Of a stretch of 64,000 nucleotides of DNA, positions 1 to 64,000 are shown one piece after another. The stretch's first letter is position 1; every line of letters begins with the position of its first letter. The notes under the pieces are model-generated. The model had not been told where the DNA came from. It made no database searches and was given only the letters and a program-made list of their open reading frames with translations. The stretch is from Nocardioides marinisabuli. GTDB taxonomy: Bacteria > Actinomycetota > Actinomycetes > Propionibacteriales > Nocardioidaceae. Location: positions 1,612,001-1,676,000 of the forward strand of contig NZ_CP059163.1 in the NCBI RefSeq assembly GCF_013466785.1. The letters run 5' to 3'. Made by a program: the position numbers and the translations under genes.

Positions 1-1
1 C

Positions 2-160
2 TGCCGGGTGGTGTGGACGATGGCCATGGACACCGGCCGCCGCGCGGGGGTGGGCGCCCGGCTCGTCGACCCGGTGATGCGGGTCGGGCTGGGGCACATG
101 CTGGGCCGCTTCGCCCGGCTGGTGGAGTCGCGGTCGGCCTCGACGGGGGCGGGCCGATGA
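2..160 (+). CDS. 3' end of upstream gene, possible SRPBCC-type protein (partial)
   Basis: Only the last 52 codons are inside the window. The stop (158-160) overlaps the ATG of the P450 at 157, so the two genes are probably translationally coupled. The visible part ends in an amphipathic helix (VMRVGLGHMLGRFARL) followed by a Ser/Ala/Gly-rich tail, which is reminiscent of the C-terminal helix of START/SRPBCC proteins. The family assignment rests on this short tail only and is tentative. Confidence 0.45.
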   Translation, partial: CRVVWTMAMDTGRRAGVGARLVDPVMRVGLGHMLGRFARLVESRSASTGAGR

Positions 161-1371
161 GCACCGACCGGCTGGCCGACGTCGACCTGACCGACGCCTC
201 GGTGTGGGAGCAGGCCGCACCGCACGACTGGCTCGACCGGCTGCGCGCCGAGAGCCCGGTGCACTGGCACGACGAGTCCGACGGGCCCGGCTTCTGGGCC
301 CTGACCCGCCACGAGGACGTCCACCGGGTCTCGACCTCGCCCCGGGAGTTCTCCAGCCACGCCGGCGGCCCGTTGCGCCTGGACCCCGAGCCCGACGCGC
401 TGGAGCAGCTGCGGATGGTCATCATCGGGATGGACCCGCCCGACCACCGGACCTTCCGGGCCATCGTGTCGAAGGCCTTCACCCCGCGCACGATGGCCCG
501 CCTCGAGGCGTCGCTGCGCGCGGAGACGGTGCGCGTGGTCGGTGAGCTGCGCGACGCCCGGCGCTGCGAGTTCGTCACCGACGTCGCCGCCCGGATCCCG
601 ATGTGGTCCATCAGCGAGCTGATGGGCGTCCCGCCCGAGGACCGGCAGCGGCTCTACGAGCTCAGCCACGCGCTCATCGACGACCAGGACCCCGAGATCG
701 CGCCGACGCCGGACACCGCCCTGGTCGCCTCCGCCGAGATCTTCGCCTACGCCGCGGAGATGGCGGTGCGGGAGCGGGCACATCCCTCCGACAACCTCAC
801 CGGCGCGCTCCTGCAGGCCGAGGTCGACGGTCGCCGCCTCGACGACATGGAGTTCACCCTCTTCTTCCTGTTCCTCATCGTCGCCGGCAACGAGACGACC
901 CGCACCGCCACCTCGCAGGGCCTGCTCGCGCTGCTGCAGCACCCCGACCAGATGCAGCGGCTGGTGGCCGACCCGGGCCTGGTGCCCTCCGCGGTGGAGG
1001 AGATGCTGCGCTGGGAGCCGCCGATCCAGCACTTCCGGCGCACGGCGACCGAGGACCTCGACCTCGGTGGTCAGGCGATCGCCCGCGGAGACAAGGTCCT
1101 GATGTGGTACGCCGCGTCGAACCGCGACCCCGCCGTCTTCGCCGACCCGCACGCCTTCCGGATCGACCGCTCACCCAACCCGCAGCAGTCCTTCGGCATC
1201 GGCGAGCACTTCTGCCTGGGCGCCAACCTGGCGCGCATGTCGCTGCGGCTGCTCTTCACCGAGCTCCTCGCCACGGTCCAGAACGTCCACCTCGAGGCGC
1301 AGCCGCGCCGGCTGCACTCGAACCTCATCAACGGCATCAAGGAGATGCGGATCGGCTACGACGTCCGGTAG
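157..1371 (+). CDS. cytochrome P450
   Basis: Soluble haem-thiolate monooxygenase of 404 aa with no membrane anchor. The I-helix motif AGNETT is at residues 243-248, the K-helix ExxR is E282-R285, and the haem loop FGIGEHFC spans 346-353 with Cys353 as axial ligand. The motif set resembles actinobacterial CYP125/CYP142/CYP124 and terpene-hydroxylase-like enzymes that act on sterols, terpenes or branched lipids; the actual substrate cannot be read. It needs a ferredoxin and reductase that are not adjacent. The ATG at 157 was chosen because it overlaps the preceding stop; an in-frame ATG at 13 would add an Arg/Gly-rich stretch lying wholly over the upstream gene. Confidence 0.95.
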   Translation: MSTDRLADVDLTDASVWEQAAPHDWLDRLRAESPVHWHDESDGPGFWALTRHEDVHRVSTSPREFSSHAGGPLRLDPEPDALEQLRMVIIGMDPPDHRTFRAIVSKAFTPRTMARLEASLRAETVRVVGELRDARRCEFVTDVAARIPMWSISELMGVPPEDRQRLYELSHALIDDQDPEIAPTPDTALVASAEIFAYAAEMAVRERAHPSDNLTGALLQAEVDGRRLDDMEFTLFFLFLIVAGNETTRTATSQGLLALLQHPDQMQRLVADPGLVPSAVEEMLRWEPPIQHFRRTATEDLDLGGQAIARGDKVLMWYAASNRDPAVFADPHAFRIDRSPNPQQSFGIGEHFCLGANLARMSLRLLFTELLATVQNVHLEAQPRRLHSNLINGIKEMRIGYDVR

Positions 1372-1423
1372 GAGCAGCGGCCCGCGGGTGGCGGGGGTGA
1401 GCGGCCCCGGGCCGGCGCCTGCC

Positions 1424-1429
1424 TAGGCT
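1424..1429 (+). promoter_or_regulatory. -10 box, leaderless SDR gene
   Basis: TAGGCT, 7 nt before ATG 1437; no Shine-Dalgarno. Confidence 0.6.
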
Positions 1430-1436
1430 CGGGGGC

Positions 1437-2420
1437 ATGGACTCCCACGCGCTGCTCGCCCGTGCCGTCGACGCGACGCTGGACCGCTCGGTGGTGCTGG
1501 GCTACACCTCGATCGGCTCCGGCGTGCGCCGCAGGTTCTGGCCGGCCGACCCCGAGCCCGGCTCGCTCGCCGGCAAGCGGGTGCTGGTCACCGGCGCCAC
1601 CTCGGGCATCGGGGAGGCGATGGCGCGCTCGTTCCTCGACCTCGGCGCGACCGTGCACCTGCTGGGCCGCAACTCCGACAAGGTCTCCGACTACGCCCGC
1701 GAGCTGCGCGTCGAGGTGCCCAACGCCGACATCGTCGAGGAGGTCTGCGACATCAGCGACCTCGACGCCGTGCGCGCCTTCGCCACCGACCTCGCCGGGC
1801 GCGTCGACGCGCTGCACGGGCTGGTGCACAACGCCGGGCTGATGCCGCCCGAGCGCACCGAGAGCGCGCAGGGCCACGAGATGTCGCTGGCCGCCCACGT
1901 GCTCGGCCCGCACCTGATGACCCACCTGCTGCGCGAGCGGCTCGTCGCCGGGCCCGGCTCGGTGGTGTGGATGAGCTCGGGCGGGATGTACGGCTCGGGC
2001 CTGGCCACCCGCGACGACGACGCCATCGAGTACCGCCGCGGCGAGTACAAGGGCGTGCAGGCCTACGCGCGCACCAAGCGGATGCAGGTCGTGCTCGCCG
2101 ACGCCTGGACCACCGAGCTGGCCGGCACCGGGGTCAAGGTCGAGAGCATGCACCCGGGCTGGGTGCGCACCCCCGGCGTCACGGCGAGCCTGCCCACCTT
2201 CGACAAGGTCGTCAGCCGGCTGCTGCGCGAGCCCGAGGACGGCGCCGACACCGCCGTCTGGCTGGTCGCCACCCGGCCGGCCTCGGGCGGGCAGCACTTC
2301 TGGCACGACCGGGCCCAGCGCCCCACCACCTTCGGCTGGCAGCGCGAGCAGGACCCCGACCTGCGCGCGCGCCTGCTCGAGTACGTCGCCACGGTCACCG
2401 GCACGCCCCGGCTGCGCTGA
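1437..2420 (+). CDS. SDR family NAD(P)-dependent oxidoreductase
   Basis: Short-chain dehydrogenase/reductase of 327 aa with about 45 extra N-terminal residues before the Rossmann fold. The cofactor motif TGATSGIG is at 52-59, NNAG-equivalent HNAG follows strand 4, the catalytic Ser lies in MSSGGMYG near 180, and the Tyr/Lys pair is Y210 and K214 (YARTK). The divergent C-terminal part resembles dehydrogenases annotated as retinol or protochlorophyllide reductase-like. The ATG is preceded by a TAGGCT -10 box 7 nt upstream, so it is probably transcribed on its own as a leaderless mRNA. Substrate unknown. Confidence 0.9.
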   Translation: MDSHALLARAVDATLDRSVVLGYTSIGSGVRRRFWPADPEPGSLAGKRVLVTGATSGIGEAMARSFLDLGATVHLLGRNSDKVSDYARELRVEVPNADIVEEVCDISDLDAVRAFATDLAGRVDALHGLVHNAGLMPPERTESAQGHEMSLAAHVLGPHLMTHLLRERLVAGPGSVVWMSSGGMYGSGLATRDDDAIEYRRGEYKGVQAYARTKRMQVVLADAWTTELAGTGVKVESMHPGWVRTPGVTASLPTFDKVVSRLLREPEDGADTAVWLVATRPASGGQHFWHDRAQRPTTFGWQREQDPDLRARLLEYVATVTGTPRLR

Positions 2421-2462
2421 GCGTCCCCGGGCTGGCCCCTCGACCGGGGCGCCCGCCGCGGC

Positions 2463-2468
2463 TACGTT
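2463..2468 (+). promoter_or_regulatory. -10 box, MoxR cluster
   Basis: TACGTT, 6 nt before ATG 2475. Confidence 0.6.
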
Positions 2469-2474
2469 GACGCG

Positions 2475-3272
2475 ATGGGGTCTCGGGCTTCCTCAGAAGC
2501 GGCGGCGCGCGCCGCCGTGGCGGCGGTGGTCGCGTGCACCCTGCTGGTGCTGCTGCTGGCGGTGTGGGCGGCCTCGACCGGCCCGGGGGAGGTGCTGCGC
2601 GGCGACGGGCCCGACCGGCTCACCCTGCCCTCGTCGACCCCGACCTCGCCGTCGGCCGCCGACCTCGGCCCTCCGGCCGGCCGGCCGCCGCCACGCACCG
2701 AGGAGACCTCGCCGCTGCTCGGGCTCCTGGCCACGGTGCTGGTGGTGCTCGTCGGGGGAGCCCTGGCGCTGGGGCTGGTGGCCGGGGCGGTCCTGACCGC
2801 GCGCTACCTGTGGCGGCTGCGCCCGAGCACGGGCGAGGCGCGCGAGCACGTCGACTTCGACGTGCTGGACGGCTCGTCGCGAGAGGCGCTGCGGCAGGCG
2901 CTGCTCGCCGACCGCGACGAGCAGCGACGAGCCCTCACCCGGGGCTCGCCCCGCAACGCGATCGTGGCGACCTGGCGTCGCGTCGAGACCCTGGCCGCCG
3001 AGGCCGGGGCGACGCCCCGCGCGTCGGAGACCTCCACCGAGCTGGCCCTGCGCGTGCTCGACCTGGTCGGGGCCGACGCCGCGGCCGTCACCGCGCTGGC
3101 CGAGGAGTTCCGGGCCGCACGCTTCAGCCGGCGCGAGGTCGACGAGGCCGCGCGGGCCCGGGCGCTGGCGCTGCTGGACGACCTGCACGCCGGGCTGGCG
3201 GCCCGACCGGGGGCTCAGTCGGGCGCTGGGCCGAGCGCTGGGTCAGGCGCTCCGACGGGGGTCCCGTCGTGA
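2475..3272 (+). CDS. DUF4129 domain membrane protein
   Basis: 265-aa protein with an N-terminal membrane segment (about residues 13-35), a Pro/Ser-rich extracytoplasmic loop, a second membrane segment (about 80-115) and a cytoplasmic C-terminal DUF4129-like helical domain (about 150-240, with AIVATWRRVETLAAEAG and the ETSTELALRVL block). DUF4129 proteins are regular partners of MoxR ATPases and DUF58 proteins, and that cluster follows directly. The C-terminus is low-complexity (Gly/Ser/Ala). The stop overlaps the GTG of the next gene. It is probably the first gene of the operon; the start is leaderless after TACGTT. Biochemical role unknown. Confidence 0.85.
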   Translation: MGSRASSEAAARAAVAAVVACTLLVLLLAVWAASTGPGEVLRGDGPDRLTLPSSTPTSPSAADLGPPAGRPPPRTEETSPLLGLLATVLVVLVGGALALGLVAGAVLTARYLWRLRPSTGEAREHVDFDVLDGSSREALRQALLADRDEQRRALTRGSPRNAIVATWRRVETLAAEAGATPRASETSTELALRVLDLVGADAAAVTALAEEFRAARFSRREVDEAARARALALLDDLHAGLAARPGAQSGAGPSAGSGAPTGVPS

Positions 3273-3736
3273 GGCGGCGCTGGACGTCGCGGGTCGCGGT
3301 CGCCGTCGGGCTGCTCGGGGTCGTGCTGCTCGTGCTCCAGGTCGCCGGCTTCGACCCGGTGCCGGCCCGGGTGGTCCTCATCGGCGCGGTCTGCGCCGCC
3401 GCCACCTGGGTCACCCTGGACGTGCTCGTCGACGCGGGCCCCGGCTGGGAGGTCGACGTCGCCCCCGCGGTGCCCGAGCCGAGCGCCGACACCCGCCTCG
3501 CGACGTACCGGCGGATGCTCGACAGCCACCGCCAGGGGGCCGGGGACGACCCGGCGGTGCGCGACGCCCTGGCGCGACTGGCGCGGCGCTCGCTGGCGCA
3601 CCGCCACCACCTGGCGTGGGACGACCCCGCCGCCGGGCAGCACGTCCACCCCGACCTGCGCACGCTGCTGGGCGCCCAGCGACCCCTGCGCCCCGCCGAG
3701 ATCGAGCGCTGCCTGCACCACATCGAGGAGATCTGA
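3269..3736 (+). CDS. membrane protein of the MoxR/DUF58 cluster
   Basis: 155-aa protein starting with GTG inside the previous stop codon (GTGA, 3269-3272) and ending with a stop directly followed by the MoxR ATG. Two hydrophobic helices lie near the N-terminus (about residues 8-25 and 30-52), followed by a soluble tail rich in Arg and Asp. I do not recognise a named domain, but a small two-helix protein at this position is usual in actinobacterial MoxR clusters. The first 250 bases of this frame upstream of the GTG are Arg/Pro/Gly-rich and not coding. Confidence 0.8.
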   Translation: MRRRWTSRVAVAVGLLGVVLLVLQVAGFDPVPARVVLIGAVCAAATWVTLDVLVDAGPGWEVDVAPAVPEPSADTRLATYRRMLDSHRQGAGDDPAVRDALARLARRSLAHRHHLAWDDPAAGQHVHPDLRTLLGAQRPLRPAEIERCLHHIEEI

Positions 3737-4708
3737 ATGTCGTCACCCCTGTCCGTCGCCGAGGCCGGACGTCGAGCCGCCGAGGTCCTCGTCGAGGTCG
3801 AGCGCGTCGTGATCGGCAAGCACGAGCAGCTCGAGACCGTGCTGGCGGGGATCCTGGCCAAGGGCCACGTCCTGCTCGAGGACGTGCCCGGCCTCGGCAA
3901 GACCCTGGCCGCGCGCAGCCTGGCCCAGGCCCTGGGCCTCGACTTCGCCCGCGCCCAGTTCACCCCCGACCTGCTGCCGGCCGACCTGACCGGCTCCTTC
4001 ATCTACGACCAGCGCAGCCGGGAGTTCGAGTTCCGCCGCGGCCCGGTCTTCACGGGGCTGCTGCTGGCCGACGAGGTCAACCGGACCCCGCCCAAGACCC
4101 AGGCCGCGCTGCTGGAGGCGATGCAGGAGCGCCAGGTCACCGTCGAGGGCCGCACGTTCGTGCTGCCCGAGCCGTTCCACGTCGTGGCGACCGCCAACCC
4201 GGTCGAGCACGAGGGCACCTACCCGCTGCCCGAGGCGCAGCTCGACCGCTTCCTGCTGCGCGTCTCCTTCGGCTACCCCACCGCCGACGAGGAGTACGCC
4301 GTGCTCACCGGTCGGCTCGGGCGGCGCCGCGAGGAGGTCGTGCTCGACCCGGTGACCGACGCGGCCGGGCTGCTGGCCATGCAGGCGGCCGTCGAGGGCG
4401 TCGAGGTCGACGAGAGCGTCGGGCGCTACTGCGTCGCCCTGGCCACCGCCACCCGCACGCACCCGCAGGTGCTGACCGGGGCCTCGCCGCGCGGCTCGCT
4501 GGCGCTGGTGCTGGTCGCCCGGGCCCTCGCGGTGCTGCGCGGGCGCGACTACGTGGTGCCCGAGGACGTCAAGGCCGTGGCGGCCCCGGTGCTGGCGCAC
4601 CGGATCCAGCTGCGGCCCGAGCTGTGGATGTCGGACGCCTCGACCGAGCAGGTCGTGGCCACGGTGCTCTCGTCGGTGCCGACGCCGGCCACCCTGGAAC
4701 CCGCGTGA
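3737..4708 (+). CDS. MoxR family AAA+ ATPase
   Basis: 323-aa AAA+ ATPase of the MoxR type, thought to act as a chaperone for assembly or activation of partner proteins, often with von Willebrand A or DUF58 partners. The Walker A motif is in EDVPGLGKT (residues 48-56, Lys55), Walker B is LLLADEVNR with D112-E113, sensor 1 is in VVATANP, and the arginine-finger region LPEAQLDRF follows. The ATG follows the previous stop without a gap and the gene end overlaps the DUF58 start (GTGA), so the four genes form one translationally coupled unit. Confidence 0.95.
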   Translation: MSSPLSVAEAGRRAAEVLVEVERVVIGKHEQLETVLAGILAKGHVLLEDVPGLGKTLAARSLAQALGLDFARAQFTPDLLPADLTGSFIYDQRSREFEFRRGPVFTGLLLADEVNRTPPKTQAALLEAMQERQVTVEGRTFVLPEPFHVVATANPVEHEGTYPLPEAQLDRFLLRVSFGYPTADEEYAVLTGRLGRRREEVVLDPVTDAAGLLAMQAAVEGVEVDESVGRYCVALATATRTHPQVLTGASPRGSLALVLVARALAVLRGRDYVVPEDVKAVAAPVLAHRIQLRPELWMSDASTEQVVATVLSSVPTPATLEPA

Positions 4709-6009
4709 CCCGCTGGCGGGCCACGGCGTCAGTGGGGCGGGCCAGCCTCGTCGCGGTGGCTGCGACCACGCTGGCGGTGCTGCTGGGCGACCCGGTGCTG
4801 GTCGTGCTGGTCGCCCCGCTGGCGCTCTGCGCGGCCCTGGGGCTGCTGCACGTCCCCGGCTCCGCGCCCCGCCTCGACGTGCGCCTCGACCACACGGTCC
4901 TGCACGAGGGACAGGGCACGACGTCGCGGCTGCGGCTGCACGACGCCGACGCGGCCGAGCACGTGGCCAGGGTCAGCGGCCGCGCGCCGTACCTGGCGCT
5001 GCACCCCGCCGATGGCGTCGTCGGGGCGCTGCGGTCGGACCCGTCGTACGGACCCGCCCTCGAGGTCGGCCCGCGGCGGTGGGGCGTGCGCCGCCCGGCG
5101 GGGGAGAAGGTGGCGTTGACGACCGCCTGGGGCGGCTGGCGGTGGGGGCCGGTGCCGGTCACCGCTCCCTCGCTGCGGGTGCTGCCCGGTCGCGCCGCCT
5201 ACGACTCGCGCGCCGAGATGCCCCAGCCCGTCGGGCTCGTGGGGGCGCACCGCGCCCAGCGCACCGGGACCGGCTCGGAGTTCGCGGGGATCCGCGGCTT
5301 CCGCGTCGGGGACCGGCTGCAACGGGTCAGCTGGCGGGTCTCCCTGCGCACCGACGAGCTGCACGTCGTCTCCACGCGCAGCGAGGAGGACACCGCCGTG
5401 CTGCTGGTCGTCGACGCGCTGGCCGACCACGGCCGCTCGGGTGGCGTCGACGGCGAGGAGAGCAGCCTCGACCTGGCCGTGCGCGCCGCGGCCGCCGTCG
5501 CCCGGCACGTGGGGCGCAGCGGTGACCGGGTCGGCCTGCGGGTGGTGGGGCCCGCCACCGGGGTGGTGGGCTACGGCTCGGGCGCGCGTCACCAGCAGCG
5601 GATCCTGGCGACGCTGGCCGGCGTGCGCCCCGGCCGGGCGCCCGAGGTCGACGCCGAGCGGATCCGGCTGCCCGTGGCGCCCGGCACCGTGGTCGTGGTG
5701 TTCTCACCGATGCTCGACGACCTGGTCTCGACGCTCACCGCCACCCTGACGCGCAAGGGGCTGCCGACCCTGGTCGTCGACACGCTGCCCCGTGCTGCGC
5801 ACGGTCCTCGGCCCGGACCGGGGCACGGTCCTGGGGCCGGTGCCGAGGAGCTGGCCTGGCGGATGCGGCTCGTCGAGCGCGACCTGCTGCTGGGCGAGGT
5901 GGCGGCGCACGGCTGCCCCGTGGTGCCCTGGCGCGGGCCCGGCACCCTCGACCAGGTGCTGCGGGGCTTCTCCGGCCCGGCCCGCGCATCGAGGGCGGGA
6001 GCACGGTGA
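4705..6009 (+). CDS. DUF58 domain protein
   Basis: 434-aa partner of the MoxR ATPase. A hydrophobic N-terminal pair of helices (about 10-50) precedes a beta-rich region, and the DUF58 signature GSEFAGIRGFRVGD...RVSWRVSLR lies at about residues 190-212. A von Willebrand A-like fold with VVDALADH follows. DUF58 proteins are thought to be clients or scaffolds of MoxR. The GTG start overlaps the MoxR stop and the 3' end overlaps the next GTG by four bases. Near the C-terminus a Pro/Gly-rich insert (HGPRPGPGHGPG) is encoded by a small imperfect repeat around 5800-5840. Confidence 0.92.
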   Translation: MTRWRATASVGRASLVAVAATTLAVLLGDPVLVVLVAPLALCAALGLLHVPGSAPRLDVRLDHTVLHEGQGTTSRLRLHDADAAEHVARVSGRAPYLALHPADGVVGALRSDPSYGPALEVGPRRWGVRRPAGEKVALTTAWGGWRWGPVPVTAPSLRVLPGRAAYDSRAEMPQPVGLVGAHRAQRTGTGSEFAGIRGFRVGDRLQRVSWRVSLRTDELHVVSTRSEEDTAVLLVVDALADHGRSGGVDGEESSLDLAVRAAAAVARHVGRSGDRVGLRVVGPATGVVGYGSGARHQQRILATLAGVRPGRAPEVDAERIRLPVAPGTVVVVFSPMLDDLVSTLTATLTRKGLPTLVVDTLPRAAHGPRPGPGHGPGAGAEELAWRMRLVERDLLLGEVAAHGCPVVPWRGPGTLDQVLRGFSGPARASRAGAR

Positions 6010-6521
6010 CCCGCTGGCTGGGGCCGGTCGGCCCGGGTCAGTGGCCGGTGCGCGCCCTGGTGGCGACGATGCCGCTGCTCGCCCTGCTCTGCACGCTGGG
6101 TGCCGGCCAGGCGCCGGCGCCGTGGCTCGCGGGCCTGGTGCTGCTGCTCGGCGTGGGCTGGGCGTGCTTCCCCGAGTCGGCGGTCGGGGCCACCGTGCTG
6201 GTCGTCGTGGTGGCGTGGTGGGGGATCGGGCTGCGCGAGGGCCTGCACCCCTGGGCGCTGCCCGCGGCCCTGGCCCTGCTGACCGCCCACGTCGCCGCGA
6301 CGCTGGCGGCGTACGGGCCGTTGGCCATGCCGGTCGACCGCGCCCTGACCCGGCTCTGGGTGCGCCGCGGCCTGCTGGTCTGGCTGGCGACGCCGGTGAC
6401 CTACGCGCTGGCGGTGGGCGTGGGCGGGAGCGTGCCCCCCGCCCCGGTCTGGCTGGTGGGCCTGGCGGCCGTGGCCGCTGCGGCCACCGCGGCGTCGGTG
6501 CTGCTGGGCAGGCCCGACTGA
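6006..6521 (+). CDS. small polytopic membrane protein of the MoxR cluster
   Basis: 171-aa very hydrophobic protein with about five predicted membrane helices and no large soluble part. It starts with GTG overlapping the DUF58 stop (GTGA at 6006-6009), so it belongs to the same operon and probably to the same envelope-related complex. No named family recognised. Confidence 0.8.
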   Translation: MTRWLGPVGPGQWPVRALVATMPLLALLCTLGAGQAPAPWLAGLVLLLGVGWACFPESAVGATVLVVVVAWWGIGLREGLHPWALPAALALLTAHVAATLAAYGPLAMPVDRALTRLWVRRGLLVWLATPVTYALAVGVGGSVPPAPVWLVGLAAVAAAATAASVLLGRPD

Positions 6522-6555
6522 GCGGGGGGTCGGGCCCGGCCCGGGACGCCGCCCG

Positions 6556-6561
6556 GATACT
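6556..6561 (+). promoter_or_regulatory. -10 box, membrane protein 6568
   Basis: GATACT, 6 nt before GTG 6568. Confidence 0.5.
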
Positions 6562-6567
6562 GGGCGC

Positions 6568-7269
6568 GTGAGCCGTCGACTGAAGACCATCCTGCTCGTG
6601 GGCGTGCTGGTCGCCATGGTCAACCTGCCGCTGGTGGGCAGCCTGCTCCAGGACCGCGACCTGCGCACGAACGGCACCCGGGTCGAGGTCGCCGCCGAGC
6701 CGGTCGAGGTGGCCGACCCCAGCGGCGACGAGCTCGACCGGCTGGTCGCGGTGGCCCTGCCCGACGCAGTGGTCGAGGCCGTGGTGGGCGAGCAGGCCGA
6801 GGACGGCGCCGCCGAGGCGCAGGACGAGCGGATCGTGGTGCAGCTCGAGCAGGCGGCGTACGACGACGTGGTCGCGAGCGGGCGTGCCGAGGTCGTGCAC
6901 CTGCCCGACAACCCCAAGGTCTACCGTGTCACCGGCCGCGAGACGGGCAGCACGGCGCTGGTCACCACCCTGGCCGTCGACGCCGCGCTGGTGGTGCTCG
7001 TCGGGCTGTTCCTGGCGCTGCGCCACCGCCTGCGCCCCGAGCTGCGGCTGGTGGCGACCGGCGACCTGGTGACCACCACCGAAGCCGACGGGCTGCTCGA
7101 GCGGCTCGAGGCGCAGTCCTACCGGGTGCGCGGGTCGGTCGCGCTCGTCGAGGACGACGACGTGGTGCTCGTGGTCGGCGACCGGCGGGTGCGGGTGCAC
7201 CTCGACGGCCACCACAACCCCGCCGGCCGGCTCGACCACGTCGAGGTGCGCGGCACGATGGTCGGCTGA
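6568..7269 (+). CDS. bitopic or two-helix membrane protein, unknown function
   Basis: 233 aa: an N-terminal membrane helix (KTILLVGVLVAMVNLPLVG), an extracytoplasmic acidic region of about 100 residues, a second helix (ALVTTLAVDAALVVLVGLFLAL, about residues 130-152) and a cytoplasmic C-terminal domain of about 75 residues ending GTMVG. I do not recognise the family. GTG start 6 nt after a GATACT -10 box suggests its own leaderless promoter rather than read-through from the MoxR operon. A repeat array begins immediately after its stop. Confidence 0.75.
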   Translation: MSRRLKTILLVGVLVAMVNLPLVGSLLQDRDLRTNGTRVEVAAEPVEVADPSGDELDRLVAVALPDAVVEAVVGEQAEDGAAEAQDERIVVQLEQAAYDDVVASGRAEVVHLPDNPKVYRVTGRETGSTALVTTLAVDAALVVLVGLFLALRHRLRPELRLVATGDLVTTTEADGLLERLEAQSYRVRGSVALVEDDDVVLVVGDRRVRVHLDGHHNPAGRLDHVEVRGTMVG

Positions 7270-7332
7270 GGGGAGCTGGCGCCGGCTCGGCGGGGAAGTG
7301 GCGCCGGCTCGGCGGGGAACTGGCGCCGGGTC
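7270..7332. repeat. 22-bp tandem repeat, family A, locus 1 (three units)
   Basis: First unit truncated (7270-7288), then 7289-7310 and 7311-7332, same consensus as at 29551-29616. Begins right after the stop of the membrane protein gene. Confidence 0.9.
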
Positions 7333-7384
7333 GCGTCCTGGCGGGTGGGGCGGCGGTGACCGGCGGGCTGCCACACTTCCGGGC

Positions 7385-7867
7385 ATGACCGCCCTGGACG
7401 ACTTCACCGCCCGCAGCATCGACGGCCGGGAGGTGGACCTCGCCGACTACCTCGGCCAGGTCGTGCTCGTGGTCAACACCGCCTCGCAGTGCGGCTTCAC
7501 CCCCCAGTACCAGGGGCTCCAGCAGCTGCACGACACCTACGCCGAGCGCGGCTTCAGCGTGCTCGGCTTCCCCTGCGACCAGTTCGGCGGCCAGGAGCCG
7601 GGCGCCGACGACGAGATCGCCGGGTTCTGCGAGCGCAACTTCGGCGTCACCTTCCCGCTGTTCTCCAAGGTCGAGGTCAACGGCGACGACGCCCACCCCC
7701 TCTACCAGTGGCTGCGCTCGGAGAAGGGCGGGCTGCTGGGCAGCAAGATCAAGTGGAACTTCACCAAGTACCTGATCGGGCGCGACGGGACGGTCGTCGA
7801 CCGCTACGCGCCCACCACCAAGCCCGAGAAGATCGCCGCCGACATCGAGAAGGAGCTCGCCCGATGA
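7385..7867 (+). CDS. glutathione peroxidase family protein
   Basis: 160-aa thiol peroxidase of the GPx fold. The peroxidatic Cys36 is in NTASQCGFTPQY, the supporting Gln/Asn environment is FPCDQFGGQE (62-71) and Trp124 is in KWNFTKYLI, giving the Cys-Gln-Trp-Asn catalytic set. Cys64 is the likely resolving cysteine. Actinobacteria usually lack glutathione, so the electron donor is more likely thioredoxin or a mycothiol system (inference from the family). The stop overlaps the ATG of the SRPBCC gene. A second family member is at 39340-39828. Confidence 0.95.
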   Translation: MTALDDFTARSIDGREVDLADYLGQVVLVVNTASQCGFTPQYQGLQQLHDTYAERGFSVLGFPCDQFGGQEPGADDEIAGFCERNFGVTFPLFSKVEVNGDDAHPLYQWLRSEKGGLLGSKIKWNFTKYLIGRDGTVVDRYAPTTKPEKIAADIEKELAR

Positions 7868-8337
7868 CCCGCTTCTCCGCCAGCACCGAGGCCACCGCCG
7901 TCGTGAAGGCCACCCGCCAGGAGATCTGGGACCTCCTGGTCGACCCCGACGCGATCGCCGAGATGACCCCCTTCGTCAAGCGCATCACCGCCGACGGTGA
8001 CCACTGGCGCTGGGAGATGAGCGGGCTGGAGGTGCTCGGCAAGAACGTCTCGCCCGCCTTCACCGAGAAGATGACCTTCACCGACCTCGAGCGCATCGAG
8101 TTCCGCCACGACCCGCCCGAGGGCACCACCGAGCGCTCGGCCGTCGAGGGCTGGTACGAGCTCTCCGACGCCGACGAGGGCACCCACCTGGCCACCAACC
8201 TCGAGATCACCCTCGACCTGCCGCTGCCCAAGGTCTCCTCCAAGGCCGTCACCGCCACGATGAGCGGGGTCATCGAGAAGATGGGCGACCGGTTCTCCAA
8301 GAACCTGCTCGACCGGCTGGGCACCACCGAGGCCTGA
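7864..8337 (+). CDS. SRPBCC family protein
   Basis: 157-aa START-like protein (polyketide cyclase/CoxG-type helix-grip fold): the N-terminal strand ATAVVKATRQEIWDLLVDPDAIAEM is followed by a beta sheet and a long C-terminal helix (about 125-155) that would cap the hydrophobic cavity. Members bind lipids or hydrophobic ligands; no ligand can be deduced. ATG overlaps the GPx stop (ATGA), so the pair is co-expressed. A strong hairpin follows the stop. Confidence 0.88.
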   Translation: MTRFSASTEATAVVKATRQEIWDLLVDPDAIAEMTPFVKRITADGDHWRWEMSGLEVLGKNVSPAFTEKMTFTDLERIEFRHDPPEGTTERSAVEGWYELSDADEGTHLATNLEITLDLPLPKVSSKAVTATMSGVIEKMGDRFSKNLLDRLGTTEA

Positions 8338-8357
8338 GCGCCCCCGGCGTACGACGA

Positions 8358-8391
8358 CAGCAGCCCCCGGCCGACCGGCCGGGGGCTGCTG
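8358..8391. terminator. bidirectional hairpin between convergent genes
   Basis: Perfect 15-bp GC-rich stem (8358-8372 with 8377-8391) and a 4-nt loop, between the SRPBCC gene (+) and the MmpL gene (-). No T-tract is needed on either side in high-GC actinobacteria. Confidence 0.75.
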
Positions 8392-8394
8392 CGC

Positions 8395-8442
8395 GTGGTG
8401 CTGGGCCCGGGTGGTGCTGGGCCTGGGTGGTGCTGGGCGCGA
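8395..8442. repeat. 16-bp tandem repeat, three copies
   Basis: Units 8395-8410, 8411-8426 and 8427-8442 all begin GTGGTGCTGGGC; copies 1 and 2 differ at one base and copy 3 diverges in its last four. The array lies between the terminator hairpin and the MmpL stop codon. Confidence 0.8.
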
Positions 8443-8447
8443 GCGGG

Positions 8448-10817
8448 TCAGACCCGCTGGCTCTGCTCGTCGGTGAGCTCGTCGAGCTCGCTGTCGAGGT
8501 CGCTCTCCTCCTCGTGGTAGCCCGGGCCACGGTCGAGCTTCTCGCCCTCCACGTCGACGTCGGGCAGCACCTTGTCGAGCCAGGCCGGCAGCCACCAGGA
8601 GCGGTCGCCCATCAGGTAGAGCAGGGCCGGGATCAGGACCATCCGCACGACGAAGGCGTCGAAGACGATCGCGATCGCCAGCGCGAAGCCCATCGACTTG
8701 ATGATGGCGTCGTCCTGGAGCATGAAGGCGGAGAAGACCGCGGTCATGATCGCGGCGGCGGCGGTCACCACGCGGGCCGAGTTGCGGAACCCGTCGACGA
8801 TCGCGTCGGGGGTCGACATGCCGTGCACCCGGGCCTCGCGGATGCGGGTCACCAGGAAGACCTGGTAGTCCATCGCGAGACCGAAGACGACGCCGATGAG
8901 GAACAGCGGGATGAAGCTGACCAGCGGCTGGCCCTCGACGAATCCGCCCCAGCCGAGCTGGAAGACCGCCACGGTGGCGCCGAGCGTGGCCAGCACCGAG
9001 AGCAGGAAGCCCAGGGTGGCGGTCAGCGGCACCAGGATCGAGCGGAAGACGATCATCAGCAGGATGAAGGCCAGGCCCACGATGATCGACAGGTAGACCG
9101 GCAGCGCGTCGGCCAGGCGGTCGGAGACGTCGGTGGTGATCGCGGTCAGGCCGGTGACACCGAGGTCGGTGCCGGTGGCGTCCTCGATGCCGGACTCGCC
9201 GTCGCGCAGCTCGGTGAGCAGGTCCTGGGCCTCGGCGTCGGCGGGGCCGAACTCGGGCAGCACCTGCACCAGGGCCCCGGTGGGGCTGGCCTCGGGGGTG
9301 CCGGGCTCGGCGGTGGGGTCGGCGTTGGTGGCCACGACCTGGGCGTTCTCGACGCCCTCGAGGCCGCTCGCCCAGCCCACGACCTCGCCGAACGCGGCGC
9401 CCTGCTCGCCGTCGGCCACGTCGCGGGCGTCGACGACGACCAGCAGCGGGGCCTCGCGGCCGGGCCCGAACTCGGCCGCGATGATGTCGGAGGCCTGGCG
9501 CTGGGTGGTGTCGCTGGCGGCGGTGGAGTCGGTGGGGAAGGCCAGCTGCAGCTCCTTGAGCGGGATCGCGAGGGCACCCAGCGCGACCACGACGGCCAGC
9601 ACGAGGGCGACCGGTCGCTTGCCGACCCAGCGCGCCCAGCGCACGCCGTTGTTGACCACCAGGCCCTGCTCGTCGCGCTGCGGGGCGTAGCGGCGCACCT
9701 GGGCGCCGAAGGCCCTGCGGCCCAGCATGCCCAGCACCGCCGGCAGCAGGGTGAGCGAGATCAGCACCGCGACGAAGACGGTGGCCGCGGCGGCCAGACC
9801 CATCGCGGAGAGGAACGGGATGCCCACGACCGAGAGCGCCGAGAGGGCGATCAGCACGGTCAGGCCGGCGAAGACGACCGCCGAGCCGGCGGTGCCGACC
9901 GCGATCCCGACCGCGCGGGCCCGGTCGTCGGTGTGGTGCAGCTCGGTGCGGTAGCGGGCCAGGATGAAGAGCGTGTAGTCGATGCCGACCGCGAGGCCGA
10001 TCATCGTGGCCAGGATCGAGGTGCTGCTGGAGATGTCGACGAAGGCGGTCATCGCGGTGACGCCGGTCAGGCCGATGGCCACGCCGATGAGCGCGGTGAT
10101 GATCGGGAGGCCGGCGGCGACCAGCGAGCCGAAGGTCAGGATCAGCACCAGCAGGGCCACGCCGATGCCGAGGGCCTCGGAGGCCAGGCCGGGGGTGGCG
10201 AAGCCGGTCGCGCCGGGGCCGTTGGCCTCGACGACCAGGCCCTGGTCGCGGGCGTCGTCCATCACCTCGTCGAGCGCGTCGAGCGTCTCCGGCTCGACGT
10301 CGGCGGGCGTCTCGACGTCCCAGGTGTAGGTGATCAGCCCGGTGCGCCCGTCCTCGGTCAGCGGCGAGAGGGCCGCCGCGTCGGCGCGGGCCTGCTGCAC
10401 GTCGCCCCCGCTGGCGCGGGCCTGCTCGACGAGCATCTGCTCCTGGCCGGCCGCGACCTCGCCGGGGGGAAGGATCTCGACGTCGTCGGCCTGCTGGGGT
10501 AGCGCGGCGAGGTCGGCGATGAGCTGGTCGACGACCTCGGCGTTGGCGTCGTCGGCGAGGGTCTCGCCCTCGGGCGCCTGCACCACGACGTTGACGTTGG
10601 CCTGGTCGAAGGCGCTCGTGGCGCCGGGGAAGAGCTCGGCCTGGAGGTCCGCGGCCTGCTCGGAGGGGATGCCGGGGATGGTGAAGTTGTCCGACATCGG
10701 CTTGGAGAAGGCGGCGGCGAGGCCGATGATCACGGCCAGCACGGCCACCCACGCGGCGATGAAGAACGGCCAGCGTCGATAGGCGGTGGTCCCGAGTCGG
10801 GCGAGCAGGGTGGCCAT
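8448..10817 (-). CDS. MmpL/RND-type membrane transporter
   Basis: 789-aa RND-superfamily exporter of the MmpL type, which moves lipids or other hydrophobic compounds across the membrane using the proton gradient. Twelve membrane helices are arranged as two repeats, each with one large periplasmic porter domain. The paired motifs GLAVGIDYTLFILARYR and VFGLAMDYQVFLVTRIRE carry the transmembrane Asp-Tyr pairs of the proton relay. The cytoplasmic C-terminus is short and acidic (EEESDLDSELDEL). ATG at 10817 has a GGAGAGAG ribosome site. The TetR gene 82 nt upstream on the same strand is its likely regulator. Confidence 0.94.
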   Translation of the reverse strand: MATLLARLGTTAYRRWPFFIAAWVAVLAVIIGLAAAFSKPMSDNFTIPGIPSEQAADLQAELFPGATSAFDQANVNVVVQAPEGETLADDANAEVVDQLIADLAALPQQADDVEILPPGEVAAGQEQMLVEQARASGGDVQQARADAAALSPLTEDGRTGLITYTWDVETPADVEPETLDALDEVMDDARDQGLVVEANGPGATGFATPGLASEALGIGVALLVLILTFGSLVAAGLPIITALIGVAIGLTGVTAMTAFVDISSSTSILATMIGLAVGIDYTLFILARYRTELHHTDDRARAVGIAVGTAGSAVVFAGLTVLIALSALSVVGIPFLSAMGLAAAATVFVAVLISLTLLPAVLGMLGRRAFGAQVRRYAPQRDEQGLVVNNGVRWARWVGKRPVALVLAVVVALGALAIPLKELQLAFPTDSTAASDTTQRQASDIIAAEFGPGREAPLLVVVDARDVADGEQGAAFGEVVGWASGLEGVENAQVVATNADPTAEPGTPEASPTGALVQVLPEFGPADAEAQDLLTELRDGESGIEDATGTDLGVTGLTAITTDVSDRLADALPVYLSIIVGLAFILLMIVFRSILVPLTATLGFLLSVLATLGATVAVFQLGWGGFVEGQPLVSFIPLFLIGVVFGLAMDYQVFLVTRIREARVHGMSTPDAIVDGFRNSARVVTAAAAIMTAVFSAFMLQDDAIIKSMGFALAIAIVFDAFVVRMVLIPALLYLMGDRSWWLPAWLDKVLPDVDVEGEKLDRGPGYHEEESDLDSELDELTDEQSQRV

Positions 10818-10899
10818 GGTGTCTCTCTCCTGTGTACGGCGTACGGCGTCGGTGGGCAGCGTCGGCTGCGGGTGGGGTGCGGGTGTGGGGCGGGTCGGC

Positions 10900-11535
10900 T
10901 CAGCGGCCCAGCAGCTCGCCGGCGGCGTGCAGCTGGTCGACGAAGAGGTCGACGAGGTCGGTGTCGGTGGGGTCGTCGGCGGCCAGGTAGACGCGCATGG
11001 TGGAGTCGAAGACCCCGACCAGCAGGCGCACCAGCAGGTGGGCGCGGTCCTCTCCCAGGTCGGGGTCGCGCCGCAGCAGCAGGGCGGCGATCTCGTCGGC
11101 GGTCTGCTCGAAGTGCTGGTGCACCGCCTCCATGAGGCGGTTGGAGCAGGTGAGCAGGGTGCGCCGCATCGCGACGTTCTGGGGGTCGAACTCCTCGTCG
11201 GCCAGGATCGGTCGGGCGAGGGCCGCCAGGTCGGCGACCAGGCCGCCGGTCGGGCCGCCCTCGACGAAGGTGGCGAAGGCGGCGAGGGCGACCGGGTCCT
11301 CGCGGCGCGTCGGTGAGCCGGCCGCCCCGAGCACGGCGTCGACCTTGGAGCCGAAGTAGTTGAACAGGGTGCGGCGCGAGACCTCGGCGGCCGCCGCGAG
11401 CTCGTCCATCGTCCAGCCGTCGAGGCCACGGTCCCGGGTCAGCTGCATGGCGCACCGGTTGATGCGGGTGCGGGTCAGTGCCTGCTTGGTGGGGCGAGCC
11501 TCGACACCCGTTGCACTTTCAGCCATGGAGTGCAT
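10900..11535 (-). CDS. TetR/AcrR family transcriptional regulator of the MmpL exporter
   Basis: 211-aa (208 if ATG 11526 is used) repressor with an N-terminal HTH (WTMDELAAAAEVSRRTLFNYFGSK) and an all-helical ligand-binding domain. It lies directly upstream of the MmpL transporter on the same strand, the usual arrangement for a drug/lipid-responsive exporter. The start region contains four TGCACT/AGTGCA half-sites, including a perfect 9-bp inverted repeat covering the -10 region, so it very likely represses its own operon. Both ATG 11535 and 11526 are possible starts. Confidence 0.92.
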   Translation of the reverse strand: MHSMAESATGVEARPTKQALTRTRINRCAMQLTRDRGLDGWTMDELAAAAEVSRRTLFNYFGSKVDAVLGAAGSPTRREDPVALAAFATFVEGGPTGGLVADLAALARPILADEEFDPQNVAMRRTLLTCSNRLMEAVHQHFEQTADEIAALLLRRDPDLGEDRAHLLVRLLVGVFDSTMRVYLAADDPTDTDLVDLFVDQLHAAGELLGR

Positions 11536-11563
11536 TCTGCACTATCGATCCAAAAGTGCAGAA
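11512..11563. promoter_or_regulatory. TetR operator cluster upstream of TetR-mmpL
   Basis: The perfect inverted repeat TTCTGCACT-N11-AGTGCAGAA spans 11535-11563. Two further half-sites (TGCACT 11512-11517 and AGTGCA 11529-11534) extend the pattern, so half-sites alternate in orientation. A GATAGT -10 (minus strand, 11541-11546) lies inside the main repeat. The local sequence is also much more AT-rich than its surroundings. Confidence 0.75.
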
Positions 11564-11642
11564 CTTTGTGCGCAGCGTCACAAGCGGGTGCGCGCGCGTG
11601 TCCGACTTGCCGGTAACCGCTCGGTGGGCGGAAGGTGAGCAC

Positions 11643-13019
<1,377 letters not shown>

Positions 13020-13023
13020 GCCC

Positions 13024-13060
13024 CGGGCGAGCGAGGGTGGGGGCGCTCAGCCCTCGCCCG
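13024..13060. terminator. possible terminator hairpin, malic enzyme end
   Basis: GGGCGAG (13025-13031) can pair with CTCGCCC (13053-13059), with an alternative CGAGGG/CCCTCG pairing inside. It overlaps the last codons of the convergent gene, so it is only weakly supported. Confidence 0.3.
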
Positions 13061-13856
13061 ACGGGTCGGCCTCGGGGGCGGCCAGGCGCAGCTCGTCGAG
13101 CGGGCGCACGCTGACCCGCCGGTCGAGCGCGCGGCCGACGTCGGGGCGGCGCTGGGCGACCACCGTGACGGCGTACGGCGCGCCGCGCAGCAGGAAGCTG
13201 CCACCCCAGCGGCCCTCGTCGGGGCCCGACTTCAGCCTCGAGGCCCGCCACCGCTCGCGGCGCACGCCGCTGGAGGAGCGGTCGGCGTTGGACTCCACAC
13301 CGTGGAGCTGGTCGAAGTAGCGCCGCGCGGCCTTGGCGCCGTTGACCTGGCTGTAGGTGATCTGCACGGGCCCGGCGATCGAGACGTCGCAGGTCCACAT
13401 CGCGGGGCGCTGGTACTGCGGGTTGGCGGCGAGCTCGTCGCGGCAGTCGAGGCGGTCGGGGTCGAAGGACGGGAAGACGTGGCGCAGCCCGTCGCGACCC
13501 GTGGGCAGCGCGCAGGAGCGCTCGTCGGTCTTCTCCTCGCCGTCCCAGCAGGTCACCGCGTCGGTGGCGGCGTCGCTGGTGCCGCTGCTGGCCGACGGCT
13601 CGTCGTCGCCGGGCCACAGCAGGGTGCTGCCGACGTACGCCGCCACCCCGAGGCCGGCCAGGAGCGGGACGACCACCAGCGCGGTGCGGGCCCGGCTGGG
13701 CCGCGCGTAGAGCGCCTCGAGCATGCCCGGCGGCAGCCCCGCGGGCAGCGGGCCGCCGCTCCGGTCCTGGTCTGTGGCCTGTTCTGCGGCTGGGTCCGGG
13801 ACGGGCTCGTCGGACCGCTCGTCCGGGCGCGCGTCGGGACGTCGGGGAGCACTCAC
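13047..13856 (-). CDS. single-pass membrane protein, unknown function
   Basis: 269 aa. A charged, low-complexity cytoplasmic N-terminus (about 60 residues, Arg/Asp/Pro-rich) is followed by one membrane helix (ALVVVPLLAGLGVAAYVGSTLLW) and an extracytoplasmic domain of about 170 residues with four cysteines (CWDGEE, SCALP, DCRDEL, WTCDV) that could form two disulfides. No family recognised. GTG at 13856 was chosen because GAGGAGG lies 6 nt upstream; in-frame starts further upstream lack a ribosome site. Confidence 0.75.
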   Translation of the reverse strand: MSAPRRPDARPDERSDEPVPDPAAEQATDQDRSGGPLPAGLPPGMLEALYARPSRARTALVVVPLLAGLGVAAYVGSTLLWPGDDEPSASSGTSDAATDAVTCWDGEEKTDERSCALPTGRDGLRHVFPSFDPDRLDCRDELAANPQYQRPAMWTCDVSIAGPVQITYSQVNGAKAARRYFDQLHGVESNADRSSSGVRRERWRASRLKSGPDEGRWGGSFLLRGAPYAVTVVAQRRPDVGRALDRRVSVRPLDELRLAAPEADPSGEG

Positions 13857-14015
13857 GTCCGCCTCCTCGTGGTCGGTGGCACGGCGGGGCGCCCCCATTG
13901 TGCCCCGCGTCACGACCTCGTGGCCTCACCTGTGCGGGCTGGCGACGGTCTGGACCGGTGGGCGCCCGGGACCTTCGACCCGTGACCGGCGGCGCGGGGG
14001 CGCGCACCATGAGTC

Positions 14016-14390
14016 ATGTCCTACGGAGTGCTGACCTCGAAGACCGGGCACCTGCTCGTCGAGACCACCACGGGCACCGGCACCGCGGCGTCCGACGCGG
14101 CGCTCGACCGGTTCCAGACCGTGTGGGGCTCGACCTGGGTCGCCGGGCGCCTCACCCTCACCACGCTGCACCTGACGTTCGTGCCCATCCGCGTGGCACG
14201 CGGCGCGGCGATGCTCACCCTCGACCTGCGCGAGGTCACCGGGGTGGAGCTCGGCGGGGGCCGGGTCTCGCGCGCCGTGGGGGTGCGCACGGCGGGCCAC
14301 GTCACGCGCCTGCGCTGCCACGGGGCCCCGGCCCTGGCCCAGCAGGTGGCCGACCTGGCGATGGCGGCCGGCGCCCGCCGGAGGCCGTGA
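14016..14390 (+). CDS. small hypothetical protein, possible PH/GRAM-like fold
   Basis: 124 aa without signal peptide or membrane helix. The pattern of short beta strands (WVAGRLTLTTLHLTFVP, AMLTLDLREVTGVEL, HVTRLRCHG) with a C-terminal helix is like GRAM or PH-domain proteins, but no diagnostic motif is present, so the fold is a guess. It stands alone between a divergent membrane-protein gene and the alkane hydroxylase promoter. Confidence 0.65.
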   Translation: MSYGVLTSKTGHLLVETTTGTGTAASDAALDRFQTVWGSTWVAGRLTLTTLHLTFVPIRVARGAAMLTLDLREVTGVELGGGRVSRAVGVRTAGHVTRLRCHGAPALAQQVADLAMAAGARRRP

Positions 14391-14437
14391 GCGGCCGACC
14401 TACCGAGAGACGTCGCACCTTTACAAGTCACTGCCTC

Positions 14438-14466
14438 TTGTCAATCTGCTTGACATTCCCTACGGT
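14438..14466 (+). promoter_or_regulatory. alkB promoter (-35 TTGTCA, -10 TACGGT)
   Basis: TTGTCA (14438-14443), 17-bp spacer, TACGGT (14461-14466). Transcription would start about 40 nt before the GTG, leaving an untranslated leader with AGGAGG at 14502-14507. The -10 sits in the spacer of a 12-bp inverted repeat. Confidence 0.6.
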
Positions 14467-14480
14467 GATGTCAAGCAGAT
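14444..14480. promoter_or_regulatory. 12-bp perfect inverted repeat, probable operator of the alkane operon
   Basis: ATCTGCTTGACA (14444-14455) and TGTCAAGCAGAT (14469-14480) are exact reverse complements with a 13-nt spacer that holds the proposed -10 box. A repressor bound here would block transcription; the TetR encoded at 16291 in the same gene group is the natural candidate. Confidence 0.7.
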
Positions 14481-14513
14481 GTCGTGACCCCCGTCACCGC
14501 CAGGAGGCTCCCC

Positions 14514-16016
14514 GTGGCCAGCAGCACCCCCTCGTCCGTCCCCCGACCCACCGCACCCGGCTCGTCGGGCAGCGGCTCGACCGTGCCCGAGGGGTCCACC
14601 GAGGCCTGGCGCGACCACAAGCGGTTCCTGTGGCTGATCGGCCTGGTGGTGCCCTCGCTGGCCTTCGTCGCCGGCGGCGGCTGGGCGCTGACCGGGTGGG
14701 GGGCGTTCTTCTGGATCGGCCCGATCATCGTGCTGGTGGTCGTGCCCGCCATCGACCTGGTCGCCGGCCTCGACCGGGCCAACCCGCCCGACGACGCGAT
14801 CGAGGCGCTCGAGAACGACAAGTACTACCGCTGGATCACCTACGCCTTCCTGCCGATCCAGTACGCCGGCTTCGTCGGCGCGATGTACGTCATCGCCGAG
14901 GGGGCGCCGTTCGGGCTCGGTGAGCTGAGCACCGTCGACAAGATCGGGCTCGCGCTGTCGATCGGCGTCATCGGCGGGATCGGGATCAACACCGCCCACG
15001 AGCTGGGCCACAAGCGCGAGGCCAACGAGCGCTGGCTCTCGAAGATCGCGCTCGCCCAGAGCTTCTACGGCCACTTCTACATCGAGCACAACCGGGGCCA
15101 CCACGTGCGCGTGGCCACCCCGGAGGACCCCGCCTCCAGCCGCTTCGGCGAGAGCTTCTACCGGTTCTGGCCGCGCACGGTGCTGGGCTCCCTGCGCAGC
15201 GCCTGGCACCTGGAGCGCAAGCGCTACGCCCGCAAGGACACCCACCCCTTCCACCTCGGCAACGACGTGCTCAACGCCTGGTTGATGTCGGCGCTGCTGT
15301 GGGGCGCGCTGGTCGTGTGGCTGGGCCCGGTCGTGGTCCCGTTCCTGGTGCTGCAGGCCGTCGTCGGCTTCTCGCTGCTCGAGGTCGTCAACTACATGGA
15401 GCACTACGGGATGCGCCGCCAGAAGGTCGGCGTCGGCACCCGCCAGCGCTACGAGCGCGTCGACCCCTCGCACTCGTGGAACTCCAACAACATCGCCACC
15501 AACGTGCTGCTCTACCACCTGCAGCGCCACAGCGACCACCACGCCAACCCCACGCGGCGCTACCAGACCCTGCGCGACTTCGAGGAGAGCCCCGTGCTGC
15601 CCACCGGGTACGCCGGCATGATCGTGCTGGCCCTGGTGCCGCCGCTGTGGCGCCGGGTGATGGACCCCCGCGTCCTCGCGCACTTCGACGGCGACCTGAC
15701 CCGCGCCAACCTCGACCCCCGCAGGCGCGAGCGGATCCTGGCGCGCTACCCGGCTCCCGGCGCGGTGGCCGCGGCCGAGCGCGTGGCCGACCCCTCGGCC
15801 GCCGCCCCCGCCCCCGCCCTGGTCGTCGAGGAGGAGGTGCTGGCCGCCCGCTGCCCCGGCTGCGGGTACACCTACGAGGTCGCGGTCGGCAACGAGCTCG
15901 AGGGCTTCGCCGCCGGCACCGCCTGGGCCGACATCCCCGACGACTGGTGCTGCCCCGACTGCGGGGTGCGCGAGAAGGTCGACTTCGTCGCCCTGAGCAA
16001 CGCCGAGGCCCGCTGA
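14514..16016 (+). CDS. alkB: alkane 1-monooxygenase fused to rubredoxin
   Basis: 500-aa integral-membrane diiron hydroxylase that oxidises medium or long-chain n-alkanes at the terminal carbon. Hydrophobic helices fill about 30-160. The His boxes are HELGHK (162-167), EHNRGHH (191-197) and LQRHSDHH (336-343), plus NYMEHYG. A C-terminal rubredoxin domain (about 445-490) carries CPGCG at 447-451 and CPDCG at 480-484, so the electron carrier is fused to the enzyme, a known actinobacterial arrangement. GTG at 14514 has AGGAGG 6 nt upstream. The stop overlaps the ferredoxin ATG. Confidence 0.97.
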   Translation: MASSTPSSVPRPTAPGSSGSGSTVPEGSTEAWRDHKRFLWLIGLVVPSLAFVAGGGWALTGWGAFFWIGPIIVLVVVPAIDLVAGLDRANPPDDAIEALENDKYYRWITYAFLPIQYAGFVGAMYVIAEGAPFGLGELSTVDKIGLALSIGVIGGIGINTAHELGHKREANERWLSKIALAQSFYGHFYIEHNRGHHVRVATPEDPASSRFGESFYRFWPRTVLGSLRSAWHLERKRYARKDTHPFHLGNDVLNAWLMSALLWGALVVWLGPVVVPFLVLQAVVGFSLLEVVNYMEHYGMRRQKVGVGTRQRYERVDPSHSWNSNNIATNVLLYHLQRHSDHHANPTRRYQTLRDFEESPVLPTGYAGMIVLALVPPLWRRVMDPRVLAHFDGDLTRANLDPRRRERILARYPAPGAVAAAERVADPSAAAPAPALVVEEEVLAARCPGCGYTYEVAVGNELEGFAAGTAWADIPDDWCCPDCGVREKVDFVALSNAEAR

Positions 16017-16207
16017 TGCGCATCGTGGTCGACCGGGACAGGTGCGAGGGCCTGGGTATGTGCGAGGCCATGGCCAGCGACGTCTTCGAGCTCGACGACG
16101 ACGAGGTGATGCACGTGCTCGACGAGACCCCCGAGGAGTCGCAGCGCTCCCACGTGCACGCCGCCGTGCAGGCCTGCCCGGTGCTGGCGCTGAGCCTGCA
16201 GGGCTAG
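16016..16207 (+). CDS. [3Fe-4S]-type ferredoxin
   Basis: 63-aa electron carrier. The Cys pattern is C10-x5-C16 with C54-Pro, three ligands and a small residue where a fourth Cys would be, typical of the 3Fe-4S ferredoxins that serve actinobacterial P450s. The ATG overlaps the alkB stop (TGATG), so it is made with the hydroxylase; it may feed the hydroxylase, a later P450 step, or both. Confidence 0.9.
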   Translation: MRIVVDRDRCEGLGMCEAMASDVFELDDDEVMHVLDETPEESQRSHVHAAVQACPVLALSLQG

Positions 16208-16277
16208 GACCCTCCGGCGCTCGGTCCCGGCCCGAGGCTGACGGCCCGGCGATGACGGCCGGTGCGCCCACGCTTCC

Positions 16278-16283
16278 TACACT
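16278..16283 (+). promoter_or_regulatory. -10 box, alkane operon TetR
   Basis: TACACT, 7 nt before GTG 16291. Confidence 0.6.
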
Positions 16284-16290
16284 CGGGGGC

Positions 16291-16866
16291 GTGAGCACCG
16301 CCGCCCTCCCCAGCATGCGCGACCGTGTCGTCGACGCCGCCGTCGTGCTGACCACCGAGGTGGGGTGGGCCAAGGTGACGATGGCGCGCCTGGCCGACGA
16401 GGTCGGCGTGTCGCGCCAGACCGTCTACAACGAGGTCGGCACCAAGGCCGGGCTCGCCGAGGCGATGATCCTGCGCGAGCTCGACCGCTTCCTGGCCGCG
16501 GTGACCGCCTCCTTCGACCAGCACCCCGACGACCTCGTCGAGGCGATCCGCGCCGCGGCCCGGGCCGTCCTGGAGGTGGCTCCCAGCAACCCCCTGCTGC
16601 ACGCCGTCGTCTCGGCCACCCACGGCGCCGACACCGAGCTGCTGCCGCTGCTGACCACCCACGCGGGCTCGCTGCTCGCGGCGGCCCAGGACGTCATCGC
16701 CGCGCGCATCGCGCCGTACGACGTCGACCTGGGCGCCGAGGAGCTCGACGCCGCCATCGACATGGTGGTGCGGATCGTGCTCAGCCACGTCATGCAGCCC
16801 TCCGGCCCCGCCGACCGCACCGCCGACCGGATCGCCTGGATCGCCGCCCGGGTGCTCGGCTCCTAG
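16291..16866 (+). CDS. TetR family regulator of the alkane hydroxylase operon
   Basis: 191 aa with an N-terminal HTH (TMARLADEVGVSRQTVYNEVGTK) and a helical effector domain. It follows alkB and ferredoxin in the order known for alkB-rubredoxin-TetR loci of Rhodococcus, Gordonia and mycobacteria, and is the likely ligand-sensing repressor. The GTG at 16291 lies 7 nt after TACACT, so it has its own leaderless promoter besides possible read-through. Confidence 0.92.
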   Translation: MSTAALPSMRDRVVDAAVVLTTEVGWAKVTMARLADEVGVSRQTVYNEVGTKAGLAEAMILRELDRFLAAVTASFDQHPDDLVEAIRAAARAVLEVAPSNPLLHAVVSATHGADTELLPLLTTHAGSLLAAAQDVIAARIAPYDVDLGAEELDAAIDMVVRIVLSHVMQPSGPADRTADRIAWIAARVLGS

Positions 16867-16878
16867 CGGGCCGGGCGC

Positions 16879-16972
16879 GGGAGTTTCATCGGGCACCCGA
16901 CGAAGCTCCTGCCGGGACCATGAAGCTTCATGGTCCCGGCGACAGGTTCATCGGGTGCCCGATGAAACTCCC
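16879..16972. repeat. 94-bp compound palindrome
   Basis: Outer arms of 22 bp (16879-16900 and 16951-16972) are perfect reverse complements, and the centre (16911-16940) is a perfect 30-bp palindrome with no loop. Each outer arm with its flank also folds on itself (TTCATCGGG/CCCGATGAA). It separates a + strand TetR gene from a convergent gene and overlaps the last codons of the latter; it could act as a terminator. Confidence 0.85.
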
Positions 16973-17838
16973 TCGGCACGGGCCCGAGACCGCTCGCGCG
17001 CCTCGCGGAAGGCGGCGGTGACGTACGCCGGCACCGGGAGGCCCTTGTCGCGGGCCCACAGCAGCTCCATCTCGACGCGCGCGATCTGGGCGGTGAAGTC
17101 GGAGGAGTCGTCGATGCCGAGGGTGGCCATCAGGTCGCCGAAGTCGGCCAGCTGCTCGTCGTCGTTGGCGCCGACAGGGGAGAAGGAGAGCCGGCGCAGG
17201 TGGCGCACCAGCCACTTCTGCCAGGGCGCCAGCTCGGCCCACAGCCCGCGCGCGGAGAGCTGGTAGAAGGCGAAGTGCCCCGGCTCCTGGCGCTTGATCG
17301 GGGCGATGATGGTCTCGGCGACCGCCTGCTCGCCCATCTCCCGGACGCCGTCGTGGAGCAGGTTGTAGGCCAGCACCGCCGAGCGCTCGGTGGCCATGCC
17401 GGTGAGGTAGTAGAGCATCCGCGAGACGTCCTGGAAGGCCGACGCGTGCCCGAGCGCACCGAGCACCTTGAGCTTGGTGCCGATCGAGTCGAGGTCGGCG
17501 TCGGCGGGCGGGCGGCCCAGGCGTACCTGCAGCTCGTCGAGGATCCGCCCGTGCTGGATCTCCTGGGGCTGCCACACGTCGCGGTAGAAGTGCACGTCGA
17601 CCTCGGGCGGGTCGGGCAGCATCGTCATCAGCTCGAGGACGTTGCGGTCGACCTCGAGCTCGACCCGGGCCATGTAGTCGAGCACGTGGCCGAAGCGCGC
17701 CTCGAAGCCGACCGGGTCGACGACGGTGAAGTCGACCGAGTCGAGGCTGATGGGCGGGTGCTCGGCGCCGAGCCGGTCGACGTGGTCGACCAGGCGCTGG
17801 TCGGCGGCGCTGCGGGCGGACGGGCGGGAGCGGGACAC
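16948..17838 (-). CDS. ferritin-like diiron protein, acyl-ACP desaturase type
   Basis: 296 aa, mostly helical. The diiron ligand pattern occurs twice: Glu near 60 with E93-x-x-H96 (QEIQH), and E151 with E185-x-x-H188 (EPGH), matching soluble acyl-ACP desaturases (stearoyl-ACP desaturase/DesA family). A lipid-modifying oxidation near the alkane operon is plausible but unproven. GTG start is 6 nt after a TAGGAT -10 box that overlaps the divergent MFS promoter. The last residues (EGVSSGTR) are encoded by the 94-bp palindromic element, so the natural C-terminus may have been altered. Confidence 0.8.
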
Positions 17839-17844
17839 CCCTGG

Positions 17845-17854
17845 ATCCTAGGGT
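17845..17854. promoter_or_regulatory. overlapping divergent -10 boxes around CCTAGG
   Basis: Minus strand TAGGAT (17845-17850), 6 nt before GTG 17838; plus strand TAGGGT (17849-17854), 6 nt before GTG 17861. The two boxes share the TA of a CCTAGG palindrome. Confidence 0.65.
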
Positions 17855-17860
17855 GGGGCG

Positions 17861-19282
17861 GTGAGCACTCCCGCACCAGCGCCCGGCGCCGGCGGCGTCC
17901 GGGTCGGTACGGCGACCGGCCGCGCCGTGGTCGCGGCCGCGACCCTGGGCTCGGCGATGTCGCTCTTCGATGGCACCGTGGTCAACGTCGCCCTGCGCGT
18001 CATCGGCGACGACCTCGACGCCTCGATCGCCGACCTGCAGTGGATCACCAACGCCTACCTGCTGGCCCTGGCCTCGCTGATCCTGCTCGGCGGCTCGCTG
18101 GGCGACCGGCTCGGACGGCGCCGAGTCTTCGTCGTCGGCACCCTCGGCTTCGGCGTCGCCTCCGCCCTGTGCGGGCTGGCCCCGACCGCGGAGGTGCTGA
18201 TCGCCGCCCGGGTGGTCCAGGGCGTGGCGGCCGCGCTGATGGTGCCGGGCAGCCTCGCGATGATCCAGGGCGCCTTCGACCCCGCCGATCGGGCCCGCGC
18301 GATCGGCACCTGGACCGGGCTGGGTGCGATCGCGGCGGCCGCCGGGCCGCTGGTCGGCGGCGTGCTGGTCGAGTACGCCGACTGGCGGCTGATCTTCTGG
18401 ATCAACCTGCCGGTCGCGGCGCTGACGGTGTGGCTGGCGCGCGCGGTGCCGGAGACCCGCAACCCCGCGGCGGCCCGGCACCTCGACCTGCCGGGGGCGG
18501 TGCTGGCCACCGCCGCCCTGGGCGGGGTCACCTACGCGCTGGTGCAGTGGGGCGACCCGGCCGCGCTGCCGGCGCTGCTCGCCGGCCTGGTCGCGGGCGC
18601 GGCCTTCGTGGTGGTCGAGGCCCGGGTCGCCGAGCCGATGCTGGCGCTGGGCATCTTCGCCGACCGCACCTTCTCCGCGGCCAACACGGCGACCCTGCTG
18701 GTCTACGGCGCCCTGTCGGTGCTGCTGTTCATGCTGCCGCTGCAGCTGCAGGTCGTCGGGGGCCGCGGCCCCCTGCTCGCCGGGCTGGCCACGCTGCCGC
18801 TGCCGTTCGTGATGCTGCTGCTCGCCGGTCGGGGCGGAGCCCTCGGCGCGCGCACCGGCCCCCGCCTGCCGCTCACCCTGGGGCCGCTGGTGATGGCCGG
18901 CGGCGTGCTGCTGCTCCTGGGCGCCGGGCGGGCGACGTACGTCGTGGGGGTGCTGCCGGGCGTGGTGGTCTTCGCGCTGGGCCTGGCCCTGCTGGTGGCG
19001 ACCCTGACCGCGACCGTGCTGGCCGCGGCGCCCGACGAGCACGCCGGCATCGCCAGCGGCGTCAACAACGCCGTGTCCCGGGCCGGGGGCCTGCTGGCGG
19101 TCGCAGCGGTGCCCGGGCTCGTGGGCCTGCGCGGGGACGCCTACGCCGACCCTGCGCTGCTGGACCCCGCGTGGACGCTGGTCGTGCTGGTCTGCGCCGG
19201 CCTCCTGCTGGTCGCGGCCGTGATCTCGTGGCTGGCGCTGCCACCCACCACCTACGCTGGTGGCGGGGGCCGCGCGGGGTGA
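17861..19282 (+). CDS. MFS transporter, DHA2/EmrB-QacA family
   Basis: 473-aa proton-coupled drug or metabolite exporter with about 14 membrane helices. Family motifs visible are [10 protein letters not shown] in helix 1, the A-motif [12 protein letters not shown] after helix 2, and the antiporter motif C region [27 protein letters not shown] lies 6 nt after TAGGGT. The stop (19280-19282) overlaps a GTG at 19279 of the peptidase frame, so the next gene may be co-transcribed. Confidence 0.93.
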
Positions 19283-20613
19283 GCCCGGGGAGGAGCACGC
19301 CTGAGGCGAGCGCGGCAGCGGGCGGTACGACCGCCGCGGCGTGCGGCGCTGGGCGGGGCGCTCGTCGTGGTCCTGCTTGCGGCGGCCTGCGGCGGCACCA
19401 GCGGCGAGGAGGCCCCACCGGGCCCGAGGCGACCGAGGTCGCCGACTCCCCGACCGCCACCGACGGCGAGGACCGCGCGGCGTCCGGTGACCCCGGTGGC
19501 CCCAGTGACTCCGAGGACGGCGACGGCTCCAGCGACGGCGAGCAGCCCACGGTCGGGCTCGACCCGGCGTTCGCGGTCGACCCACCGGGCCGGCTCAAGG
19601 ACCTGCCCCGCACCGCCGACATCCTGGTGCAGACCCGGGCCGGCATCCCCGAGGAGACGCTGGCCGAGATCCGGGACCTCGAGGGCGTCCAGGACGTCGA
19701 GCAGTTCTCGATGCTCCAGGTCGGCATCGAGAACCGGGTGCTCAACCTGGCCGCCGTCGACCCGGCCTCGTTCCGCCGCTTCACCCCCGGCCAGGTCCCG
19801 CAGAGCCGCGAGGTCTGGGACCGCGTCGCCGGCGGTGAGCTGGCCATCGCCCCCGAGCTGCAGAAGAAGCTGCCGATCGACGAGCAGGGCTTCGTCGAGC
19901 TCGACCAGGGCAGCCCCCAGGTGCATCTCGGCGCGCTGGCGCCGCAGATCGAGAACGCCGTCGACGCCGTGGTCAACGTCAAGTGGGGCGAGGAGCTGGG
20001 CGCCGAGCCCGGCAACGCACTGCTGATCTCCACCGGCATCACCGCCCCCGACAAGGTGGTCAAGCCGCTGACGGCGCTGCTGCCCCGGCAGACCTCCGTG
20101 CAGCGCCTCGACTCGGTGGCCCGCTTCGGGCTCGACATCAACGCCAAGCAGACCGCCTTCGTGGTCGGCTCGGTCTCCGAGGCGGTCGGTGTCTTCAACT
20201 ACACCGTGCTCGGCGGCGGCCGGATCGCCCCCGCGGAGTCGTGGGTGCGCACCCACATCACCACCGCCCAGGTCCCGATCCTCGGCTCGGTGACCTGCAA
20301 CAAGGCGATCATCCCCCAGCTCACGGCCGCCCTGCGCGAGGTCGTCGAGACCGGGCTGGCCGACGAGATCAACCCCGGCGAGTACGCCGGCTGCTACTAC
20401 CCGCGCTTCATCGCCGGCTCCACCACGCTGTCCAACCACTCCTTCGGGCTCGCCCTCGACCTCAACACCCCCGGCAACCAGCGCGGCACCGTGGGCGAGA
20501 TGGACCGCACCGTGGTGGCCATCTTCAAGAAGTGGGGCTTCGGCTGGGGCGGCGACTGGCGCTACACCGACCCCATGCACTTCGAGGCCGTGCGCATCGT
20601 CGACGTGCGCTGA
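19279..20613 (+). CDS. M15 family D-Ala-D-Ala carboxypeptidase-like lipoprotein (probable frameshift near start)
   Basis: Peptidoglycan peptidase of the VanY/M15 type: zinc motif [10 protein letters not shown] (H387, D394 in this frame) and C-terminal DPMHFEA (H434). The uninterrupted frame can start at GTG 19279 but then has an Arg/Gly-rich N-terminus without export signal. In another frame, behind GGGGAGGAG, a CTG at 19301 opens [13 protein letters not shown], a hydrophobic core [15 protein letters not shown] and a lipobox Cys, then EEAP; adding one C to the CCCC run at 19413-19416 joins this to the acidic [11 protein letters not shown] linker. The original gene was therefore most likely a lipoprotein from 19301, now interrupted by a 1-base deletion or misread. 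Confidence 0.8.
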
Positions 20614-20717
20614 GGCCGGGCAAAACCTCCAGCGAACTCCGGCGGCGCCACCGGCCGCTCGTCCACCATGGGGGCGACTGGCCGGCCCCCGCCGGTCCCT
20701 GAAGGAGGAGTCCCCCC

Positions 20718-21167
20718 ATGGCTGCATCTCGTCTCACCACCCCGCTCGCCGGCCTCGCGGTCGCCGCCCTGCTGGCCGTCGGCCCCGTCCCCGGCGCCCA
20801 GGCCGCGCCCCCCGCCGACGGCGACTGCGCCAAGCAGCAGACCCAGGTCGACCGCGCGGCTGCCAAGCTCGAGCGGCTGCAGGACGTCTTCACCCGGGCC
20901 AAGCGCGAGGTGCGCAAGACCAAGAAGGCCGCGGCCCAGGCGGAGACCGAGGAGGAGCAGGCCGTGGTCGAGGAGGACCTCGACGAGGCGAAGCAGGACC
21001 GCACCAAGGCCAAGAAGGCGAAGAAGGCGCAGGTCCAGCGCCTCGCCAAGGCCGAGCAGCGGCTGGCGAAGTGCCAGGGCGCCACCGAGCCGATCGAGCC
21101 GACCGAGCCGACCGAGCCCACCGAGCCCACCGAGCCCACCGAGCCCACCGAGCCCACCGAGCCCTGA
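20718..21167 (+). CDS. secreted coiled-coil protein with C-terminal EPT repeats
   Basis: 149 aa. Signal peptide (AGLAVAALLAVG, cleavage near AQA-AP), a mature part with two cysteines (C35, and one just before the repeats) bracketing a Lys/Glu/Ala-rich helix of about 75 residues that should form a coiled coil, then about eight Glu-Pro-Thr triplets. The acidic Pro/Thr tail resembles a cell-wall-spanning or spacer segment. Strong ribosome site GAAGGAGGAG. Family not recognised. Confidence 0.8.
   Translation: MAASRLTTPLAGLAVAALLAVGPVPGAQAAPPADGDCAKQQTQVDRAAAKLERLQDVFTRAKREVRKTKKAAAQAETEEEQAVVEEDLDEAKQDRTKAKKAKKAQVQRLAKAEQRLAKCQGATEPIEPTEPTEPTEPTEPTEPTEPTEP
21086..21166. repeat. 9-bp coding tandem repeat (Glu-Pro-Thr)
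   Basis: About eight to nine copies of GAGCC(G/C)ACC encoding Glu-Pro-Thr at the end of the secreted protein gene; the last copies are identical at the DNA level, so copy number is likely to vary between strains. Confidence 0.85.
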
Positions 21168-21182
21168 GCCGCAGCCGGGCGC

Positions 21183-22034
21183 TCAGCCGAGCGCCGCGCA
21201 GACCTCGGCCGCGACCCGTGCCATCGTGGTGCGGGCGCGGACCGGGTCCTCGGTGAGGAAGTAGTGGTCGACGCCCGGCGTGACGTCGTGCCACACCTCG
21301 ACCCCGGCCTCGCGCAGCCGCGTCGCGTAGTCGTCGCCGTCGCGGCGCAGGGTGTCGCGCTCGGCGGTCAGCACCAGCGCCCGCGGCAGCCCTGCCAGCG
21401 AAGGCGCCAGCAGCGGCGAGGCGTGGGGGTGGGCGCGGGTCGCGGGGTCGGGGAAGTACGCCGCCCGCACCAGCGCGCGCAGCGACGGCGAGATCGCCCC
21501 CGCACCCCGGGGCAGCTCGCTGGCCAGGTCGAGCGCCGGCACCCCCAGCACCTGCAGCCGCGGCGTGAAGGAGTCCGCGTCCCGCGCCATCAGGCACACC
21601 GCCGCGGCCATCCCGCCGCCGGAGGAGAACCCGCCCACCGAGACCGGCGCCGTGCCGGCGGCCCAGGCCGCCACGTCGTGGGACTGCTCCTGGGCGCGCG
21701 GGAAGACGGCGTACGGCGCGGCGGTGAAGTCGACGTTGAGGACCCGCACCCGGGCGGTCGCCGCCAGGTAGCGGCACCACCAGTCGTCCATGAAGGGGTG
21801 CCGCATCAGCCACGCGCCACCGTGCAGGTGCACGTGGGCGGGGGCGTCGTCGCGGCCGGCGAGCGCGGGTGGGGCGTACTCCCAGACCGGGACCGGGCCG
21901 TGGCGGGTCGCGACCCGGCGCCGGCGCGGACGGGGCAGGTCGGAGCCCGCGAATCGCAGGTCCTCGCCGTAGCGGACGGTGAACCGGGCGGAGGCGTGCA
22001 TCAGCATCGCCTGGAGACGTTGGGCGGGTCGCAC
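21183..22034 (-). CDS. alpha/beta hydrolase, HSL/esterase family
   Basis: 283-aa esterase or lipase of the hormone-sensitive-lipase group. The oxyanion motif HGGAW is at 71-75, the nucleophile Ser137 is in GFSSGG, an acid lies in the ERDTLRRDG segment, and the catalytic His is in PGVDHYF. No signal peptide. It ends only 15 bp from the convergent EPT-repeat gene. GTG 22034 gives the longest plausible form; ATG starts a few codons later are possible. Confidence 0.88.
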   Translation of the reverse strand: MRPAQRLQAMLMHASARFTVRYGEDLRFAGSDLPRPRRRRVATRHGPVPVWEYAPPALAGRDDAPAHVHLHGGAWLMRHPFMDDWWCRYLAATARVRVLNVDFTAAPYAVFPRAQEQSHDVAAWAAGTAPVSVGGFSSGGGMAAAVCLMARDADSFTPRLQVLGVPALDLASELPRGAGAISPSLRALVRAAYFPDPATRAHPHASPLLAPSLAGLPRALVLTAERDTLRRDGDDYATRLREAGVEVWHDVTPGVDHYFLTEDPVRARTTMARVAAEVCAALG

Positions 22035-22069
22035 AACGGACCTTCGGACCCGACGCCGTGACGGATGGC

Positions 22070-22075
22070 TACGGT
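22070..22075 (+). promoter_or_regulatory. -10 box, quinone oxidoreductase
   Basis: TACGGT, 6 nt before ATG 22082. Confidence 0.6.
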
Positions 22076-22081
22076 GGCGCC

Positions 22082-23056
22082 ATGCGAGCAGTCCAGGTCA
22101 TCGACACCACCGGTCCCGAGCACCTCCAGGTCAACGACGTCGCGGAGCCGAGCCCCGGCCCCGACGACGTGCTGGTGGAGGTGCACGCCGTCGGCACCTC
22201 CTTCCCCGACCTGCTCCTCAGCCGCGGCGAGTACCAGCTGCGCCCCGAGCCGCCCTTCACCCTCGGCGTCGACTTCGCCGGCGTCGTGGTGCGCGGCCCC
22301 GAGGGGCGCGACGACCTCGCGCCCGGCACCCGCGTCGCCGGGGTGGCGCCGTACGGCGGCGCCGCCGAGCTGGTCGCGAACCCGGCCGTCTCGACCTTCG
22401 CGCTGCCCGACTCGATGAGCCTCGAGGAGGGCGCGGCGCTGCCGATGAACTACCTCACCGCCCAGTTCGCGCTCGCCGAGCGCGGCGACCTGCGCGAGGG
22501 CGAGACCGTGCTGGTGCACGGCGCCGCCGGCGGGGTCGGCACCGCGACCATCCAGGTCGCCAAGGGGTACGGCGCCCGCACCATCGCCGTCTGCTCCACC
22601 GAGGCCAAGTGCCAGGTCGCGCGCGACGCCGGCGTCGACGAGGCCGTGCTGCTCGACGGGTTCAAGGACGCCGTCAAGGAGCTCACCGGCGGGGCCGGCG
22701 TCGACATCGTGATGGACGTCGTGGGCGGCGACGTCTTCACCGACTCGCTGCGCTCGCTGGCCCCGCAGGGCCGGCTGCTGGTCGTCGGCTTCGCCGCCGG
22801 CCAGGGCATCCCCGAGGTCAAGGTGAACCGGCTGCTGCTCAACAACATCGACGTGCGCGGCGTCGGCTGGGGCGCCTACGCCATGGTGCGCCCCGGCTTC
22901 ATGGAGGCGCAGTGGGCCGAGCTGGTGCCGATGATGGAGGCCGGCACGATCCGCCCGCCCGTCGGGGCGACGTACGGCATCGAGGACTTCGGCCGGGCGC
23001 TGCTCGACCTCGACGAGCGCCGCACGCTCGGCAAGGGCGTCGTCCGGATCCGCTGA
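22082..23056 (+). CDS. quinone oxidoreductase-like, zinc-free MDR enzyme
   Basis: 324-aa medium-chain dehydrogenase/reductase related to NADPH:quinone oxidoreductase. GroES-like N-domain, Rossmann domain with VHGAAGGVGTATIQVAKGYGA and the domain-closing IVMDVVGGD. No structural or catalytic zinc cysteines are seen. The ATG at 22082 lies 6 nt after TACGGT (leaderless); an in-frame ATG at 22058 would overlap that -10 box and was rejected. Confidence 0.92.
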   Translation: MRAVQVIDTTGPEHLQVNDVAEPSPGPDDVLVEVHAVGTSFPDLLLSRGEYQLRPEPPFTLGVDFAGVVVRGPEGRDDLAPGTRVAGVAPYGGAAELVANPAVSTFALPDSMSLEEGAALPMNYLTAQFALAERGDLREGETVLVHGAAGGVGTATIQVAKGYGARTIAVCSTEAKCQVARDAGVDEAVLLDGFKDAVKELTGGAGVDIVMDVVGGDVFTDSLRSLAPQGRLLVVGFAAGQGIPEVKVNRLLLNNIDVRGVGWGAYAMVRPGFMEAQWAELVPMMEAGTIRPPVGATYGIEDFGRALLDLDERRTLGKGVVRIR

Positions 23057-23057
23057 G

Positions 23058-23098
23058 GCCCGCCGACCCGGCCGGTTCGCACCAGCCGGGTCGCGGGC
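23058..23098. terminator. hairpin terminator between convergent genes
   Basis: Stem GCCCG(C)CGACCCGGC (23058-23072) with GCCGGGTCGCGGGC (23085-23098), one bulged base, 12-nt loop. It lies exactly between the quinone oxidoreductase (+) and monooxygenase (-) genes. Confidence 0.7.
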
Positions 23099-23104
23099 AC
23101 CGGC

Positions 23105-23401
23105 TCAGCCCAGCGGGCGCAGCGGGTGGATCGCCACGTCGCCGGCGAGCGCGGGGCCCAGCACCTTGAAGACCTCGGCCATGTGCGGGGTCGTCATGTG
23201 GGCGTCCATGGCCTCCTTGCTGGCCCACTCCTCGACCATCACGAAGGTGCCGGGGGCGGCGGCCGACTCGAAGCAGTCGTAGGCCACGCAGCCCTCCTCC
23301 TGCTGGGTGGCGGCGACCAGGTCGCGCAGCCCGGCGCGCACCGCCTCGGCCTGCTCGGGATCGGTGGGGATGGTCGCGACGACGCGCAGGTTCTGGCTCA
23401 T
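23105..23401 (-). CDS. antibiotic biosynthesis monooxygenase (ABM) family protein
   Basis: 98-aa ferredoxin-like dimeric alpha/beta barrel protein. The pattern LRVVATIPTDPEQAEAV, QEEGCVAYDCFES and FVMVEEWASKEAMDAHM is typical of the YgiN/ABM group, which includes quinol monooxygenases and many uncharacterised proteins. Next to the quinone oxidoreductase a quinone-related role is possible but not shown. ATG is 6 nt after TAGGTT on the minus strand. Confidence 0.9.
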   Translation of the reverse strand: MSQNLRVVATIPTDPEQAEAVRAGLRDLVAATQQEEGCVAYDCFESAAAPGTFVMVEEWASKEAMDAHMTTPHMAEVFKVLGPALAGDVAIHPLRPLG

Positions 23402-23407
23402 GCCGCG

Positions 23408-23413
23408 AACCTA
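23408..23413 (-). promoter_or_regulatory. -10 box, ABM protein
   Basis: TAGGTT, 6 nt before ATG 23401. Confidence 0.6.
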
Positions 23414-23450
23414 GCGGGCGCCGGGTGCGCGGCGACAGGGGGTGACCGGG

Positions 23451-23456
23451 GATGAT
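23451..23456 (+). promoter_or_regulatory. -10 box, small protein 23463
   Basis: GATGAT, 6 nt before GTG 23463. Confidence 0.45.
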
Positions 23457-23462
23457 GGGGGC

Positions 23463-23795
23463 GTGGACGAGCCCCCGCTGGACCCCGAGGAGCGGCTGCG
23501 CCGCGCCGGCCACGTGATCCTCGACGGCGTGGTGGCCGCCGAGGCCGACCCCGACGTGCTGCCCGGTGCGCCCAACCCGGTCGAGCTGGCCTTCGGCCAC
23601 CTGCTCGAGATCGGCGCGGTCGAGCTGAAGATGGACGAGGACAGCGAGGAGCTCGAGCTCGACATCTCCCCGCTGATGGGCGGGGTGATGCTGGTCGTGC
23701 GCCGCCTGGTGGCCGAGCTCGCCGCGCGCGACCACGTCGACCCCGAGAGCGTGGTGATGTCGGTGCGCGCCGCCATCGACCAGGCCGCCGGCTGA
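23463..23795 (+). CDS. small hypothetical protein
   Basis: 110-aa acidic soluble protein, helical, with segments DPEERLRRAGHVILDGVVAAEAD and VVRRLVAELAARDHVDPESVVMSVRAAIDQAAG. No family recognised. The GTG at 23463 follows a GATGAT -10 by 6 nt; the in-frame ATG at 23442 lies upstream of that box and was not used. Confidence 0.7.
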   Translation: MDEPPLDPEERLRRAGHVILDGVVAAEADPDVLPGAPNPVELAFGHLLEIGAVELKMDEDSEELELDISPLMGGVMLVVRRLVAELAARDHVDPESVVMSVRAAIDQAAG

Positions 23796-23863
23796 GCACC
23801 GCCTGCTGCACCTCGCCTGTTCGCCCTGCGCGAAGCCACCCGTGGGGGCGGGGGAGCGGCGGC

Positions 23864-23869
23864 TAGGGT
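23864..23869 (+). promoter_or_regulatory. -10 box, M13 peptidase
   Basis: TAGGGT, 7 nt before GTG 23877. Confidence 0.6.
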
Positions 23870-23876
23870 CGCGGAC

Positions 23877-25844
23877 GTGAGCATCCTCGACGACGCCCGC
23901 CCGGGCATGGACCCTGACACCCGCCCCCAGGACGACCTCTTCGGCCACGTCAACGGGCGCTGGCTGGAGGAAACCGAGATCCCCTCCGACCGGTCGAGCT
24001 GGGGCCCCTTCGTGCAGCTGGCCGACGCCGCCGAGGCCCAGGTGCGCGACATCATCACCGACCTCGCCGCGCTGGCCACCGCGCCCGACCAGGAGGCGCC
24101 CGACGAGGACGCCCGCAAGATCGGCGACCTGTTCGCCTCCTTCATGGACACCGACGCGATCGCGGCCCGGGGCCTGGAGCCGGTGCGCCCGCTGCTCGAC
24201 GCGGCGGCCGGCCTGCGCGACGTGCGCGACCTGGCGGCGTTCCTGGGTGAGTTCGAGCGGATCGGTGGCCACGGCCTCTTCGGCTCCTACGTCGACACCG
24301 ACGACAAGCAGTCCGACCGCTACCTCTTCCACCTGGTGCAGGGCGGGCTCGGGCTGCCCGACGAGTCCTACTACCGCGACGACAAGCACGCCGAGACCCG
24401 CGAGAAGTACGTCGCCTACCTGACCCGCCTGCTCGGCCTGGCCGGCCACGCCGACCCCGAGGGCGCGGCCCGCACCATCCTGGCCATCGACACCCGCCTC
24501 GCGAAGGGCCACTGGGAGCGCGCGGCCACCCGCGACGTGCAGAAGACCTACAACCTGCGCACCCTCGCCGAGCTGCAGGAGCTGTGCCCGGGCTTCGACT
24601 TCGAGGTCTACACGACCAACCTCACCGCCTCGACCCGCACCGCCGCCGACGTGCTGGGCGAGGTCTGCGTGCGCCAGCCGTCCTACTTCGAGCACCTCTC
24701 GACGGTGCTGGAGGAGGTGCCGGTCGAGCAGTGGCGCGACTGGCTGACCAGCCGCGTCCTGCGCGCCACCGCGGCGTACCTGCCCGACGACTTCGTCGAG
24801 ACCAACTTCGACTTCTACGGCCGCACCCTGTCCGGCACCCCCGAGCTGCGCGCGCGGTGGAAGCGCGGCGTGGCGCTCGTGGAGGGCGCGCTGGGCGAGG
24901 CGGTGGGCCGGGTCTACGTCGAGCGGCACTTCCCGCCGACCTCGAAGCAGATGATGGACGAGCTGGTCGCCAACCTGCTGGCCGCCTACCGGGTCTCCAT
25001 CTCGCGCCTGGACTGGATGACCGAGGAGACCAAGGAGCGCGCCTACGAGAAGCTCGCGACCTTCCGGCCCAAGATCGGCTACCCCGAGAAGTTCCGCGAC
25101 TACTCCGCGCTCGAGGTCAGCCAGGACGACCTGATGGGCAACTTCGCGGCGGCCTCGGCCTTCGAGACCGACCGCCAGGTCGCCAAGATCGGCTCGCCGG
25201 TCGACCGCGACGAGTGGTTCATGCTCCCGCAGACCGTCAACGCCTACTACAACCCCGGCACCAACGAGATCTGCTTCCCCGCCGGCATCCTGCAGGCACC
25301 GTTCTTCAGCCCCGACGCCCACCCCGCCGAGAACTACGGCGGCATCGGCGCGGTCATCGGCCACGAGATCGGCCACGGCTTCGACGACCAGGGCGCGCAG
25401 TACGACGGCGAGGGCAACCTCAACGACTGGTGGACCGCCGACGACAAGGCCGCGTTCGAGGTGAAGTCCAAGGCGCTCATCGAGCAGTACGACGCCTTCG
25501 AGCCGCGCGCGCTGCCCGGCGAGAGCGTCAACGGCGCGCTGACCGTCGGCGAGAACATCGGCGACCTCGGCGGGCTGACCATCGCCCACGAGGCCTACCT
25601 GATCTCCACCGACGGGCAGGCCTCCGTCGAGGACCGTCGCACCCTGTTCACCAACTGGGCCTACGTGTGGCGCACCAAGCGCCGCAAGGAGCAGGAGGCG
25701 CAGTACCTCACCATCGACCCGCACTCCCCGCCGGAGTTCCGCGCCAACATCGTGCGCAACCTCGACGAGTTCCACGAGGTCTTCGAGACCCAGGAGGGCG
25801 ACGGGCTGTGGCTCGACCCGTCCCTGCGGGTGCGCATCTGGTAG
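23877..25844 (+). CDS. M13 family metallopeptidase (PepO/neprilysin type)
   Basis: 655-aa zinc oligopeptidase, normal length for the family. Zinc motif HEIGH at 496-500, third ligand E559 in GENIGDLGG with D563, substrate-binding NAYYNPGTNEI upstream. It has no signal peptide, so it should act in the cytoplasm on small peptides, as is usual for actinobacterial members. GTG lies 7 nt after TAGGGT (leaderless). Confidence 0.95.
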   Translation: MSILDDARPGMDPDTRPQDDLFGHVNGRWLEETEIPSDRSSWGPFVQLADAAEAQVRDIITDLAALATAPDQEAPDEDARKIGDLFASFMDTDAIAARGLEPVRPLLDAAAGLRDVRDLAAFLGEFERIGGHGLFGSYVDTDDKQSDRYLFHLVQGGLGLPDESYYRDDKHAETREKYVAYLTRLLGLAGHADPEGAARTILAIDTRLAKGHWERAATRDVQKTYNLRTLAELQELCPGFDFEVYTTNLTASTRTAADVLGEVCVRQPSYFEHLSTVLEEVPVEQWRDWLTSRVLRATAAYLPDDFVETNFDFYGRTLSGTPELRARWKRGVALVEGALGEAVGRVYVERHFPPTSKQMMDELVANLLAAYRVSISRLDWMTEETKERAYEKLATFRPKIGYPEKFRDYSALEVSQDDLMGNFAAASAFETDRQVAKIGSPVDRDEWFMLPQTVNAYYNPGTNEICFPAGILQAPFFSPDAHPAENYGGIGAVIGHEIGHGFDDQGAQYDGEGNLNDWWTADDKAAFEVKSKALIEQYDAFEPRALPGESVNGALTVGENIGDLGGLTIAHEAYLISTDGQASVEDRRTLFTNWAYVWRTKRRKEQEAQYLTIDPHSPPEFRANIVRNLDEFHEVFETQEGDGLWLDPSLRVRIW

Positions 25845-25864
25845 CAGGGCCGCGGCCGGGGCGG

Positions 25865-25910
25865 GACGTCATGCGGGCGGGACGTCCGTCCCTGCGGGGG
25901 GTATGACGTC
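25865..25910. repeat. GACGTC palindromic element, copy 1
   Basis: Three GACGTC palindromes at 25865, 25881 and 25905 (spacing 16 then 24) with outer arms GGACGTCAT/ATGACGTCC. An inverted copy with spacing 24 then 16 is at 28586-28631. It overlaps the 3' end of the membrane-protein gene. Confidence 0.8.
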
Positions 25911-26309
25911 CTGGCTGGCGCCGGCGCGCAGGCTCAGGCGGTGCGAGTCCTTGAGCAGGGCGAGCGCCACCAGCACCGGAGCCACGGCGCCGAGGCTCCA
26001 GGGCAGGTCGCTCGTCAGCAGCGCCGCCCCTGTGCACAGCACCCCGAGCACCGCGATGCCGCGCAGCGCCCAGGCGAGCTCCCGGGCGGTGCCCGGGCGG
26101 TCGCCGCGCCACAGCGGCACCAGGGCCAGGGTGCCCAGGGCCAGCGCCACCAGCCCCACGGCCAGCGGGACGAAGACCCCGAGCGCCTCGGCGGGCCGGT
26201 CGCGCGGGCCGAGGAGGAAGAAGCCCGCCAGGGCGAGCGAGGCGAGGGCGACGAGGATGCCGACCAGGCCGCCGCGTCGGACCTCGACGGGGGACATCGG
26301 TGACGGCAC
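25869..26309 (-). CDS. four-helix membrane protein, unknown function
   Basis: 146 aa with about four membrane helices and little soluble sequence. No family recognised. GTG 26309 has AGGAGGAG 7 nt upstream; an ATG at 26297 is the alternative. The last 13 residues (DVIPPAGTDVPPA) are encoded by a palindromic repeat that also occurs beyond recQ, so the C-terminus looks like a repeat-derived extension. Confidence 0.7.
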   Translation of the reverse strand: MPSPMSPVEVRRGGLVGILVALASLALAGFFLLGPRDRPAEALGVFVPLAVGLVALALGTLALVPLWRGDRPGTARELAWALRGIAVLGVLCTGAALLTSDLPWSLGAVAPVLVALALLKDSHRLSLRAGASQDVIPPAGTDVPPA

Positions 26310-26423
26310 TGCGGCTCCTCCTGAGGGAACCGCCAGAGTAGCCAGCGCCCTCGGAGCGGGGGCGGGGTGTGGTGCTCTCCACAGGTCCGGGCCCGTCCGG
26401 GTCGCGACGTCGGTGGGCGCTGG

Positions 26424-26429
26424 TAGACA
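26424..26429 (+). promoter_or_regulatory. -10-like box, recQ
   Basis: TAGACA, 6 nt before ATG 26436; last base deviates from TAnnnT. Confidence 0.4.
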
Positions 26430-26435
26430 GGCACC

Positions 26436-28568
26436 ATGACCTCAGCAGCCTCGGCCACCATCGACCGCACTGCTGCCCGCGAGGCCGCGGAGACCCACCT
26501 GCGCGCGCTCGTCGGGCGCGACGACGCGGTGCTGCGCGAGGACCAGTGGTCGGCGATCGAGGCGCTGGCCGTCGACCGGCGCCGGGCGCTGGTCGTGCAG
26601 CGCACCGGCTGGGGCAAGTCGGCGGTCTACTTCGTCGCGACCCTGCTGCTGCGCGAGCGCGGGGCGGGCCCCACCGTGATCGTGAGCCCCCTGCTGGCGC
26701 TGATGCGCAACCAGATCCAGGCCGCCGAGCGCGCCGGCATCCGGGCGGTGACCATCAACTCGACCAACATCGGCGACTGGGAGCCGATCAACGAGGCCAT
26801 CCAGGCCGGCGAGGTCGACGTGCTGCTGGTCAGCCCCGAGCGGCTCAACAACCCCGGCTTCCGCGACGAGGTGCTGCCCCGGCTCGCGGCCACGTGCGGC
26901 CTGCTGGTAGTCGACGAGGCGCACTGCATCTCCGACTGGGGCCACGACTTCCGCCCCGACTACCGGCGCATCCGCACCCTGCTCGACGACCTCACCGAGG
27001 GCATCCCCGTGCTGGCCACCACCGCGACGGCCAACCAGCGCGTCACCGAGGACGTCCAGCAGCAGCTGGGCCGCGACGTGCTGGTGCTGCGCGGCTCGCT
27101 GGACCGCGAGTCGCTGCGCCTGGGCGTGGTGCACCTCAAGACCGCCGACCAGCGGCTGGCGTGGCTGGCCGACCACCTGGCCGAGCAGCCCGGGTCGGGG
27201 ATCGTCTACTGCCTCACCGTCGCCGCCACCCAGGAGGTCGCCGACTACCTGCGCAGCCGCGGCCACGAGGTGGCGGCGTACTCGGGCCAGACCGAGACCA
27301 CCGAGCGGCAGGCGCTCGAGGGCGACCTCGCCGCCGGGCGGGTCAAGGCGCTGGTCGCGACCTCCGCCCTCGGGATGGGCTTCGACGCCAGCCTCGGCTT
27401 CGTGGTCAACCTGGGCGCGCCCAGCTCGCCGGTGGCCTACTACCAGCAGGTCGGTCGTGCGGGCCGCGGCCTCGACGCACGCAGCGAGTCCGCCACGGTG
27501 GTGCTGCTGCCGGCCGTCGAGGACCGCGACATCTGGGCCTACTTCGCCTCCCTGGCCTTCCCGCGCGAGGAGCAGGTGCGCGAGACGCTCGCCGTGCTGG
27601 CCGAGGAGGGCCGCCCGATGAGCACCGCCGCGCTCGAGACGCGCGTCGAGCTCAACCGCACCCGCCTCGAGACGATGCTCAAGGTGCTCGACGTCGACGG
27701 CGCCGTACGCCGGGTCCGCGGCGGCTGGGAGTCGACCGGGCGCGAGTGGGTCTACGACGAGCCGCGCTACCGCCGCGTCAGCGAGGCCCGCCAGCGCGAG
27801 CAGGACGCGATGCTGGAGTACCTGCGCACCGACCAGTGCCGGATGCTCTTCCTGCGCAGCCAGCTCGACGACCCCGAGGCGCAGCCGTGCGGCCGCTGCG
27901 ACAACTGCGGCGGCCTCGAGCTCTCGACCGACGTCTCGGCCGCGGCGATCGAGGAGGCCCAGGCCCGCCTGGCCCGCCCCGGTGTCCCGGTCGCGCCGCG
28001 CAAGATGTGGCCGACCGGCATGGACCGTCTCGGCATCGAGCTCAAGGGCAAGATCAGCGACGGGGCCGCCGAGGAGGGCCGGGCCGTGGCGCGGCTGACC
28101 GACCTCGGCTACGGCCAGGCGCTGCGCGAGCTGTTCCGCGAGGGCGCCGACGGCGTCGTCGACAAGCCGGTGCCGGTGCCGCTGGTGCAGGCGGTCATCG
28201 AGGTGCTCGGCGATTGGCGCCCGCCGGTCGACGCGATCGTCTCCGTCGAGTCGGTGCGCCGCGGCGAGCTCGTCGACAGCTTGGCCGACGGTCTGTCCCG
28301 CTACCTCGGGGTGCCGCTGCTGGGCACCTGGGCGGTCGTCGACCCCGACGTCGCCCCCGGCCAGGGGTCGATGAACTCCGCCCAGCGGGTCGCCGCCGTG
28401 GGCCGCCGCTTCGACCTGCACGTCGACCCCGGCGCCCTCGAGGGCCGCTCGGTGCTGCTGGTCGACGACCTCACCGACACCGGCTGGACGCTGACCATGG
28501 CCGCCCGGGCGATCCGGCGCGCCGGCGCGGTCGCCGTCCGCCCGTTGGTGCTCGGCGTCTCCGGCTGA
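26436..28568 (+). CDS. recQ: RecQ family ATP-dependent DNA helicase with C-terminal phosphoribosyltransferase-like domain
   Basis: 710 aa. Helicase motif I is GWGKS (58-62), motif II DEAH (160-163) followed by the RecQ signature CISDWGHDFRPDY, motif VI QVGRAGRG, and a zinc site with C468, C485, C488 and C491. Instead of an HRDC domain, the C-terminal 150 residues resemble a type I phosphoribosyltransferase: VDDLTDTGWT at 676-685 is a PRPP-binding-loop match. RecQ unwinds DNA 3' to 5' in recombination and fork repair; what the PRT-like domain does is unknown. Forms of this kind are known in actinobacteria. Confidence 0.93.
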   Translation: MTSAASATIDRTAAREAAETHLRALVGRDDAVLREDQWSAIEALAVDRRRALVVQRTGWGKSAVYFVATLLLRERGAGPTVIVSPLLALMRNQIQAAERAGIRAVTINSTNIGDWEPINEAIQAGEVDVLLVSPERLNNPGFRDEVLPRLAATCGLLVVDEAHCISDWGHDFRPDYRRIRTLLDDLTEGIPVLATTATANQRVTEDVQQQLGRDVLVLRGSLDRESLRLGVVHLKTADQRLAWLADHLAEQPGSGIVYCLTVAATQEVADYLRSRGHEVAAYSGQTETTERQALEGDLAAGRVKALVATSALGMGFDASLGFVVNLGAPSSPVAYYQQVGRAGRGLDARSESATVVLLPAVEDRDIWAYFASLAFPREEQVRETLAVLAEEGRPMSTAALETRVELNRTRLETMLKVLDVDGAVRRVRGGWESTGREWVYDEPRYRRVSEARQREQDAMLEYLRTDQCRMLFLRSQLDDPEAQPCGRCDNCGGLELSTDVSAAAIEEAQARLARPGVPVAPRKMWPTGMDRLGIELKGKISDGAAEEGRAVARLTDLGYGQALRELFREGADGVVDKPVPVPLVQAVIEVLGDWRPPVDAIVSVESVRRGELVDSLADGLSRYLGVPLLGTWAVVDPDVAPGQGSMNSAQRVAAVGRRFDLHVDPGALEGRSVLLVDDLTDTGWTLTMAARAIRRAGAVAVRPLVLGVSG

Positions 28569-28585
28569 GCCGGTCGGTGCCGCGG

Positions 28586-28631
28586 GACGTCATACCTCCC
28601 GCACGCACGGACGTCCCGCCCGGATGACGTC
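28586..28631. repeat. GACGTC palindromic element, copy 2 (inverted)
   Basis: GACGTC at 28586, 28610 and 28626 (spacing 24 then 16), the reverse orientation of the copy at 25865-25910. It lies between recQ and the LLM oxidoreductase and overlaps neither. Confidence 0.8.
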
Positions 28632-28646
28632 CCGGCAGGGCGGGCC

Positions 28647-28652
28647 TAGGGT
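28647..28652 (+). promoter_or_regulatory. -10 box, LLM oxidoreductase
   Basis: TAGGGT, 6 nt before ATG 28659. Confidence 0.6.
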
Positions 28653-28658
28653 CGGGGC

Positions 28659-29537
28659 ATGCGCTTCGGGCTGACGATCCTGACCGACCTGCCGTGGACC
28701 GAGGCCGCGCCGCGGTGGCGGGCGGTGGAGGAGATGGGCTTCGACCACGCCTGGACCTACGACCACCTGGTGTGGGGCGGGCTGCCGGAGAGCCCGTGGA
28801 CGGGGGCGCTGCCCACCCTGGCCGCGGCGGCGGCCACCACCGGCCGGATCGGCCTCGGCACCCTCGTGACCGCGCCCAACTTCCGCCACCCCTACCCGTT
28901 CCTGCGCGACGTGCAGGCGCTCGAGGGCATCGCCGACGGCCGGGTGCTGCTGGGCCTGGGCGTCGGCGGCGACCGCGACTCCCAGGTGCTGGGCGGCGAG
29001 GAGCTGAGCACCCGCGAGCGCGTCGACCGGTTCCAGGAGTTCGTCACCCTGCTGGCGCGGCTGCGCGACGAGGACCACGTCGACGCCGACGGGCGCTGGT
29101 TCGCCACCCGCGACGCGCGCACCCTGCCGCCGCTGCGGCGTACGCCGTTCCTGGTCGCGGCCAACGGCCCCCGCTCGGTGCGCTTCTCGGCGCGGGCCGG
29201 CGACGGCTGGGTGACCACCGGGCCGCACGCCGAGACCACGCTCGACGGCTGGTACGCCGGGCTGGCGCGCTCGCGCGAGATCTACGACGAGGCGCTGGTC
29301 GAGGCGGGGCGCGACCCGGCCACGACGCCGCGCTACCTGCTCGCCGACACCGGCCGCGTGGGCCCCGACGGGTTCGCGCTGGCCAGCGTCGGGGCGTTCG
29401 AGGACATGGCGGGCCGGGCCGCCGAGCTCGGCTTCACCGACCTGGTCACGCACTGGCCGCGCCGCGAGCAGCCCTACGCCGGCGACGAGCGGGTGCTCGA
29501 GCAGGTCGCCGACGCCCTGCCCCGGCTGCGCGGCTGA
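28659..29537 (+). CDS. LLM class flavin-dependent oxidoreductase
   Basis: 292-aa luciferase-like TIM-barrel enzyme: N-terminal MRFGLTILTDLPW, AATTGRIGLGTLVTAPNFRHP, ALEGIADGRVLLGLGVGGD and FLVAANGPRSVRFSARAGDGW are family blocks. Actinobacterial members commonly use F420 rather than FMN. Substrate unknown. ATG lies 6 nt after TAGGGT. Confidence 0.92.
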   Translation: MRFGLTILTDLPWTEAAPRWRAVEEMGFDHAWTYDHLVWGGLPESPWTGALPTLAAAAATTGRIGLGTLVTAPNFRHPYPFLRDVQALEGIADGRVLLGLGVGGDRDSQVLGGEELSTRERVDRFQEFVTLLARLRDEDHVDADGRWFATRDARTLPPLRRTPFLVAANGPRSVRFSARAGDGWVTTGPHAETTLDGWYAGLARSREIYDEALVEAGRDPATTPRYLLADTGRVGPDGFALASVGAFEDMAGRAAELGFTDLVTHWPRREQPYAGDERVLEQVADALPRLRG

Positions 29538-29550
29538 CCGGTCCCCGCCC

Positions 29551-29616
29551 GGCGGGGAACTGGCGCCGGCTCGGCGAGGAACTGGCGCCGGCTCGGCGGG
29601 GAAGTGGCGCCGGCTC
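29551..29616. repeat. 22-bp tandem repeat, family A, locus 2 (three units)
   Basis: Units 29551-29572, 29573-29594 and 29595-29616, each starting GGCG(G/A)GGAA and ending GCGCCGGCTC. The same array, in the same orientation, is at 7270-7332. Lies between convergent genes. Confidence 0.9.
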
Positions 29617-29622
29617 GCGGGC

Positions 29623-30123
29623 TCAGCCCTGGCCGGCGACCAGCAGCTCGAGGGCGGTGGTGCGGTCGAGGCGCTCGCGCACGCTCACCGGCACCTCCTC
29701 GAGCATCCGGTAGGCGGTGAAGAACGAGTCCAGCTCGTCGAGGAAGGCGGGGGCGAGGTCGTCGAGGTCGCGCAGGTGGTCGGCGTGGTGGTCGGTCTCG
29801 GGCACCACGATCAGCTTGGTCTCCGCGATGTCGCCGACCTGGAGCGCGAAGCCCCCGATGACGCGGCAGCGCATGTGCACCCCCGGGAAGGTCGCCTCCT
29901 CCAGCAGCACCAGCGCGTCGAGCGCGTCGCCGTCCTCGCCGTCGGAGCCGATGACGTAGCCGTAGTCGCCGGGGAAGCCGGCCGGGCCGCCCAGGCGCCG
30001 GTCGAACCAGATCTCGCCGTCCTCGGAGGCCTCGTACTTGTTGCGGCTGCCGCGGGGTATCTCCACCACCACGTCGCAGCGGCCGTCGCGGTGCAGCTGG
30101 TCACGGTCCTGGTCGGTGCTCAT
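29623..30123 (-). CDS. ppa: inorganic pyrophosphatase (family I)
   Basis: 166-aa soluble pyrophosphatase that hydrolyses PPi and pulls biosynthetic reactions forward. Signature DGEDGDALDALVL holds the metal-binding aspartates; EIPRGSRNKYE and YGYVIG are further active-site blocks. The ATG at 30123 lies 7 nt after TACGGT; an in-frame ATG upstream (30162) would include that box and was rejected. Confidence 0.96.
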   Translation of the reverse strand: MSTDQDRDQLHRDGRCDVVVEIPRGSRNKYEASEDGEIWFDRRLGGPAGFPGDYGYVIGSDGEDGDALDALVLLEEATFPGVHMRCRVIGGFALQVGDIAETKLIVVPETDHHADHLRDLDDLAPAFLDELDSFFTAYRMLEEVPVSVRERLDRTTALELLVAGQG

Positions 30124-30130
30124 CTGCTCG

Positions 30131-30136
30131 ACCGTA
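30131..30136 (-). promoter_or_regulatory. -10 box, ppa
   Basis: TACGGT, 7 nt before ATG 30123. Confidence 0.6.
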
Positions 30137-30234
30137 GCCGCGCTCGGCCGGTGGCGACTCACCCGTCTGCGACGGCCGCGGGGCGGACCCGGCCGCAGGG
30201 GGGACCTGCCGGGGGATCGGGTGCCCCCGTCAAC

Positions 30235-30240
30235 TAATCT
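30235..30240 (+). promoter_or_regulatory. -10 box, sulfatase
   Basis: TAATCT, 8 nt before GTG 30249. Confidence 0.5.
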
Positions 30241-30248
30241 TCCGCGCT

Positions 30249-31859
30249 GTGAGTCTCGCCCGCCGTCCCGGCCACCGCATCCCTCTGGCCCTAGGCGGGC
30301 TCGTCCTGGGGCTCGGCCTGCTGCCGCTCTCGGGCGCCCTGGTCGCCGGTGCCGGGCCGAGCGGGGCGAGCGAGGCCGCGGGCCCGCCGCCGGTGGCCTC
30401 GGAGGGGATCCGTCCGCTGCCCGAGGTGCAGCGGGCGGCGGCGCCCGACGCGCCCAACGTCGTGCTGATCACCACCGACGACCAGCGGCTCGACGACCTG
30501 CGCCACATGCCGCAGACCCGGAAGCTGCTGGGCCAGCAGGGCGCGGTCTTCAAGGACATGGTCTCCCCGCACCCGCTGTGCTGCCCGGCGCGCGCGGAGA
30601 TCCTCAGCGGCCAGTACGCCCAGAACAACGGGGTGCTCTCCAACGGCGGGGAGTGGGGCGGCTACATGGCGCTGCGCGAGCCCGACAACACGCTGCAGCG
30701 CTGGGTCTACGAGGCCGGCTACCACACCGCGATGATCGGCAAGTTCATCAACTACTGGTTCCCCGACTCCCAGCCGGTGCCGCTGGGCTGGGAGTGGTTC
30801 GACGCGTCGGCGAGGAACTCCTTCGGCTACTACGACTTCGACATGTTCACCAACGGCGAGCGCACCCGCTACGACGACGGCGAGGCCTACTCGACGACGT
30901 ACACCACCAACCGCACCGTGCAGCTCGTCGAGGACTGGAGCGCCGGGCGCGACCCGCTGCGCGACGGCAAGCCCGGCGAGGACAAGCCGTTCTTCATCTG
31001 GACGTCCTACTACGCCCCCCACGGCGAGTGCGGCGAGGGCTCCTGCAAGGTCGGCCCCGCCCCCGAGGCGCGCTACCGCGACCTCTACCCCGACGCGAAG
31101 CCGCCCAGCTTCGCCTCGTCGGCGTACGACGCCCGCCTCGACGACCCCAACCCGCACCTCAAGGGCAAGCGGGTGCTCGACCGCGCGAGGATGACGCAGT
31201 TCCACCGCCAGCGGATCCAGTCGCTGCGCAGCGTCGACGACGGGGTCGCGAGGATCGTGCAGGCGCTGCGCGAGACCGGCGAGCTGGACGACACGCTGGT
31301 CGTCTTCACCTCCGACAACGGCTACCTGCTGGGCGAGCACCGCTACCTGGGCAAGACGCTGGCCTACGAGGAGGCGCTGCGGGTGCCGCTGCTCGTGCGC
31401 GGCCCCGGCATCGCGCCGCGCACGAAGGTCGAGGAGCCGGTGACCACCGTCGACCTGGCCCCCACGATCGTCGACCTCACCGCCGCCGTCCCTGGGCGCA
31501 CCCTCGACGGTCGCAGCCTGCTCGCCGCCGCACGCCAGGAGGGGCCGCGGCTGCGGGCCGACACGGTGCTGGTCCAGGCCGGCGCCCGCTCGGCCAAGGA
31601 CGGCACCGGGCCCTGGATGTTCCGTGGGGTGCGCACCGACCGCTACACGCTCACCAAGTGGGTCAAGCGCTCGGGCCGTCTGCACATCGACCTCTTCGAC
31701 CGCCGCCGCGACCCCGACCAGGTCGACAACCTGGCGGGCAGCCGCGCCTACCGGCCGGTGCGGCGCGAGCTGAAGAAGCGGCTGCGCTCGCTGGTCGGCT
31801 GCGTCGGCAGCGACTGCTTCCGCGAGTTCGGGCCGGTGCCCGACCCGAAGCGCCGCTGA
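30249..31859 (+). CDS. secreted sulfatase-family protein
   Basis: 536 aa with an N-terminal signal region (RIPLALGGLVLGLGLLPLSG). The sulfatase signature LCCPARAEILSG places the formylglycine-forming Cys at 111 (C-x-P-x-R), the metal-binding NVVLITTDDQ lies upstream and VVFTSDNGYLLGEH provides further ligands. Formylglycine requires a formylglycine-generating enzyme, not seen in the window. Substrate unknown. Its end lies 3 bp from the convergent AraC gene. Confidence 0.93.
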   Translation: MSLARRPGHRIPLALGGLVLGLGLLPLSGALVAGAGPSGASEAAGPPPVASEGIRPLPEVQRAAAPDAPNVVLITTDDQRLDDLRHMPQTRKLLGQQGAVFKDMVSPHPLCCPARAEILSGQYAQNNGVLSNGGEWGGYMALREPDNTLQRWVYEAGYHTAMIGKFINYWFPDSQPVPLGWEWFDASARNSFGYYDFDMFTNGERTRYDDGEAYSTTYTTNRTVQLVEDWSAGRDPLRDGKPGEDKPFFIWTSYYAPHGECGEGSCKVGPAPEARYRDLYPDAKPPSFASSAYDARLDDPNPHLKGKRVLDRARMTQFHRQRIQSLRSVDDGVARIVQALRETGELDDTLVVFTSDNGYLLGEHRYLGKTLAYEEALRVPLLVRGPGIAPRTKVEEPVTTVDLAPTIVDLTAAVPGRTLDGRSLLAAARQEGPRLRADTVLVQAGARSAKDGTGPWMFRGVRTDRYTLTKWVKRSGRLHIDLFDRRRDPDQVDNLAGSRAYRPVRRELKKRLRSLVGCVGSDCFREFGPVPDPKRR

Positions 31860-31862
31860 GGC

Positions 31863-32847
31863 TCACCCGGGGGCCGCACCGGCCGACCGGGCCCGCAGCT
31901 GGCCGGGCGTCTCCCCGCGCCAGCGGCGGAAGGCCCGGGTGAAGGCGGTCTCGTCGGAGTAGCCGAGCCGCAGCGCCACGTCGGAGACCCGCTCCCCCTG
32001 CTCGAGCGCCCGCACGGCCAGCTGCTCGAGGGTGCGCTCACGCACCGCCGAGAAGCTCAGGCCGTCCTCGGCCAGCAGCCGGTTGAGGTGGCGCCCGCTG
32101 TGCGCGAGGTGCTCGGCCACGCGCTCGCGGCCCCAGTCGGGGTGGGCCAGCACCACCTCGCGCACCCGCACCGCGAGGTCCTGGCTGCCCAGGCGGGCCA
32201 GGGTGCGGTCGGCCAGCTCGCGCAGGTGGTCGCGCAGCGCCGCGTTGGCCTGCACCAGCGGCAGGTCGAGCTCCTCGGCGTCGAGCACCAGCGCGTCGAC
32301 GGCGGCGCCGAAGCGCACCGGCACGCCCAGCACCGCGGAGTGCGCCGGGTCGGGACCGGGCGCGGGGTGCGCCAGGTCGAGCGCGGACCGCCCCGACGTG
32401 GCCGCCGGTGGCCCACCGGGCCAGGTGCAGCAGCGTCGTCAGCGCCGCCTCGGTGCGCTCCAGCGGGCGTACGGCGAAGTCGTGCTCGAACTCGACGCGC
32501 ACCAGCGGCCCCTCGTGGCGCAGCGAGAACGACCCCGCCCCGATCACCGGTGCGTAGGCGGTCAGCTCCTCGAGGGCCTCGCCGAGGGTGGCGCAGGTGA
32601 CCAGCAGCATCCCGGCGCTGTCGAGGTGCCCGACCTGCATCCGCAGCCCCAGCCGCAGCCCGGCCAGCGGGTCGGCGGCCCCCGCGCAGTACTGCTCCCA
32701 CAGCTCGTCCTGCCAGGCCAGCGGCACCCGCTCGGCGCTGCGCAGCCGGGCGACCAGCGCCTCGTCGAGCGCGATGCCGGTTTCCTGCGCGGCCTGCAGC
32801 AGCGCGCGGGCGTACTGCGCGGTGACCTCGCGCCCGGCTGCCTGCAT
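31863..32847 (-). pseudogene. AraC family regulator, interrupted by a frameshift
   Basis: The N-terminal half (from ATG 32847, arabinose-binding-like domain of OruR/VirS-type regulators, GIALDEALVARLRSAERVPL to LHLARWATGGHVG) and the C-terminal half (ALDLAHPAP...VLGVPVRFG, then the AraC HTH with VSDVALRLGYSDETAFTRAF) are in different frames. Removing one C from the CCCC run at 32391-32394 gives one continuous protein of about 327 aa. As written the DNA-binding domain would not be made. It lies divergent from an FMO operon that it probably regulates. ATG is 6 nt after GATGAT. Confidence 0.85.
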
Positions 32848-32853
32848 GGGCCG

Positions 32854-32859
32854 ATCATC
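32854..32859 (-). promoter_or_regulatory. -10 box, AraC regulator
   Basis: GATGAT, 6 nt before ATG 32847. Confidence 0.5.
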
Positions 32860-32938
32860 CCCCGCCCGTCGCCGCGGCGCGTCCCGGATTGCCGAGCGGC
32901 GCGTCCCGATCGGCCGGGCGGGGCCCCGGCGCCGCTCC

Positions 32939-32944
32939 TAGGGT
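32939..32944 (+). promoter_or_regulatory. -10 box, FMO operon (leadered)
   Basis: TAGGGT about 41 nt before ATG 32986; the leader contains GGGGAGGAG as ribosome site. Confidence 0.55.
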
Positions 32945-32956
32945 GACGTGGGTCAC
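32943..32956. promoter_or_regulatory. GTGAC-N4-GTCAC palindrome in the FMO promoter
   Basis: Short dyad immediately downstream of and overlapping a TAGGGT -10 (32939-32944) of the FMO operon. Possible operator; only 10 paired bases, so modest support. Confidence 0.4.
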
Positions 32957-32985
32957 GGCGCCGCCGTGGCGGGGAGGAGCAGACC

Positions 32986-34338
32986 ATGCAGACGCACGGG
33001 TACGCCGTGGTGGGCGCGGGACCGATGGGGCTGGCGTGCGTGCGCAGCCTGCTGCGGGAGGGCCTGCCGGTCACCGGTCTCGAGCTGCACACCGACGTCG
33101 GCGGGCTCTGGGACATCGAGAACCCGCACTCGACGATGTACGACAGCGCGCACCTGATCTCCTCGCGGCACATGACCGAGTACGCCGAGCACCCGATGGA
33201 CCCCGGCGGCGCGGCGTACCCGCACCACAGCGAGGTGCGCGACTACCTGGCCTCCTACGCCGACCGCTTCGCCCTGCGCGAGCACTACGAGATGGGCACG
33301 CGCGTGGTCTCGGCGCGGCCCCACGAGCTGGGCTGGGAGCTGGTCACCGAGCACGACGGCGAGCAGCGCACCCGCGTCTTCGACGGGCTGCTGGTGGCCT
33401 CCGGCACGCTGCACACCCCGCGCGTCCCGCGCCTGCCCGGCGAGTTCACCGGCACCGTGCTGCACTCCTCGCAGTACCGCTCGCCGTCGGTCTTCACCGG
33501 CCAGCGGGTGCTGGTCGTGGGCTGCGGCAACTCCGGGGCCGACATCGCCGTCGACGCGGTCCACCACGCCGCGAGCGTCGACCTCAGCGTGCGCCGCGGC
33601 TACCACTTCCTGCCCAAGTTCGTCGCCGGTCGCCCCATCGACACCCTGGGCGGCAAGGTGCGCCTGCCGCGCGCGGTCAAGCAGCGCGTCGACGGTGCGC
33701 TGATCCGCGCCCTGGTGGGCCGGCCCAGCGACTACGGCCTGCCCGACCCCGACTACCGGCTCTACGAGTCGCACCCGGTGGTGAACTCGCTGGTGCTGCA
33801 CCACCTCGGCCACGGCGACATCACCGCGCGCCGCGACATCGCCGCGATCGAGGGCCGCCGGGTCACCTTCGGCGACGGCGAGAGCGCGGAGTACGACGTC
33901 CTGCTGCTGGCCACCGGCTACGAGCTCGACTACCCCTACCTCGACCGCGACGACCTGGCCTGGCCCGCGGGCGTCGACGCGCCGCAGCTCTACCTCAACG
34001 TCTTCCACCCCGAGCGCGACGACCTGTTCGTGATGGGGATGGTCGAGGCGACCGGGCTGGGCTGGGAGGGCCGGCACCAGCAGGCGCTGCTGGTGGCCCG
34101 CTACCTGGCGCACCGCCGGGCCGGCACCGGTGCCACCGGCGCCCTCGACCGGGCCCGGCGCGAGCGCGCCACCGAGCGCGAGGACGGCGGCTACGACTAC
34201 CTGCCGCTGGCCCGGATGGCCTACTACGTCGACAAGCAGACCTACCTCGACGCGCTCGCCACGCACCTCGGCGAGCTGCCGGCGCTGGACCCGACGAGCA
34301 CCGCTGTGGTGGGCCCACGCGAGCGGGTGGACGCATGA
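32986..34338 (+). CDS. flavin-containing monooxygenase / Baeyer-Villiger-type
   Basis: 450 aa. FAD motif GAGPMG at 10-15, NADPH motif VVGCGNSG at 177-184, and between them FTGTVLHSSQY (154-164), the FxGxxxHxxxY fingerprint of FMO and Baeyer-Villiger enzymes. It oxygenates heteroatoms or ketones using NADPH and O2. First gene of a four-gene operon; ribosome site GGGGAGGAG before the ATG, -10 TAGGGT at 32939. A divergent AraC gene plus FMO plus SDR recalls the mycobacterial VirS-MymA locus, an analogy only. Confidence 0.92.
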   Translation: MQTHGYAVVGAGPMGLACVRSLLREGLPVTGLELHTDVGGLWDIENPHSTMYDSAHLISSRHMTEYAEHPMDPGGAAYPHHSEVRDYLASYADRFALREHYEMGTRVVSARPHELGWELVTEHDGEQRTRVFDGLLVASGTLHTPRVPRLPGEFTGTVLHSSQYRSPSVFTGQRVLVVGCGNSGADIAVDAVHHAASVDLSVRRGYHFLPKFVAGRPIDTLGGKVRLPRAVKQRVDGALIRALVGRPSDYGLPDPDYRLYESHPVVNSLVLHHLGHGDITARRDIAAIEGRRVTFGDGESAEYDVLLLATGYELDYPYLDRDDLAWPAGVDAPQLYLNVFHPERDDLFVMGMVEATGLGWEGRHQQALLVARYLAHRRAGTGATGALDRARRERATEREDGGYDYLPLARMAYYVDKQTYLDALATHLGELPALDPTSTAVVGPRERVDA

Positions 34339-35252
34339 TCGACATCGCGCTGCCCGACCTGACCCTGCTCAACATCCTGCTCGGGCTGATGATGTTCGGC
34401 GTCGCGCTCAGCCTGCGTCCCGCCGACTTCGTGCGCATCGTCAAAGCGCCCAAGGCCCCGGCCGCCGGGCTGGTGGCGCAGTTCGTGCTGCTGCCGGCCG
34501 GCACCTGCCTGGCCGCGTGGCTGCTGCCCGTCAGCGCCGAGGTCGCGCTCGGGATGATGCTGGTCGCGGCCTGCCCCGGCGGGTCGTTCTCCAACATCCT
34601 GACCTGGCTGGCGCGCGGCAACGTGGCGGTCTCGGTCTCGATGACGGCCGTCTCGAGCCTGGCCGCCACCGTGCTGACCCCCTTCAACTTCGCGCTCTAC
34701 GGCACCCTCAACCCCCGCACCCGCGACCTGATGACCGACATCTCGCTCGACCGGGTCGACCTGCTGCTCCTCGTGCTGCTGGTGCTGGCCCTGCCGATGG
34801 CGCTGGGCATGCTCGTCGGGCGCCGGTTCCCGGGCTTCGCGGCGCGCAGCGAGAAGCCGTGGCGCATCGGCTCGATGCTGGTCTTCCTGGCCTTCGTCGC
34901 GATCGCCTTCGGCAACAACCTCGACCTCTTCCTCGACCAGATCGGCACCTTCTTCTGGGTCGTGGTCGGCCACAACGCGCTGGCGCTGCTGCTGGGCCAG
35001 GCGATCGGCCGCGGCCTGCGGATGCCGGTCAGCGACCGCCGCGCCGTCACCCTCGAGGTCGGCATCCAGAACTCCGGGCTGGGCCTGGTCATCGCCTTCA
35101 CCTTCTTCCCCGAGCTCGGCGGGGCGCTGCTGGTCGCGGCGTTCTGGGGCGTGTGGCACCTGGTCTCCGGGCTCACCCTGGCCCAGGTCTGGTCGCGCCG
35201 CCCGCTGCCCGCCGACGACCCGGTCCACCGCGACCCTGTGGGTGCGCGATGA
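34335..35252 (+). CDS. bile acid:sodium symporter family protein
   Basis: 305 aa with eight or nine membrane helices. The BASS-family blocks LLGLMMFGVALSL, VAACPGGSFSNILTWLARGN and VGIQNSGLGLVIAFTFF are present. Family members move bile acids, pantoate, pyruvate or other organic anions with sodium. ATG overlaps the FMO stop and its stop overlaps the next ATG, so it is tightly coupled; it may import or export the compound processed by the operon. Confidence 0.9.
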   Translation: MIDIALPDLTLLNILLGLMMFGVALSLRPADFVRIVKAPKAPAAGLVAQFVLLPAGTCLAAWLLPVSAEVALGMMLVAACPGGSFSNILTWLARGNVAVSVSMTAVSSLAATVLTPFNFALYGTLNPRTRDLMTDISLDRVDLLLLVLLVLALPMALGMLVGRRFPGFAARSEKPWRIGSMLVFLAFVAIAFGNNLDLFLDQIGTFFWVVVGHNALALLLGQAIGRGLRMPVSDRRAVTLEVGIQNSGLGLVIAFTFFPELGGALLVAAFWGVWHLVSGLTLAQVWSRRPLPADDPVHRDPVGAR

Positions 35253-36199
35253 GGCGCCGCGTCGTCGTCACCGGTGCGGCCGGCTACCTCGGCCGCCAGC
35301 TCGCCACGCGTCTCGCGGCGTCGTACGACGTGCTGGGGCTCGACGTGCGCGACCCCGCCGAGGTGGCGCAGCCCGGCGAGCTGGGCTTCGAGCTGCGCCG
35401 CGGCGACGTGCGCGACCCGGCGCTGGTCGAGACGCTGCGCGGCTTCGGCGCCACCCACGTGGTGCACCTGGCCTCGGTGCTGGTCGCCTCCCGCGACCGG
35501 GCCCGCGACTTCGACATCGACGTCAACGGCACCCGCAACGTGGTCGAGGCCTGCCTGGGCGCCGGGGTGGAGCACCTGACGGTGACCAGCTCGGGCGCGG
35601 CCTACGGCTACCACCCCGACAACCCGGCGTGGATCGACGAGCGCGACCCGCTGCGCGGCAACCCCGAGTTCGCCTACAGCGACCACAAGCGCCAGGTCGA
35701 GGAGCTGCTGGCCGGCTACCGCCAGAGCCACCCGCGGCTGCGCCAGCTGGTGCTGCGCCCCGGCACCGTGCTCGGCGACAGCACCGACAACCAGATCACC
35801 GGGCTGTTCACCGGCCCCCGGGTGGTCGCGCTGCGCGGCTGCCCCTCGCCGTTCGTGCTGATCTGGGACCAGGACGTGCTCGGCGTGCTCGAGCAGGGCA
35901 TCGCCACCGACCACGCAGGCATCTACAACCTCGCCGGTGACGGCGCCCTGACCATGCCCGAGATCGCCGAGCGGCTCGGCAAGCCGCTGCTGGCGCTGCC
36001 GGTGCCGCTGGTGCGCGCCGGGCTCCAGGTGCAGCGCTGGCGGGGGAGGCCGGTCGGGCCCGAGCAGGTGGCGTTCCTGCGCTACCGCCCGGTGCTGTCG
36101 AACCGGCGGCTCAAGGAGGAGATGGGCTACGTGCCGCAGCGCACCACGCTCGAGGTGCTCGAGGGCTTCGCCCAGGCGCGCGGGATGGTGCTGGCGTGA
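35249..36199 (+). CDS. NAD-dependent epimerase/dehydratase (extended SDR)
   Basis: 316 aa. N-terminal TGAAGYLG Rossmann motif, Tyr-Lys pair in YSDHK, and THVVHLASVLVASRD. The C-terminal substrate domain is not diagnostic; relatives include 3-beta-HSD-like and sugar epimerases. Start overlaps the symporter stop (ATGA). Confidence 0.9.
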   Translation: MRRRVVVTGAAGYLGRQLATRLAASYDVLGLDVRDPAEVAQPGELGFELRRGDVRDPALVETLRGFGATHVVHLASVLVASRDRARDFDIDVNGTRNVVEACLGAGVEHLTVTSSGAAYGYHPDNPAWIDERDPLRGNPEFAYSDHKRQVEELLAGYRQSHPRLRQLVLRPGTVLGDSTDNQITGLFTGPRVVALRGCPSPFVLIWDQDVLGVLEQGIATDHAGIYNLAGDGALTMPEIAERLGKPLLALPVPLVRAGLQVQRWRGRPVGPEQVAFLRYRPVLSNRRLKEEMGYVPQRTTLEVLEGFAQARGMVLA

Positions 36200-36209
36200 G
36201 GGGGCCGGC

Positions 36210-36992
36210 GTGAGCGTCGTCCTCGTGACCGGCGCGGCCTCCGGGCTGGGCTGGGCGATGACCCGGCGCTGGTACGAGGCCGGCCACGACCTGGTGCTCG
36301 CCGACGTCGACGCCGCCGGCCTGGCTGCCAGGACCGCCGGGCTCGACGCCGAGCGGGTGCTGGGCGTGGTCACCGACGTGACCGACGCGGGCGACCTGGC
36401 GGCGCTGGTGGAGGCCACTCGGGAGCGGTTCGGTCGCCTCGACGTGCTGGTCAACAACGCCGGCATCACCCACCGCAGCCCCGCGCACCGCACCGACCCC
36501 GCGGTCTTCCGCACCGTGATGGCCGTCGACTGGCAGGGCCCGGTCGAGCTGACGCTGGCGGCGCTGCCGCTGCTGCGCGAGAGCGGCGGCACGGTGGTGT
36601 GCATCTCGTCGATGGCGGGCTGGATGCCGGTCCCCGGCCGGGCGGCGTACGGCGCGGCGAAGGCGGCGCTCACCCAGTTCTTCGAGGTCCTGCGCCTCGA
36701 GCTCGAGCCGCAGGGCGTGAACGTGCTGGTGGTGCACCCCTCGTTCCTGGACACCCCGATCGAGCAGCATGCCCTGGGCGAGGACGGCCGGCCGACCGGT
36801 CGGGCCCGCTCGACGGTTGGGCGGCTGCGCTCGGCCGACGAGACCGCCGCGCGCATCGACCGGGCGCTGCAGGCCGGCCGCCCGCGGCTCTTCCCCGACC
36901 GGGGCACCGTGCTGGCGAGCCTGCTGTGGCGGGTGGCTCCGGCGGTCTACCAGGCGCAGGTGCGACGGCGCTTCGCCGAGGACCTGGGGTAG
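36210..36992 (+). CDS. SDR family oxidoreductase
   Basis: 260-aa classical SDR: TGAASGLG near the N-terminus, NNAG, catalytic Ser in CISSMAGWMPV and YGAAK. The last 60 residues extend beyond the core and carry a hydrophobic segment, as in SadH-like SDRs of mycobacterial lipid loci. Last gene of the FMO operon; a GGCCGGG/CCCGGCC hairpin lies at 37050-37068. Confidence 0.9.
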   Translation: MSVVLVTGAASGLGWAMTRRWYEAGHDLVLADVDAAGLAARTAGLDAERVLGVVTDVTDAGDLAALVEATRERFGRLDVLVNNAGITHRSPAHRTDPAVFRTVMAVDWQGPVELTLAALPLLRESGGTVVCISSMAGWMPVPGRAAYGAAKAALTQFFEVLRLELEPQGVNVLVVHPSFLDTPIEQHALGEDGRPTGRARSTVGRLRSADETAARIDRALQAGRPRLFPDRGTVLASLLWRVAPAVYQAQVRRRFAEDLG

Positions 36993-37049
36993 GCGCCCCG
37001 GCGTCGCGTGACCGCCCGCGCCGGAGCGAACTCCTGGCCGGTAGGTTCC

Positions 37050-37068
37050 GGCCGGGACGGTCCCGGCC
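37050..37068 (+). terminator. hairpin after the FMO operon
   Basis: GGCCGGG and CCCGGCC around a 5-nt ACGGT loop, 57 bases after the SDR stop. Confidence 0.5.
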
Positions 37069-37102
37069 CCGGGGGCCCTCGACAGCCGAAGGTGGGTCTC
37101 AG

Positions 37103-37492
37103 ATCAAGCTGACTGCCGAAGAGTTCTCGCGCCGACTCACGTACGGAACCCTGCTCCTCACGCCCATGTTCGTGTTGGGAGTCTGGCTGACCATCCGGTT
37201 CTCCCCTTGGTCATTGTCTGGGTCCCTGGTCGCGCTCGCCGTCAGCCTGGTAGCCGCGGTCTGTGTGGGCTGGCTGCTGAGATCACGCGTCCTCACCCTG
37301 ACGGACGAGCCCGGTCGGACGAGGAGATCGTCTGCGCTCGGCGCAGTGCTGACGCTGGCGCTCGTCTACGTGGTGATGGCCTTCGGCCAGGAGTTCTTGC
37401 TGTTCCTGGCTTGCTGCTCGGTTGTCGGTTTCTACGTGAGTGCTGGGCTGGGTTCGCTCGTCGACCTGCGACGGCTGCAGGTGCAGGACTGA
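37103..37492 (+). CDS. four-helix membrane protein with atypical base composition, start uncertain
   Basis: About 129 aa with four hydrophobic helices (TLLLTPMFVLGVWLTIRF; ALAVSLVAAVCVGWLL; AVLTLALVYVVMAFG; FLLFLACCSVVGFYVSAG). Codon usage is clearly less GC-biased than in neighbours (TTG, GGA, GTA, TCT codons occur), suggesting acquired DNA. Coding character begins at about 37103 (IKLTAEEFSRRLTYG), where there is no ATG or GTG in frame; ATC 37103, CTG 37109 or ATG 37166 (which would cut helix 1) are the options. An out-of-frame GTG at 37092 hints at a lost base. No family recognised. Confidence 0.55.
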   Translation: MKLTAEEFSRRLTYGTLLLTPMFVLGVWLTIRFSPWSLSGSLVALAVSLVAAVCVGWLLRSRVLTLTDEPGRTRRSSALGAVLTLALVYVVMAFGQEFLLFLACCSVVGFYVSAGLGSLVDLRRLQVQD

Positions 37493-37553
37493 CCGGTCCC
37501 CCCTCTGCTGGTCGGGATCCACACGGCTCGCGCGGCGGGTCAGCGGTGAGCGA

Positions 37554-37655
37554 GCAACCATCGGTCGCCCCGAACCGGTTGCCAGCCCACCGCCGGCCAC
37601 GGGGTACGGAGCCCAGCGGTGCGCTGGCAACCGAACCGGTACTGCGAACGGTTGC
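37554..37655. repeat. two 29-bp dyads GCAACC-N17-GGTTGC
   Basis: Dyads at 37554-37582 and 37627-37655, same length and spacer. Lies between convergent genes in a 193-bp space that holds nothing else recognisable. Confidence 0.65.
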
Positions 37656-37685
37656 TGACGCACCGCCCGCGGCGACGGGCGCCGC

Positions 37686-39260
37686 TCAGTGCACCAGGGC
37701 GCCGGGCTCGACCTGGCGGGCCGGCTTGCGGCGGGGCAGGAAGAACGCCGGCACCAGCACCAGCGCCACCAGCACCGTGGCCACCACGAACGAGCTGCCG
37801 AAGGCCTCCGACATGTCGGACAGGCCCTGGGCCAGCACGCCCGGCTCGACCGGGGTGCCGTCGCGCATCGCGGCCTGGGCCTGGCCGACGGCCGGGGAGT
37901 CCTTGAAGCCGTTGGTCAGCAGCACCGAGAAGACGGCGGTGCCGATCGAGGCGGCGACCTGCTGGGTGATGTTCATCAGCGTGGAGCCGCGGGCGATCTC
38001 GTGGTCGCTGAGCGTCTGCAGCGCCGAGGTCATGATCGGCATCATCGTGCCGCCCATGCCCAGGCCCATGACGAAGAGCGCGCCGATCAGGTAGGCGTAC
38101 GACGGGTCGCCGACCTTGGCGAAGGCCTCGCCGAGCTCGACGGAGCCGGGGCCGACCGAGACCTGGGTGAACATCGCCATGCCGACCACGATCAGGCTGA
38201 TGCCGCTCATCACGATCTTGCCGGGGCCGATGCGGTCGGTCAGCACGCCCGCGACCGGCATCGTCAGCATCGCGCCGATGCCCTGCGGGGCCAGCAGCAC
38301 GCCGGCGCCCAGGGTGGTCTCGTCACGCAGGAAGAGGAAGTACTGCGGGAAGAGGAGGCTGGCGCCGAAGAAGGCGATCGCGAAGAGCGACATCGCGAGC
38401 ACCGCGGTGGTCAGGGTGCGGTTGCGGAAGAGGTGCAGGTCCATCAGCGGGTGCTCGGGCGGCGCCTTGAGGGTGCGCAGCACGAACGCCGCGACCAGCA
38501 GCAGACCCAGGGCGGCGGTGACCAGCACCTTGGCCGCCAGCACGGTGCCCTCCTCGGGGATCGAGGAGACGCCGTAGAGGAACAGCGCCAGGCCGGGGGA
38601 GAGCAGCAGCATCCCGACGAAGTCGAAGCGCTCGGAGGGCGTGGGCGCGTCGGCGGGCAGCACCTTGGCGGCGTACACGATCGCGCCGATGCCGATCGGC
38701 AGGTTGATCAGGAAGATCCAGTGCCACGAGGCGATGTCGATCAGCCAGCCGCCGAGGATCGGGCCGAAGATCGGGCCGAGCAGCATCGGCACGCCCAGCA
38801 CGGCCATGACGCGCCCGATCCGGTGCGGGCCGGCGGCGCGGGTCATGATCGTCATGCCCAGCGGCATCAGCATGCCGCCGCCGAGACCCTGCAGCACCCG
38901 GAAGAGCGTCAGCATCTCCACGGTCGTGGCCGCCGCGCACAGCAGCGAGCCGGCGGTGAAGAGGCCGACGGCGAGCATGTAGAGGCGCTTGGTGCCGAAG
39001 CGGTCGGCCGCCCAGCCGGTCAGCGGGATCACCGTGGCCAGGGCCAGGGTGTAGCCGGTCATCGTCCAGGCGGTCTGCGCCGGGGTGGCGTCGAAGTCGG
39101 CCTGGAAGGTCGGCTGGGCGACGCTGACGACGGTGATGTCGAGGATCGACATGATCGCGCCGAGCACGACCACGCCGGCCACGAGCAGCACGTTCTTGTC
39201 GAGCTTGTCGTCGTCGTGGCGAGGGGCGGGTGCCGGGGTCGGCGCGGTGTCGGTGCTCAC
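37686..39260 (-). CDS. MFS transporter, DHA2/EmrB family
   Basis: 524-aa exporter with 14 membrane helices. Motifs: SILDITVVSVAQP in helix 1, GWAADRFGTKR after helix 2, GPIFGPILGGWLIDIASWHWIFLINLPIG in the antiporter region and a C-terminal basic tail. Typical of multidrug efflux. GTG start lies 6 nt after TAGCCT. No regulator is adjacent. Confidence 0.94.
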   Translation of the reverse strand: MSTDTAPTPAPAPRHDDDKLDKNVLLVAGVVVLGAIMSILDITVVSVAQPTFQADFDATPAQTAWTMTGYTLALATVIPLTGWAADRFGTKRLYMLAVGLFTAGSLLCAAATTVEMLTLFRVLQGLGGGMLMPLGMTIMTRAAGPHRIGRVMAVLGVPMLLGPIFGPILGGWLIDIASWHWIFLINLPIGIGAIVYAAKVLPADAPTPSERFDFVGMLLLSPGLALFLYGVSSIPEEGTVLAAKVLVTAALGLLLVAAFVLRTLKAPPEHPLMDLHLFRNRTLTTAVLAMSLFAIAFFGASLLFPQYFLFLRDETTLGAGVLLAPQGIGAMLTMPVAGVLTDRIGPGKIVMSGISLIVVGMAMFTQVSVGPGSVELGEAFAKVGDPSYAYLIGALFVMGLGMGGTMMPIMTSALQTLSDHEIARGSTLMNITQQVAASIGTAVFSVLLTNGFKDSPAVGQAQAAMRDGTPVEPGVLAQGLSDMSEAFGSSFVVATVLVALVLVPAFFLPRRKPARQVEPGALVH

Positions 39261-39266
39261 CGACCA

Positions 39267-39272
39267 AGGCTA
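39267..39272 (-). promoter_or_regulatory. -10 box, DHA2 exporter 37686-39260
   Basis: TAGCCT, 6 nt before GTG 39260. Confidence 0.6.
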
Positions 39273-39339
39273 GGTAGGGAACCCTCTCAGTGCGAGCCGA
39301 TATCGCGTGCGTTGGGTCACGTCGCGGCGTGGGAGTGGC

Positions 39340-39828
39340 TCAGCCGCACGCGGCCTCGATGGCCGCCACCAGCCGCGGGTCGTCGGGCGCGACCGTCGGG
39401 CCGAAGCGGGCCACGACCGCGCCGTCGGGGGCGACGAGGAACTTCTCGAAGTTCCACCGCACGTCGCCGGCCTCGCCGTCCTGGTCGGGCGCCTTGGTCA
39501 GCTCGGCGTAGACCGGGTGCCGCGAGGGCCCGTTGACCTCGACCTTCTCGCTCATCGGGAAGGTGACGCCGTACGTCGCGGAGCAGAAGGTGGCGATCTC
39601 GTCGGCGGAGCCCGGTTCCTGCTCGCCGAACTGGTTGCACGGCAGCCCGACCACGGTGAACCCGCGCCCGGCGTAGGTGTCGTGCAGCTCCTCGAGCCCG
39701 GTGTACTGCGGGGTCAGCCCGCAGCGGCTCGCGACGTTGACCAGCAGCGCCGCGCGGCCACCGGTCAGGTCGCGCAGCGTCGCGTCGGTGCCGTCGAGGC
39801 GGGCGAGGGGCGCGTCGAGGATGCTCAT
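39340..39828 (-). CDS. glutathione peroxidase family protein (second copy)
   Basis: 162-aa thiol peroxidase. Cys36 in NVASRCGLTPQY, the LPCNQFGEQE block and VRWNFEKFLV Trp are present. Only moderately similar to the copy at 7385 in the linker and C-terminus, so it is probably an old paralogue rather than a recent duplication. ATG lies 7 nt after TAGGCT; divergent from the helicase gene. Confidence 0.93.
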   Translation of the reverse strand: MSILDAPLARLDGTDATLRDLTGGRAALLVNVASRCGLTPQYTGLEELHDTYAGRGFTVVGLPCNQFGEQEPGSADEIATFCSATYGVTFPMSEKVEVNGPSRHPVYAELTKAPDQDGEAGDVRWNFEKFLVAPDGAVVARFGPTVAPDDPRLVAAIEAACG

Positions 39829-39835
39829 GGCGCTG

Positions 39836-39841
39836 AGCCTA
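39836..39841 (-). promoter_or_regulatory. -10 box, second GPx
   Basis: TAGGCT, 7 nt before ATG 39828. Confidence 0.6.
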
Positions 39842-39886
39842 GGGCGAGCCCGGTCGGCCCCTGGACCGACGGTCGGTGGCGGGGGC

Positions 39887-39892
39887 TAGCGT
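39887..39892 (+). promoter_or_regulatory. -10 box, SNF2 ATPase
   Basis: TAGCGT, 7 nt before GTG 39900. Confidence 0.6.
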
Positions 39893-39899
39893 CGCGGAC

Positions 39900-42704
39900 G
39901 TGAGCTTCGTCCCCGTCACCGGCACGGCGACGTTCCTGCCGGCCGACCCGCCGCGCGAGGGCGTCGTGGAGTTCGTCGACGCCCGGCGCACGGTCGCGCT
40001 GCCGGTGCGTGCGGCGCTGCCGGTGCTGACCAAGGCCCACGCCCGCGACGACCTGCACCCCAGCGTCGGCCTGCTCTCCGGGGCGGTGCTGCTCGGCATG
40101 CGCCTGGTCGCGGCAGGCGCGTTCGAGCCGGCCCCCGACGACGGCCGCCCGCCGCAGTGGCGGGTGGCGCCGCTGGGCGACGACGACGAGGACCGGGTGC
40201 GGATGCTGGCCCGCGCCCGCGCCCACGAGGGGTGCGACGAAGCAGCGGCCGAGCAGGTCGTACGCCGGGTGCTCGACGCCGTGGTCGACGCGATGCCGCG
40301 CGGGGCCCCGGTCGCGCCGGCCCGACCCACGCGCCCCCGGCCCGTCCGCGGGGGCGGCCCCGAGGGGGCACCTCCGGCGGGCGGCGCGCTCCAGCCCTCC
40401 GCCGACTTCCGCGACCGGCTCCAGCGCCGCATCGCTCGCCACCGCCACGCCGGGCAGCTGCCGCACCTGGTCTCGCTGAGCCTGCGGGTCGAGGCCGACG
40501 AGGAGGAGCTGGTCGGCGGCACCGTGCGGGTGGTGCTGCAGGTGCACGACGAGCGCGACCCGCTGCACGTCACCGACGCCTCGTCGCTGTGGCTCGACGA
40601 GCCCGAGGTGCACGGCTTCGGCGAGCGCGCCCGCACCCACGCGACCATCGCGCTGCGCTCGGCCGCCGAGGCCTGGCCGGTGCTGGAGCGGCTGCTCGAC
40701 CTGCGGGTCCCCGACCAGCTGACGCTCGACTCCGACGAGCTGGTGAGCCTGCTCGACGACGGGGTCGGGGCCCTGGCGGGCGCCGGCGTCGACGTGCTGT
40801 GGCCCAAGAGCCTCGGTCGCGAGCTGACCACCCGGGCCGTGCTCGACCGGGCGCCGCGCGACAAGGGCCCGCGCGAGGAGCCGCTGCAGACCGGGCTGCT
40901 GACCCCCGAGAGCATGTTCGCCTTCCAGTGGCAGGTGGCCCTGCACGGCGACCCGCTCACGCCCGAGGAGATGGACCGGCTCGCCGAGGCCGCGAGCCCG
41001 GTGATGAAGCTGCGCGGGGCGTGGATGGTCGTCGACCCGGCCGTCGCGCGGCGGGCCCGCAAGCGGCTGGTGCGCGAGGTCCGCCCCGCCGAGGCGCTGG
41101 CCTCCGCGCTGACCGGGGTGGCCGTGGTCGAGCGCGGCGCCGAGAGCGAGGAGGGCGTCGTCGTCGGCGCCAGCCTGCTGGCGGTGCGCGAGCGGCTGAC
41201 CACCGCCGCCACCCGCGAGCCGGTCGAGGCGCCCGCGGGCCTGGCCGCGACCCTGCGCGACTACCAGCGGCACGGGCTGACCTGGCTGGCCGACCTGACG
41301 TCGTACGGGCTGGGGGCCTGCCTGGCCGACGACATGGGGCTGGGCAAGACCGTGCAGGTCATCGCGCTGCACCTGCACCGGGTCGAGGCGGCGCGCGCCG
41401 AGGGGCGTGAGCCGCTGCCGACGCTGGTGGTCTGCCCGACGAGCCTGCTCGGCAACTGGGAGGCCGAGGTGCGCCGCTTCGCCCCCGGCGTGCCGGTGCG
41501 GCGCTTCCACGGCTCCGCGCGCAGCCTCGGCGACCTCGAGGCGGGGCTCGACGGCGACCCCGGCTTCGTCCTGACGACGTACGGCACGATGCGCAGCGAC
41601 GCCAAGGACCCCGACACCTCGACGCTGCGCCCGGTGGTGTGGGGGCTGGTGGTCGCCGACGAGGCGCAGCACGTGAAGAACCCCCGCGCGGCGACGGCGC
41701 GGATGCTGCGCACCCTGACCAGCCAGGCCCGGGTCGCGCTGACCGGCACCCCGGTCGAGAACGACCTGACCGAGCTCTGGGCGATCCTCGACTGGGCGAT
41801 CCCGGGCCTGCTCGGCAGCCGCAACGCCTTCCGCCGGGTCTGGGCGGCGCCGATCGAGACCGGTGACGAGCCGACCAAGGCGCGCCAGTTCGCCGACCTG
41901 GTCGCGCCCTTCCTGCTGCGCCGGCGCAAGTCCGACCCGGGCATCGCCCCCGAGCTGCCGCCCAAGACCGAGACCGACCACCCGCTGAGCCTGACCCGCG
42001 AGCAGGTGGTGCTCTACGAGGCGTTCGTGCGCGACACGATGGAGTGCATCGAGCGCGCCGACCCCGACTCCCGTCGCGGGCTGGTGCTGATGCTGCTGAC
42101 CGGGCTCAAGCAGATCTGCAACCACCCGGCCCACTTCCTCAAGCAGTCCGGCGGGCGCCTCGGCGGCCGCTCGGAGAAGCTCGACCTGCTCGACGAGCTG
42201 ATCGGCACCGTGCTCGCCGAGGACGGCGCCGTGCTCGTCTTCACCCAGTACGTCGCCATGGCCCGGCTGCTCGAGCGCCACCTCGGCGCCGCGGGCGTGC
42301 CGACCCAGCTGCTGCACGGCGGCACCCCGGTGCGCGAGCGCGAGGCGATGGTGCGCCGCTTCCAGGACGCCCCGCCCGGCGAGGCCCCGGTCTTCCTGCT
42401 CTCCCTCAAGGCCGGCGGCACCGGGCTGAACCTGACCCGCGCCGACCACGTCGTGCACTTCGACCGGTGGTGGAACCCGGCCGTCGAGGAGCAGGCCACC
42501 GACCGGGCCTACCGGATCGGTCAGACCCGGCCCGTGCAGGTGCACCGCCCGGTCGTGCGCGGCACCATCGAGGAGAAGGTCGCCGAGCTGCTGACCCGCA
42601 AGCGGGCCCTGGCCGACGCGGTGCTCGGCAACGGCGAGGCCGCCCTGACCGAGCTCAGCGACGACGAGCTGCGCGACCTGGTCACCCTGCGCCGGGAGGA
42701 CTGA
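39900..42704 (+). CDS. SNF2/Swi2 family helicase-like ATPase
   Basis: 934 aa. N-terminal 420 residues (HepA/SNF2-associated bacterial domain), then DDMGLGKT at 477-484, DEAQ at 587-590, LTGTPVENDLTELW, and the C-terminal helicase half with SLKAGGTGLNL and DRAYRIGQT. These ATPases remodel protein-DNA or RNA polymerase complexes. A SWIM-domain gene follows, the usual partner. GTG 39900 is 7 nt after TAGCGT. Confidence 0.95.
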   Translation: MSFVPVTGTATFLPADPPREGVVEFVDARRTVALPVRAALPVLTKAHARDDLHPSVGLLSGAVLLGMRLVAAGAFEPAPDDGRPPQWRVAPLGDDDEDRVRMLARARAHEGCDEAAAEQVVRRVLDAVVDAMPRGAPVAPARPTRPRPVRGGGPEGAPPAGGALQPSADFRDRLQRRIARHRHAGQLPHLVSLSLRVEADEEELVGGTVRVVLQVHDERDPLHVTDASSLWLDEPEVHGFGERARTHATIALRSAAEAWPVLERLLDLRVPDQLTLDSDELVSLLDDGVGALAGAGVDVLWPKSLGRELTTRAVLDRAPRDKGPREEPLQTGLLTPESMFAFQWQVALHGDPLTPEEMDRLAEAASPVMKLRGAWMVVDPAVARRARKRLVREVRPAEALASALTGVAVVERGAESEEGVVVGASLLAVRERLTTAATREPVEAPAGLAATLRDYQRHGLTWLADLTSYGLGACLADDMGLGKTVQVIALHLHRVEAARAEGREPLPTLVVCPTSLLGNWEAEVRRFAPGVPVRRFHGSARSLGDLEAGLDGDPGFVLTTYGTMRSDAKDPDTSTLRPVVWGLVVADEAQHVKNPRAATARMLRTLTSQARVALTGTPVENDLTELWAILDWAIPGLLGSRNAFRRVWAAPIETGDEPTKARQFADLVAPFLLRRRKSDPGIAPELPPKTETDHPLSLTREQVVLYEAFVRDTMECIERADPDSRRGLVLMLLTGLKQICNHPAHFLKQSGGRLGGRSEKLDLLDELIGTVLAEDGAVLVFTQYVAMARLLERHLGAAGVPTQLLHGGTPVREREAMVRRFQDAPPGEAPVFLLSLKAGGTGLNLTRADHVVHFDRWWNPAVEEQATDRAYRIGQTRPVQVHRPVVRGTIEEKVAELLTRKRALADAVLGNGEAALTELSDDELRDLVTLRRED

Positions 42705-42707
42705 GCG

Positions 42708-43401
42708 GTGGGCGGGCAGGGCGTGGTGCACCGCGGCTGCCGGCGCGGCGCCGCACCACCCGGGCCGAGCGGTGGTGGGGCAAGGCGTGGGTGCGCGCCG
42801 TCGAGGAGTCGGCGTACGCCGAGGGCGACCTGGCGGCCGCCCGCACCCTGTCGCGCTCCGGGCAGGTCGGGGCCATCGAGGTCGTCCCGGGTCGGCGGTC
42901 GCGGTCGTCGACGACCGCGACGGGCGCTGGCGGGTCGAGGTCGCGGTGCCGGTGCTCGACGACGCCGGCGCCGAGGCCCTGGTCGAGACCGTGGCGGCGC
43001 AGGCGGGCCGGGTCGGCGCGCTCCTGGCCGGCGACCTGCCGCACGAGCTGGTCGAGCACGCCGAGGAGGCCGGCGTCGAGCTGCTGCCCTACGGGGGCGA
43101 GCTGGCCACCACCTGCACCTGCGAGGGCTGGGTCGACCCGTGCGTGCACGCGCTGGCGGTGCTGCACCAGCTGACCTGGCTGATGGAGGCCGACCCGTTC
43201 GTGCTGCTGCACCTGCGCGGCACCGGTCGCGAGGAGCTGCTGGCCCGGCTGCACGCCCGCGCGCCCGCGCCCTCCGCCGGCGTCGACCCGGAGGACGGGG
43301 ACGACGACCTGACCACGGCGTACGACGCCGCCGAGCGCGCCGCCCGGCTGCTCGAGCTGCTCGAGGGTGACGGTCCGCCCGACATCGACCACCTGCTCTG
43401 A
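42708..43401 (+). pseudogene. SWIM zinc-finger protein, interrupted by a frameshift
   Basis: The N-terminal part (RTTRAERWWGKAWVRAVEE to GQVGAIEVVPG) and the main part (SAVAVVDDRDGRW to the stop) are in different frames; adding one G to the GGG at about 42887-42889 joins them. The zinc motif CTCEGWVDPCVHAL (CxC-x6-CxH) is intact, preceded by HAEEAGVELLPYGGEL, typical of SWIM proteins that accompany SNF2 ATPases. The true start is unclear; GTG 42708 is out of frame with the WWGKAW segment, so a second indel near the start is possible. Confidence 0.8.
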
Positions 43402-43511
43402 GGCCGGGGACACCCCCTACCCACAACCGGTGAGATCCGCGGCGGCCCGGCTCCGGCCGGCTCCCGGAACCGGACACTGGCGGGTGGACCACCCCCGACG
43501 CAGGAGCCCCC

Positions 43512-44573
43512 ATGCGCACCGACGAGCTCGCCGACCACCTGCTCGCGTCCGTCATCGGCGGCCTCGACGTGCTGACCGTGGCGGTCGGCGCCCACTTCGG
43601 GCTCTACGACCTGCTGCACCGCCGGCCGCGGACGGTGGGCGAGGCCGCGGCCGCGTCGGGCATGGCGCCGCGCTACGCCCGCGAGTGGCTCGAGCAGCAG
43701 TGCGTGGCGGGCCTGGTCGACGTCGACGACCCCGCGCTGCCCGCCGAGGAACGCCGCTACCTGGTCAGCGACGAGCACGCGGCGGTGCTGTGCGACCCCG
43801 ACAGCCTCAGCTACACGACCCCCTTCGCGCAGATGGTCGCTGCCGCCGGCGTGCAGCTGCCGCGGCTGCTGGCGGCGTACGCCGCGGGCGGCGGTGTGGG
43901 CTGGGAGCAGTACGGCGAGGCGATGCGCCGCAGCCAAGCCGACGCCAACCGGCCGCTGTTCCTGCAGCTCCTCGGCTCCCAGTGGCTGCCCGCCCTGCCC
44001 GAGGTGCACGCGAGCCTCGAGCGCGGTGGGCGGGTCGCCGACATCGGCTGCGGCGACGGGTGGGCGGCCATCGGGGTGGGTCTGGCCTACCCCGGCGCCC
44101 GGGTCGACGGCTACGACATCGACGCGGCCTCCATCGCGGCCGCCGCCGCCAACGCCGCCGCGCACGGGGTCGCTGATCGCGTGCAGTTCCACCACGCCGA
44201 CGCGGCCGGTGCCGAGCAGGAGGGCGTCTACGACCTGGTGCTGGCCATGGAGTGCGTGCACGACATGGCCGACCCGGTGGCGGTGCTCGGCTCGGCGCGG
44301 CGGCTGGCCGCCGAGGGCGGGCACGTCGTGGTCATGGACGAGCGGGTGCCCGACGCCTTCACCGGCCCTGGCGACCAGGTCGAGCAGCTGATGTACGGCA
44401 TCTCGATGATTGTCTGCCTGCCCGACGGCCTCTCCCACCAGCCCTCGGTCGGCACCGGCACGGTGATGCGGGCGCCGGTGCTGCGCGGCTACGCCCAGCA
44501 GGCCGGCTTCGCCGACCTCGAGGTGCTGCCGATCGAGCACGACGTGTTCCGGTTTTACCGGCTCCTGCGCTGA
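43512..44573 (+). CDS. class I SAM-dependent methyltransferase with winged-helix N-domain
   Basis: 353 aa. N-terminal winged-helix dimerisation domain (about 15-90: [23 protein letters not shown]), then a Rossmann methyltransferase with motif [11 protein letters not shown] starting near 175 and [16 protein letters not shown]. The layout resembles small-molecule O-methyltransferases. Ribosome site AGGAG before the ATG. Substrate unknown. Confidence 0.88.
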
Positions 44574-44597
44574 GACGCCCGCCCTGGCCCGGCGGCG

Positions 44598-44603
44598 TAG
44601 CGT
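44598..44603 (+). promoter_or_regulatory. -10 box, selO
   Basis: TAGCGT, 7 nt before ATG 44611. Confidence 0.6.
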
Positions 44604-44610
44604 GGCAGGC

Positions 44611-46083
44611 ATGAGCGTGAGCACCCTCGACGACCTGCGCCTCGGCACCCGGTTCGCCGACGTCCTGCCCGAGCTGGCGGTGCGCTGGCAGGCCGAGGAG
44701 GCACCCGAGCCGCAGCTGGTGGTGCTCAACGAGCCCCTGGCCCGCGAGCTGGGGCTCGACCCGGGGTGGCTGCGCACCGAGGCCGGGGTGCGGCTGCTGG
44801 TCGGGGCCGACGTGCCCGAGGGCGCGACCCCGGTGGCCCAGGGGTACGCCGGCCACCAGTTCGGCGGCTACTCCCCGCGCCTGGGCGACGGGCGGGCGCT
44901 GCTGCTCGGTGAGCTGGCCGGCCCCGACGGCGACCTGCGCGACCTGCACCTCAAGGGCTCGGGCCGCACCCCGTGGGCCCGCGGTGGCGACGGGCTCGCC
45001 GCGCTCGGCCCGATGCTGCGCGAGCACGTCATCAGCGAGGCCATGCACGCGCTGGGCATCCCCACCACGCGCTCGTTGGCGGTGGTGGCCACCGGCCGCG
45101 GTGTGCACCGCGACCAGGTCCTGCCCGGCGCGGTGCTGGCCCGGGTCGCGGCCAGCCACCTGCGCGTCGGCAGCTTCCAGTACGCCCGCGCCACCGGCGA
45201 CCTCGACCTGCTGCGCCGCCTCGCCGACCACGCGATCGAGCGCCACCACCCGGCCGCGCGCGCCGCCGGCCTCGGGGGAGCGGCGTACCTGGCGCTGCTG
45301 GAGGGGGTCGCGGCCGCCCAGGCCCGGCTGGTCGCCCGGTGGGTGCTGGTCGGCTTCGTGCACGGTGTGATGAACACCGACAACATGACGATCTCGGGCG
45401 AGAGCATCGACTACGGGCCGTGCGCGTTCCTCGACGCCTACGACCCGAGCACGGTCTTCAGCTCGATCGACACCGGCGGTCGCTACGCCTTCCGCAACCA
45501 GCCCGCGGCCGCGCAGTGGAACCTGGCCCGGCTCGCCGAGGCGCTGCTGCCGCTGATCGACGACGACGAGGAGCGCGCCGTGGCCGCGGCCACCGCCGCC
45601 CTCGAGCGCTTCGCGCCGGCCTACACCGAGGCCTTCACGTCGGGCGCGGCCGCCAAGCTCGGGCTGCCCGAGGGGTTGGAGCAGGCCGTCGTCGCGCCCC
45701 TGGTCGAGGACCTGCTGGGCCTGATGGCCGCGGCGCGCGTCGACCACACGTCGTTCTGGCGCTCGCTGGCCGACGCGGCGCGCGGCGAGGCCGAGGGCGT
45801 GCGCGGGGTGGTGCTCGACCTGCCCGGCCTCGACGCGTGGCTCGAGCGCTGGCGGGCGCTGGACCCCGACGGCGACGCGATGGACCGGGTCAACCCGGTC
45901 TACGTGCCGCGCAACCACCTGGTCGAGGAGGCCCTCGAGGCCGCCACCGCGGGCGACCTGGCGCCGCTGCACCGGCTGCTCGACGCGGTCACCGCGCCGT
46001 ACGACGAGCGGCCGGGGCTGGCGGCGTACGCGCAGCCGGGGCCGGAGGGGGCCGGGCCCTACGTGACGTTCTGCGGCACCTGA
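44611..46083 (+). CDS. selO: SelO/YdiU family protein adenylyltransferase
   Basis: 490-aa pseudokinase-fold enzyme that transfers AMP to protein hydroxyls in redox homeostasis (known for the family). Motifs: [47 protein letters not shown] with catalytic Asn/Asp, DYGPCAFLD. It ends with TFCGT, the conserved C-terminal Cys of the family. ATG at 44611 is 7 nt after TAGCGT. The last 25 bases overlap the 3' end of the convergent TetR gene. Confidence 0.94.
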
Positions 46084-46640
46084 GCGTCCACCGGCTCCAG
46101 GCCCAGCGCGCCCAGCGCCATCCGGTGCAGCAGCTCGCCCATCGCGGGGTCGGGCAGCAGCGCGCTGTGCGGGGTGGAGTTGATCAGCCCGAAGGTGGCG
46201 TGCGCGGTCGCGCGCGCCTGCTCGAGACCGAGACCGGGGTGCACCGAGCGCAGCTGGGTGGCCCACACGTCGACGTACTCGCGCTGCAGGGCGCGCACCT
46301 GCTCGCGCGCCTGCTCGGGCAACGACTCCCAGTCACGGTCCTGCACGACGATGAGCGGGCGGTGGCGCAGCGCGAAGTCGACGTGCCAGTCGACCAGCGC
46401 CACCACCGCGGCCCGGGCGTCGGGCGCCGCGGCGGCCCGCTCGCGGCCCACCTCGAGCAGCTGCTCGCTGATCGAGACCAGCATCGCGGCCAGCACGGCG
46501 TCCTTGGAGGCGAAGTGCTTGTAGAGCGCGGGCCCGGAGACCCCGCAGGCGGCGCCCAGGTCGGCCACCGAGACCCCGTGGAAGCCGCGCTTGGCGAACA
46601 GCTCGGCCGCGGTGGCCAGGATCTGCTCGCGCCGGGACAT
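46059..46640 (-). CDS. TetR family regulator of the leucine-catabolic carboxylase operon
   Basis: 193 aa, [26 protein letters not shown] near the N-terminus and a helical effector domain. It lies divergent to the acyl-CoA carboxylase genes; the operator GGTTA-N8-TAACC overlaps both its own -10 and theirs, so it should repress both. Placement matches mycobacterial TetR regulators beside accA1/accD1. ATG 46640 is 7 nt after TAACCT; an in-frame ATG 21 bases upstream lies within the operator and was rejected. Confidence 0.92.
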
Positions 46641-46647
46641 GCCCCCG

Positions 46648-46653
46648 AGGTTA
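46648..46653 (-). promoter_or_regulatory. -10 box, leucine-locus TetR
   Basis: TAACCT, 7 nt before ATG 46640, inside operator 1. Confidence 0.65.
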
Positions 46654-46666
46654 TCGCCCATTAACC
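46649..46666. promoter_or_regulatory. TetR operator 1 (GGTTA-N8-TAACC)
   Basis: 18-bp dyad overlapping the -10 of the TetR gene (TAACCT on the minus strand, 46648-46653). Same half-sites and spacing as operator 2 at 46794. Confidence 0.75.
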
Positions 46667-46679
46667 CCGACCCGGCTCA

Positions 46680-46780
46680 TATCTCGCGCCCACCCGGCGC
46701 GAACCGGCACCCGGGGCGTCGGTTCGGGCCGGCTCGGCGGGAGATTCGGGACGGGTCAGCGTGAGATTTGCGACGGGTCG
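46680..46780. repeat. 22-bp repeat, family B, locus 1 (inverted arrangement)
   Basis: One unit in one orientation (46680-46701) and, after about 20 bases, two and a half units in the other (46723-46744, 46745-46766, 46767-46780). Diverged from the units at 62544-62609. Sits between the two TetR operators. Confidence 0.7.
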
Positions 46781-46793
46781 TGGTGGTGGGGGA

Positions 46794-46811
46794 GGTTAAT
46801 GATCGCTAACC
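46794..46811. promoter_or_regulatory. TetR operator 2 (GGTTA-N8-TAACC)
   Basis: 18-bp dyad overlapping the -10 box TAACCT (46807-46812) of the carboxylase operon, identical half-sites to operator 1. Confidence 0.78.
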
Positions 46812-46812
46812 T
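46807..46812 (+). promoter_or_regulatory. -10 box, carboxylase operon
   Basis: TAACCT, 6 nt before GTG 46819, inside operator 2. Confidence 0.65.
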
Positions 46813-46818
46813 GAGCGC

Positions 46819-48384
46819 GTGAGCGATCTCAAGGACCTCGTCGACGACCTGCGCGAGCGGCTGGCGACGGCACGGACGGGCGGCAGCGAGTCGGCGCGGG
46901 CCAAGCACACCGGGCGCGGCAAGATGCTGGCCCGCGAGCGCGTCGACCGCCTCCTCGACACCGGCAGCCCGTTCCTCGAGCTGAGCCCGCTGGCGGCGAC
47001 CGAGATGTACGGCGCCCCGGGGGAGACGCCGGTGCCCAGCGCCGGCATCGTGACCGGCATCGGCCGCATCCACGGCCGCGAGTGCGTCGTCGTCGCCAAC
47101 GACGCCACCGTCAAGGGCGGCACCTACTACCCGATGACGGTCAAGAAGCACCTGCGCGCCCAGACCATCGCCGCCGAGAACCACCTGCCGTGCGTCTACC
47201 TCGTCGACTCCGGCGGCGCGTTCCTGCCGATGCAGGACGAGGTCTTCCCCGACCGCGAGCACTTCGGCCGGATCTTCTTCAACCAGGCCAACATGTCGGC
47301 CGCCGGCATCCCGCAGATCGCCAGCGTGATGGGCTCGTGCACCGCCGGCGGCGCCTACGTGCCGGCGATGAGCGACGAGACCGTTATCGTCAAGGGGCAG
47401 GGCACGATCTTCCTGGGCGGCCCGCCGCTGGTGAAAGCCGCGACCGGCGAGGTCGTCACCGCCGAGGAGCTCGGCGGCGGCGACGTGCACGCGCGCACCT
47501 CCGGCGTGGTCGACCACCTCGCCGACGACGACGCCCACGCGCTCGCGATCGTGCGCAGCGTCATCGGCACCCTGCCCCCGGCCCGGCCGCACCGCACCCC
47601 GGCCGCCGAGGTCGAGGAGCCGCACGAGCCGCCCGAGTCGCTCTACGACGTGGTGCCCACCGACACCCGCACGCCGTACGACGTGCGCGAGGTGATCAGG
47701 CGGGTCGTCGACGGCAGCCGCTTCCACGAGTTCAAGAAGCTCTACGGCGACACCCTGGTCTGCGGGTTCGCCCGCATCTGGGGCCACGAGGTCGGCATCG
47801 TGGCCAACAACGGCATCCTCTTCAGCGAGTCGGCGCTCAAGGGCGCCCACTTCATCGAGCTGTGCAACCAGCGCGGCATCCCGCTGGTCTTCCTGCAGAA
47901 CATCTCCGGCTTCATGGTCGGGCGCGAGTACGAGAACAACGGCATCGCCCGCGACGGCGCCAAGCTGGTCACCGCGGTCGCCTGCAGCGTGGTGCCGAAG
48001 TTCACCGTCGTCATCGGCGGCTCGTACGGCGCCGGCAACTACGGCATGTGCGGGCGGGCCTACGACCCGCGCTTCCTGTGGATGTGGCCCAACGCCCGGA
48101 TCTCGGTGATGGGCGGCGAGCAGGCGGCCGGGGTGCTCTCCACGGTGCGCCGCGACGGGATCGAGGCCCGGGGCGAGGAGTGGAGCGCCGAGGACGAGGA
48201 GCAGTTCAAGGCCCCGATCCGCGAGCAGTACGAGACCCAGGGCTCGCCCTACTACGCCACCGCTCGACTCTGGGACGACGGCGTCATCGACCCCGCCGAC
48301 ACCCGCCGCGTGCTCGGGATGGGCCTCGCGGCCACGGCGTACACGCCGATCCCCGAGCCCCGCTACGGCATCTTCCGAATGTGA
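46819..48384 (+). CDS. acyl-CoA carboxylase beta subunit, methylcrotonyl-CoA carboxylase type
   Basis: 521-aa carboxyltransferase subunit: biotin-borne CO2 is transferred to the acyl-CoA. Family blocks [53 protein letters not shown] and [20 protein letters not shown] are closest to MccB/AccD1 rather than propionyl-CoA carboxylase. With MccA and HMG-CoA lyase downstream, a leucine-degradation role (3-methylcrotonyl-CoA) is well supported. GTG lies 6 nt after TAACCT. Confidence 0.95.
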
Positions 48385-48395
48385 TGGAGACACAC

Positions 48396-50345
48396 ATGCA
48401 CACGCTCCTGGTCGCCAACCGCGGCGAGATCGCCCGACGGGTGCTGGTCACCGCGCGCCGCCTCGGCTGGCGCACCGTGGCCCTGCACACCGACCTCGAC
48501 GCCGGCGCGCTGCACGTCACCGAGGCCGACGTCGCGGTGCGGGTCGGCTCCTACCTCGACATCGACGAGGTGGTCGCCGCGGCCCGTGACTCCGGCGCCG
48601 GCTACGTCCACCCCGGCTACGGCTTCCTCTCCGAGCGCGCCCCCTTCGCCCGCGCGCTCGCCGAGGCCGGCCTCACCCTGGTCGGCCCGACCGCCGAGGT
48701 GATGGACGCGATGGGCCGCAAGGACGCCGCGCGCGACATCGCGGTCGAGGCCGGCGTGCCCGTCGTGCCGTCGTACGACCTGGCCGACGACCCGGCCTCG
48801 TTCGCCTACCCCGTGCTGGTCAAGGCCGCCGCGGGCGGCGGCGGCAAGGGCATGCGGGTGGTCCGCTCGGCGGGCGAGTACGCCGAGGCGCTGGGCGCCG
48901 CGCAGCGCGAGGCGCGCTCGTCGTTCGGCGACGACACGATGCTCATCGAGAAGTACGTCGAGTCGGGTCGCCACGTCGAGGTGCAGGTCATGGGGGACAC
49001 CCACGGCCACGTGGTGCACCTCTTCGAGCGCGACTGCTCCACCCAGCGCCGCCACCAGAAGGTGCTGGAGGAGGCGCCCGCGCCCACGATCAGCGAGGAG
49101 CAGCGGGCCGCGATCACCGCCTCGGCCGTCGCGCTGGCCGCGCAGGTGGGCTACACCGGCGCCGGCACGGTCGAGTTCCTGCTCGACAACGCGACCGGCG
49201 AGTTCTACTTCCTCGAGATGAACACCCGCCTGCAGGTCGAGCACCCGGTCACCGAGGAGGTCGCGCGGGTGCGCGGCGAGCGGGTCGACCTGGTCGCGCT
49301 GCAGCTGCAGGTGGCCACCGGCGAGCCGCTCGGCTTCGACCAGGACGACGTGACCCTCGAGGGCCACGCGATCGAGGCGCGCGTCTACGCCGAGGACTCC
49401 TTCGGCGGGTTCCTGCCGCAGGCCGGCCGCGCCTCCCTGGTGCGCTGGCCGGCCGCCGTCGAGCGTGCCGGCACCCGGGTGCGGGTCGACCACGCGCTGG
49501 TCTCGGGCCAGGAGGTCTCCACCGCCTACGACCCGATGCTGGGCAAGGTCGTGGTGTGGGGCGCCGACCGCGAGGCGGCGCGCACCGGCCTGGTCGCCGC
49601 CCTCGACGACACCGCCGTGCTGGGCCTGACCACCAACACCGGCTTCCTGCGCGCGCTGGCCGCCGGTGCGGAGTTCCGCGACGCCACCATCGACACCGCC
49701 TGGCTCGACCGCCACGAGGTGCCCGCCCCCGACGGCGACCTGGCCCGGGTCTTCGCGGCCTGGACCCAGGTGCTCCTCGACACCCTGCCCGCCGCCGGCG
49801 CGGGCCCGGGCGGGGCCGCCGCCGGCAGCTGGCACGCCGACGGCTGGCGGATGGGGGCCGACCCGGCCCCCGACACCGTCACCCTCGACGGGCACAGCCT
49901 GGTCGTCGACCGGCACCGCGGGCGCGTCGACGACCACCGCGTCCAGGAGGTCTCGGTCGCCGACCACACCGTGCACCTGATCGTCGACGGCCACGCCGAG
50001 CACGCCGTGCTCGACGTGCGCTCCGGCGACGTCGAGGTCGCCCACCGCGGCCAGCGCTGGGCCTGGCAGCGCCCCGACCCGTTCGCCGACCACGGCCCCG
50101 AGGCCGGCGACGGCTCCCTGGTCGCGCCGATGCCCGGCACCGTCCTCGACGTCCGCGTCGAGCAGGGCCAGCAGGTCGCGGAGGGCGACGTGCTCGGCGT
50201 GCTCGAGGCGATGAAGATGGAGCTCGCGCTCACCGCGCCCTTCGCCGGCACGGTCACCACCGTCGACGCCACCACGGGGCGCCAGGTGCCCCTGGGGCAC
50301 GTGTTGTTCCACGTGGAACCAACGGGCCAGGAGGAGCAGGGATGA
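48396..50345 (+). CDS. acyl-CoA carboxylase alpha subunit, biotin carboxylase plus BCCP
   Basis: 649 aa. Biotin carboxylase with ATP-grasp loop AAAGGGGKGMRVV and EMNTRLQVEHPVTEEV, a linker domain, and a C-terminal biotinyl domain with EAMKME (biotin Lys607). Partner of the preceding beta subunit. ATG 48396 has GGAG 5 nt upstream; an in-frame ATG at 48384 overlapping the previous stop is an alternative giving four more residues. Confidence 0.95.
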   Translation: MHTLLVANRGEIARRVLVTARRLGWRTVALHTDLDAGALHVTEADVAVRVGSYLDIDEVVAAARDSGAGYVHPGYGFLSERAPFARALAEAGLTLVGPTAEVMDAMGRKDAARDIAVEAGVPVVPSYDLADDPASFAYPVLVKAAAGGGGKGMRVVRSAGEYAEALGAAQREARSSFGDDTMLIEKYVESGRHVEVQVMGDTHGHVVHLFERDCSTQRRHQKVLEEAPAPTISEEQRAAITASAVALAAQVGYTGAGTVEFLLDNATGEFYFLEMNTRLQVEHPVTEEVARVRGERVDLVALQLQVATGEPLGFDQDDVTLEGHAIEARVYAEDSFGGFLPQAGRASLVRWPAAVERAGTRVRVDHALVSGQEVSTAYDPMLGKVVVWGADREAARTGLVAALDDTAVLGLTTNTGFLRALAAGAEFRDATIDTAWLDRHEVPAPDGDLARVFAAWTQVLLDTLPAAGAGPGGAAAGSWHADGWRMGADPAPDTVTLDGHSLVVDRHRGRVDDHRVQEVSVADHTVHLIVDGHAEHAVLDVRSGDVEVAHRGQRWAWQRPDPFADHGPEAGDGSLVAPMPGTVLDVRVEQGQQVAEGDVLGVLEAMKMELALTAPFAGTVTTVDATTGRQVPLGHVLFHVEPTGQEEQG

Positions 50346-51337
50346 CCACCACCCCCGACCGCGAGCCCGCCATCGGCGCCCTGCCCATGCGGGTGCCGGC
50401 ACCCGGCCTGCCCGAGCGGGTCACGATCTACGAGGTCGGCCCCCGCGACGGCCTGCAGAACGAGCAGGCGCTGGTGCCCCTGGCCACCAAGGCCGCGTTC
50501 GTACGACGGCTGGTCGCCGCCGGGCTGCCGGTGGTGGAGGCCACCAGCTTCGTGCACCCGAAGTGGGTGCCCCAGCTCGCCGACGCCGCCGAGCTCGTGG
50601 CGCTGCTCGAGGCCGACGACCAGCTCGGCGACGCGGCCCGCGACCTGCCGGTGCTGGTGCCCAACGAGCGCGGCCTCGACCGGGCGCTCGAGCTCGGGAT
50701 GCGCCACGTCGCGATCTTCGGCTCGGCCACCGAGACGTTCGCCGCCAAGAACCTCAACCGCACCCTGGCCTCGCAGATGGAGATGTTCGAGCCCACCGTG
50801 GCCCGCGCCCGCGAGGCCGGGCTCGACGTGCGCGCCTACGTCTCCATGTGCTTCGGCGACCCCTGGGAGGGGCCGGTGCCGATCGAGCAGGTCGTCACCG
50901 CGGGCCGTCAGCTGCTCGACCTCGGCGCCTCCCAGCTGAGCCTCGGCGACACCATCGGCGTCGGCACCGCCGGCCACGTCACGGCGCTCGTCGAGGCCTT
51001 CGGCGCGGCCGGCGTCGGCCCCGAGCGGCTCGCGCTGCACTTCCACGACACCTACGGCCAGGCGCTGAGCAACGTGCAGGCCGGGCTGCGCGCCGGCGTG
51101 ACGACGTACGACGCCTCGGCGGGCGGCCTGGGCGGCTGCCCCTACGCCGTGAGCGCGACCGGCAACCTGGCCACCGAGGACCTGGTGTGGCTGCTCGACG
51201 GTCTCGGCATCGAGCACGGGGTCGACCTCGAGGCGTTGGTGGCGACCAGCACCTGGATGGCCGGCGAGCTCGGACGACCCAGCCCGTCGGCCGTCGTTCG
51301 GGCCCTCGGGGCCGATCGGGCACAATCACCCGCGTGA
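50342..51337 (+). CDS. hydroxymethylglutaryl-CoA lyase
   Basis: 331-aa TIM-barrel lyase cleaving HMG-CoA to acetyl-CoA and acetoacetate, the last step of leucine degradation. Motifs YEVGPRDGLQNE, metal ligands HFHDTYG and the signature GGLGGCPYA with the active-site Cys. The ATG overlaps the MccA stop (ATGA), and the stop overlaps the GTG of a sulfotransferase-like gene. Confidence 0.95.
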   Translation: MTTTPDREPAIGALPMRVPAPGLPERVTIYEVGPRDGLQNEQALVPLATKAAFVRRLVAAGLPVVEATSFVHPKWVPQLADAAELVALLEADDQLGDAARDLPVLVPNERGLDRALELGMRHVAIFGSATETFAAKNLNRTLASQMEMFEPTVARAREAGLDVRAYVSMCFGDPWEGPVPIEQVVTAGRQLLDLGASQLSLGDTIGVGTAGHVTALVEAFGAAGVGPERLALHFHDTYGQALSNVQAGLRAGVTTYDASAGGLGGCPYAVSATGNLATEDLVWLLDGLGIEHGVDLEALVATSTWMAGELGRPSPSAVVRALGADRAQSPA

Positions 51338-52437
51338 GCAACCGACGCGTCTACCTGCACATCGGCGCGCCGAAGACCGGCACGACCTACCTGCAGGACC
51401 GGCTGGCCCGTAACGCGAAGTCGCTGGCTTCCCACGGCGTCACGCTGCCGACCCGTAGCCCCGTGGTGAGCCCGGGCCTCTTCCACTTCCGCGCGGCGCT
51501 CGACCTGCTCGGCCAGGACTGGGGCGGCGAGCCCGGCCACGCCGAGGGCAGCTGGGAGGCCCTGGTGCGGCGGGTCAAGCGCAGCAGCGGCACCGTCATC
51601 ATCAGCCACGAGATCCTGGCGCCCGCCCCGGCCGAGGCGGTGGCCCGCGCCAAGCGCGACCTGGGCGGCGGCGACGACGTGCACGTCGTCTACTCGGTGC
51701 GCGACCTGGGCCGCCAGCTGCCGGCCGCCTGGCAGGAGAGCATCAAGCAGGGCCGCAAGTGGACCTACCGCCAGTTCCTCAAGAAGGTGCGCCAGCGCCA
51801 GCCCTGGTTCTACCGCTCCTTCGACCTGCCCTCGGTGCTCGGCACCTGGAGCGCGGGCCTGCCCCCCGAGAACATCCACGTCGTCACCGTGCCCCAGCGC
51901 GGCAGCGCCGCCGCCCCCGACGAGCTGTGGCGCCGGTTCTGCACCGCCTTCGGCATCGACCCGGCCTGGGCGCCCGAGGAGTCCGAGCGGCGCAACCCCT
52001 CGCTCGGGGCGGCCGAGACGGTGCTGCTGCGCCGGCTCAACAAGCGGCTGGGGCGCCGTACCCGCCGCGAGGTCACCTACGACGCGCTGGTGCGCGACCT
52101 GCTCGCCGAGCAGGAGCTCGCCGGCCGCAAGGGCGCCGCGCCGCTGGGCCTGCCGCCCAAGATGTACGACTGGGCCGAGGACGAGGCCGAGCGCTGGATC
52201 GAGTACGTCGAGGGCTCGGGCGTGCAGGTCCTCGGCGACGTCGCCGACCTGCGCCCCCAGCGCCCCGCCGAGGGCACCGGCTGGGTCAACCCCGACAAGA
52301 TCTCGGCGCGCGAGCAGCTCTCGGTGGCCGTCGACGCGCTGACCGCGATGACCCGCGAGGCCGCGCGCCGCGAGGACCCCGACCAGCAGCTGGTCAACCG
52401 GGTGCGTTCGCAGGCCCGGCGGCTGCGCGACCAGTGA
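51334..52437 (+). CDS. sulfotransferase-like protein 1
   Basis: 367 aa. N-terminal P-loop-like 5'-phosphosulfate motif APKTGTTYLQ (residues 12-21) and a conserved SVRDLGRQLPAAWQESIKQG that would hold the 3'-phosphate-binding Arg/Ser. The C-terminal 80 residues are helical. It resembles the second copy at 53664 throughout. The overlap with HMG-CoA lyase suggests co-transcription, though CACAAT 7 nt before the GTG may be its own weak -10. Acceptor unknown. Confidence 0.85.
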   Translation: MSNRRVYLHIGAPKTGTTYLQDRLARNAKSLASHGVTLPTRSPVVSPGLFHFRAALDLLGQDWGGEPGHAEGSWEALVRRVKRSSGTVIISHEILAPAPAEAVARAKRDLGGGDDVHVVYSVRDLGRQLPAAWQESIKQGRKWTYRQFLKKVRQRQPWFYRSFDLPSVLGTWSAGLPPENIHVVTVPQRGSAAAPDELWRRFCTAFGIDPAWAPEESERRNPSLGAAETVLLRRLNKRLGRRTRREVTYDALVRDLLAEQELAGRKGAAPLGLPPKMYDWAEDEAERWIEYVEGSGVQVLGDVADLRPQRPAEGTGWVNPDKISAREQLSVAVDALTAMTREAARREDPDQQLVNRVRSQARRLRDQ

Positions 52438-52575
52438 GCGAGCGGCCCTCCGGACCTGCCGGGGACCCGGCGGGACCCGGAGGGCGAGCGCCGGGCCTGG
52501 GCCTGGGTCGCCCACCTGCGCGAGGGCGGTGCGACGCCGTGGTCGCAGTGGGCCGCGACCGGTGAGCGCAGCGGC

Positions 52576-53667
52576 CGGGTGCTGCCCGGCGCCCAGCAGC
52601 TGGAGCTGCTGCGACGCCTCAACGTGGCCGGTCGGCCCGGCCGGGCGCTGGCCCGCCGGGTGCTGGAGGCCAGCGCGCCCGGCCGGGGCCGGCCCGACCT
52701 CGAGCTGCTCGGCGCCGCGCCGCTGTCGCGCTTCGGCCCGGCGCCGGTCGACCCCGCGCAGCTGCCGGCCGACGAGCTGATCCGGGTCGCCACCAGCCTG
52801 CTCGCCGAGGACCTCGTGGCGCGCCCGCTGCCGGCGGCCGGGCCGACCTCGGTGGCCGCCCGGCTGCGCACCGGCGCGCTGCTGCGCCGCTGGCGCCCGC
52901 GCTACCGCCTGGTCGGCGACCCGTGGCGGGCCGACGCCGCGCGCCGCCACCTCGTCGCCGCGGGCCGCCCGCCCGGCGGACCGGACCCGACCGTGCTGGT
53001 CCTCGGCGGCGGCCTCTCCTTGATGCTGGTCGACCTGTGGACCGACCGCGCCTTCTCCACCGGTGGGCCGGTGCCGTCGTGGCGCAGCTGGATGGACACC
53101 GTGGTCGAGACCGGCCGGCTGGGCCGCGGCGCCGACCCGGTCGCCTCCGCCCGCCGCTGGACCGCCCGGGTCGGCCCCGACCGGGTGCGCCTGGTGCTCG
53201 ACCCGACCGCCCTGCCGGGCGAGGTCGGCGTACGCCGGGTGCCCGCCGCGCCGCGGCTCTCCGTCGACGCCATCGACCTCGGGCGCCGCGTCGGGGGCGT
53301 GCTGGGCCTGCTGGTCACCCCGCCCGAGGGCCGCCAGGTGCTGCGCCGCGCGCTGCTGCTGCCGCGGCTGCTCGACGCGCCGGGGCCGCTGCTGGGGGTC
53401 CCGCCCGAGCACCACCGCTGGGTGGTGCGCCGCTCGCGCCGCCTGCGCGACGACCTGCTCGCGGCGCCGTACCCTGTCGTCGGCACGGTCCTGGGCCCCG
53501 CCGACGCGCTGCTCGACCACCCGCGCCGCCTGGCGGCCGCGGAGCCGGGGGAGCCGCACGACGACCGGGTGCTCGACCTGGCCGTGCGGATGCTCCTGGA
53601 GCACCCCACCGCCGACCGGCCGACCGACCACCAGCCCGACAGCCCGACACAGGAGGACCCCAGGTGA
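52576..53667 (+). CDS. unknown protein between two sulfotransferase-like genes (N-terminus probably frameshifted)
   Basis: At least 363 aa, no recognised domain; Arg/Leu/Pro-rich with LPGAQQLELLRRLNVAGRPG, a PTVLVLGGGLSLMLVDLW segment and a Pro-rich end. GTG 52576 is the first start codon in frame, but the frame upstream still reads like protein (ERRAWAWVAHLREGGATPW) back to about 52480. Dropping one G near 52490 would join it to GTG 52434, which overlaps the previous stop, so the intact gene was probably 52434-53667. The stop overlaps the next GTG. Confidence 0.7.
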   Translation, partial: RVLPGAQQLELLRRLNVAGRPGRALARRVLEASAPGRGRPDLELLGAAPLSRFGPAPVDPAQLPADELIRVATSLLAEDLVARPLPAAGPTSVAARLRTGALLRRWRPRYRLVGDPWRADAARRHLVAAGRPPGGPDPTVLVLGGGLSLMLVDLWTDRAFSTGGPVPSWRSWMDTVVETGRLGRGADPVASARRWTARVGPDRVRLVLDPTALPGEVGVRRVPAAPRLSVDAIDLGRRVGGVLGLLVTPPEGRQVLRRALLLPRLLDAPGPLLGVPPEHHRWVVRRSRRLRDDLLAAPYPVVGTVLGPADALLDHPRRLAAAEPGEPHDDRVLDLAVRMLLEHPTADRPTDHQPDSPTQEDPR

Positions 53668-54881
53668 GCGCACGGGTCCTGCTGCACGTCGGCACCCCCA
53701 AGACCGGCACCTCGCACCTGCAGGACGTGCTGTTCCGCAACCGCGAGCGGCTGCTCGAGGCCGGCGTGCTCTACCCCGCCGACCGCTTCGACGCGCACTT
53801 CCTGGCCGCGCTCGACCTGATGCGGCTGCCCTGGGGCGGGCTGGAGACCGAGGCGATCGGGGCCTGGGACGAGCTGGCGGCCCGGGTGCGGGCCCACGAG
53901 GGCACCGCGATCATCAGCCACGAGATCCTCGCCACCGCCTCGCGCAGCCAGGTCGGCCGCGCGCTCGCCTCGCTGGGCCACGACGACGGCACCGAGGTGC
54001 ACGTCGTGGTCTCGGTGCGCGACCTGGTGCGCCAGATCCCCGCCGAGTGGCAGGAGAACGTCAAGCACCGCAGCACCATCACCTTCGAGCGCTTCCTGGC
54101 CGAGCTGCGCGACCCCGAGCGCGCCACCCGCATCGCCACCTGGTTCTGGGGCGTGCAGGAGATCCCCGACATCCTCGACCGGTGGGGCCACGCGCTGCCG
54201 CCCGAGCAGGTCCACGTGGTCACCGTGCCACCGCCCGGCGGGCCCCGCGACCTGCTGTGGCAGCGCTTCTCCCACGCCTTCGGCCTCGACGAGCTCGGCG
54301 AGGTCGAGCTCGACCTCGAGGCCGAGCGGGCCAACCCCTCGCTCGGGGTCCCCGAGACCGCGCTGCTGCGCCGCATCAACAAGGCCGTCAACCCGGTCCT
54401 CGACCCGCCCGACTACCGCCCGCTGGTGCGCGAGCTGCTGGCCCACCAGACCCTCTCGGCGCGCACCCGCTCGGCCCGCCTGGGCCTGCCGCCCGACGTG
54501 CACCCCTGGGCCGAGGAGCTGGGCCACGCCTGGGTCGCCGAGCTGCGCGAGCGCGGCTACACGGTGGTCGGCGACCTCGACGACCTCACCGGCGCCCCCG
54601 CGGCCCCGCACTGGGCCGACCCCGACTCCCCGCGGGAGAGCCAGGTGGCCGCCGCGGGCGTCGACGCGATCCGGGCGCTGCTGCTCGACAACGCGCGGCT
54701 GCGCCACGAGGAGGCCCGCCTGCACGGCGAGGTCGACCACCTGCGCCGCGAGCTCGACGCCGCGCGGCCGGTGCAGCGGGCCAAGGAGCGCGCCCTGCGC
54801 GTCGTACGACGCTCACGCGCGGGTCGCGCGCTGCACCGCGGCTACCGGGTGGTCAGGGGCCGCAGCTCGCGCTCGGCGTAG
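53664..54881 (+). CDS. sulfotransferase-like protein 2
   Basis: 405 aa. TPKTGTSHLQ at residues 11-20 is the phosphosulfate loop; HVVVSVRDLVRQIPAEWQENVKH parallels copy 1. It has an extra C-terminal coiled-coil (LRHEEARLHGEVDHLRREL) and basic tail. AGGAGG lies before the GTG, which overlaps the upstream stop. The last 40 bases overlap the 3' end of the convergent EcsC gene. Confidence 0.85.
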   Translation: MSARVLLHVGTPKTGTSHLQDVLFRNRERLLEAGVLYPADRFDAHFLAALDLMRLPWGGLETEAIGAWDELAARVRAHEGTAIISHEILATASRSQVGRALASLGHDDGTEVHVVVSVRDLVRQIPAEWQENVKHRSTITFERFLAELRDPERATRIATWFWGVQEIPDILDRWGHALPPEQVHVVTVPPPGGPRDLLWQRFSHAFGLDELGEVELDLEAERANPSLGVPETALLRRINKAVNPVLDPPDYRPLVRELLAHQTLSARTRSARLGLPPDVHPWAEELGHAWVAELRERGYTVVGDLDDLTGAPAAPHWADPDSPRESQVAAAGVDAIRALLLDNARLRHEEARLHGEVDHLRRELDAARPVQRAKERALRVVRRSRAGRALHRGYRVVRGRSSRSA

Positions 54882-55534
54882 CGCCCGATGCGCCAGGTGG
54901 CGTAGCCGTCGGCACCCATGCCGACCACGCCCCCGACCACCGGCACGCGACGACCGACGGTGACCGCGAGCCGCTTGCCCAGGATGCGCGAGACGATGTC
55001 GTCGGCCACGGCCGCCGAGACGGCCCGGTCGAGCGCCTGGTCGGGCTCGGGGCCGGTGGCCAGGTCGGCCGGGTGGGCGGGGATCGTGCCGGCCTTCACC
55101 AGGCGCGCCACGCTGTCCTCGCCGAGCAGGCAGACCAGGATCGCGTTGCGCACCCGCGGATCGGCGAGGTCGTAGCCGCGCAGGTGGGCGATGCCGGCGA
55201 TCATCCGGCACTGCACCAGCGCCAGGCCGGTGATGTTGGCGGGGATCGCGACGGCGGCGGTGACCACGCCGCCGAGGTTGGTCAGGAACCCCTGGGCGCC
55301 GGCGTAGCGCACGTGGTTCTCGATCACCTCGTGCACGCCCTTCTCGACGTCGCCGTGCTGCTCGCGCAGCTGCTCGTCGGCGGCGGCCGCGGCGGGCGGG
55401 AGCGGGCCGACCCCGCTGATGGCGCGGTGCAGCGCCTCCCGCACGAACGACGACGTCAGCCCCGGCGCCATCCCGGTCACCCGGGGCGCCAGCCGGCGAC
55501 CGATCTGCCCGGTCAGGGCTCCTCGCTTGCTCAC
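54842..55534 (-). CDS. EcsC family protein
   Basis: 230 aa. Hydrophobic central region (GFLTNLGGVVTAAVAIPANITGLALVQCRMIAGIAHLRGYD) and the C-terminal VPVVGGVVGMGADGYATWRIGRYA are typical of EcsC-domain proteins, whose function is poorly known. GTG 55534 is 7 nt after TAGGAT. Confidence 0.88.
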   Translation of the reverse strand: MSKRGALTGQIGRRLAPRVTGMAPGLTSSFVREALHRAISGVGPLPPAAAAADEQLREQHGDVEKGVHEVIENHVRYAGAQGFLTNLGGVVTAAVAIPANITGLALVQCRMIAGIAHLRGYDLADPRVRNAILVCLLGEDSVARLVKAGTIPAHPADLATGPEPDQALDRAVSAAVADDIVSRILGKRLAVTVGRRVPVVGGVVGMGADGYATWRIGRYAERELRPLTTR

Positions 55535-55541
55535 GCCACCG

Positions 55542-55547
55542 ATCCTA
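55542..55547 (-). promoter_or_regulatory. -10 box, EcsC protein
   Basis: TAGGAT, 7 nt before GTG 55534. Confidence 0.6.
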
Positions 55548-55606
55548 CGAACCACCCGGTCACCCCCCACCTCCTTCCGGGTCTGTGATCGAGGTGGCGT
55601 GCTCGT

Positions 55607-55612
55607 TAACGT
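55607..55612 (+). promoter_or_regulatory. -10 box, aat
   Basis: TAACGT, 7 nt before GTG 55620. Confidence 0.6.
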
Positions 55613-55619
55613 TCGACGA

Positions 55620-56300
55620 GTGCCGATCGAACCCCCCGCCTCGCCGTGGTCGTTCGGCGACCCGCGCCGCTTCGACGCGCGCGACGACCTGGTGGGCGTC
55701 GGCGCCGACCTCGAGCCGGGCACCCTGCTCTCGGCGTACCGCCAGGGCCTCTTCCCGATGCCCTCGGGCCACGCCGGCGACCCGATGTACTGGTTCTGCC
55801 CGGTCGAGCGCGGGGTGCTGCCGCTCGACGGGCTGCACGTCTCCCGCTCGCTGCGCCGCTCGGTGCGCACCTTCGAGACCCGCGTCGACACCGCCTTCGA
55901 GCAGGTCCTCGACGCCTGCGCCGACCCGCGCCGGCCCTCCGGCTGGATCGACGACGACATCCGCGAGGCCTACCTGTGCCTGCACGACCTCGGCTGGGCG
56001 CACAGCGTCGAGACCTGGCACGAGGGCCGGCTGGTCGGCGGGCTGTACGGCGTGGCGACCGGTGGGCTCTTCGCCGGCGAGTCGATGTTCCACCACGAGA
56101 CCGACGCCTCGAAGGTCGCCCTGGTGGCGCTGGTGGGCCTGCTCGACGACGAGCACGCCGCCGACCGGCTGCTCGACGTGCAGTGGAGCACCGCCCACCT
56201 GGCCAGCCTCGGGGTGGTCGAGATCGAGCGGGCGGAGTACCTGCGACGCCTGGCCGTGGCGGTCGCGTTGCCGCTGCCGAAGGTCTTCTCCGACGCCTGA
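55620..56300 (+). CDS. aat: leucyl/phenylalanyl-tRNA-protein transferase
   Basis: 226 aa. It adds Leu or Phe from tRNA to N-terminal Arg/Lys of proteins, marking them for ClpAP/ClpS degradation (N-degron pathway). Blocks YRQGLFPMP, WFCPVERGVLPLD, GWIDDDIREAYLCLHDLGWAHSVE and LYGVATGGLFAGESMFH are diagnostic. GTG 55620 is 7 nt after TAACGT; GTG 55599 lies upstream of that box and was rejected. Confidence 0.95.
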   Translation: MPIEPPASPWSFGDPRRFDARDDLVGVGADLEPGTLLSAYRQGLFPMPSGHAGDPMYWFCPVERGVLPLDGLHVSRSLRRSVRTFETRVDTAFEQVLDACADPRRPSGWIDDDIREAYLCLHDLGWAHSVETWHEGRLVGGLYGVATGGLFAGESMFHHETDASKVALVALVGLLDDEHAADRLLDVQWSTAHLASLGVVEIERAEYLRRLAVAVALPLPKVFSDA

Positions 56301-56332
56301 ACCCGCCCCGTCCCCCCTCCCAGGAGCTGACC

Positions 56333-56797
56333 GTGCACCACCCCCTCCGTCCCCTCCACCGCTCCGCCCTGCGCCCGCTGGCCGGCGTCGCCGGGCTGGC
56401 CCTCGTCCTGGGCGGCGCTGCCGCCTGCGGCAGCGACGAGCCCTCCGCCGCGCCCGAGGACGCCTCCCAGGAGGACTTCTGCCAGGTCTACGCCGACATC
56501 GAGTCTGACGGCGGCGAGGACCTCGACAGCGTCAAGGAGGCGGTCGAGCAGCTCATCGAGGTCGGCACCCCCGACGACATCCCCGACGAGGCCCGCGCGG
56601 GCTTCGAGACCCTCGGCGAGCTGGTGCGGGAGGCGGACGACGAGACCGACCTCGAGACCCTGGGCGAGGACCTGGGCCCGGAGGTGCAGGGCAGCTTCGT
56701 GGCCTTCCTCGGCTACGTCACCGAGACCTGCGCCGACGAGCTCGACCTGCCCACCGCGGACGACCTCGGCCAGCTCGACCCCGACCTGCAGGAGTAG
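56333..56797 (+). CDS. small acidic lipoprotein, paralogue 1
   Basis: 154 aa. Signal peptide ending in the lipobox GGAAACGSD, then a very acidic helical domain with two further cysteines (DFCQVYADI and ETCADEL). Resembles the protein at 56988 in length, lipobox, FC motif and the DDIPDEARAGFETL segment. AGGAG 6-7 nt before the GTG. Function unknown. Confidence 0.82.
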   Translation: MHHPLRPLHRSALRPLAGVAGLALVLGGAAACGSDEPSAAPEDASQEDFCQVYADIESDGGEDLDSVKEAVEQLIEVGTPDDIPDEARAGFETLGELVREADDETDLETLGEDLGPEVQGSFVAFLGYVTETCADELDLPTADDLGQLDPDLQE

Positions 56798-56801
56798 GGC
56801 C

Positions 56802-56890
56802 GAGCAGTCACTTGTGAACCCTCGAGCGGTCACTTTCGAACCCGGCCGTGGGTCGAAAGTGACTGGTCGGTGGTTCAGAAGTGACCGCTC
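56802..56890. repeat. 22-bp repeat, family C, locus 1 (two units head-to-head with two)
   Basis: Units 56802-56823 and 56824-56845 in one orientation, one central base, then 56847-56868 and 56869-56890 in the other. Units carry GAA(A/G)(A/G)TGAC and end in GACCGCTC or GACTGGTC. Fills most of the space between the two lipoprotein genes. Confidence 0.9.
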
Positions 56891-56987
56891 GGCCGGCGGC
56901 GCCGTTCAGGTTCCTCTCGGGAAGGTGTGGCACCGTCGAGGGCTGCGTCGGGCGGCTGCCCGGCGCCCTCGATCGGAAGGACCCCCC

Positions 56988-57485
56988 GTGAAGCACGCTC
57001 TCGCCCCCCTCGCGGTGCTCGTCGCCCTGACGGCCACCGCCTGCGGCTCCGACGACGAGACGAACGACGCGGCCGCCGAGCCCACGACGGCGTCGTCGGC
57101 CTCGGCCGGCGGCGAGCCGGGCAGCGACGCCGCGTTCTGCACCGCGCTCGTCGGCAACGGCGCCCTGGAGGACGGCTCGGACGTCGAGCAGCTCGAGGCC
57201 GGCCTGACCGCCAGCGGCATCCCGGACGACGCTCCGCAGGACGCCGCGAAGGGCTTCGACGTCTACCTCGACATCCTCGCCGACATCGACGCCGACGCCA
57301 GCGCCGAGGACCTCGCGGCCATGGACGACTTCGACCTCTCCAAGGCCCAGCAGGACCAGATGAACGCGCTGGTGCAGTACGCCGGCGCGACGTGCGCCGA
57401 GACCGGCACCGAGGGCGGTGCCGAGGACGGCACCGACGAGGAGTCGGCGCCCGCCGAGGAGCAGGACGGCTCCTCCGAGCAGTGA
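56988..57485 (+). CDS. small acidic lipoprotein, paralogue 2
   Basis: 165 aa. Lipobox TATACGSDD, Thr/Ser/Ala-rich linker, helical domain with AFCTALVGNGA and GATCAETG cysteines, and a Glu/Gly-rich tail. Related to the preceding lipoprotein. GGAAGG 7 nt before the GTG. Function unknown. Confidence 0.82.
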   Translation: MKHALAPLAVLVALTATACGSDDETNDAAAEPTTASSASAGGEPGSDAAFCTALVGNGALEDGSDVEQLEAGLTASGIPDDAPQDAAKGFDVYLDILADIDADASAEDLAAMDDFDLSKAQQDQMNALVQYAGATCAETGTEGGAEDGTDEESAPAEEQDGSSEQ

Positions 57486-57498
57486 GCAGCGGCCCCTG

Positions 57499-57834
57499 CT
57501 AGACGACCTGGGGCGGTCGGCCGGTCTCGCTGACCATCGGCCGGCCGGCCGCCTGCCAGTCGAGCATCCCGCCGTCGAGGTTGACCACGTCGTGGCCCTG
57601 CTGGCCCAGCCACGCCACGGCCTGGGCCGAGCGGCCCCCGATGCGGCATACGACCAGCACCTGGCCGTCGGGCACCTCCCCGACGCGGGCCCCGAGCTCG
57701 CCGAGCGGGATGTGCACGGCGCCGTCGATGTGGCCGTGCTCCCACTCCGCGGGTTCGCGGACGTCGAGCACCCCGAGGCCGTCGGGCACCGGGTCGGGCA
57801 CGCCGTCTACGTGGACGGTCGGGATCGTGGTCAT
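57499..57834 (-). CDS. rhodanese-like domain protein
   Basis: 111-aa single-domain rhodanese with LDVREPAEWEHGHIDGAVHIP and active-site loop VCRIGGRS (catalytic Cys). Sulfurtransferase or persulfide-handling role. Ribosome site GGGAGGAA before the ATG; -10 TAGGAT at 57861-57866. Divergent from the chromate transporter. Confidence 0.93.
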   Translation of the reverse strand: MTTIPTVHVDGVPDPVPDGLGVLDVREPAEWEHGHIDGAVHIPLGELGARVGEVPDGQVLVVCRIGGRSAQAVAWLGQQGHDVVNLDGGMLDWQAAGRPMVSETGRPPQVV

Positions 57835-57860
57835 GGGTTCCTCCCCTGGACGACCCGTCC

Positions 57861-57866
57861 ATCCTA
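57861..57866 (-). promoter_or_regulatory. -10 box, rhodanese (short leader)
   Basis: TAGGAT 26 nt before ATG 57834; the leader has GGGAGGAA. Confidence 0.5.
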
Positions 57867-57892
57867 GGGCCGCCGGCGGACCTGCGCGCCCG

Positions 57893-57898
57893 TAGTCT
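57893..57898 (+). promoter_or_regulatory. -10 box, chrA
   Basis: TAGTCT, 6 nt before GTG 57905. Confidence 0.6.
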
Positions 57899-57904
57899 CC
57901 TCGC

Positions 57905-59263
57905 GTGAGCCGACCCGCTGGCGACGTCATCGCGCTGCGTGCCGCAGCGCGGGTGTGGTTCGCGATCTCGCTGCAGACCTTCGGCGGCCCGGCGGGCCAG
58001 ATCGCGGTCATGCAGCGGGTGCTCGTCGAGGAGACCCGCTGGATCGGCCAGCAGCGCTTCCTCTTCGCGCTGTCCTACTGCACCCTGCTGCCAGGTCCCG
58101 AGGCCCAGCAGCTCGCGACGTACGTCGGGTGGCTGCTCAACGGCGTGCGCGGGGCGCTGGTCGCGGGCGTGCTGTTCATCCTGCCCGGGGTCGTGGCGCT
58201 GCTGGTGCTCTCCGGCGTCTACGTGACGTACGGCGAGACCACGCTGGTGCAGGCGCTGTTCCTGGGGCTGGCGCCCGCGGTGGTCGCGATCGTCGCGCAG
58301 GCGGTGGTGCGGGTGGCCCGCCGGGCGCTGGTACACCGCTCGCTGCTCGGTGTGGCGGTGGCCTCCTTCGCCGCGCTCGCCCTGCTCGGCGTGCCCTTCC
58401 CCGCGGTGGTGGCCCTGGCCGGGCTCGTCGGGTGGCTGCTCTCGCGGGTGCTGCCCGGTCTCGCCCGGCCGGCGGCGCCCGCGGCCGGGGGCGGCCCGCC
58501 GCCGCTCATCGCCGACGACGCGCTGCACAGCGAGCCGCCGGGGGCGCGCCGCTCGGGCCTGGTCCTGGCGGTGGGCCTGACCCTGTGGGCGGCCCCGGTG
58601 GTGGCGGCGGCGCTGCTGCTGGGCCGCTCGAGCATCCTGGTCGACCAGGGCCTGTTCTTCTCCGGCGCGGCGCTGGTCACCTTCGGCGGTGCCTACGCCG
58701 TGCTGGCCTACGTCGCGCAGCAGGCCGTGGAGGTCTACGGCTGGCTGGGGCCCGGCGAGATGGTGCGCGGCCTGGCGCTCGCCGAGACCACGCCGGGGCC
58801 GCTGGTGATGGTCGTGCAGTTCGTCGCCTTCGTCGGCGCCTACCGCGCACCGGGCCCGCTGGACCCGTGGGTGGCGGCGGTGCTGGCCGCGCTGCTGACC
58901 ACGTGGGTCACCTTCGTGCCCTGCTTCCTCTTCATCCTGCTCGGGGCGCCGTACGTCGAGCGGTTGCGCGGCAACCGCGCCCTGGCCGGCGCGCTGGCCG
59001 GGATCACCGCGGCCGTGGTCGGGGTGATCGCCCACCTGGGCCTCTACTTCGCGCTGCACACGCTGGTGCGCAGCACCGGGACGGCCGCCTGGGGGCCGTT
59101 CTCGGTCGAGTACCCGCTGCTCGACACGGTGCGCTGGCCGGCGCTCGCCGTGGCCCTGCTCGCCGCGGTGCTGGTGCTGCGGCTCGACTGGCCGGTGCTG
59201 CGGGTGCTGGGCGTGTGCGCGGCGGCGGGCGTGGTGCTCGGGCTCAGCGTCGGGGTCGGGTAG
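57905..59263 (+). CDS. chrA: chromate transporter, long-chain ChrA type
   Basis: 452 aa with two homologous CHR halves. N-half FGGPAGQIAVM and LPGPEAQQLATYVGW, C-half FGGAYAVLAYVAQQAV and ETTPGPLVMVVQFVAFVGAY are the paired CHR motifs. Exports chromate from the cytoplasm. GTG 57905 is 6 nt after TAGTCT. Confidence 0.95.
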   Translation: MSRPAGDVIALRAAARVWFAISLQTFGGPAGQIAVMQRVLVEETRWIGQQRFLFALSYCTLLPGPEAQQLATYVGWLLNGVRGALVAGVLFILPGVVALLVLSGVYVTYGETTLVQALFLGLAPAVVAIVAQAVVRVARRALVHRSLLGVAVASFAALALLGVPFPAVVALAGLVGWLLSRVLPGLARPAAPAAGGGPPPLIADDALHSEPPGARRSGLVLAVGLTLWAAPVVAAALLLGRSSILVDQGLFFSGAALVTFGGAYAVLAYVAQQAVEVYGWLGPGEMVRGLALAETTPGPLVMVVQFVAFVGAYRAPGPLDPWVAAVLAALLTTWVTFVPCFLFILLGAPYVERLRGNRALAGALAGITAAVVGVIAHLGLYFALHTLVRSTGTAAWGPFSVEYPLLDTVRWPALAVALLAAVLVLRLDWPVLRVLGVCAAAGVVLGLSVGVG

Positions 59264-59283
59264 CCGCTGCCGCATGCCGCCGC

Positions 59284-59289
59284 TATCAT
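59284..59289 (+). promoter_or_regulatory. -10 box, CmtR-like sensor
   Basis: TATCAT, 6 nt before ATG 59296. Confidence 0.6.
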
Positions 59290-59295
59290 CGGCGC

Positions 59296-59661
59296 ATGAC
59301 GATGATGAGCGCGGGTCCGTGCGCGTCGCTCGGCTCCGCCGCCGCCCTCTTCCACGGCTTCTCCGACCCCTCCCGCCTCGCCATCCTGCGCCGGCTGGCG
59401 CAGGGCGAGCAGCGGGTCACCGACCTGGTCGCCCACCTGGGCCTGGCGCAGTCCACTGTCTCGCAGCACCTGGCCTGCCTGCGCGGCTGCGGGCTCGTCG
59501 ACTCGCGACCCCAGGGGCGGGCCTCGGTGTGGTCCCTGGCCCACGGCGCGGAGCTCGACGACCTGTGGGTCGCCGCTGAGCGCCTCTTGGCCGCCACCGG
59601 CGAGGCGGTCGCGCTGTGCCCGAGCTCGGCCCCCGCCGCCGCCACGGGGGTCGACCGGTGA
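59296..59661 (+). CDS. ArsR/SmtB family metal sensor, CmtR-like
   Basis: 121-aa winged-helix repressor (SDPSRLAILRRL, AQSTVSQHLACLRGCGLV). Cysteines C61 and C65 in the recognition helix plus C108 near the C-terminus reproduce the ligand pattern of the Cd/Pb sensor CmtR (C57, C61, C102); C9 is additional. This predicts sensing of a soft divalent metal. Start overlaps the -10 TATCAT by 6-nt spacing; stop overlaps the CDF gene start. Confidence 0.92.
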   Translation: MTMMSAGPCASLGSAAALFHGFSDPSRLAILRRLAQGEQRVTDLVAHLGLAQSTVSQHLACLRGCGLVDSRPQGRASVWSLAHGAELDDLWVAAERLLAATGEAVALCPSSAPAAATGVDR

Positions 59662-60317
59662 GCGCCACCCGGCATGCGACGATCCTGGGCGCCGAGGAGC
59701 GGGCGCGCCTGGGCCGCCGCGCCCAGCAGCTGGCGGCGGTCTCGGTGGTCTACAACTGCGTCGAGGCGGTCGTGGCGATCGCCGCAGGGATGGTGGCCGG
59801 CTCCGTGGCCCTGGTCGGCTTCGGCCTCGACTCCCTCGTCGAGGTGTCGTCGGGGCTGATCATCCTGTGGCAGTTCCGCCACGCCCTGCCCGAGTCGCGC
59901 GAGCGGGTGGCGCTGCGGCTGATGGCGATCTCCTTCTTCGCGCTCGCCGGCTACGTGGCGTGGGAGTCGCTGCGCGCCCTGGTCGGCTCCCACGAGCCGG
60001 ACACCTCGACGGTCGGCATCGTGCTGGCGTCGCTGTCACTGGCCGTGATGCCGTTCCTGTCGTGGGCGCAGCGGCGTACCGGCCGGGCGCTCGGCTCGGG
60101 CGCCGTCGTGGCCGACTCCACCCAGACCCTGCTGTGCACCTACCTGTCGGCGGTGCTGCTGGTCGGGCTGGTCCTCAACGCGACGCTCGGGTGGTCGTGG
60201 GCCGACCCGGTCGCGGGCCTGGTCATCGCCGCGGTTGCGGTGCGCGAGGGCCTCGAGGCCTGGCGCGGCGAGGCCTGCGGGTGCGCGCCGGCGCCGGGGG
60301 AGCCGGGCTGCTCCTGA
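59658..60317 (+). CDS. cation diffusion facilitator-like transporter
   Basis: 219 aa with about five or six membrane helices; GFGLDSLVEVSSG and VADSTQTLLCTYLS correspond to metal-site segments of CDF exporters, but the usual cytoplasmic C-terminal domain is missing and the protein ends in a Cys-rich tail CGCAPAPGEPGC. Probably exports the metal sensed by the CmtR-like repressor whose stop overlaps its GTG. Confidence 0.88.
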   Translation: MSATRHATILGAEERARLGRRAQQLAAVSVVYNCVEAVVAIAAGMVAGSVALVGFGLDSLVEVSSGLIILWQFRHALPESRERVALRLMAISFFALAGYVAWESLRALVGSHEPDTSTVGIVLASLSLAVMPFLSWAQRRTGRALGSGAVVADSTQTLLCTYLSAVLLVGLVLNATLGWSWADPVAGLVIAAVAVREGLEAWRGEACGCAPAPGEPGCS

Positions 60318-60332
60318 CCGCCCGGCCCGCGG

Positions 60333-61199
60333 TCACTTCAGCAGCTTGCTCATCCGGCGGTCGGCCAGCGGCTTGCCGCCGGTCTGGCAGGTGGGGCAGT
60401 ACTGCAGGCTGGAGTCGGCGAAGGAGACCTCGCGCACGACGTCGCCGCAGACCGGGCAGGCCTCGCCGGTGCGGCCGTGCACCGCGAGGTGGGTCTTCTT
60501 CTCGCCCTTCAGCTCGCTGGCCGCCAGCCCGCGGGAGCGGTCGACGGCGGCGCCGAGGGTCTCGCGCAGGGCGTCGTAAAGGACGGTGAGCTCGTCGTCG
60601 TCGAGCGAGGAGGCCGGCTTGTACGGCGACATCCGCGCCGCGTGCAGGATCTCGTCGGAGTAGGCGTTGCCGATGCCGGCGATGGTGCCCTGGTGGCGCA
60701 GCACCCCCTTGAGCTGCTTGCGGCCCTCGGCCTGCAGGATCTCGCCGAGCCGCTCGCGGGTGAAGTCGTCGGTCAGCGGGTCGGGGCCCAGGCTGGCGAT
60801 GCCGGGCACGTCGAGCGGGTCGCGCACGACGTACATCGCCAGGCTCTTACGGGTCCCGGCCTCGGTGACGTCGAGGCCGGTCTCGTCGTCGAGCACGATG
60901 CGGGCCGCGATCGTCGACCTCGGGCTCGGCTTGGGCGGGGTCGCGGGCACCTCGTCGCGCCAGCGCACCCAGCCGGCGCGGGCCAGGTGCATCACCAGGT
61001 GGGTGCCGGAGAGGTCGATGTCGAGGAACTTGCCGTGCCGGGTGACCCCGTCGACCAGCACGCCCTCGAGCGCGGTCAGGGGCGGGTCGAAGGTCTTGAG
61101 CGCGCTGAACTGGGCCAGGTGCACCTTCGTGACCGCTCGCCCCTGCAGCCGGCCCCCCAGGTCGAGGGCCAGCGCCTCCACCTCGGGCAGCTCCGGCAC
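60333..61199 (-). CDS. Fpg/Nei family DNA glycosylase
   Basis: 288 aa. N-terminal PELPEVE supplies the catalytic Pro2 and Glu3, the H2TH region is QGTIAGIGNAYSDEIL, and a C-terminal zinc finger CPVC...CPTC is complete. Excises oxidised bases and nicks the strand. Fpg versus Nei specificity is not decided here. GTG 61199 is 6 nt after TAGAGT. Confidence 0.93.
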   Translation of the reverse strand: MPELPEVEALALDLGGRLQGRAVTKVHLAQFSALKTFDPPLTALEGVLVDGVTRHGKFLDIDLSGTHLVMHLARAGWVRWRDEVPATPPKPSPRSTIAARIVLDDETGLDVTEAGTRKSLAMYVVRDPLDVPGIASLGPDPLTDDFTRERLGEILQAEGRKQLKGVLRHQGTIAGIGNAYSDEILHAARMSPYKPASSLDDDELTVLYDALRETLGAAVDRSRGLAASELKGEKKTHLAVHGRTGEACPVCGDVVREVSFADSSLQYCPTCQTGGKPLADRRMSKLLK

Positions 61200-61205
61200 G
61201 GGCCC

Positions 61206-61211
61206 ACTCTA
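61206..61211 (-). promoter_or_regulatory. -10 box, Fpg/Nei glycosylase
   Basis: TAGAGT, 6 nt before GTG 61199. Confidence 0.6.
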
Positions 61212-61326
61212 GGCCGCGGGCCGTGCCCCTGGTGGTGACTCCGGCGCCACACGCGGGCGCACGACCCGGCGCCGATCGGCGCTACGACTCGCTAGCGATG
61301 TATGCCGCCGGCGCTAGAGATCCCGA

Positions 61327-61332
61327 TACCGT
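61327..61332 (+). promoter_or_regulatory. -10 box, AAA ATPase
   Basis: TACCGT, 6 nt before GTG 61339. Confidence 0.55.
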
Positions 61333-61338
61333 CCGATC

Positions 61339-62544
61339 GTGGACCCCGTGCGCAACCCCTACGCCCCAGGCGCCGGCCAGCGCCCGCCCGAGCTGGCCGG
61401 GCGCGACGAGCAGCTGCGCGCCTTCGACGTCGTGCTCGAGCGGGTGGCGCGCGGGCGCCCCGAGCGCTCGCTGGTGCTGACCGGGCTGCGCGGTGTCGGC
61501 AAGACGGTGCTGCTCAACGCGCTGCGCTCGGCCGCCGTACGCCGCGGCTGGGGCACCGGCAAGCTCGAGGCGCGCCCCGAGCAGGGGCTGCGCCGCCCGC
61601 TCTCCAGCGCGCTGCACCAGGCGATCCGCGAGCTCGGCCACCCCGAGCAGGACCAGGTCGACCAGGTGCTGGGGGTGCTGCGCGCCTTCGCGCAGCGCGA
61701 GGCCGGCGCCGACGCCAAGCTCAAGGACCGGTGGAGCCCGGGCATCGACGTACCCGCCGCCCGCGGTCGCGCCGACTCCGGCGACATCGAGATCGACCTC
61801 GTCGAGCTGCTCACCGACGTCGGCGGGCTGGCCTCCGACGTCGGCAAGGGCGTGGGCGTCTTCATCGACGAGATGCAGGACCTCGGCCCCGCCGACGTCT
61901 CGGCGCTCTGCGCGGCCTGCCACGAGATCAGCCAGTCGGGGCTGCCGGTGATCGTCGTGGGCGCCGGCCTGCCGCACCTGCCGGCGGTGCTCAGCGCCAG
62001 CAAGTCCTACTCCGAACGGCTCTTCAGCTACCAGCGCATCGACCGGCTCTCCCGCGACGCCGCCGACCGGGCGCTGTGCGCCCCGGCCGCCGAGGAGGAC
62101 GCCGAGTTCACCGACGACGGCCTGGCCGCGATGTACGCCGCCACCGGCGGCTACCCCTACTTCATCCAGGCCTACGGCAAGGCGGTCTGGGACCACGCCC
62201 CGCGCTCGCCCATCAGCGCCGACGACGTGGCCGTCGCGGCCCCCGAGGCCGAGCGCGAGCTGGCGGTGGGCTTCTTCGGCTCCCGCTACGAGCGCGCCAC
62301 GCCGGGGGAGCGCGACTACCTCTGCGCGATGGCCGACGCGGCCGCCGACCGGGGCGAGGACCCGGTGGGCGCGGTGGCCACCGCCGACGTCGCCGCCGTG
62401 CTCGGCAAGAAGCCCCAGTCGCTCTCGCCCGCCCGCGACGCGCTGCTCAAGAAGGGCCTGATCTACTCCGGCGAGCGCGGCCGGATCGCGTTCACCGTCC
62501 CCCACTTCGGCCGCTACCTGCGCGACCACGCCGACCCGGCGTGA
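61339..62544 (+). CDS. AAA+ ATPase of the ORC/Cdc6-like group
   Basis: 401 aa. Walker A GLRGVGKT at 49-56, Walker B VFIDEMQD with D177-E178, sensor GAGLPHLP, and a winged-helix-like C-terminus ending PHFGRYLRDHA. Similar stand-alone ATPases with unknown targets are common in actinobacteria. GTG is 6 nt after TACCGT. Three 22-bp repeats start at its stop codon. Confidence 0.85.
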   Translation: MDPVRNPYAPGAGQRPPELAGRDEQLRAFDVVLERVARGRPERSLVLTGLRGVGKTVLLNALRSAAVRRGWGTGKLEARPEQGLRRPLSSALHQAIRELGHPEQDQVDQVLGVLRAFAQREAGADAKLKDRWSPGIDVPAARGRADSGDIEIDLVELLTDVGGLASDVGKGVGVFIDEMQDLGPADVSALCAACHEISQSGLPVIVVGAGLPHLPAVLSASKSYSERLFSYQRIDRLSRDAADRALCAPAAEEDAEFTDDGLAAMYAATGGYPYFIQAYGKAVWDHAPRSPISADDVAVAAPEAERELAVGFFGSRYERATPGERDYLCAMADAAADRGEDPVGAVATADVAAVLGKKPQSLSPARDALLKKGLIYSGERGRIAFTVPHFGRYLRDHADPA

Positions 62545-62609
62545 ATCTCGCGCCGACCCGGCGCAGATCTCGCACCGACCCGGCGCAAATCTCGCGCCGA
62601 CCCGGCGCA
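62544..62609. repeat. 22-bp tandem repeat, family B, locus 2 (three units)
   Basis: Units 62544-62565, 62566-62587 and 62588-62609, each (A/G)ATCTCGC followed by a CCGACCCGGCGCA end. The last codons of the AAA gene (CGCCGACCCGGCG) match the same motif. Confidence 0.92.
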
Positions 62610-62642
62610 CACCTCCGTACCGGCTCAGGACGGCCCGCACTC

Positions 62643-62694
62643 GACCGCTCGGTGGTTCGAAACTGACCGGTCGGTGGTGCAGAAGTGACCGCTC
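62643..62694. repeat. 22-bp repeat, family C, locus 2 (two and a third units)
   Basis: A partial unit (62643-62650) followed by 62651-62672 and 62673-62694, both beginning GGTGGT and ending ACCGGTC or ACCGCTC. Same orientation as the right half of the locus at 56802-56890; both are followed by GGCCGG. Confidence 0.9.
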
Positions 62695-62762
62695 GGCCGG
62701 CCCCCACCCACGCACCCCTCGGGGGGAGTGGCGGGGTACGCCGCCGTGGCAGCGTCGGAGGC

Positions 62763-63047
62763 ATGAGCAGCCACGACCCCACGTCCGAGGCCATGGGCCC
62801 CACCGACGACGCGCGGCGCCACGAGCCCGAGCGGGGCCCGGGCCTCGCCGACCAGGAGGCCGAGCCGACCGTGGCGCTGCAGCGGGTGCTGCGCAGCGTC
62901 GGGGAGGAGCTTGCGGGACGCCCCGAGGAGGAGGTGCTGGCCGAGCTGCGGCGCCGGCTGCCCGAGGACTCCCGACCCCCGGAGGCCAACCTGCGCGCCG
63001 CGGCGACCGCGATCGCGGAGGGGCGGCACGAGGACGGCAGCCGCTGA
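62763..63047 (+). CDS. small hypothetical protein
   Basis: 94-aa hydrophilic protein: a disordered charged N-terminus, then a helical segment with LQRVLRSVGEELAGRPEEEVLAELRRRL and ANLRAAATAIAEG. No family recognised. ATG with GGAGG close upstream. Confidence 0.7.
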   Translation: MSSHDPTSEAMGPTDDARRHEPERGPGLADQEAEPTVALQRVLRSVGEELAGRPEEEVLAELRRRLPEDSRPPEANLRAAATAIAEGRHEDGSR

Positions 63048-63075
63048 GGTGCTCGCCCGGGCGGGCGAGGTGCGC

Positions 63076-63081
63076 GATGAT
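63076..63081 (+). promoter_or_regulatory. -10 box, GDPD
   Basis: GATGAT, 6 nt before ATG 63088. Confidence 0.5.
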
Positions 63082-63087
63082 CGCCGC

Positions 63088-63879
63088 ATGAGGCCGCAGG
63101 TCCTTGCCCACCGCGGCGCCAGCCACGACCACGCCGAGCACACGCTGGGGGCCTACATCGCCGCGCTCGACGACGGCGCCCAGGGGCTCGAGTGCGACGT
63201 CCGGCTCACCGCCGACGGCCACCTGGTGTGCGTGCACGACCGCGACCTGCGGCGTACGGCGGCCACCCGCGGCACCGTGTCGACGATGGACCTCGCCGAC
63301 CTCTCCGAGCTCGACTTCGCCACCTGGAAGCACCCCTGGGCCGAGCTCGACGACGAGCGCCCCGACGTCGACGAGGAGCACGGCAAGGTGCTCACCCTGC
63401 GCAAGCTCTTCGAGGTCGCGGCCGACTACGACCGCCGCGTCGAGCTCGCGGTCGAGACCAAGCACCCCACCAGGTACGGCGGCCTGGTCGAGCAGCGCGT
63501 CGTCGAGCTGCTCTCCGACTTCGGCTGGACCGGGCCGGACAGCCCGGCCCGGGTGATGAGCTTCTCGTGGCAGGCGCTGCGCCGGGTACGCCGCCGCGCC
63601 CCCGACGTGCGGGTGGTCCAGCTCGTCGACCAGATGGGGGCCTGGCCGCTGGTGCGCCGCGGCGTGGGCCGCGACTGGATCCTCGGGCCCGGGGTGCAGG
63701 AGCTGCGCGAGCACCCGCGCACCGCCCGGCGGATCGCCGACAGCGGCCACGAGATCCACGTCTGGACCGTCAACACCCGCGCCGACCTCAAGCTGTGCCT
63801 GGAGCTGGGGGTCAGCGCGGTGATCAGCGACCGGCCGGCGTACGTGCTCGAGCTGCTCGACGACCTCGGGGTCCACTAG
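63088..63879 (+). CDS. glycerophosphodiester phosphodiesterase
   Basis: 263-aa GDPD TIM barrel: H8-R9 in AHRGAS, metal ligands E35 and D37 in ECDVRLT, H50 in CVHD, and a later ELAVETKHP. Hydrolyses glycerophosphodiesters to glycerol-3-phosphate. Cytoplasmic (no signal). ATG is 6 nt after GATGAT. Confidence 0.95.
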   Translation: MRPQVLAHRGASHDHAEHTLGAYIAALDDGAQGLECDVRLTADGHLVCVHDRDLRRTAATRGTVSTMDLADLSELDFATWKHPWAELDDERPDVDEEHGKVLTLRKLFEVAADYDRRVELAVETKHPTRYGGLVEQRVVELLSDFGWTGPDSPARVMSFSWQALRRVRRRAPDVRVVQLVDQMGAWPLVRRGVGRDWILGPGVQELREHPRTARRIADSGHEIHVWTVNTRADLKLCLELGVSAVISDRPAYVLELLDDLGVH

Positions 63880-63895
63880 CCGCCCGCGCGCCCGG

Positions 63896-63901
63896 TAGGT
63901 T
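63896..63901 (+). promoter_or_regulatory. -10 box, SEC-C protein
   Basis: TAGGTT, 7 nt before ATG 63909. Confidence 0.6.
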
Positions 63902-63908
63902 CACGCCC

Positions 63909-64000
63909 ATGGCGAAGAAGTCCCGCACCAAGGCCCGCGACCAGCGCACCACCGACTCCACCCCCGGCGAGGTCGGCCCGCGCCAGCCCTGCCCGTGCGG
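63909..64000 (+). CDS. 5' end of a SEC-C motif protein, DUF5926-like (partial)
   Basis: Only 30 codons are inside the window. MAKKSRTKARDQ followed by EVGPRQPCPCG matches the start of actinobacterial proteins that open with a SEC-C zinc motif (PCPCGSGKK). ATG is 7 nt after TAGGTT. Confidence 0.75.
   Translation, partial: MAKKSRTKARDQRTTDSTPGEVGPRQPCPC

Follow-up and report, generated by a model that had tools for sequence, protein, structure and literature searches.

A protein-coding gene of Nocardioides marinisabuli ends inside a 94-bp palindrome. Is this palindrome a mobile repeat that has recoded the protein, a conserved terminator, or part of another kind of system? We addressed this question for a window of 64,000 nucleotides (contig NZ_CP059163.1, positions 1,612,001 to 1,676,000) and for the corresponding sites in related genomes. 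The answer that we favor, with a probability of roughly 0.7, is that the 94-bp sequence is a non-autonomous, gene-less member of a two-part system, the other part being a resident nuclease gene flanked by the same palindromes, and that its copies are homogenized by conversion.

Structure of the 94-bp element

The initial annotation described a compound palindrome with 22-bp arms, a 30-bp center, and a single point of symmetry, and the sequence bears this out. The element occupies window positions 16879 to 16972, GGGAGTTTCATCGGGCACCCGA...TCGGGTGCCCGATGAAACTCCC. Its perfect 22-bp outer arms and its perfect 30-bp central palindrome B (16911 to 16940, GCCGGGACCATGAAG on one side of the center and CTTCATGGTCCCGGC on the other) share one symmetry point at 16925/16926. 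Each outer arm itself lies within a palindrome (A at 16884 to 16905, TTTCATCGGGCACCCGACGAAG; A' at 16946 to 16967, GTTCATCGGGTGCCCGATGAAA), so the element consists of three dyads, A, B, and A', with centers 31 bp apart; no strand is assigned to the element or its dyads. The predicted RNA fold has an energy of -81.3 kcal/mol, compared to -32.4 +/- 3.3 kcal/mol in shuffled sequences (z = -15), and the number of matches to the outer palindrome expected from dinucleotide shuffles is 0. Central palindrome B varies most among copies, and 31 cells are changed at both partners of a pair among the copies from the N. marinisabuli genome. At the level of dyads, this covariation fits one long hairpin and three local hairpins alike.

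The element lies between convergent genes. A TetR-family gene (16291 to 16866, plus strand, with TetR_C_35 and TetR_N domains) ends 12 bp before it, and a gene for a 296-aa protein (16948 to 17838, minus strand) ends within it. The latter gene had been labeled diiron or desaturase-like, a label for which Pfam, NCBIfam, and PDB sequence searches returned no family match. The element contains its last 7 sense codons, the stop codon TGA, and one further base, and gives the protein the tail EGVSSGTR* (asterisks mark stop codons) less the first base. Recoding of the C-terminus is upheld by comparison with relatives. In genome G013, the protein ends ...VARA|AGDSSAGR*, of which GDSSAGR* comes from the G013 element, and in relatives without an element it ends ...ELARLRRAA* or similarly. 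Four other copies in N. marinisabuli lend neighboring genes an in-frame -SSGTR* tail. Recoding occurs at 5 of about 24 sites, as a side effect and not as the main feature of the element.

The initial annotation had named a shared C-terminus and hairpin in orthologs as the mark of a conserved terminator. This case is borne out only partly. A close relative does have a hairpin at this site, but its sequence differs: the elements between the TetR gene and its neighbor are of differing sequence in N. marinisabuli, G013, G037, and others, and four relatives (G008, G041, G005, and G021) have only 38 to 67 bp there and no element.

Dispersed copies in the N. marinisabuli genome

A search of the N. 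marinisabuli genome (4.17 Mb, one contig) with the outer palindrome returned dozens of occurrences. They amount to approximately 26 copies of the element, as expected for the dispersed repeat first suggested: 22 intact copies, all with the same 94-bp length and with outer palindromes 62 bp apart, plus fragments or truncated copies. Solitary palindromes are broken copies, except for one pair that brackets a gene (see below). All 24 copies analyzed are intergenic according to a home-made gene caller, and 12 of them lie between convergent genes, compared to 19 of 99 neighboring gene pairs (p = 0.003). Across a sample of 197 Nocardioides genomes, exact palindromes of this type occur in four: N. 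marinisabuli (41), G013 (11), G108 (3), and G189 (1). An Rfam search with the element gave two sub-threshold miRNA matches attributable to chance and nothing else.

One intact copy is preceded, at a distance of 88 bp, by a tandem partial duplicate (L083, 2918 to 3001; genome position 875487). The window also holds an imperfect compound inverted repeat at 37543 to 37666, with 54-bp arms that are 72% complementary, which we assigned to no family.

The palindrome-flanked nuclease gene

The exceptional pair of palindromes brackets a gene at 3859678 to 3860843, the sole gene there between these palindromes. The order at this locus is A-B-gene-B'-A', and that of the window copy is A-B-A'. In the whole genome, we found no DDE transposase with the same ends and no gene other than the nuclease between these palindromes. 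The gene product has an AbiEi_4 winged helix at its N-terminus and a nuclease domain at its C-terminus; its DUF559 match scores just below the Pfam cut-off, so the DUF559 label is approximate. A sequence search of the PDB with the nuclease profile found no match, and matches came from the fold search alone. With the AlphaFold model (pLDDT 90) as query, Foldseek retrieved AbiEi (6y8q), the catalytic domain of I-Bth0305I (3r3p, TM 0.70 by target length), and Vsr (1cw0). The PD-(D/E)XK catalytic residues E202, D235, E246, and D248 are invariant across 18 homologous sequences. The partner protein is therefore predicted to be an AbiEi-type winged helix fused to a Vsr/I-Bth0305I-like PD-(D/E)XK nuclease.

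The neighbors of this gene in N. marinisabuli are a thiolase gene and a sulfotransferase-like gene, and no toxin gene was seen at the locus. The same thiolase gene adjoins the nuclease gene at approximately 34 loci (some of them duplicated between collections), which indicates that the nuclease gene is mostly inherited in place; to judge from these comparisons, it appears to be immobile at present. N. cremeus, the closest to N. marinisabuli by thiolase, has a Y-type nuclease (types are described below); identity between the two is 65% for the nuclease gene and 97% for the thiolase gene. In the nuclease tree, N. marinisabuli groups with G013, whereas N. cremeus groups with G096; the thiolase tree places all four in one clade of unresolved order. 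Either allele replacement or very fast divergence would explain this discord.

Terminal inverted repeats across the nuclease family

Palindromic ends are a general property of this gene family. Terminal inverted repeats (TIRs) are present at 32 of 32 testable Nocardioides nuclease homologs (E <= 2.5e-8) and at 0 of 300 controls, which were random window segments rather than matched intergenic sites. Among named genomes, TIRs occur at 41 of 48 nuclease genes compared to 0 of 96 outer-flank controls; this set partly overlaps the 32 Nocardioides genes, and in several of our counts the same sequences recur in more than one collection. Of 25 nuclease genes in a phylum-wide sample, 20 have TIRs at E < 1e-5 (no control re-used). 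The TIR sequences vary between genomes, and the dyads are usually 31 bp apart whatever their sequence: adjacent dyads have this spacing in 18 of 22 cases at a strict threshold and in 30 of 39 at a looser one. Homologs L108 to L110 have ends made of tandem 21- to 22-bp repeats instead. Given the matching ends at nuclease genes, the window copy appears to be a MITE-like version, A-B-A', of the element A-B-gene-B'-A' from which the gene is missing.

Two more nuclease genes in the N. marinisabuli genome have their own broods. The second, L107, has 81-bp ends and six gene-less copies of 94 bp, along with further single-ended ones; the third, L108, has a large brood with tens of matching places in the genome. 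In one sibling brood, the copies are again 94 bp long and 93 to 96% identical to the TIR of their gene. Each of the three genes thus has repeats that bear its own ends. The window itself holds, at 56798 to 56894 (no strand assigned), another element of this broad class, which matches the TIR of L108 and is a full member of that brood; a partial repeat of the L108 type lies at 62652 to 62701. The initial annotation, right about a dispersed repeat that supplies the end of the neighboring protein, missed the link to the nuclease, the sibling broods, and the turnover between species described next.

Sequence turnover at shared sites

The element sites are old, and related species have them in common. 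With the same flanks, an element is present at no fewer than 14 N. marinisabuli sites (at least 14) in G013 and at nine in G096. The copies are X-type in N. marinisabuli (CATCGGGNNCCCGATG) and Y-type in G096 (CATCGGCCGGCCGATG); G013 contains both types, with hybrids among them. Elements have a mean identity of 0.803 within N. marinisabuli and of 0.831 within G096. Between these two genomes, at orthologous sites with flanks that are mostly 77 to 95% identical, the value is 0.627. We compared 11 pairs of orthologous elements from N. marinisabuli and G096, two of which are supported by one flank only. Their 72-bp interior (element positions 12 to 83) has an identity of 0.545 compared to 0.554 in permuted pairs (p = 0.86), which is no orthology signal, whereas the outer 7+7 bp retain one (0.779 compared to 0.680, p = 0.0008). 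An interior that has lost the signal inside outermost bases that keep it is the pattern predicted by in-place gene conversion of the interior; excision followed by fresh insertion, or slow mutation, predicts otherwise.

One site also alternates between forms. At position 2062265, N. marinisabuli has a gene-less copy, and the same flanks enclose a nuclease gene, plus other DNA, in G176, G097, N. litoris, and Nocardioides YR527. To judge from these alignments, one chromosomal site can hold either the gene-less or the gene-bearing form. Against the system that we favor, the match between nuclease type and repeat type is not strict, since G013 combines an X-type nuclease with repeats of both types, and a few X palindromes occur in two genomes that lack an X-type gene.

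It also counts against this system that, among the close relatives compared, we found no clean new insertion. Two candidate empty sites in G013 were rejected: at L098 the remnant GATGAAC is retained, which indicates loss, and at L086 the difference is larger and untidy. By eye, no target duplications were seen around L107-type copies or in the cross-species alignments.

G013 carries chimeric A-B-A-B-A arrays at L202 and L205, in which X-type units are joined to Y-type units. It also has a 1.36-kb insert (L240, about 8254 to 9717) with 22-bp repeat borders of the L109/L110 type at the site of X-type copy L094; the insert contains no gene like L106, L107, L108, or L110, and we therefore left it out of the nuclease elements. 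In other Nocardioides (L179, L180, and L306), another compound palindrome, GTTCACCGAGGTAACTCGGTG...CACCGAGTTACCTCGGTGAGCAT, is found close to the ends of orthologous genes.

Comparison with known systems and alternative explanations

REPINs are inverted palindromic doublets whose RAYT partner occurs as a single copy and is passed on vertically (PMC3116915, PMC8049555). The elements described here resemble them in their short, mostly extragenic inverted palindromic units with perfectly conserved spacing, and in the repeats that flank a partner gene long inherited at one site. A REPIN-RAYT system with an unusual repeat would thus account for palindromic doublets of ~100 bp in intergenic regions and for a single-copy partner gene kept vertically. 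However, a search of the N. marinisabuli genome for Y1_Tnp (PF01797), the RAYT domain, found no match, and the same search was positive in 5 of 14 control genomes. The flanked gene encodes an unrelated enzyme, an AbiEi_4/DUF559-like winged helix with a Vsr-like PD-(D/E)XK nuclease; in addition, there are three dyads 31 bp apart, and at fixed sites the sequence of the interior changes from species to species. Lacking a RAYT and having an unrelated partner, the elements are not classed as REPINs, and we regard this explanation as highly improbable.

The size and TIRs of the element are also like those of MITEs, non-autonomous derivatives that share TIRs with a gene-bearing element. Since autonomous transposons are frequently lost, the repeats might be MITEs of an ordinary DDE transposon that has disappeared, with the nuclease gene a passenger captured between two copies. 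Capture fits poorly with a single gene family that has such ends in 32 of 32 and 41 of 48 cases with unrelated repeat sequences, or with a genome in which three of these genes have a brood apiece. Together with the lack of a DDE transposase and of any target duplication seen, this makes a lost transposon quite improbable.

A third possibility is that the elements are selected binding sites or bidirectional terminators, that the AbiEi-nuclease is a regulator, and that the sites track its changing DNA-binding domain. AbiEi proteins repress their own promoters via inverted repeats (PMC7319586), and the strong hairpins and excess of copies between convergent genes would suit such a role. Yet half of the copies lie elsewhere than between convergent genes, the gene has repeats downstream as well as upstream, and the window copy is absent from related species. 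A scan of 16700 to 17150 for a GC hairpin followed by a T-run found none, its scope being T-run terminators and not the actinobacterial ones that lack T-runs. Homogenization also extends over the whole 72-bp interior, beyond any core, regardless of site. We consider this explanation unlikely.

Other known systems share single features with the palindrome-nuclease system. Like the EDxHD/Vsr-like homing endonucleases (I-Bth0305I), it has the nuclease-domain fold and a conversion pattern that resembles homing, but there is no intron or intein, palindromes flank the gene, and partner sites are many and dispersed. With AbiE type IV toxin-antitoxin systems, it shares the N-terminal winged helix (AbiEi_4; 6y8q), of a family known for inverted-repeat binding; here, a nuclease domain replaces the partner arrangement of the antitoxin part, and the neighbors are thiolase and sulfotransferase-like genes. 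Rickettsia palindromic elements are palindromic repeats as well and likewise contribute residues to proteins; in contrast, the present elements form short C-terminal tails at some sites only and are associated with a nuclease gene. No tested known family fits the palindrome-nuclease system, and we found no earlier description of the association of palindromic ends with this nuclease in the open-access literature.

Proposed mechanism and implications

Under the two-part system that we favor, the resident nuclease probably spreads or rewrites the repeats. AbiEi-family antitoxins bind inverted repeats (PMC7319586), and the partner protein may likewise bind the dyads, whose 31-bp phasing would place them on one face of the duplex. 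The nuclease would then cut the element, and repair templated by another copy would overwrite the interior, a homing-like conversion. That the conversion of interiors is driven by the nuclease is plausible. Spread to new, mostly intergenic sites would be rarer than conversion, and an element landing at the end of a gene would supply its stop codon. Because B is palindromic, two copies of B are also direct repeats, and a deletion between them could turn the gene-bearing form into A-B-A'. Whether all this amounts to an unrecognized class of bacterial element we put at about even odds: such a class would have an AbiEi-type reader and a Vsr-like nuclease between palindromic ends, recognition of dyads three helical turns apart, and homing-like rewriting of a gene-less brood across the genome, and a new nuclease allele would thereby bring about a change in every copy.

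Actinobacteria commonly encode AbiEi_4/DUF559-like proteins, which are annotated either as orphan antitoxins or as unknown endonucleases. Since palindromic ends and gene-less broods constantly accompany them, these proteins may share a role in repeat maintenance. This would be a REPIN-RAYT-like system built on an unrelated enzyme, and its fixed, shared sites offer a natural experiment on the homogenization of dispersed repeats.

Follow-up and report, generated by a model that had tools for sequence, protein, structure and literature searches.

Short arrays of abutting 22-bp units are dispersed through the chromosome of Nocardioides marinisabuli (genome G000), mostly just behind the ends of genes and in the same sense as the gene that they follow. 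The array loci are conserved between related species and the units are homogenised within each species. In part of this clade, a multicopy gene of the DUF222 family, whose product is predicted to hold an HNH nuclease domain, lies at a nearly fixed distance beyond an array. On the basis of these sequences, we tentatively suggest that the arrays may be the address where the DUF222-HNH protein acts and that conversion repair copies them.

The array of the window

The window, that is, the whole stretch of 64,000 nucleotides that was analysed, corresponds to positions 1612001-1676000 of a single contig of 4,170,026 bp and contains two loci of this repeat family, which is named C. Genes were called with our own codon-score script and no annotation was used. 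The relevant features are the following.

56333..56797, plus strand: small lipoprotein-like gene (codon-score call), with a TAG stop and a gap of 3 nt to the array
56801..56822, minus strand: outer left unit of C locus 1 (PWM scan and sequence), reading in the sense of the plus-strand gene that ends at 56797
56823..56844, minus strand: inner left unit of C locus 1 (PWM scan and sequence)
56848..56869, plus strand: inner right unit of C locus 1 (PWM scan and sequence)
56870..56891, plus strand: outer right unit of C locus 1 (PWM scan and sequence); GCCGGC comes next
56988..57485, plus strand: downstream small lipoprotein-like gene, 96 nt past the array and 31% identical to the 56333..56797 gene
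62630..62651, plus strand: degraded third unit of C locus 2 (sequence; only the GACCGCTCG end is kept, under the scan threshold)
62652..62673, plus strand: inner unit of the right half-array of C locus 2 (PWM scan and sequence)
62674..62695, plus strand: outer unit of the right half-array of C locus 2 (PWM scan and sequence)

The original prediction described an exact dyad at 56802-56890, made of two plus two head-to-head units with one base between the halves, which filled nearly all the space between two paralogous lipoprotein genes. The four 22-bp units, two per strand and head-to-head, were recovered by the PWM scan and in the sequence. It is the same array, but its limits are shifted by one base per arm, so that it spans 56801-56891 and three bases (GCC) separate the halves. 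The dyad is not exact, since the arms (56798-56842 and 56850-56894) are only 84% complementary, and of the 190 bp that separate the stop (56797) from the start (56988) of the flanking genes the element takes up 91. Their description as paralogues is plausible, given 31% identity with an E value of 4e-8 in a single comparison; no Pfam family was found for the 56333..56797 gene at E 0.001. The second locus had been read as the right half only, and it does consist of two right-half units at 62652-62695, together with the degraded third at 62630-62651. GGCCGG, also predicted, is present 3′ of both loci.

In related genomes, the window locus appears in several states. In G117 (81% identity) it holds a 2+2 dyad that has diverged, in G058 and G143 the array runs one way only, and in G013 (85% identity) no array was found, the site being empty. 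The sequence of about 96 bp located 3′ of the window array is conserved both in G013, which is element-free, and in G117, where the element is present.

Size, form and distribution of the family

When as many as three mismatches are allowed, the unit GTGGTTCRVAAGTGACCGSTCG has 89 matches genome-wide, against none for its reversed control pattern. These numbers, together with the folding of the window array strand (z = -11.7 against shuffles), indicate that the array is more than a product of chance. Scanning of the retrieved stretches of G000, with a limit of three mismatches and with each locus required to have one good unit or more, yielded 42 loci and 141 units; the counts of loci, array forms and spacings exclude loci in which even the best unit had more than one mismatch. 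The elements are dispersed and extragenic (41-42 loci in G000). Both the half and the full forms, whose search across the genome had been recommended, are present: 15 of the 42 loci are 2+2, and the rest are one-sided (two to four units) or 3+2, 2+3 and 3+3. An exact two-plus-two arrangement is not the rule, since arms of 2+2, 2+3, 3+3 and up to 5+3 occur, and the array is variable, with 2+2 as one of its states. In G117, 2+3 dyads (5) are as common as 2+2 dyads (4), and the longest arms reach five units in G117 and six in G143. The spacing between neighbouring units of the same strand was exactly 22 bp in 216 of 219 cases over five genomes (76/78 in G000, 29/29 in G013, 69/69 in G117, 23/24 in G058 and 19/19 in G143). 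Units within a locus are nearly always head-to-head, and the few mixed unit orders look like weak or overlapping unit calls.

A survey of 196 genomes of the genus with a broader pattern showed that only five of them carry at least 20 units, namely G117 (95 units), G000 (78), G013 (36), G058 (31) and G143 (20). Eight others have one unit each, which is near the level of the reversed control (three single matches). Application of a two-unit pattern to a collection of 84,980 species, which may lack the genome of the window itself and those very close to it, identified Nocardioides cremeus SOB44, Nocardioides sp. BWSM_104 and an actinomycetotal MAG. Because the loci of G013, G117, G058 and G143 were found with patterns derived from G000 and only part of them was retrieved, the counts for these four genomes are partial. 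Neither the C array family nor arrays beside DUF222 genes were described in the literature searched, which consisted of titles and abstracts, with most subscription papers outside its scope. In G056, which belongs to another family of the order, 14 places match a related unit such as GGTTCAGATGTGACCACTCG.

Arrays at the 3′ end of genes

Classification of 41 G000 loci by their neighbours placed 20 between convergent, 19 between tandem and 2 between divergent genes. A co-oriented stop codon was present within 60 nt of 45 of the 59 outer ends, and 22 of the 59 outer ends are located exactly 4 nt past the stop codon. Of 41 gene ends near C arrays, 18 have the motif TGACGGC, compared with 1 of 148 elsewhere. 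When the one-sided arrays of five species were considered, with units of more than two mismatches not taken as outer ends, 56 faced the 3′ end of a gene, against 14 that faced a 5′ end (p 4e-7); 2 faced neither. At L043 2657-2685, the array follows a tRNA-Leu gene, with its outer end 6 nt past the 3′ end of that gene, so that ends of transcripts in general, and not only stop codons, may be what the rule refers to. In all five species, C is frequent (0.38-0.41) and G scarce (0.23-0.27) on the sense strand of the arrays.

The orientation of the half-arrays, their distance from stop codons, the tRNA-Leu case and the composition of the sense strand are consistent with another explanation, according to which the arrays would be functional elements of transcript 3′ ends, for instance Rho-loading (rut-like) tracts or protein-roadblock sites that stop RNA polymerase. 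The HNH genes described below would then have settled behind the arrays because the place is harmless, and homogenisation would reflect co-evolution with one trans-acting factor. We consider such a function possible but doubtful. It would account for the location and orientation of the arrays, but not for the fixed geometry of the HNH genes or for the narrow distribution of a family that is absent from nearly the whole genus (at least 20 copies in 5 of 196 genomes and one copy in 8). Further, the exact 4-nt spacing and the shared TGACGGC end exceed the needs of a terminator, and the window locus is empty in G013. The nuclease-address and terminator readings may also both hold.

A second, unrelated repeat family is present at window positions 62531-62615. 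Its unit, CGCGAGATYTGCGCCGGGTCGG, occurs 175 times genome-wide (reversed control, 2). In the 14 loci analysed, the period is 22 bp in 20 of 21 spacings and the units are located mostly after stop codons and in the same sense; at the window locus, the stop codon lies inside the first unit. The period and sense orientation that it shares with the C arrays hint at a general rule for 3′-end repeats here.

The link with DUF222-HNH genes

The array-linked genes are members of the 13E12/DUF222 family (PF02720, 77.5 and 72.8 bits against a cut-off of 24.4), of which G000 has 21 matches, 20 of them above the cut-off. Seven of the eight close DUF222-HNH copies in G000 are located downstream of a three-unit array and in the same sense; six lie at 79-91 bp from it and the seventh at 581 bp because the gene is truncated. 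In G013, six of the ten copies are exactly 90 bp from the array and two more are within 834 bp, and the copies at 1486788 and 3235162, which fall outside the scanned stretches, have unit-like matches just upstream. In G117, four of the seven copies lie at 79 or 101 bp, one (3742259) is outside the retrieved stretches and two further copies have no array. N. cremeus also carries an array-linked DUF222-HNH gene, with 78% amino acid identity. A middle unit with GTCAGGTTT is present in eight one-sided G000 arrays, six of which are HNH-linked, and in none of the scanned arrays of G013 and G117. Array and gene thus seem to change together.

At each of the seven HNH loci of G000, the orthologous gene end in G013 also carries an HNH gene, and because the genes remain mostly at the same loci in both genomes, their movement appears to be slow. 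G117 keeps an array without an HNH gene at the orthologue of the G000 1981750 site, and its orthologues of 772008 and 514646 have arrays and no DUF222 match within 5 kb. G000, in turn, has no HNH gene at 2710511, where G013 has one. The tree of HNH genes groups them by species, with support of 97/97 for the seven G000 copies and 97/98 for the four array-linked G117 copies; for the nine G013 copies, support of 83/95 is an open fork by the rule of the tree tool. This grouping overturned an earlier view, based on BLAST identity that included the flank, that the HNH genes are not homogenised. Homing of HNH genes into the centre of a dyad was also rejected, since no second C half was found behind them.

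The arrays of G058 and G143 have no adjoining DUF222 gene (9 of 11 DUF222 matches examined), which indicates that arrays can exist without the nuclease. Similarly, 20 DUF222-HNH copies of four other Nocardioides species were searched and no 22-bp array was found upstream of any of them; for the five copies from G062, 193-385 nt were available. The rule that every DUF222-HNH gene has a 22-bp array was therefore discarded, and the link is clade-specific.

Other conserved sequences accompany these genes. A palindrome-like TCGAAAAAGTTTTCGA is conserved between array and DUF222 gene at L038 2617-2660 and at the same place in other HNH-linked loci, beside an AT-richer segment that is possibly the promoter or operator of the DUF222 gene. 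Other dispersed repeats, such as one with an 83-bp period and GGGTCTCGGCGACGCGCGTCGCTGGCGCTCCTTGCTGCTCGACCAACGG, occur behind HNH genes or arrays at L053, L057, L050 and L041. In G062, G059 and G139 (L251-L265), multicopy HNH genes have their own conserved upstream stretches, and some of the copies abut other repeats such as GGTTGAGG...TCGAAACCCC.

With respect to the protein, Pfam gives DUF222 only, and neither Pfam nor NCBIfam gives a match for the HNH domain. The residues of an HNH-type site (C360, C365, C372, H376, C395, H398, H399 and H403) are invariant in 18 aligned copies. The structure of the protein encoded at L038 2695-3966 was modelled with middling quality (mean pLDDT 67.9). Residues 46-176 of the model align with the DNA-binding domains of Noc, ParB, Spo0J and KorB (best Z 9.1, rmsd 2.6 A over 103 residues), and residues 331-416 align with HNH nucleases (EcoKMcrA, Z 7.2; Gme HNH, Z 5.3; also IscB and Cap5). 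Foldseek alone gave no match under E 0.001 and a sequence search against solved structures found no relative. Z values of 7-9 can reflect a common helical arrangement, and the model, which would fit a sequence-specific nuclease, is read as a lead.

Concerted evolution of the units

Gene ends that have an array in G000 account for 22 of the 25 outer ends scanned in G013 (flanks 90.0% identical). For the comparisons of orthologous units and of the outer consensus, pairs with a short flank match or with a match ending far from the array were dropped; in the former, units with more than two mismatches were not taken as outer ends. Orthologous units of G000 and G013 (22 ends) have an identity of 0.798, compared with 0.794 for shuffled partners, and identity within the two species in this comparison is 0.889 and 0.843. 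Values of 0.859 against 0.849 for shuffled partners were obtained for G000/G117 (21 ends) and of 0.870 against 0.863 for G013/G117 (14 ends), and within-species identity was mostly above the between-species values. For G058/G143, where no DUF222 gene was seen beside the arrays, orthologous units reached 0.836 against 0.766 for shuffled partners (p 0.009; only 5 ends). Between G000 and G013, the consensus of the outer unit changed sharply at positions 14, 15 and 17 and to a smaller degree at position 22, most of the remaining positions being fixed. The unit reads GGTGCGAAAGTGAC in G013 and GGTTCAGAAGTGAC in G000. The shift at positions 14, 15 and 17 looks like a changed recognition motif, which would also suit a 3′-end element. 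Independent gain of arrays at the same loci in each species may be an alternative to homogenisation. When elements of only one or two 22-bp units evolve in concert at conserved loci of a bacterium, a targeted mechanism has to be sought.

Plain remnants of a transposon or MITE family, with the arrays as its ends and no present function, are an improbable explanation. The copies are dispersed, the site is empty in G013 and the dyads have a weak common order of inner units, although 6 of 200 random pairings reach the observed value and a common polarity of dyads was set aside as only weak. Against this, the same gene ends are occupied in three species and yet their units are homogenised, unlike dead remnants, and no transposase was found in the cargo read between array halves. 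A simple TIR transposon was rejected because the cargo between the inverted halves at 616070/617203 is one AbiEi/DUF559-like gene, with no transposase.

The gene in question is flanked by C arrays at genome positions 616070-617246 (L032 2471-3647) and has AbiEi antitoxin and DUF559/MTES_1575 nuclease-like domains. A gene 68% identical to it is also located between C arrays in G058 (L233), and array pairs orthologous to the 616070-617246 pair are found at 3198238/3199334 in G013 and at 278769/279864 in G117.

Folding of the arrays

REP/BIME elements of enterobacteria are short, dispersed, extragenic, often palindromic and frequent between convergent genes, and the C arrays share these traits. 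The dyad could be imagined as a hairpin selected in RNA or DNA, whether as a bidirectional terminator, an RNA stabiliser or a hairpin-based mobile repeat. The 20 of 41 loci between convergent genes agree with this idea, as do all eight dyad strands that were folded, with z values of -6.8 to -12.8 against shuffles. However, shuffled sequences fold as well as nine of the ten arrays that are one-sided or tandem (z -1.4 to +1.0); the tenth is a G058 array with palindromic units (z -4.1). In 15 dyads, the outer arms match at 19.13 of 22 positions within the same dyad and at 19.17 between different dyads (p 0.59), and the inner arms at 15.7 and 16.3, respectively (p 0.92). Since arms of the same dyad match no better and folding is not seen in one-sided arrays, the data give no support to an RNA hairpin under selection, and we regard this explanation as very improbable.

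Searches for an intrinsic (U-tract) terminator at 56250-57150 and for Rfam matches at gathering score at 52000-64000 gave none, and both an intrinsic terminator and a known structured RNA were discarded. The suggestion that the array is a transcription or RNA-folding element, to be examined by folding, holds in part: the location and orientation at 3′ ends favour it and the dyads fold, but folding is not common to the one-sided arrays, the arms do not co-vary and the window locus has no U-tract. The C arrays differ from REP/BIME elements in that they have no selected hairpin, show direct 22-bp phasing and sense orientation, and no RAYT-type transposase was seen.

In TIGR arrays, alternating repeats of 8-12 nt are separated by variable spacers that measure about 9 nt, and the accompanying protein has a Nop domain (PMC12045711). 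The C arrays resemble TIGR-Tas in having as neighbour a gene for a protein with a possible HNH domain, but the protein is DUF222 and a TIGR-like guide array was dismissed, since C units abut without the variable spacers of CRISPR or TIGR repeats (216 of 219 neighbours at 22 bp).

A proposed role of the arrays as a nuclease address

In the reading that we favour, C arrays would be short dispersed elements at transcript 3′ ends, in the sense of the preceding gene, and would constitute the binding or landing site of the multicopy DUF222-HNH protein (13E12 type) in this Nocardioides clade. The ParB/Noc-like domain would bind helically phased 22-bp units, two turns apart, and the HNH domain would cut the arrays. 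The break would be repaired from another array or from an array carrying the nuclease gene, and the repair would copy units, and sometimes the nuclease gene itself, between loci. Copying between loci would explain why array positions are conserved and sequences homogenised, and the 2+2 array of the window would be an HNH-free copy. The observations ask for a mechanism under which array positions stay fixed, transcript ends are preferred in one orientation, 22-90-bp units are homogenised together with the nuclease genes next to them, and the gene can be gained or lost. Binding, cutting and repair-driven copying, the steps that we infer, would account for most of the facts, but not for the arrays in species without a linked gene.

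The behaviour of two known systems makes a nuclease address plausible. REP13E12 loci are described as gene-conversion hot spots in M. tuberculosis, and the 13E12-type genes of this bacterium are presented there as being without defined function (PMC13061034). The multicopy DUF222 genes (PF02720) are common to both cases, with conversion hot spots in M. tuberculosis and within-species homogenisation here (PMC13061034). The two may differ in the 22-bp arrays in front of the DUF222 genes here, which were not found before the 20 copies of four other Nocardioides species. We know of no report of 22-bp arrays before mycobacterial 13E12 copies. The second system is the free-standing homing endonucleases of T4-like phages (seg, mob), in which an intergenic nuclease gene spreads by cutting a relative and co-converting the flanks (PMC2988022), a mode of spread that by analogy may resemble that of DUF222-HNH. 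Unlike seg and mob, DUF222-HNH is chromosomal, has several ectopic copies per genome and has a dispersed 22-bp array as its presumed site.

In its widest form, the proposal would amount to a chromosome-wide homing network, in which the predicted ParB/Noc-like-HNH protein reads the two-turn-phased arrays at 3′ ends, cuts them and keeps dozens of 44-90-bp elements in concerted evolution. This extension, which draws on the modelled structure, is speculative and rather unlikely. The fixed 79-101-bp link of DUF222 genes to a phased array provides a concrete substrate that can be tested. If such a network exists, the recognition site and the nuclease would change together in each species, the landing site would be the one place behind a gene where insertion does little harm, and the domain of unknown function DUF222 would turn out to be a homing nuclease with sequence specificity.
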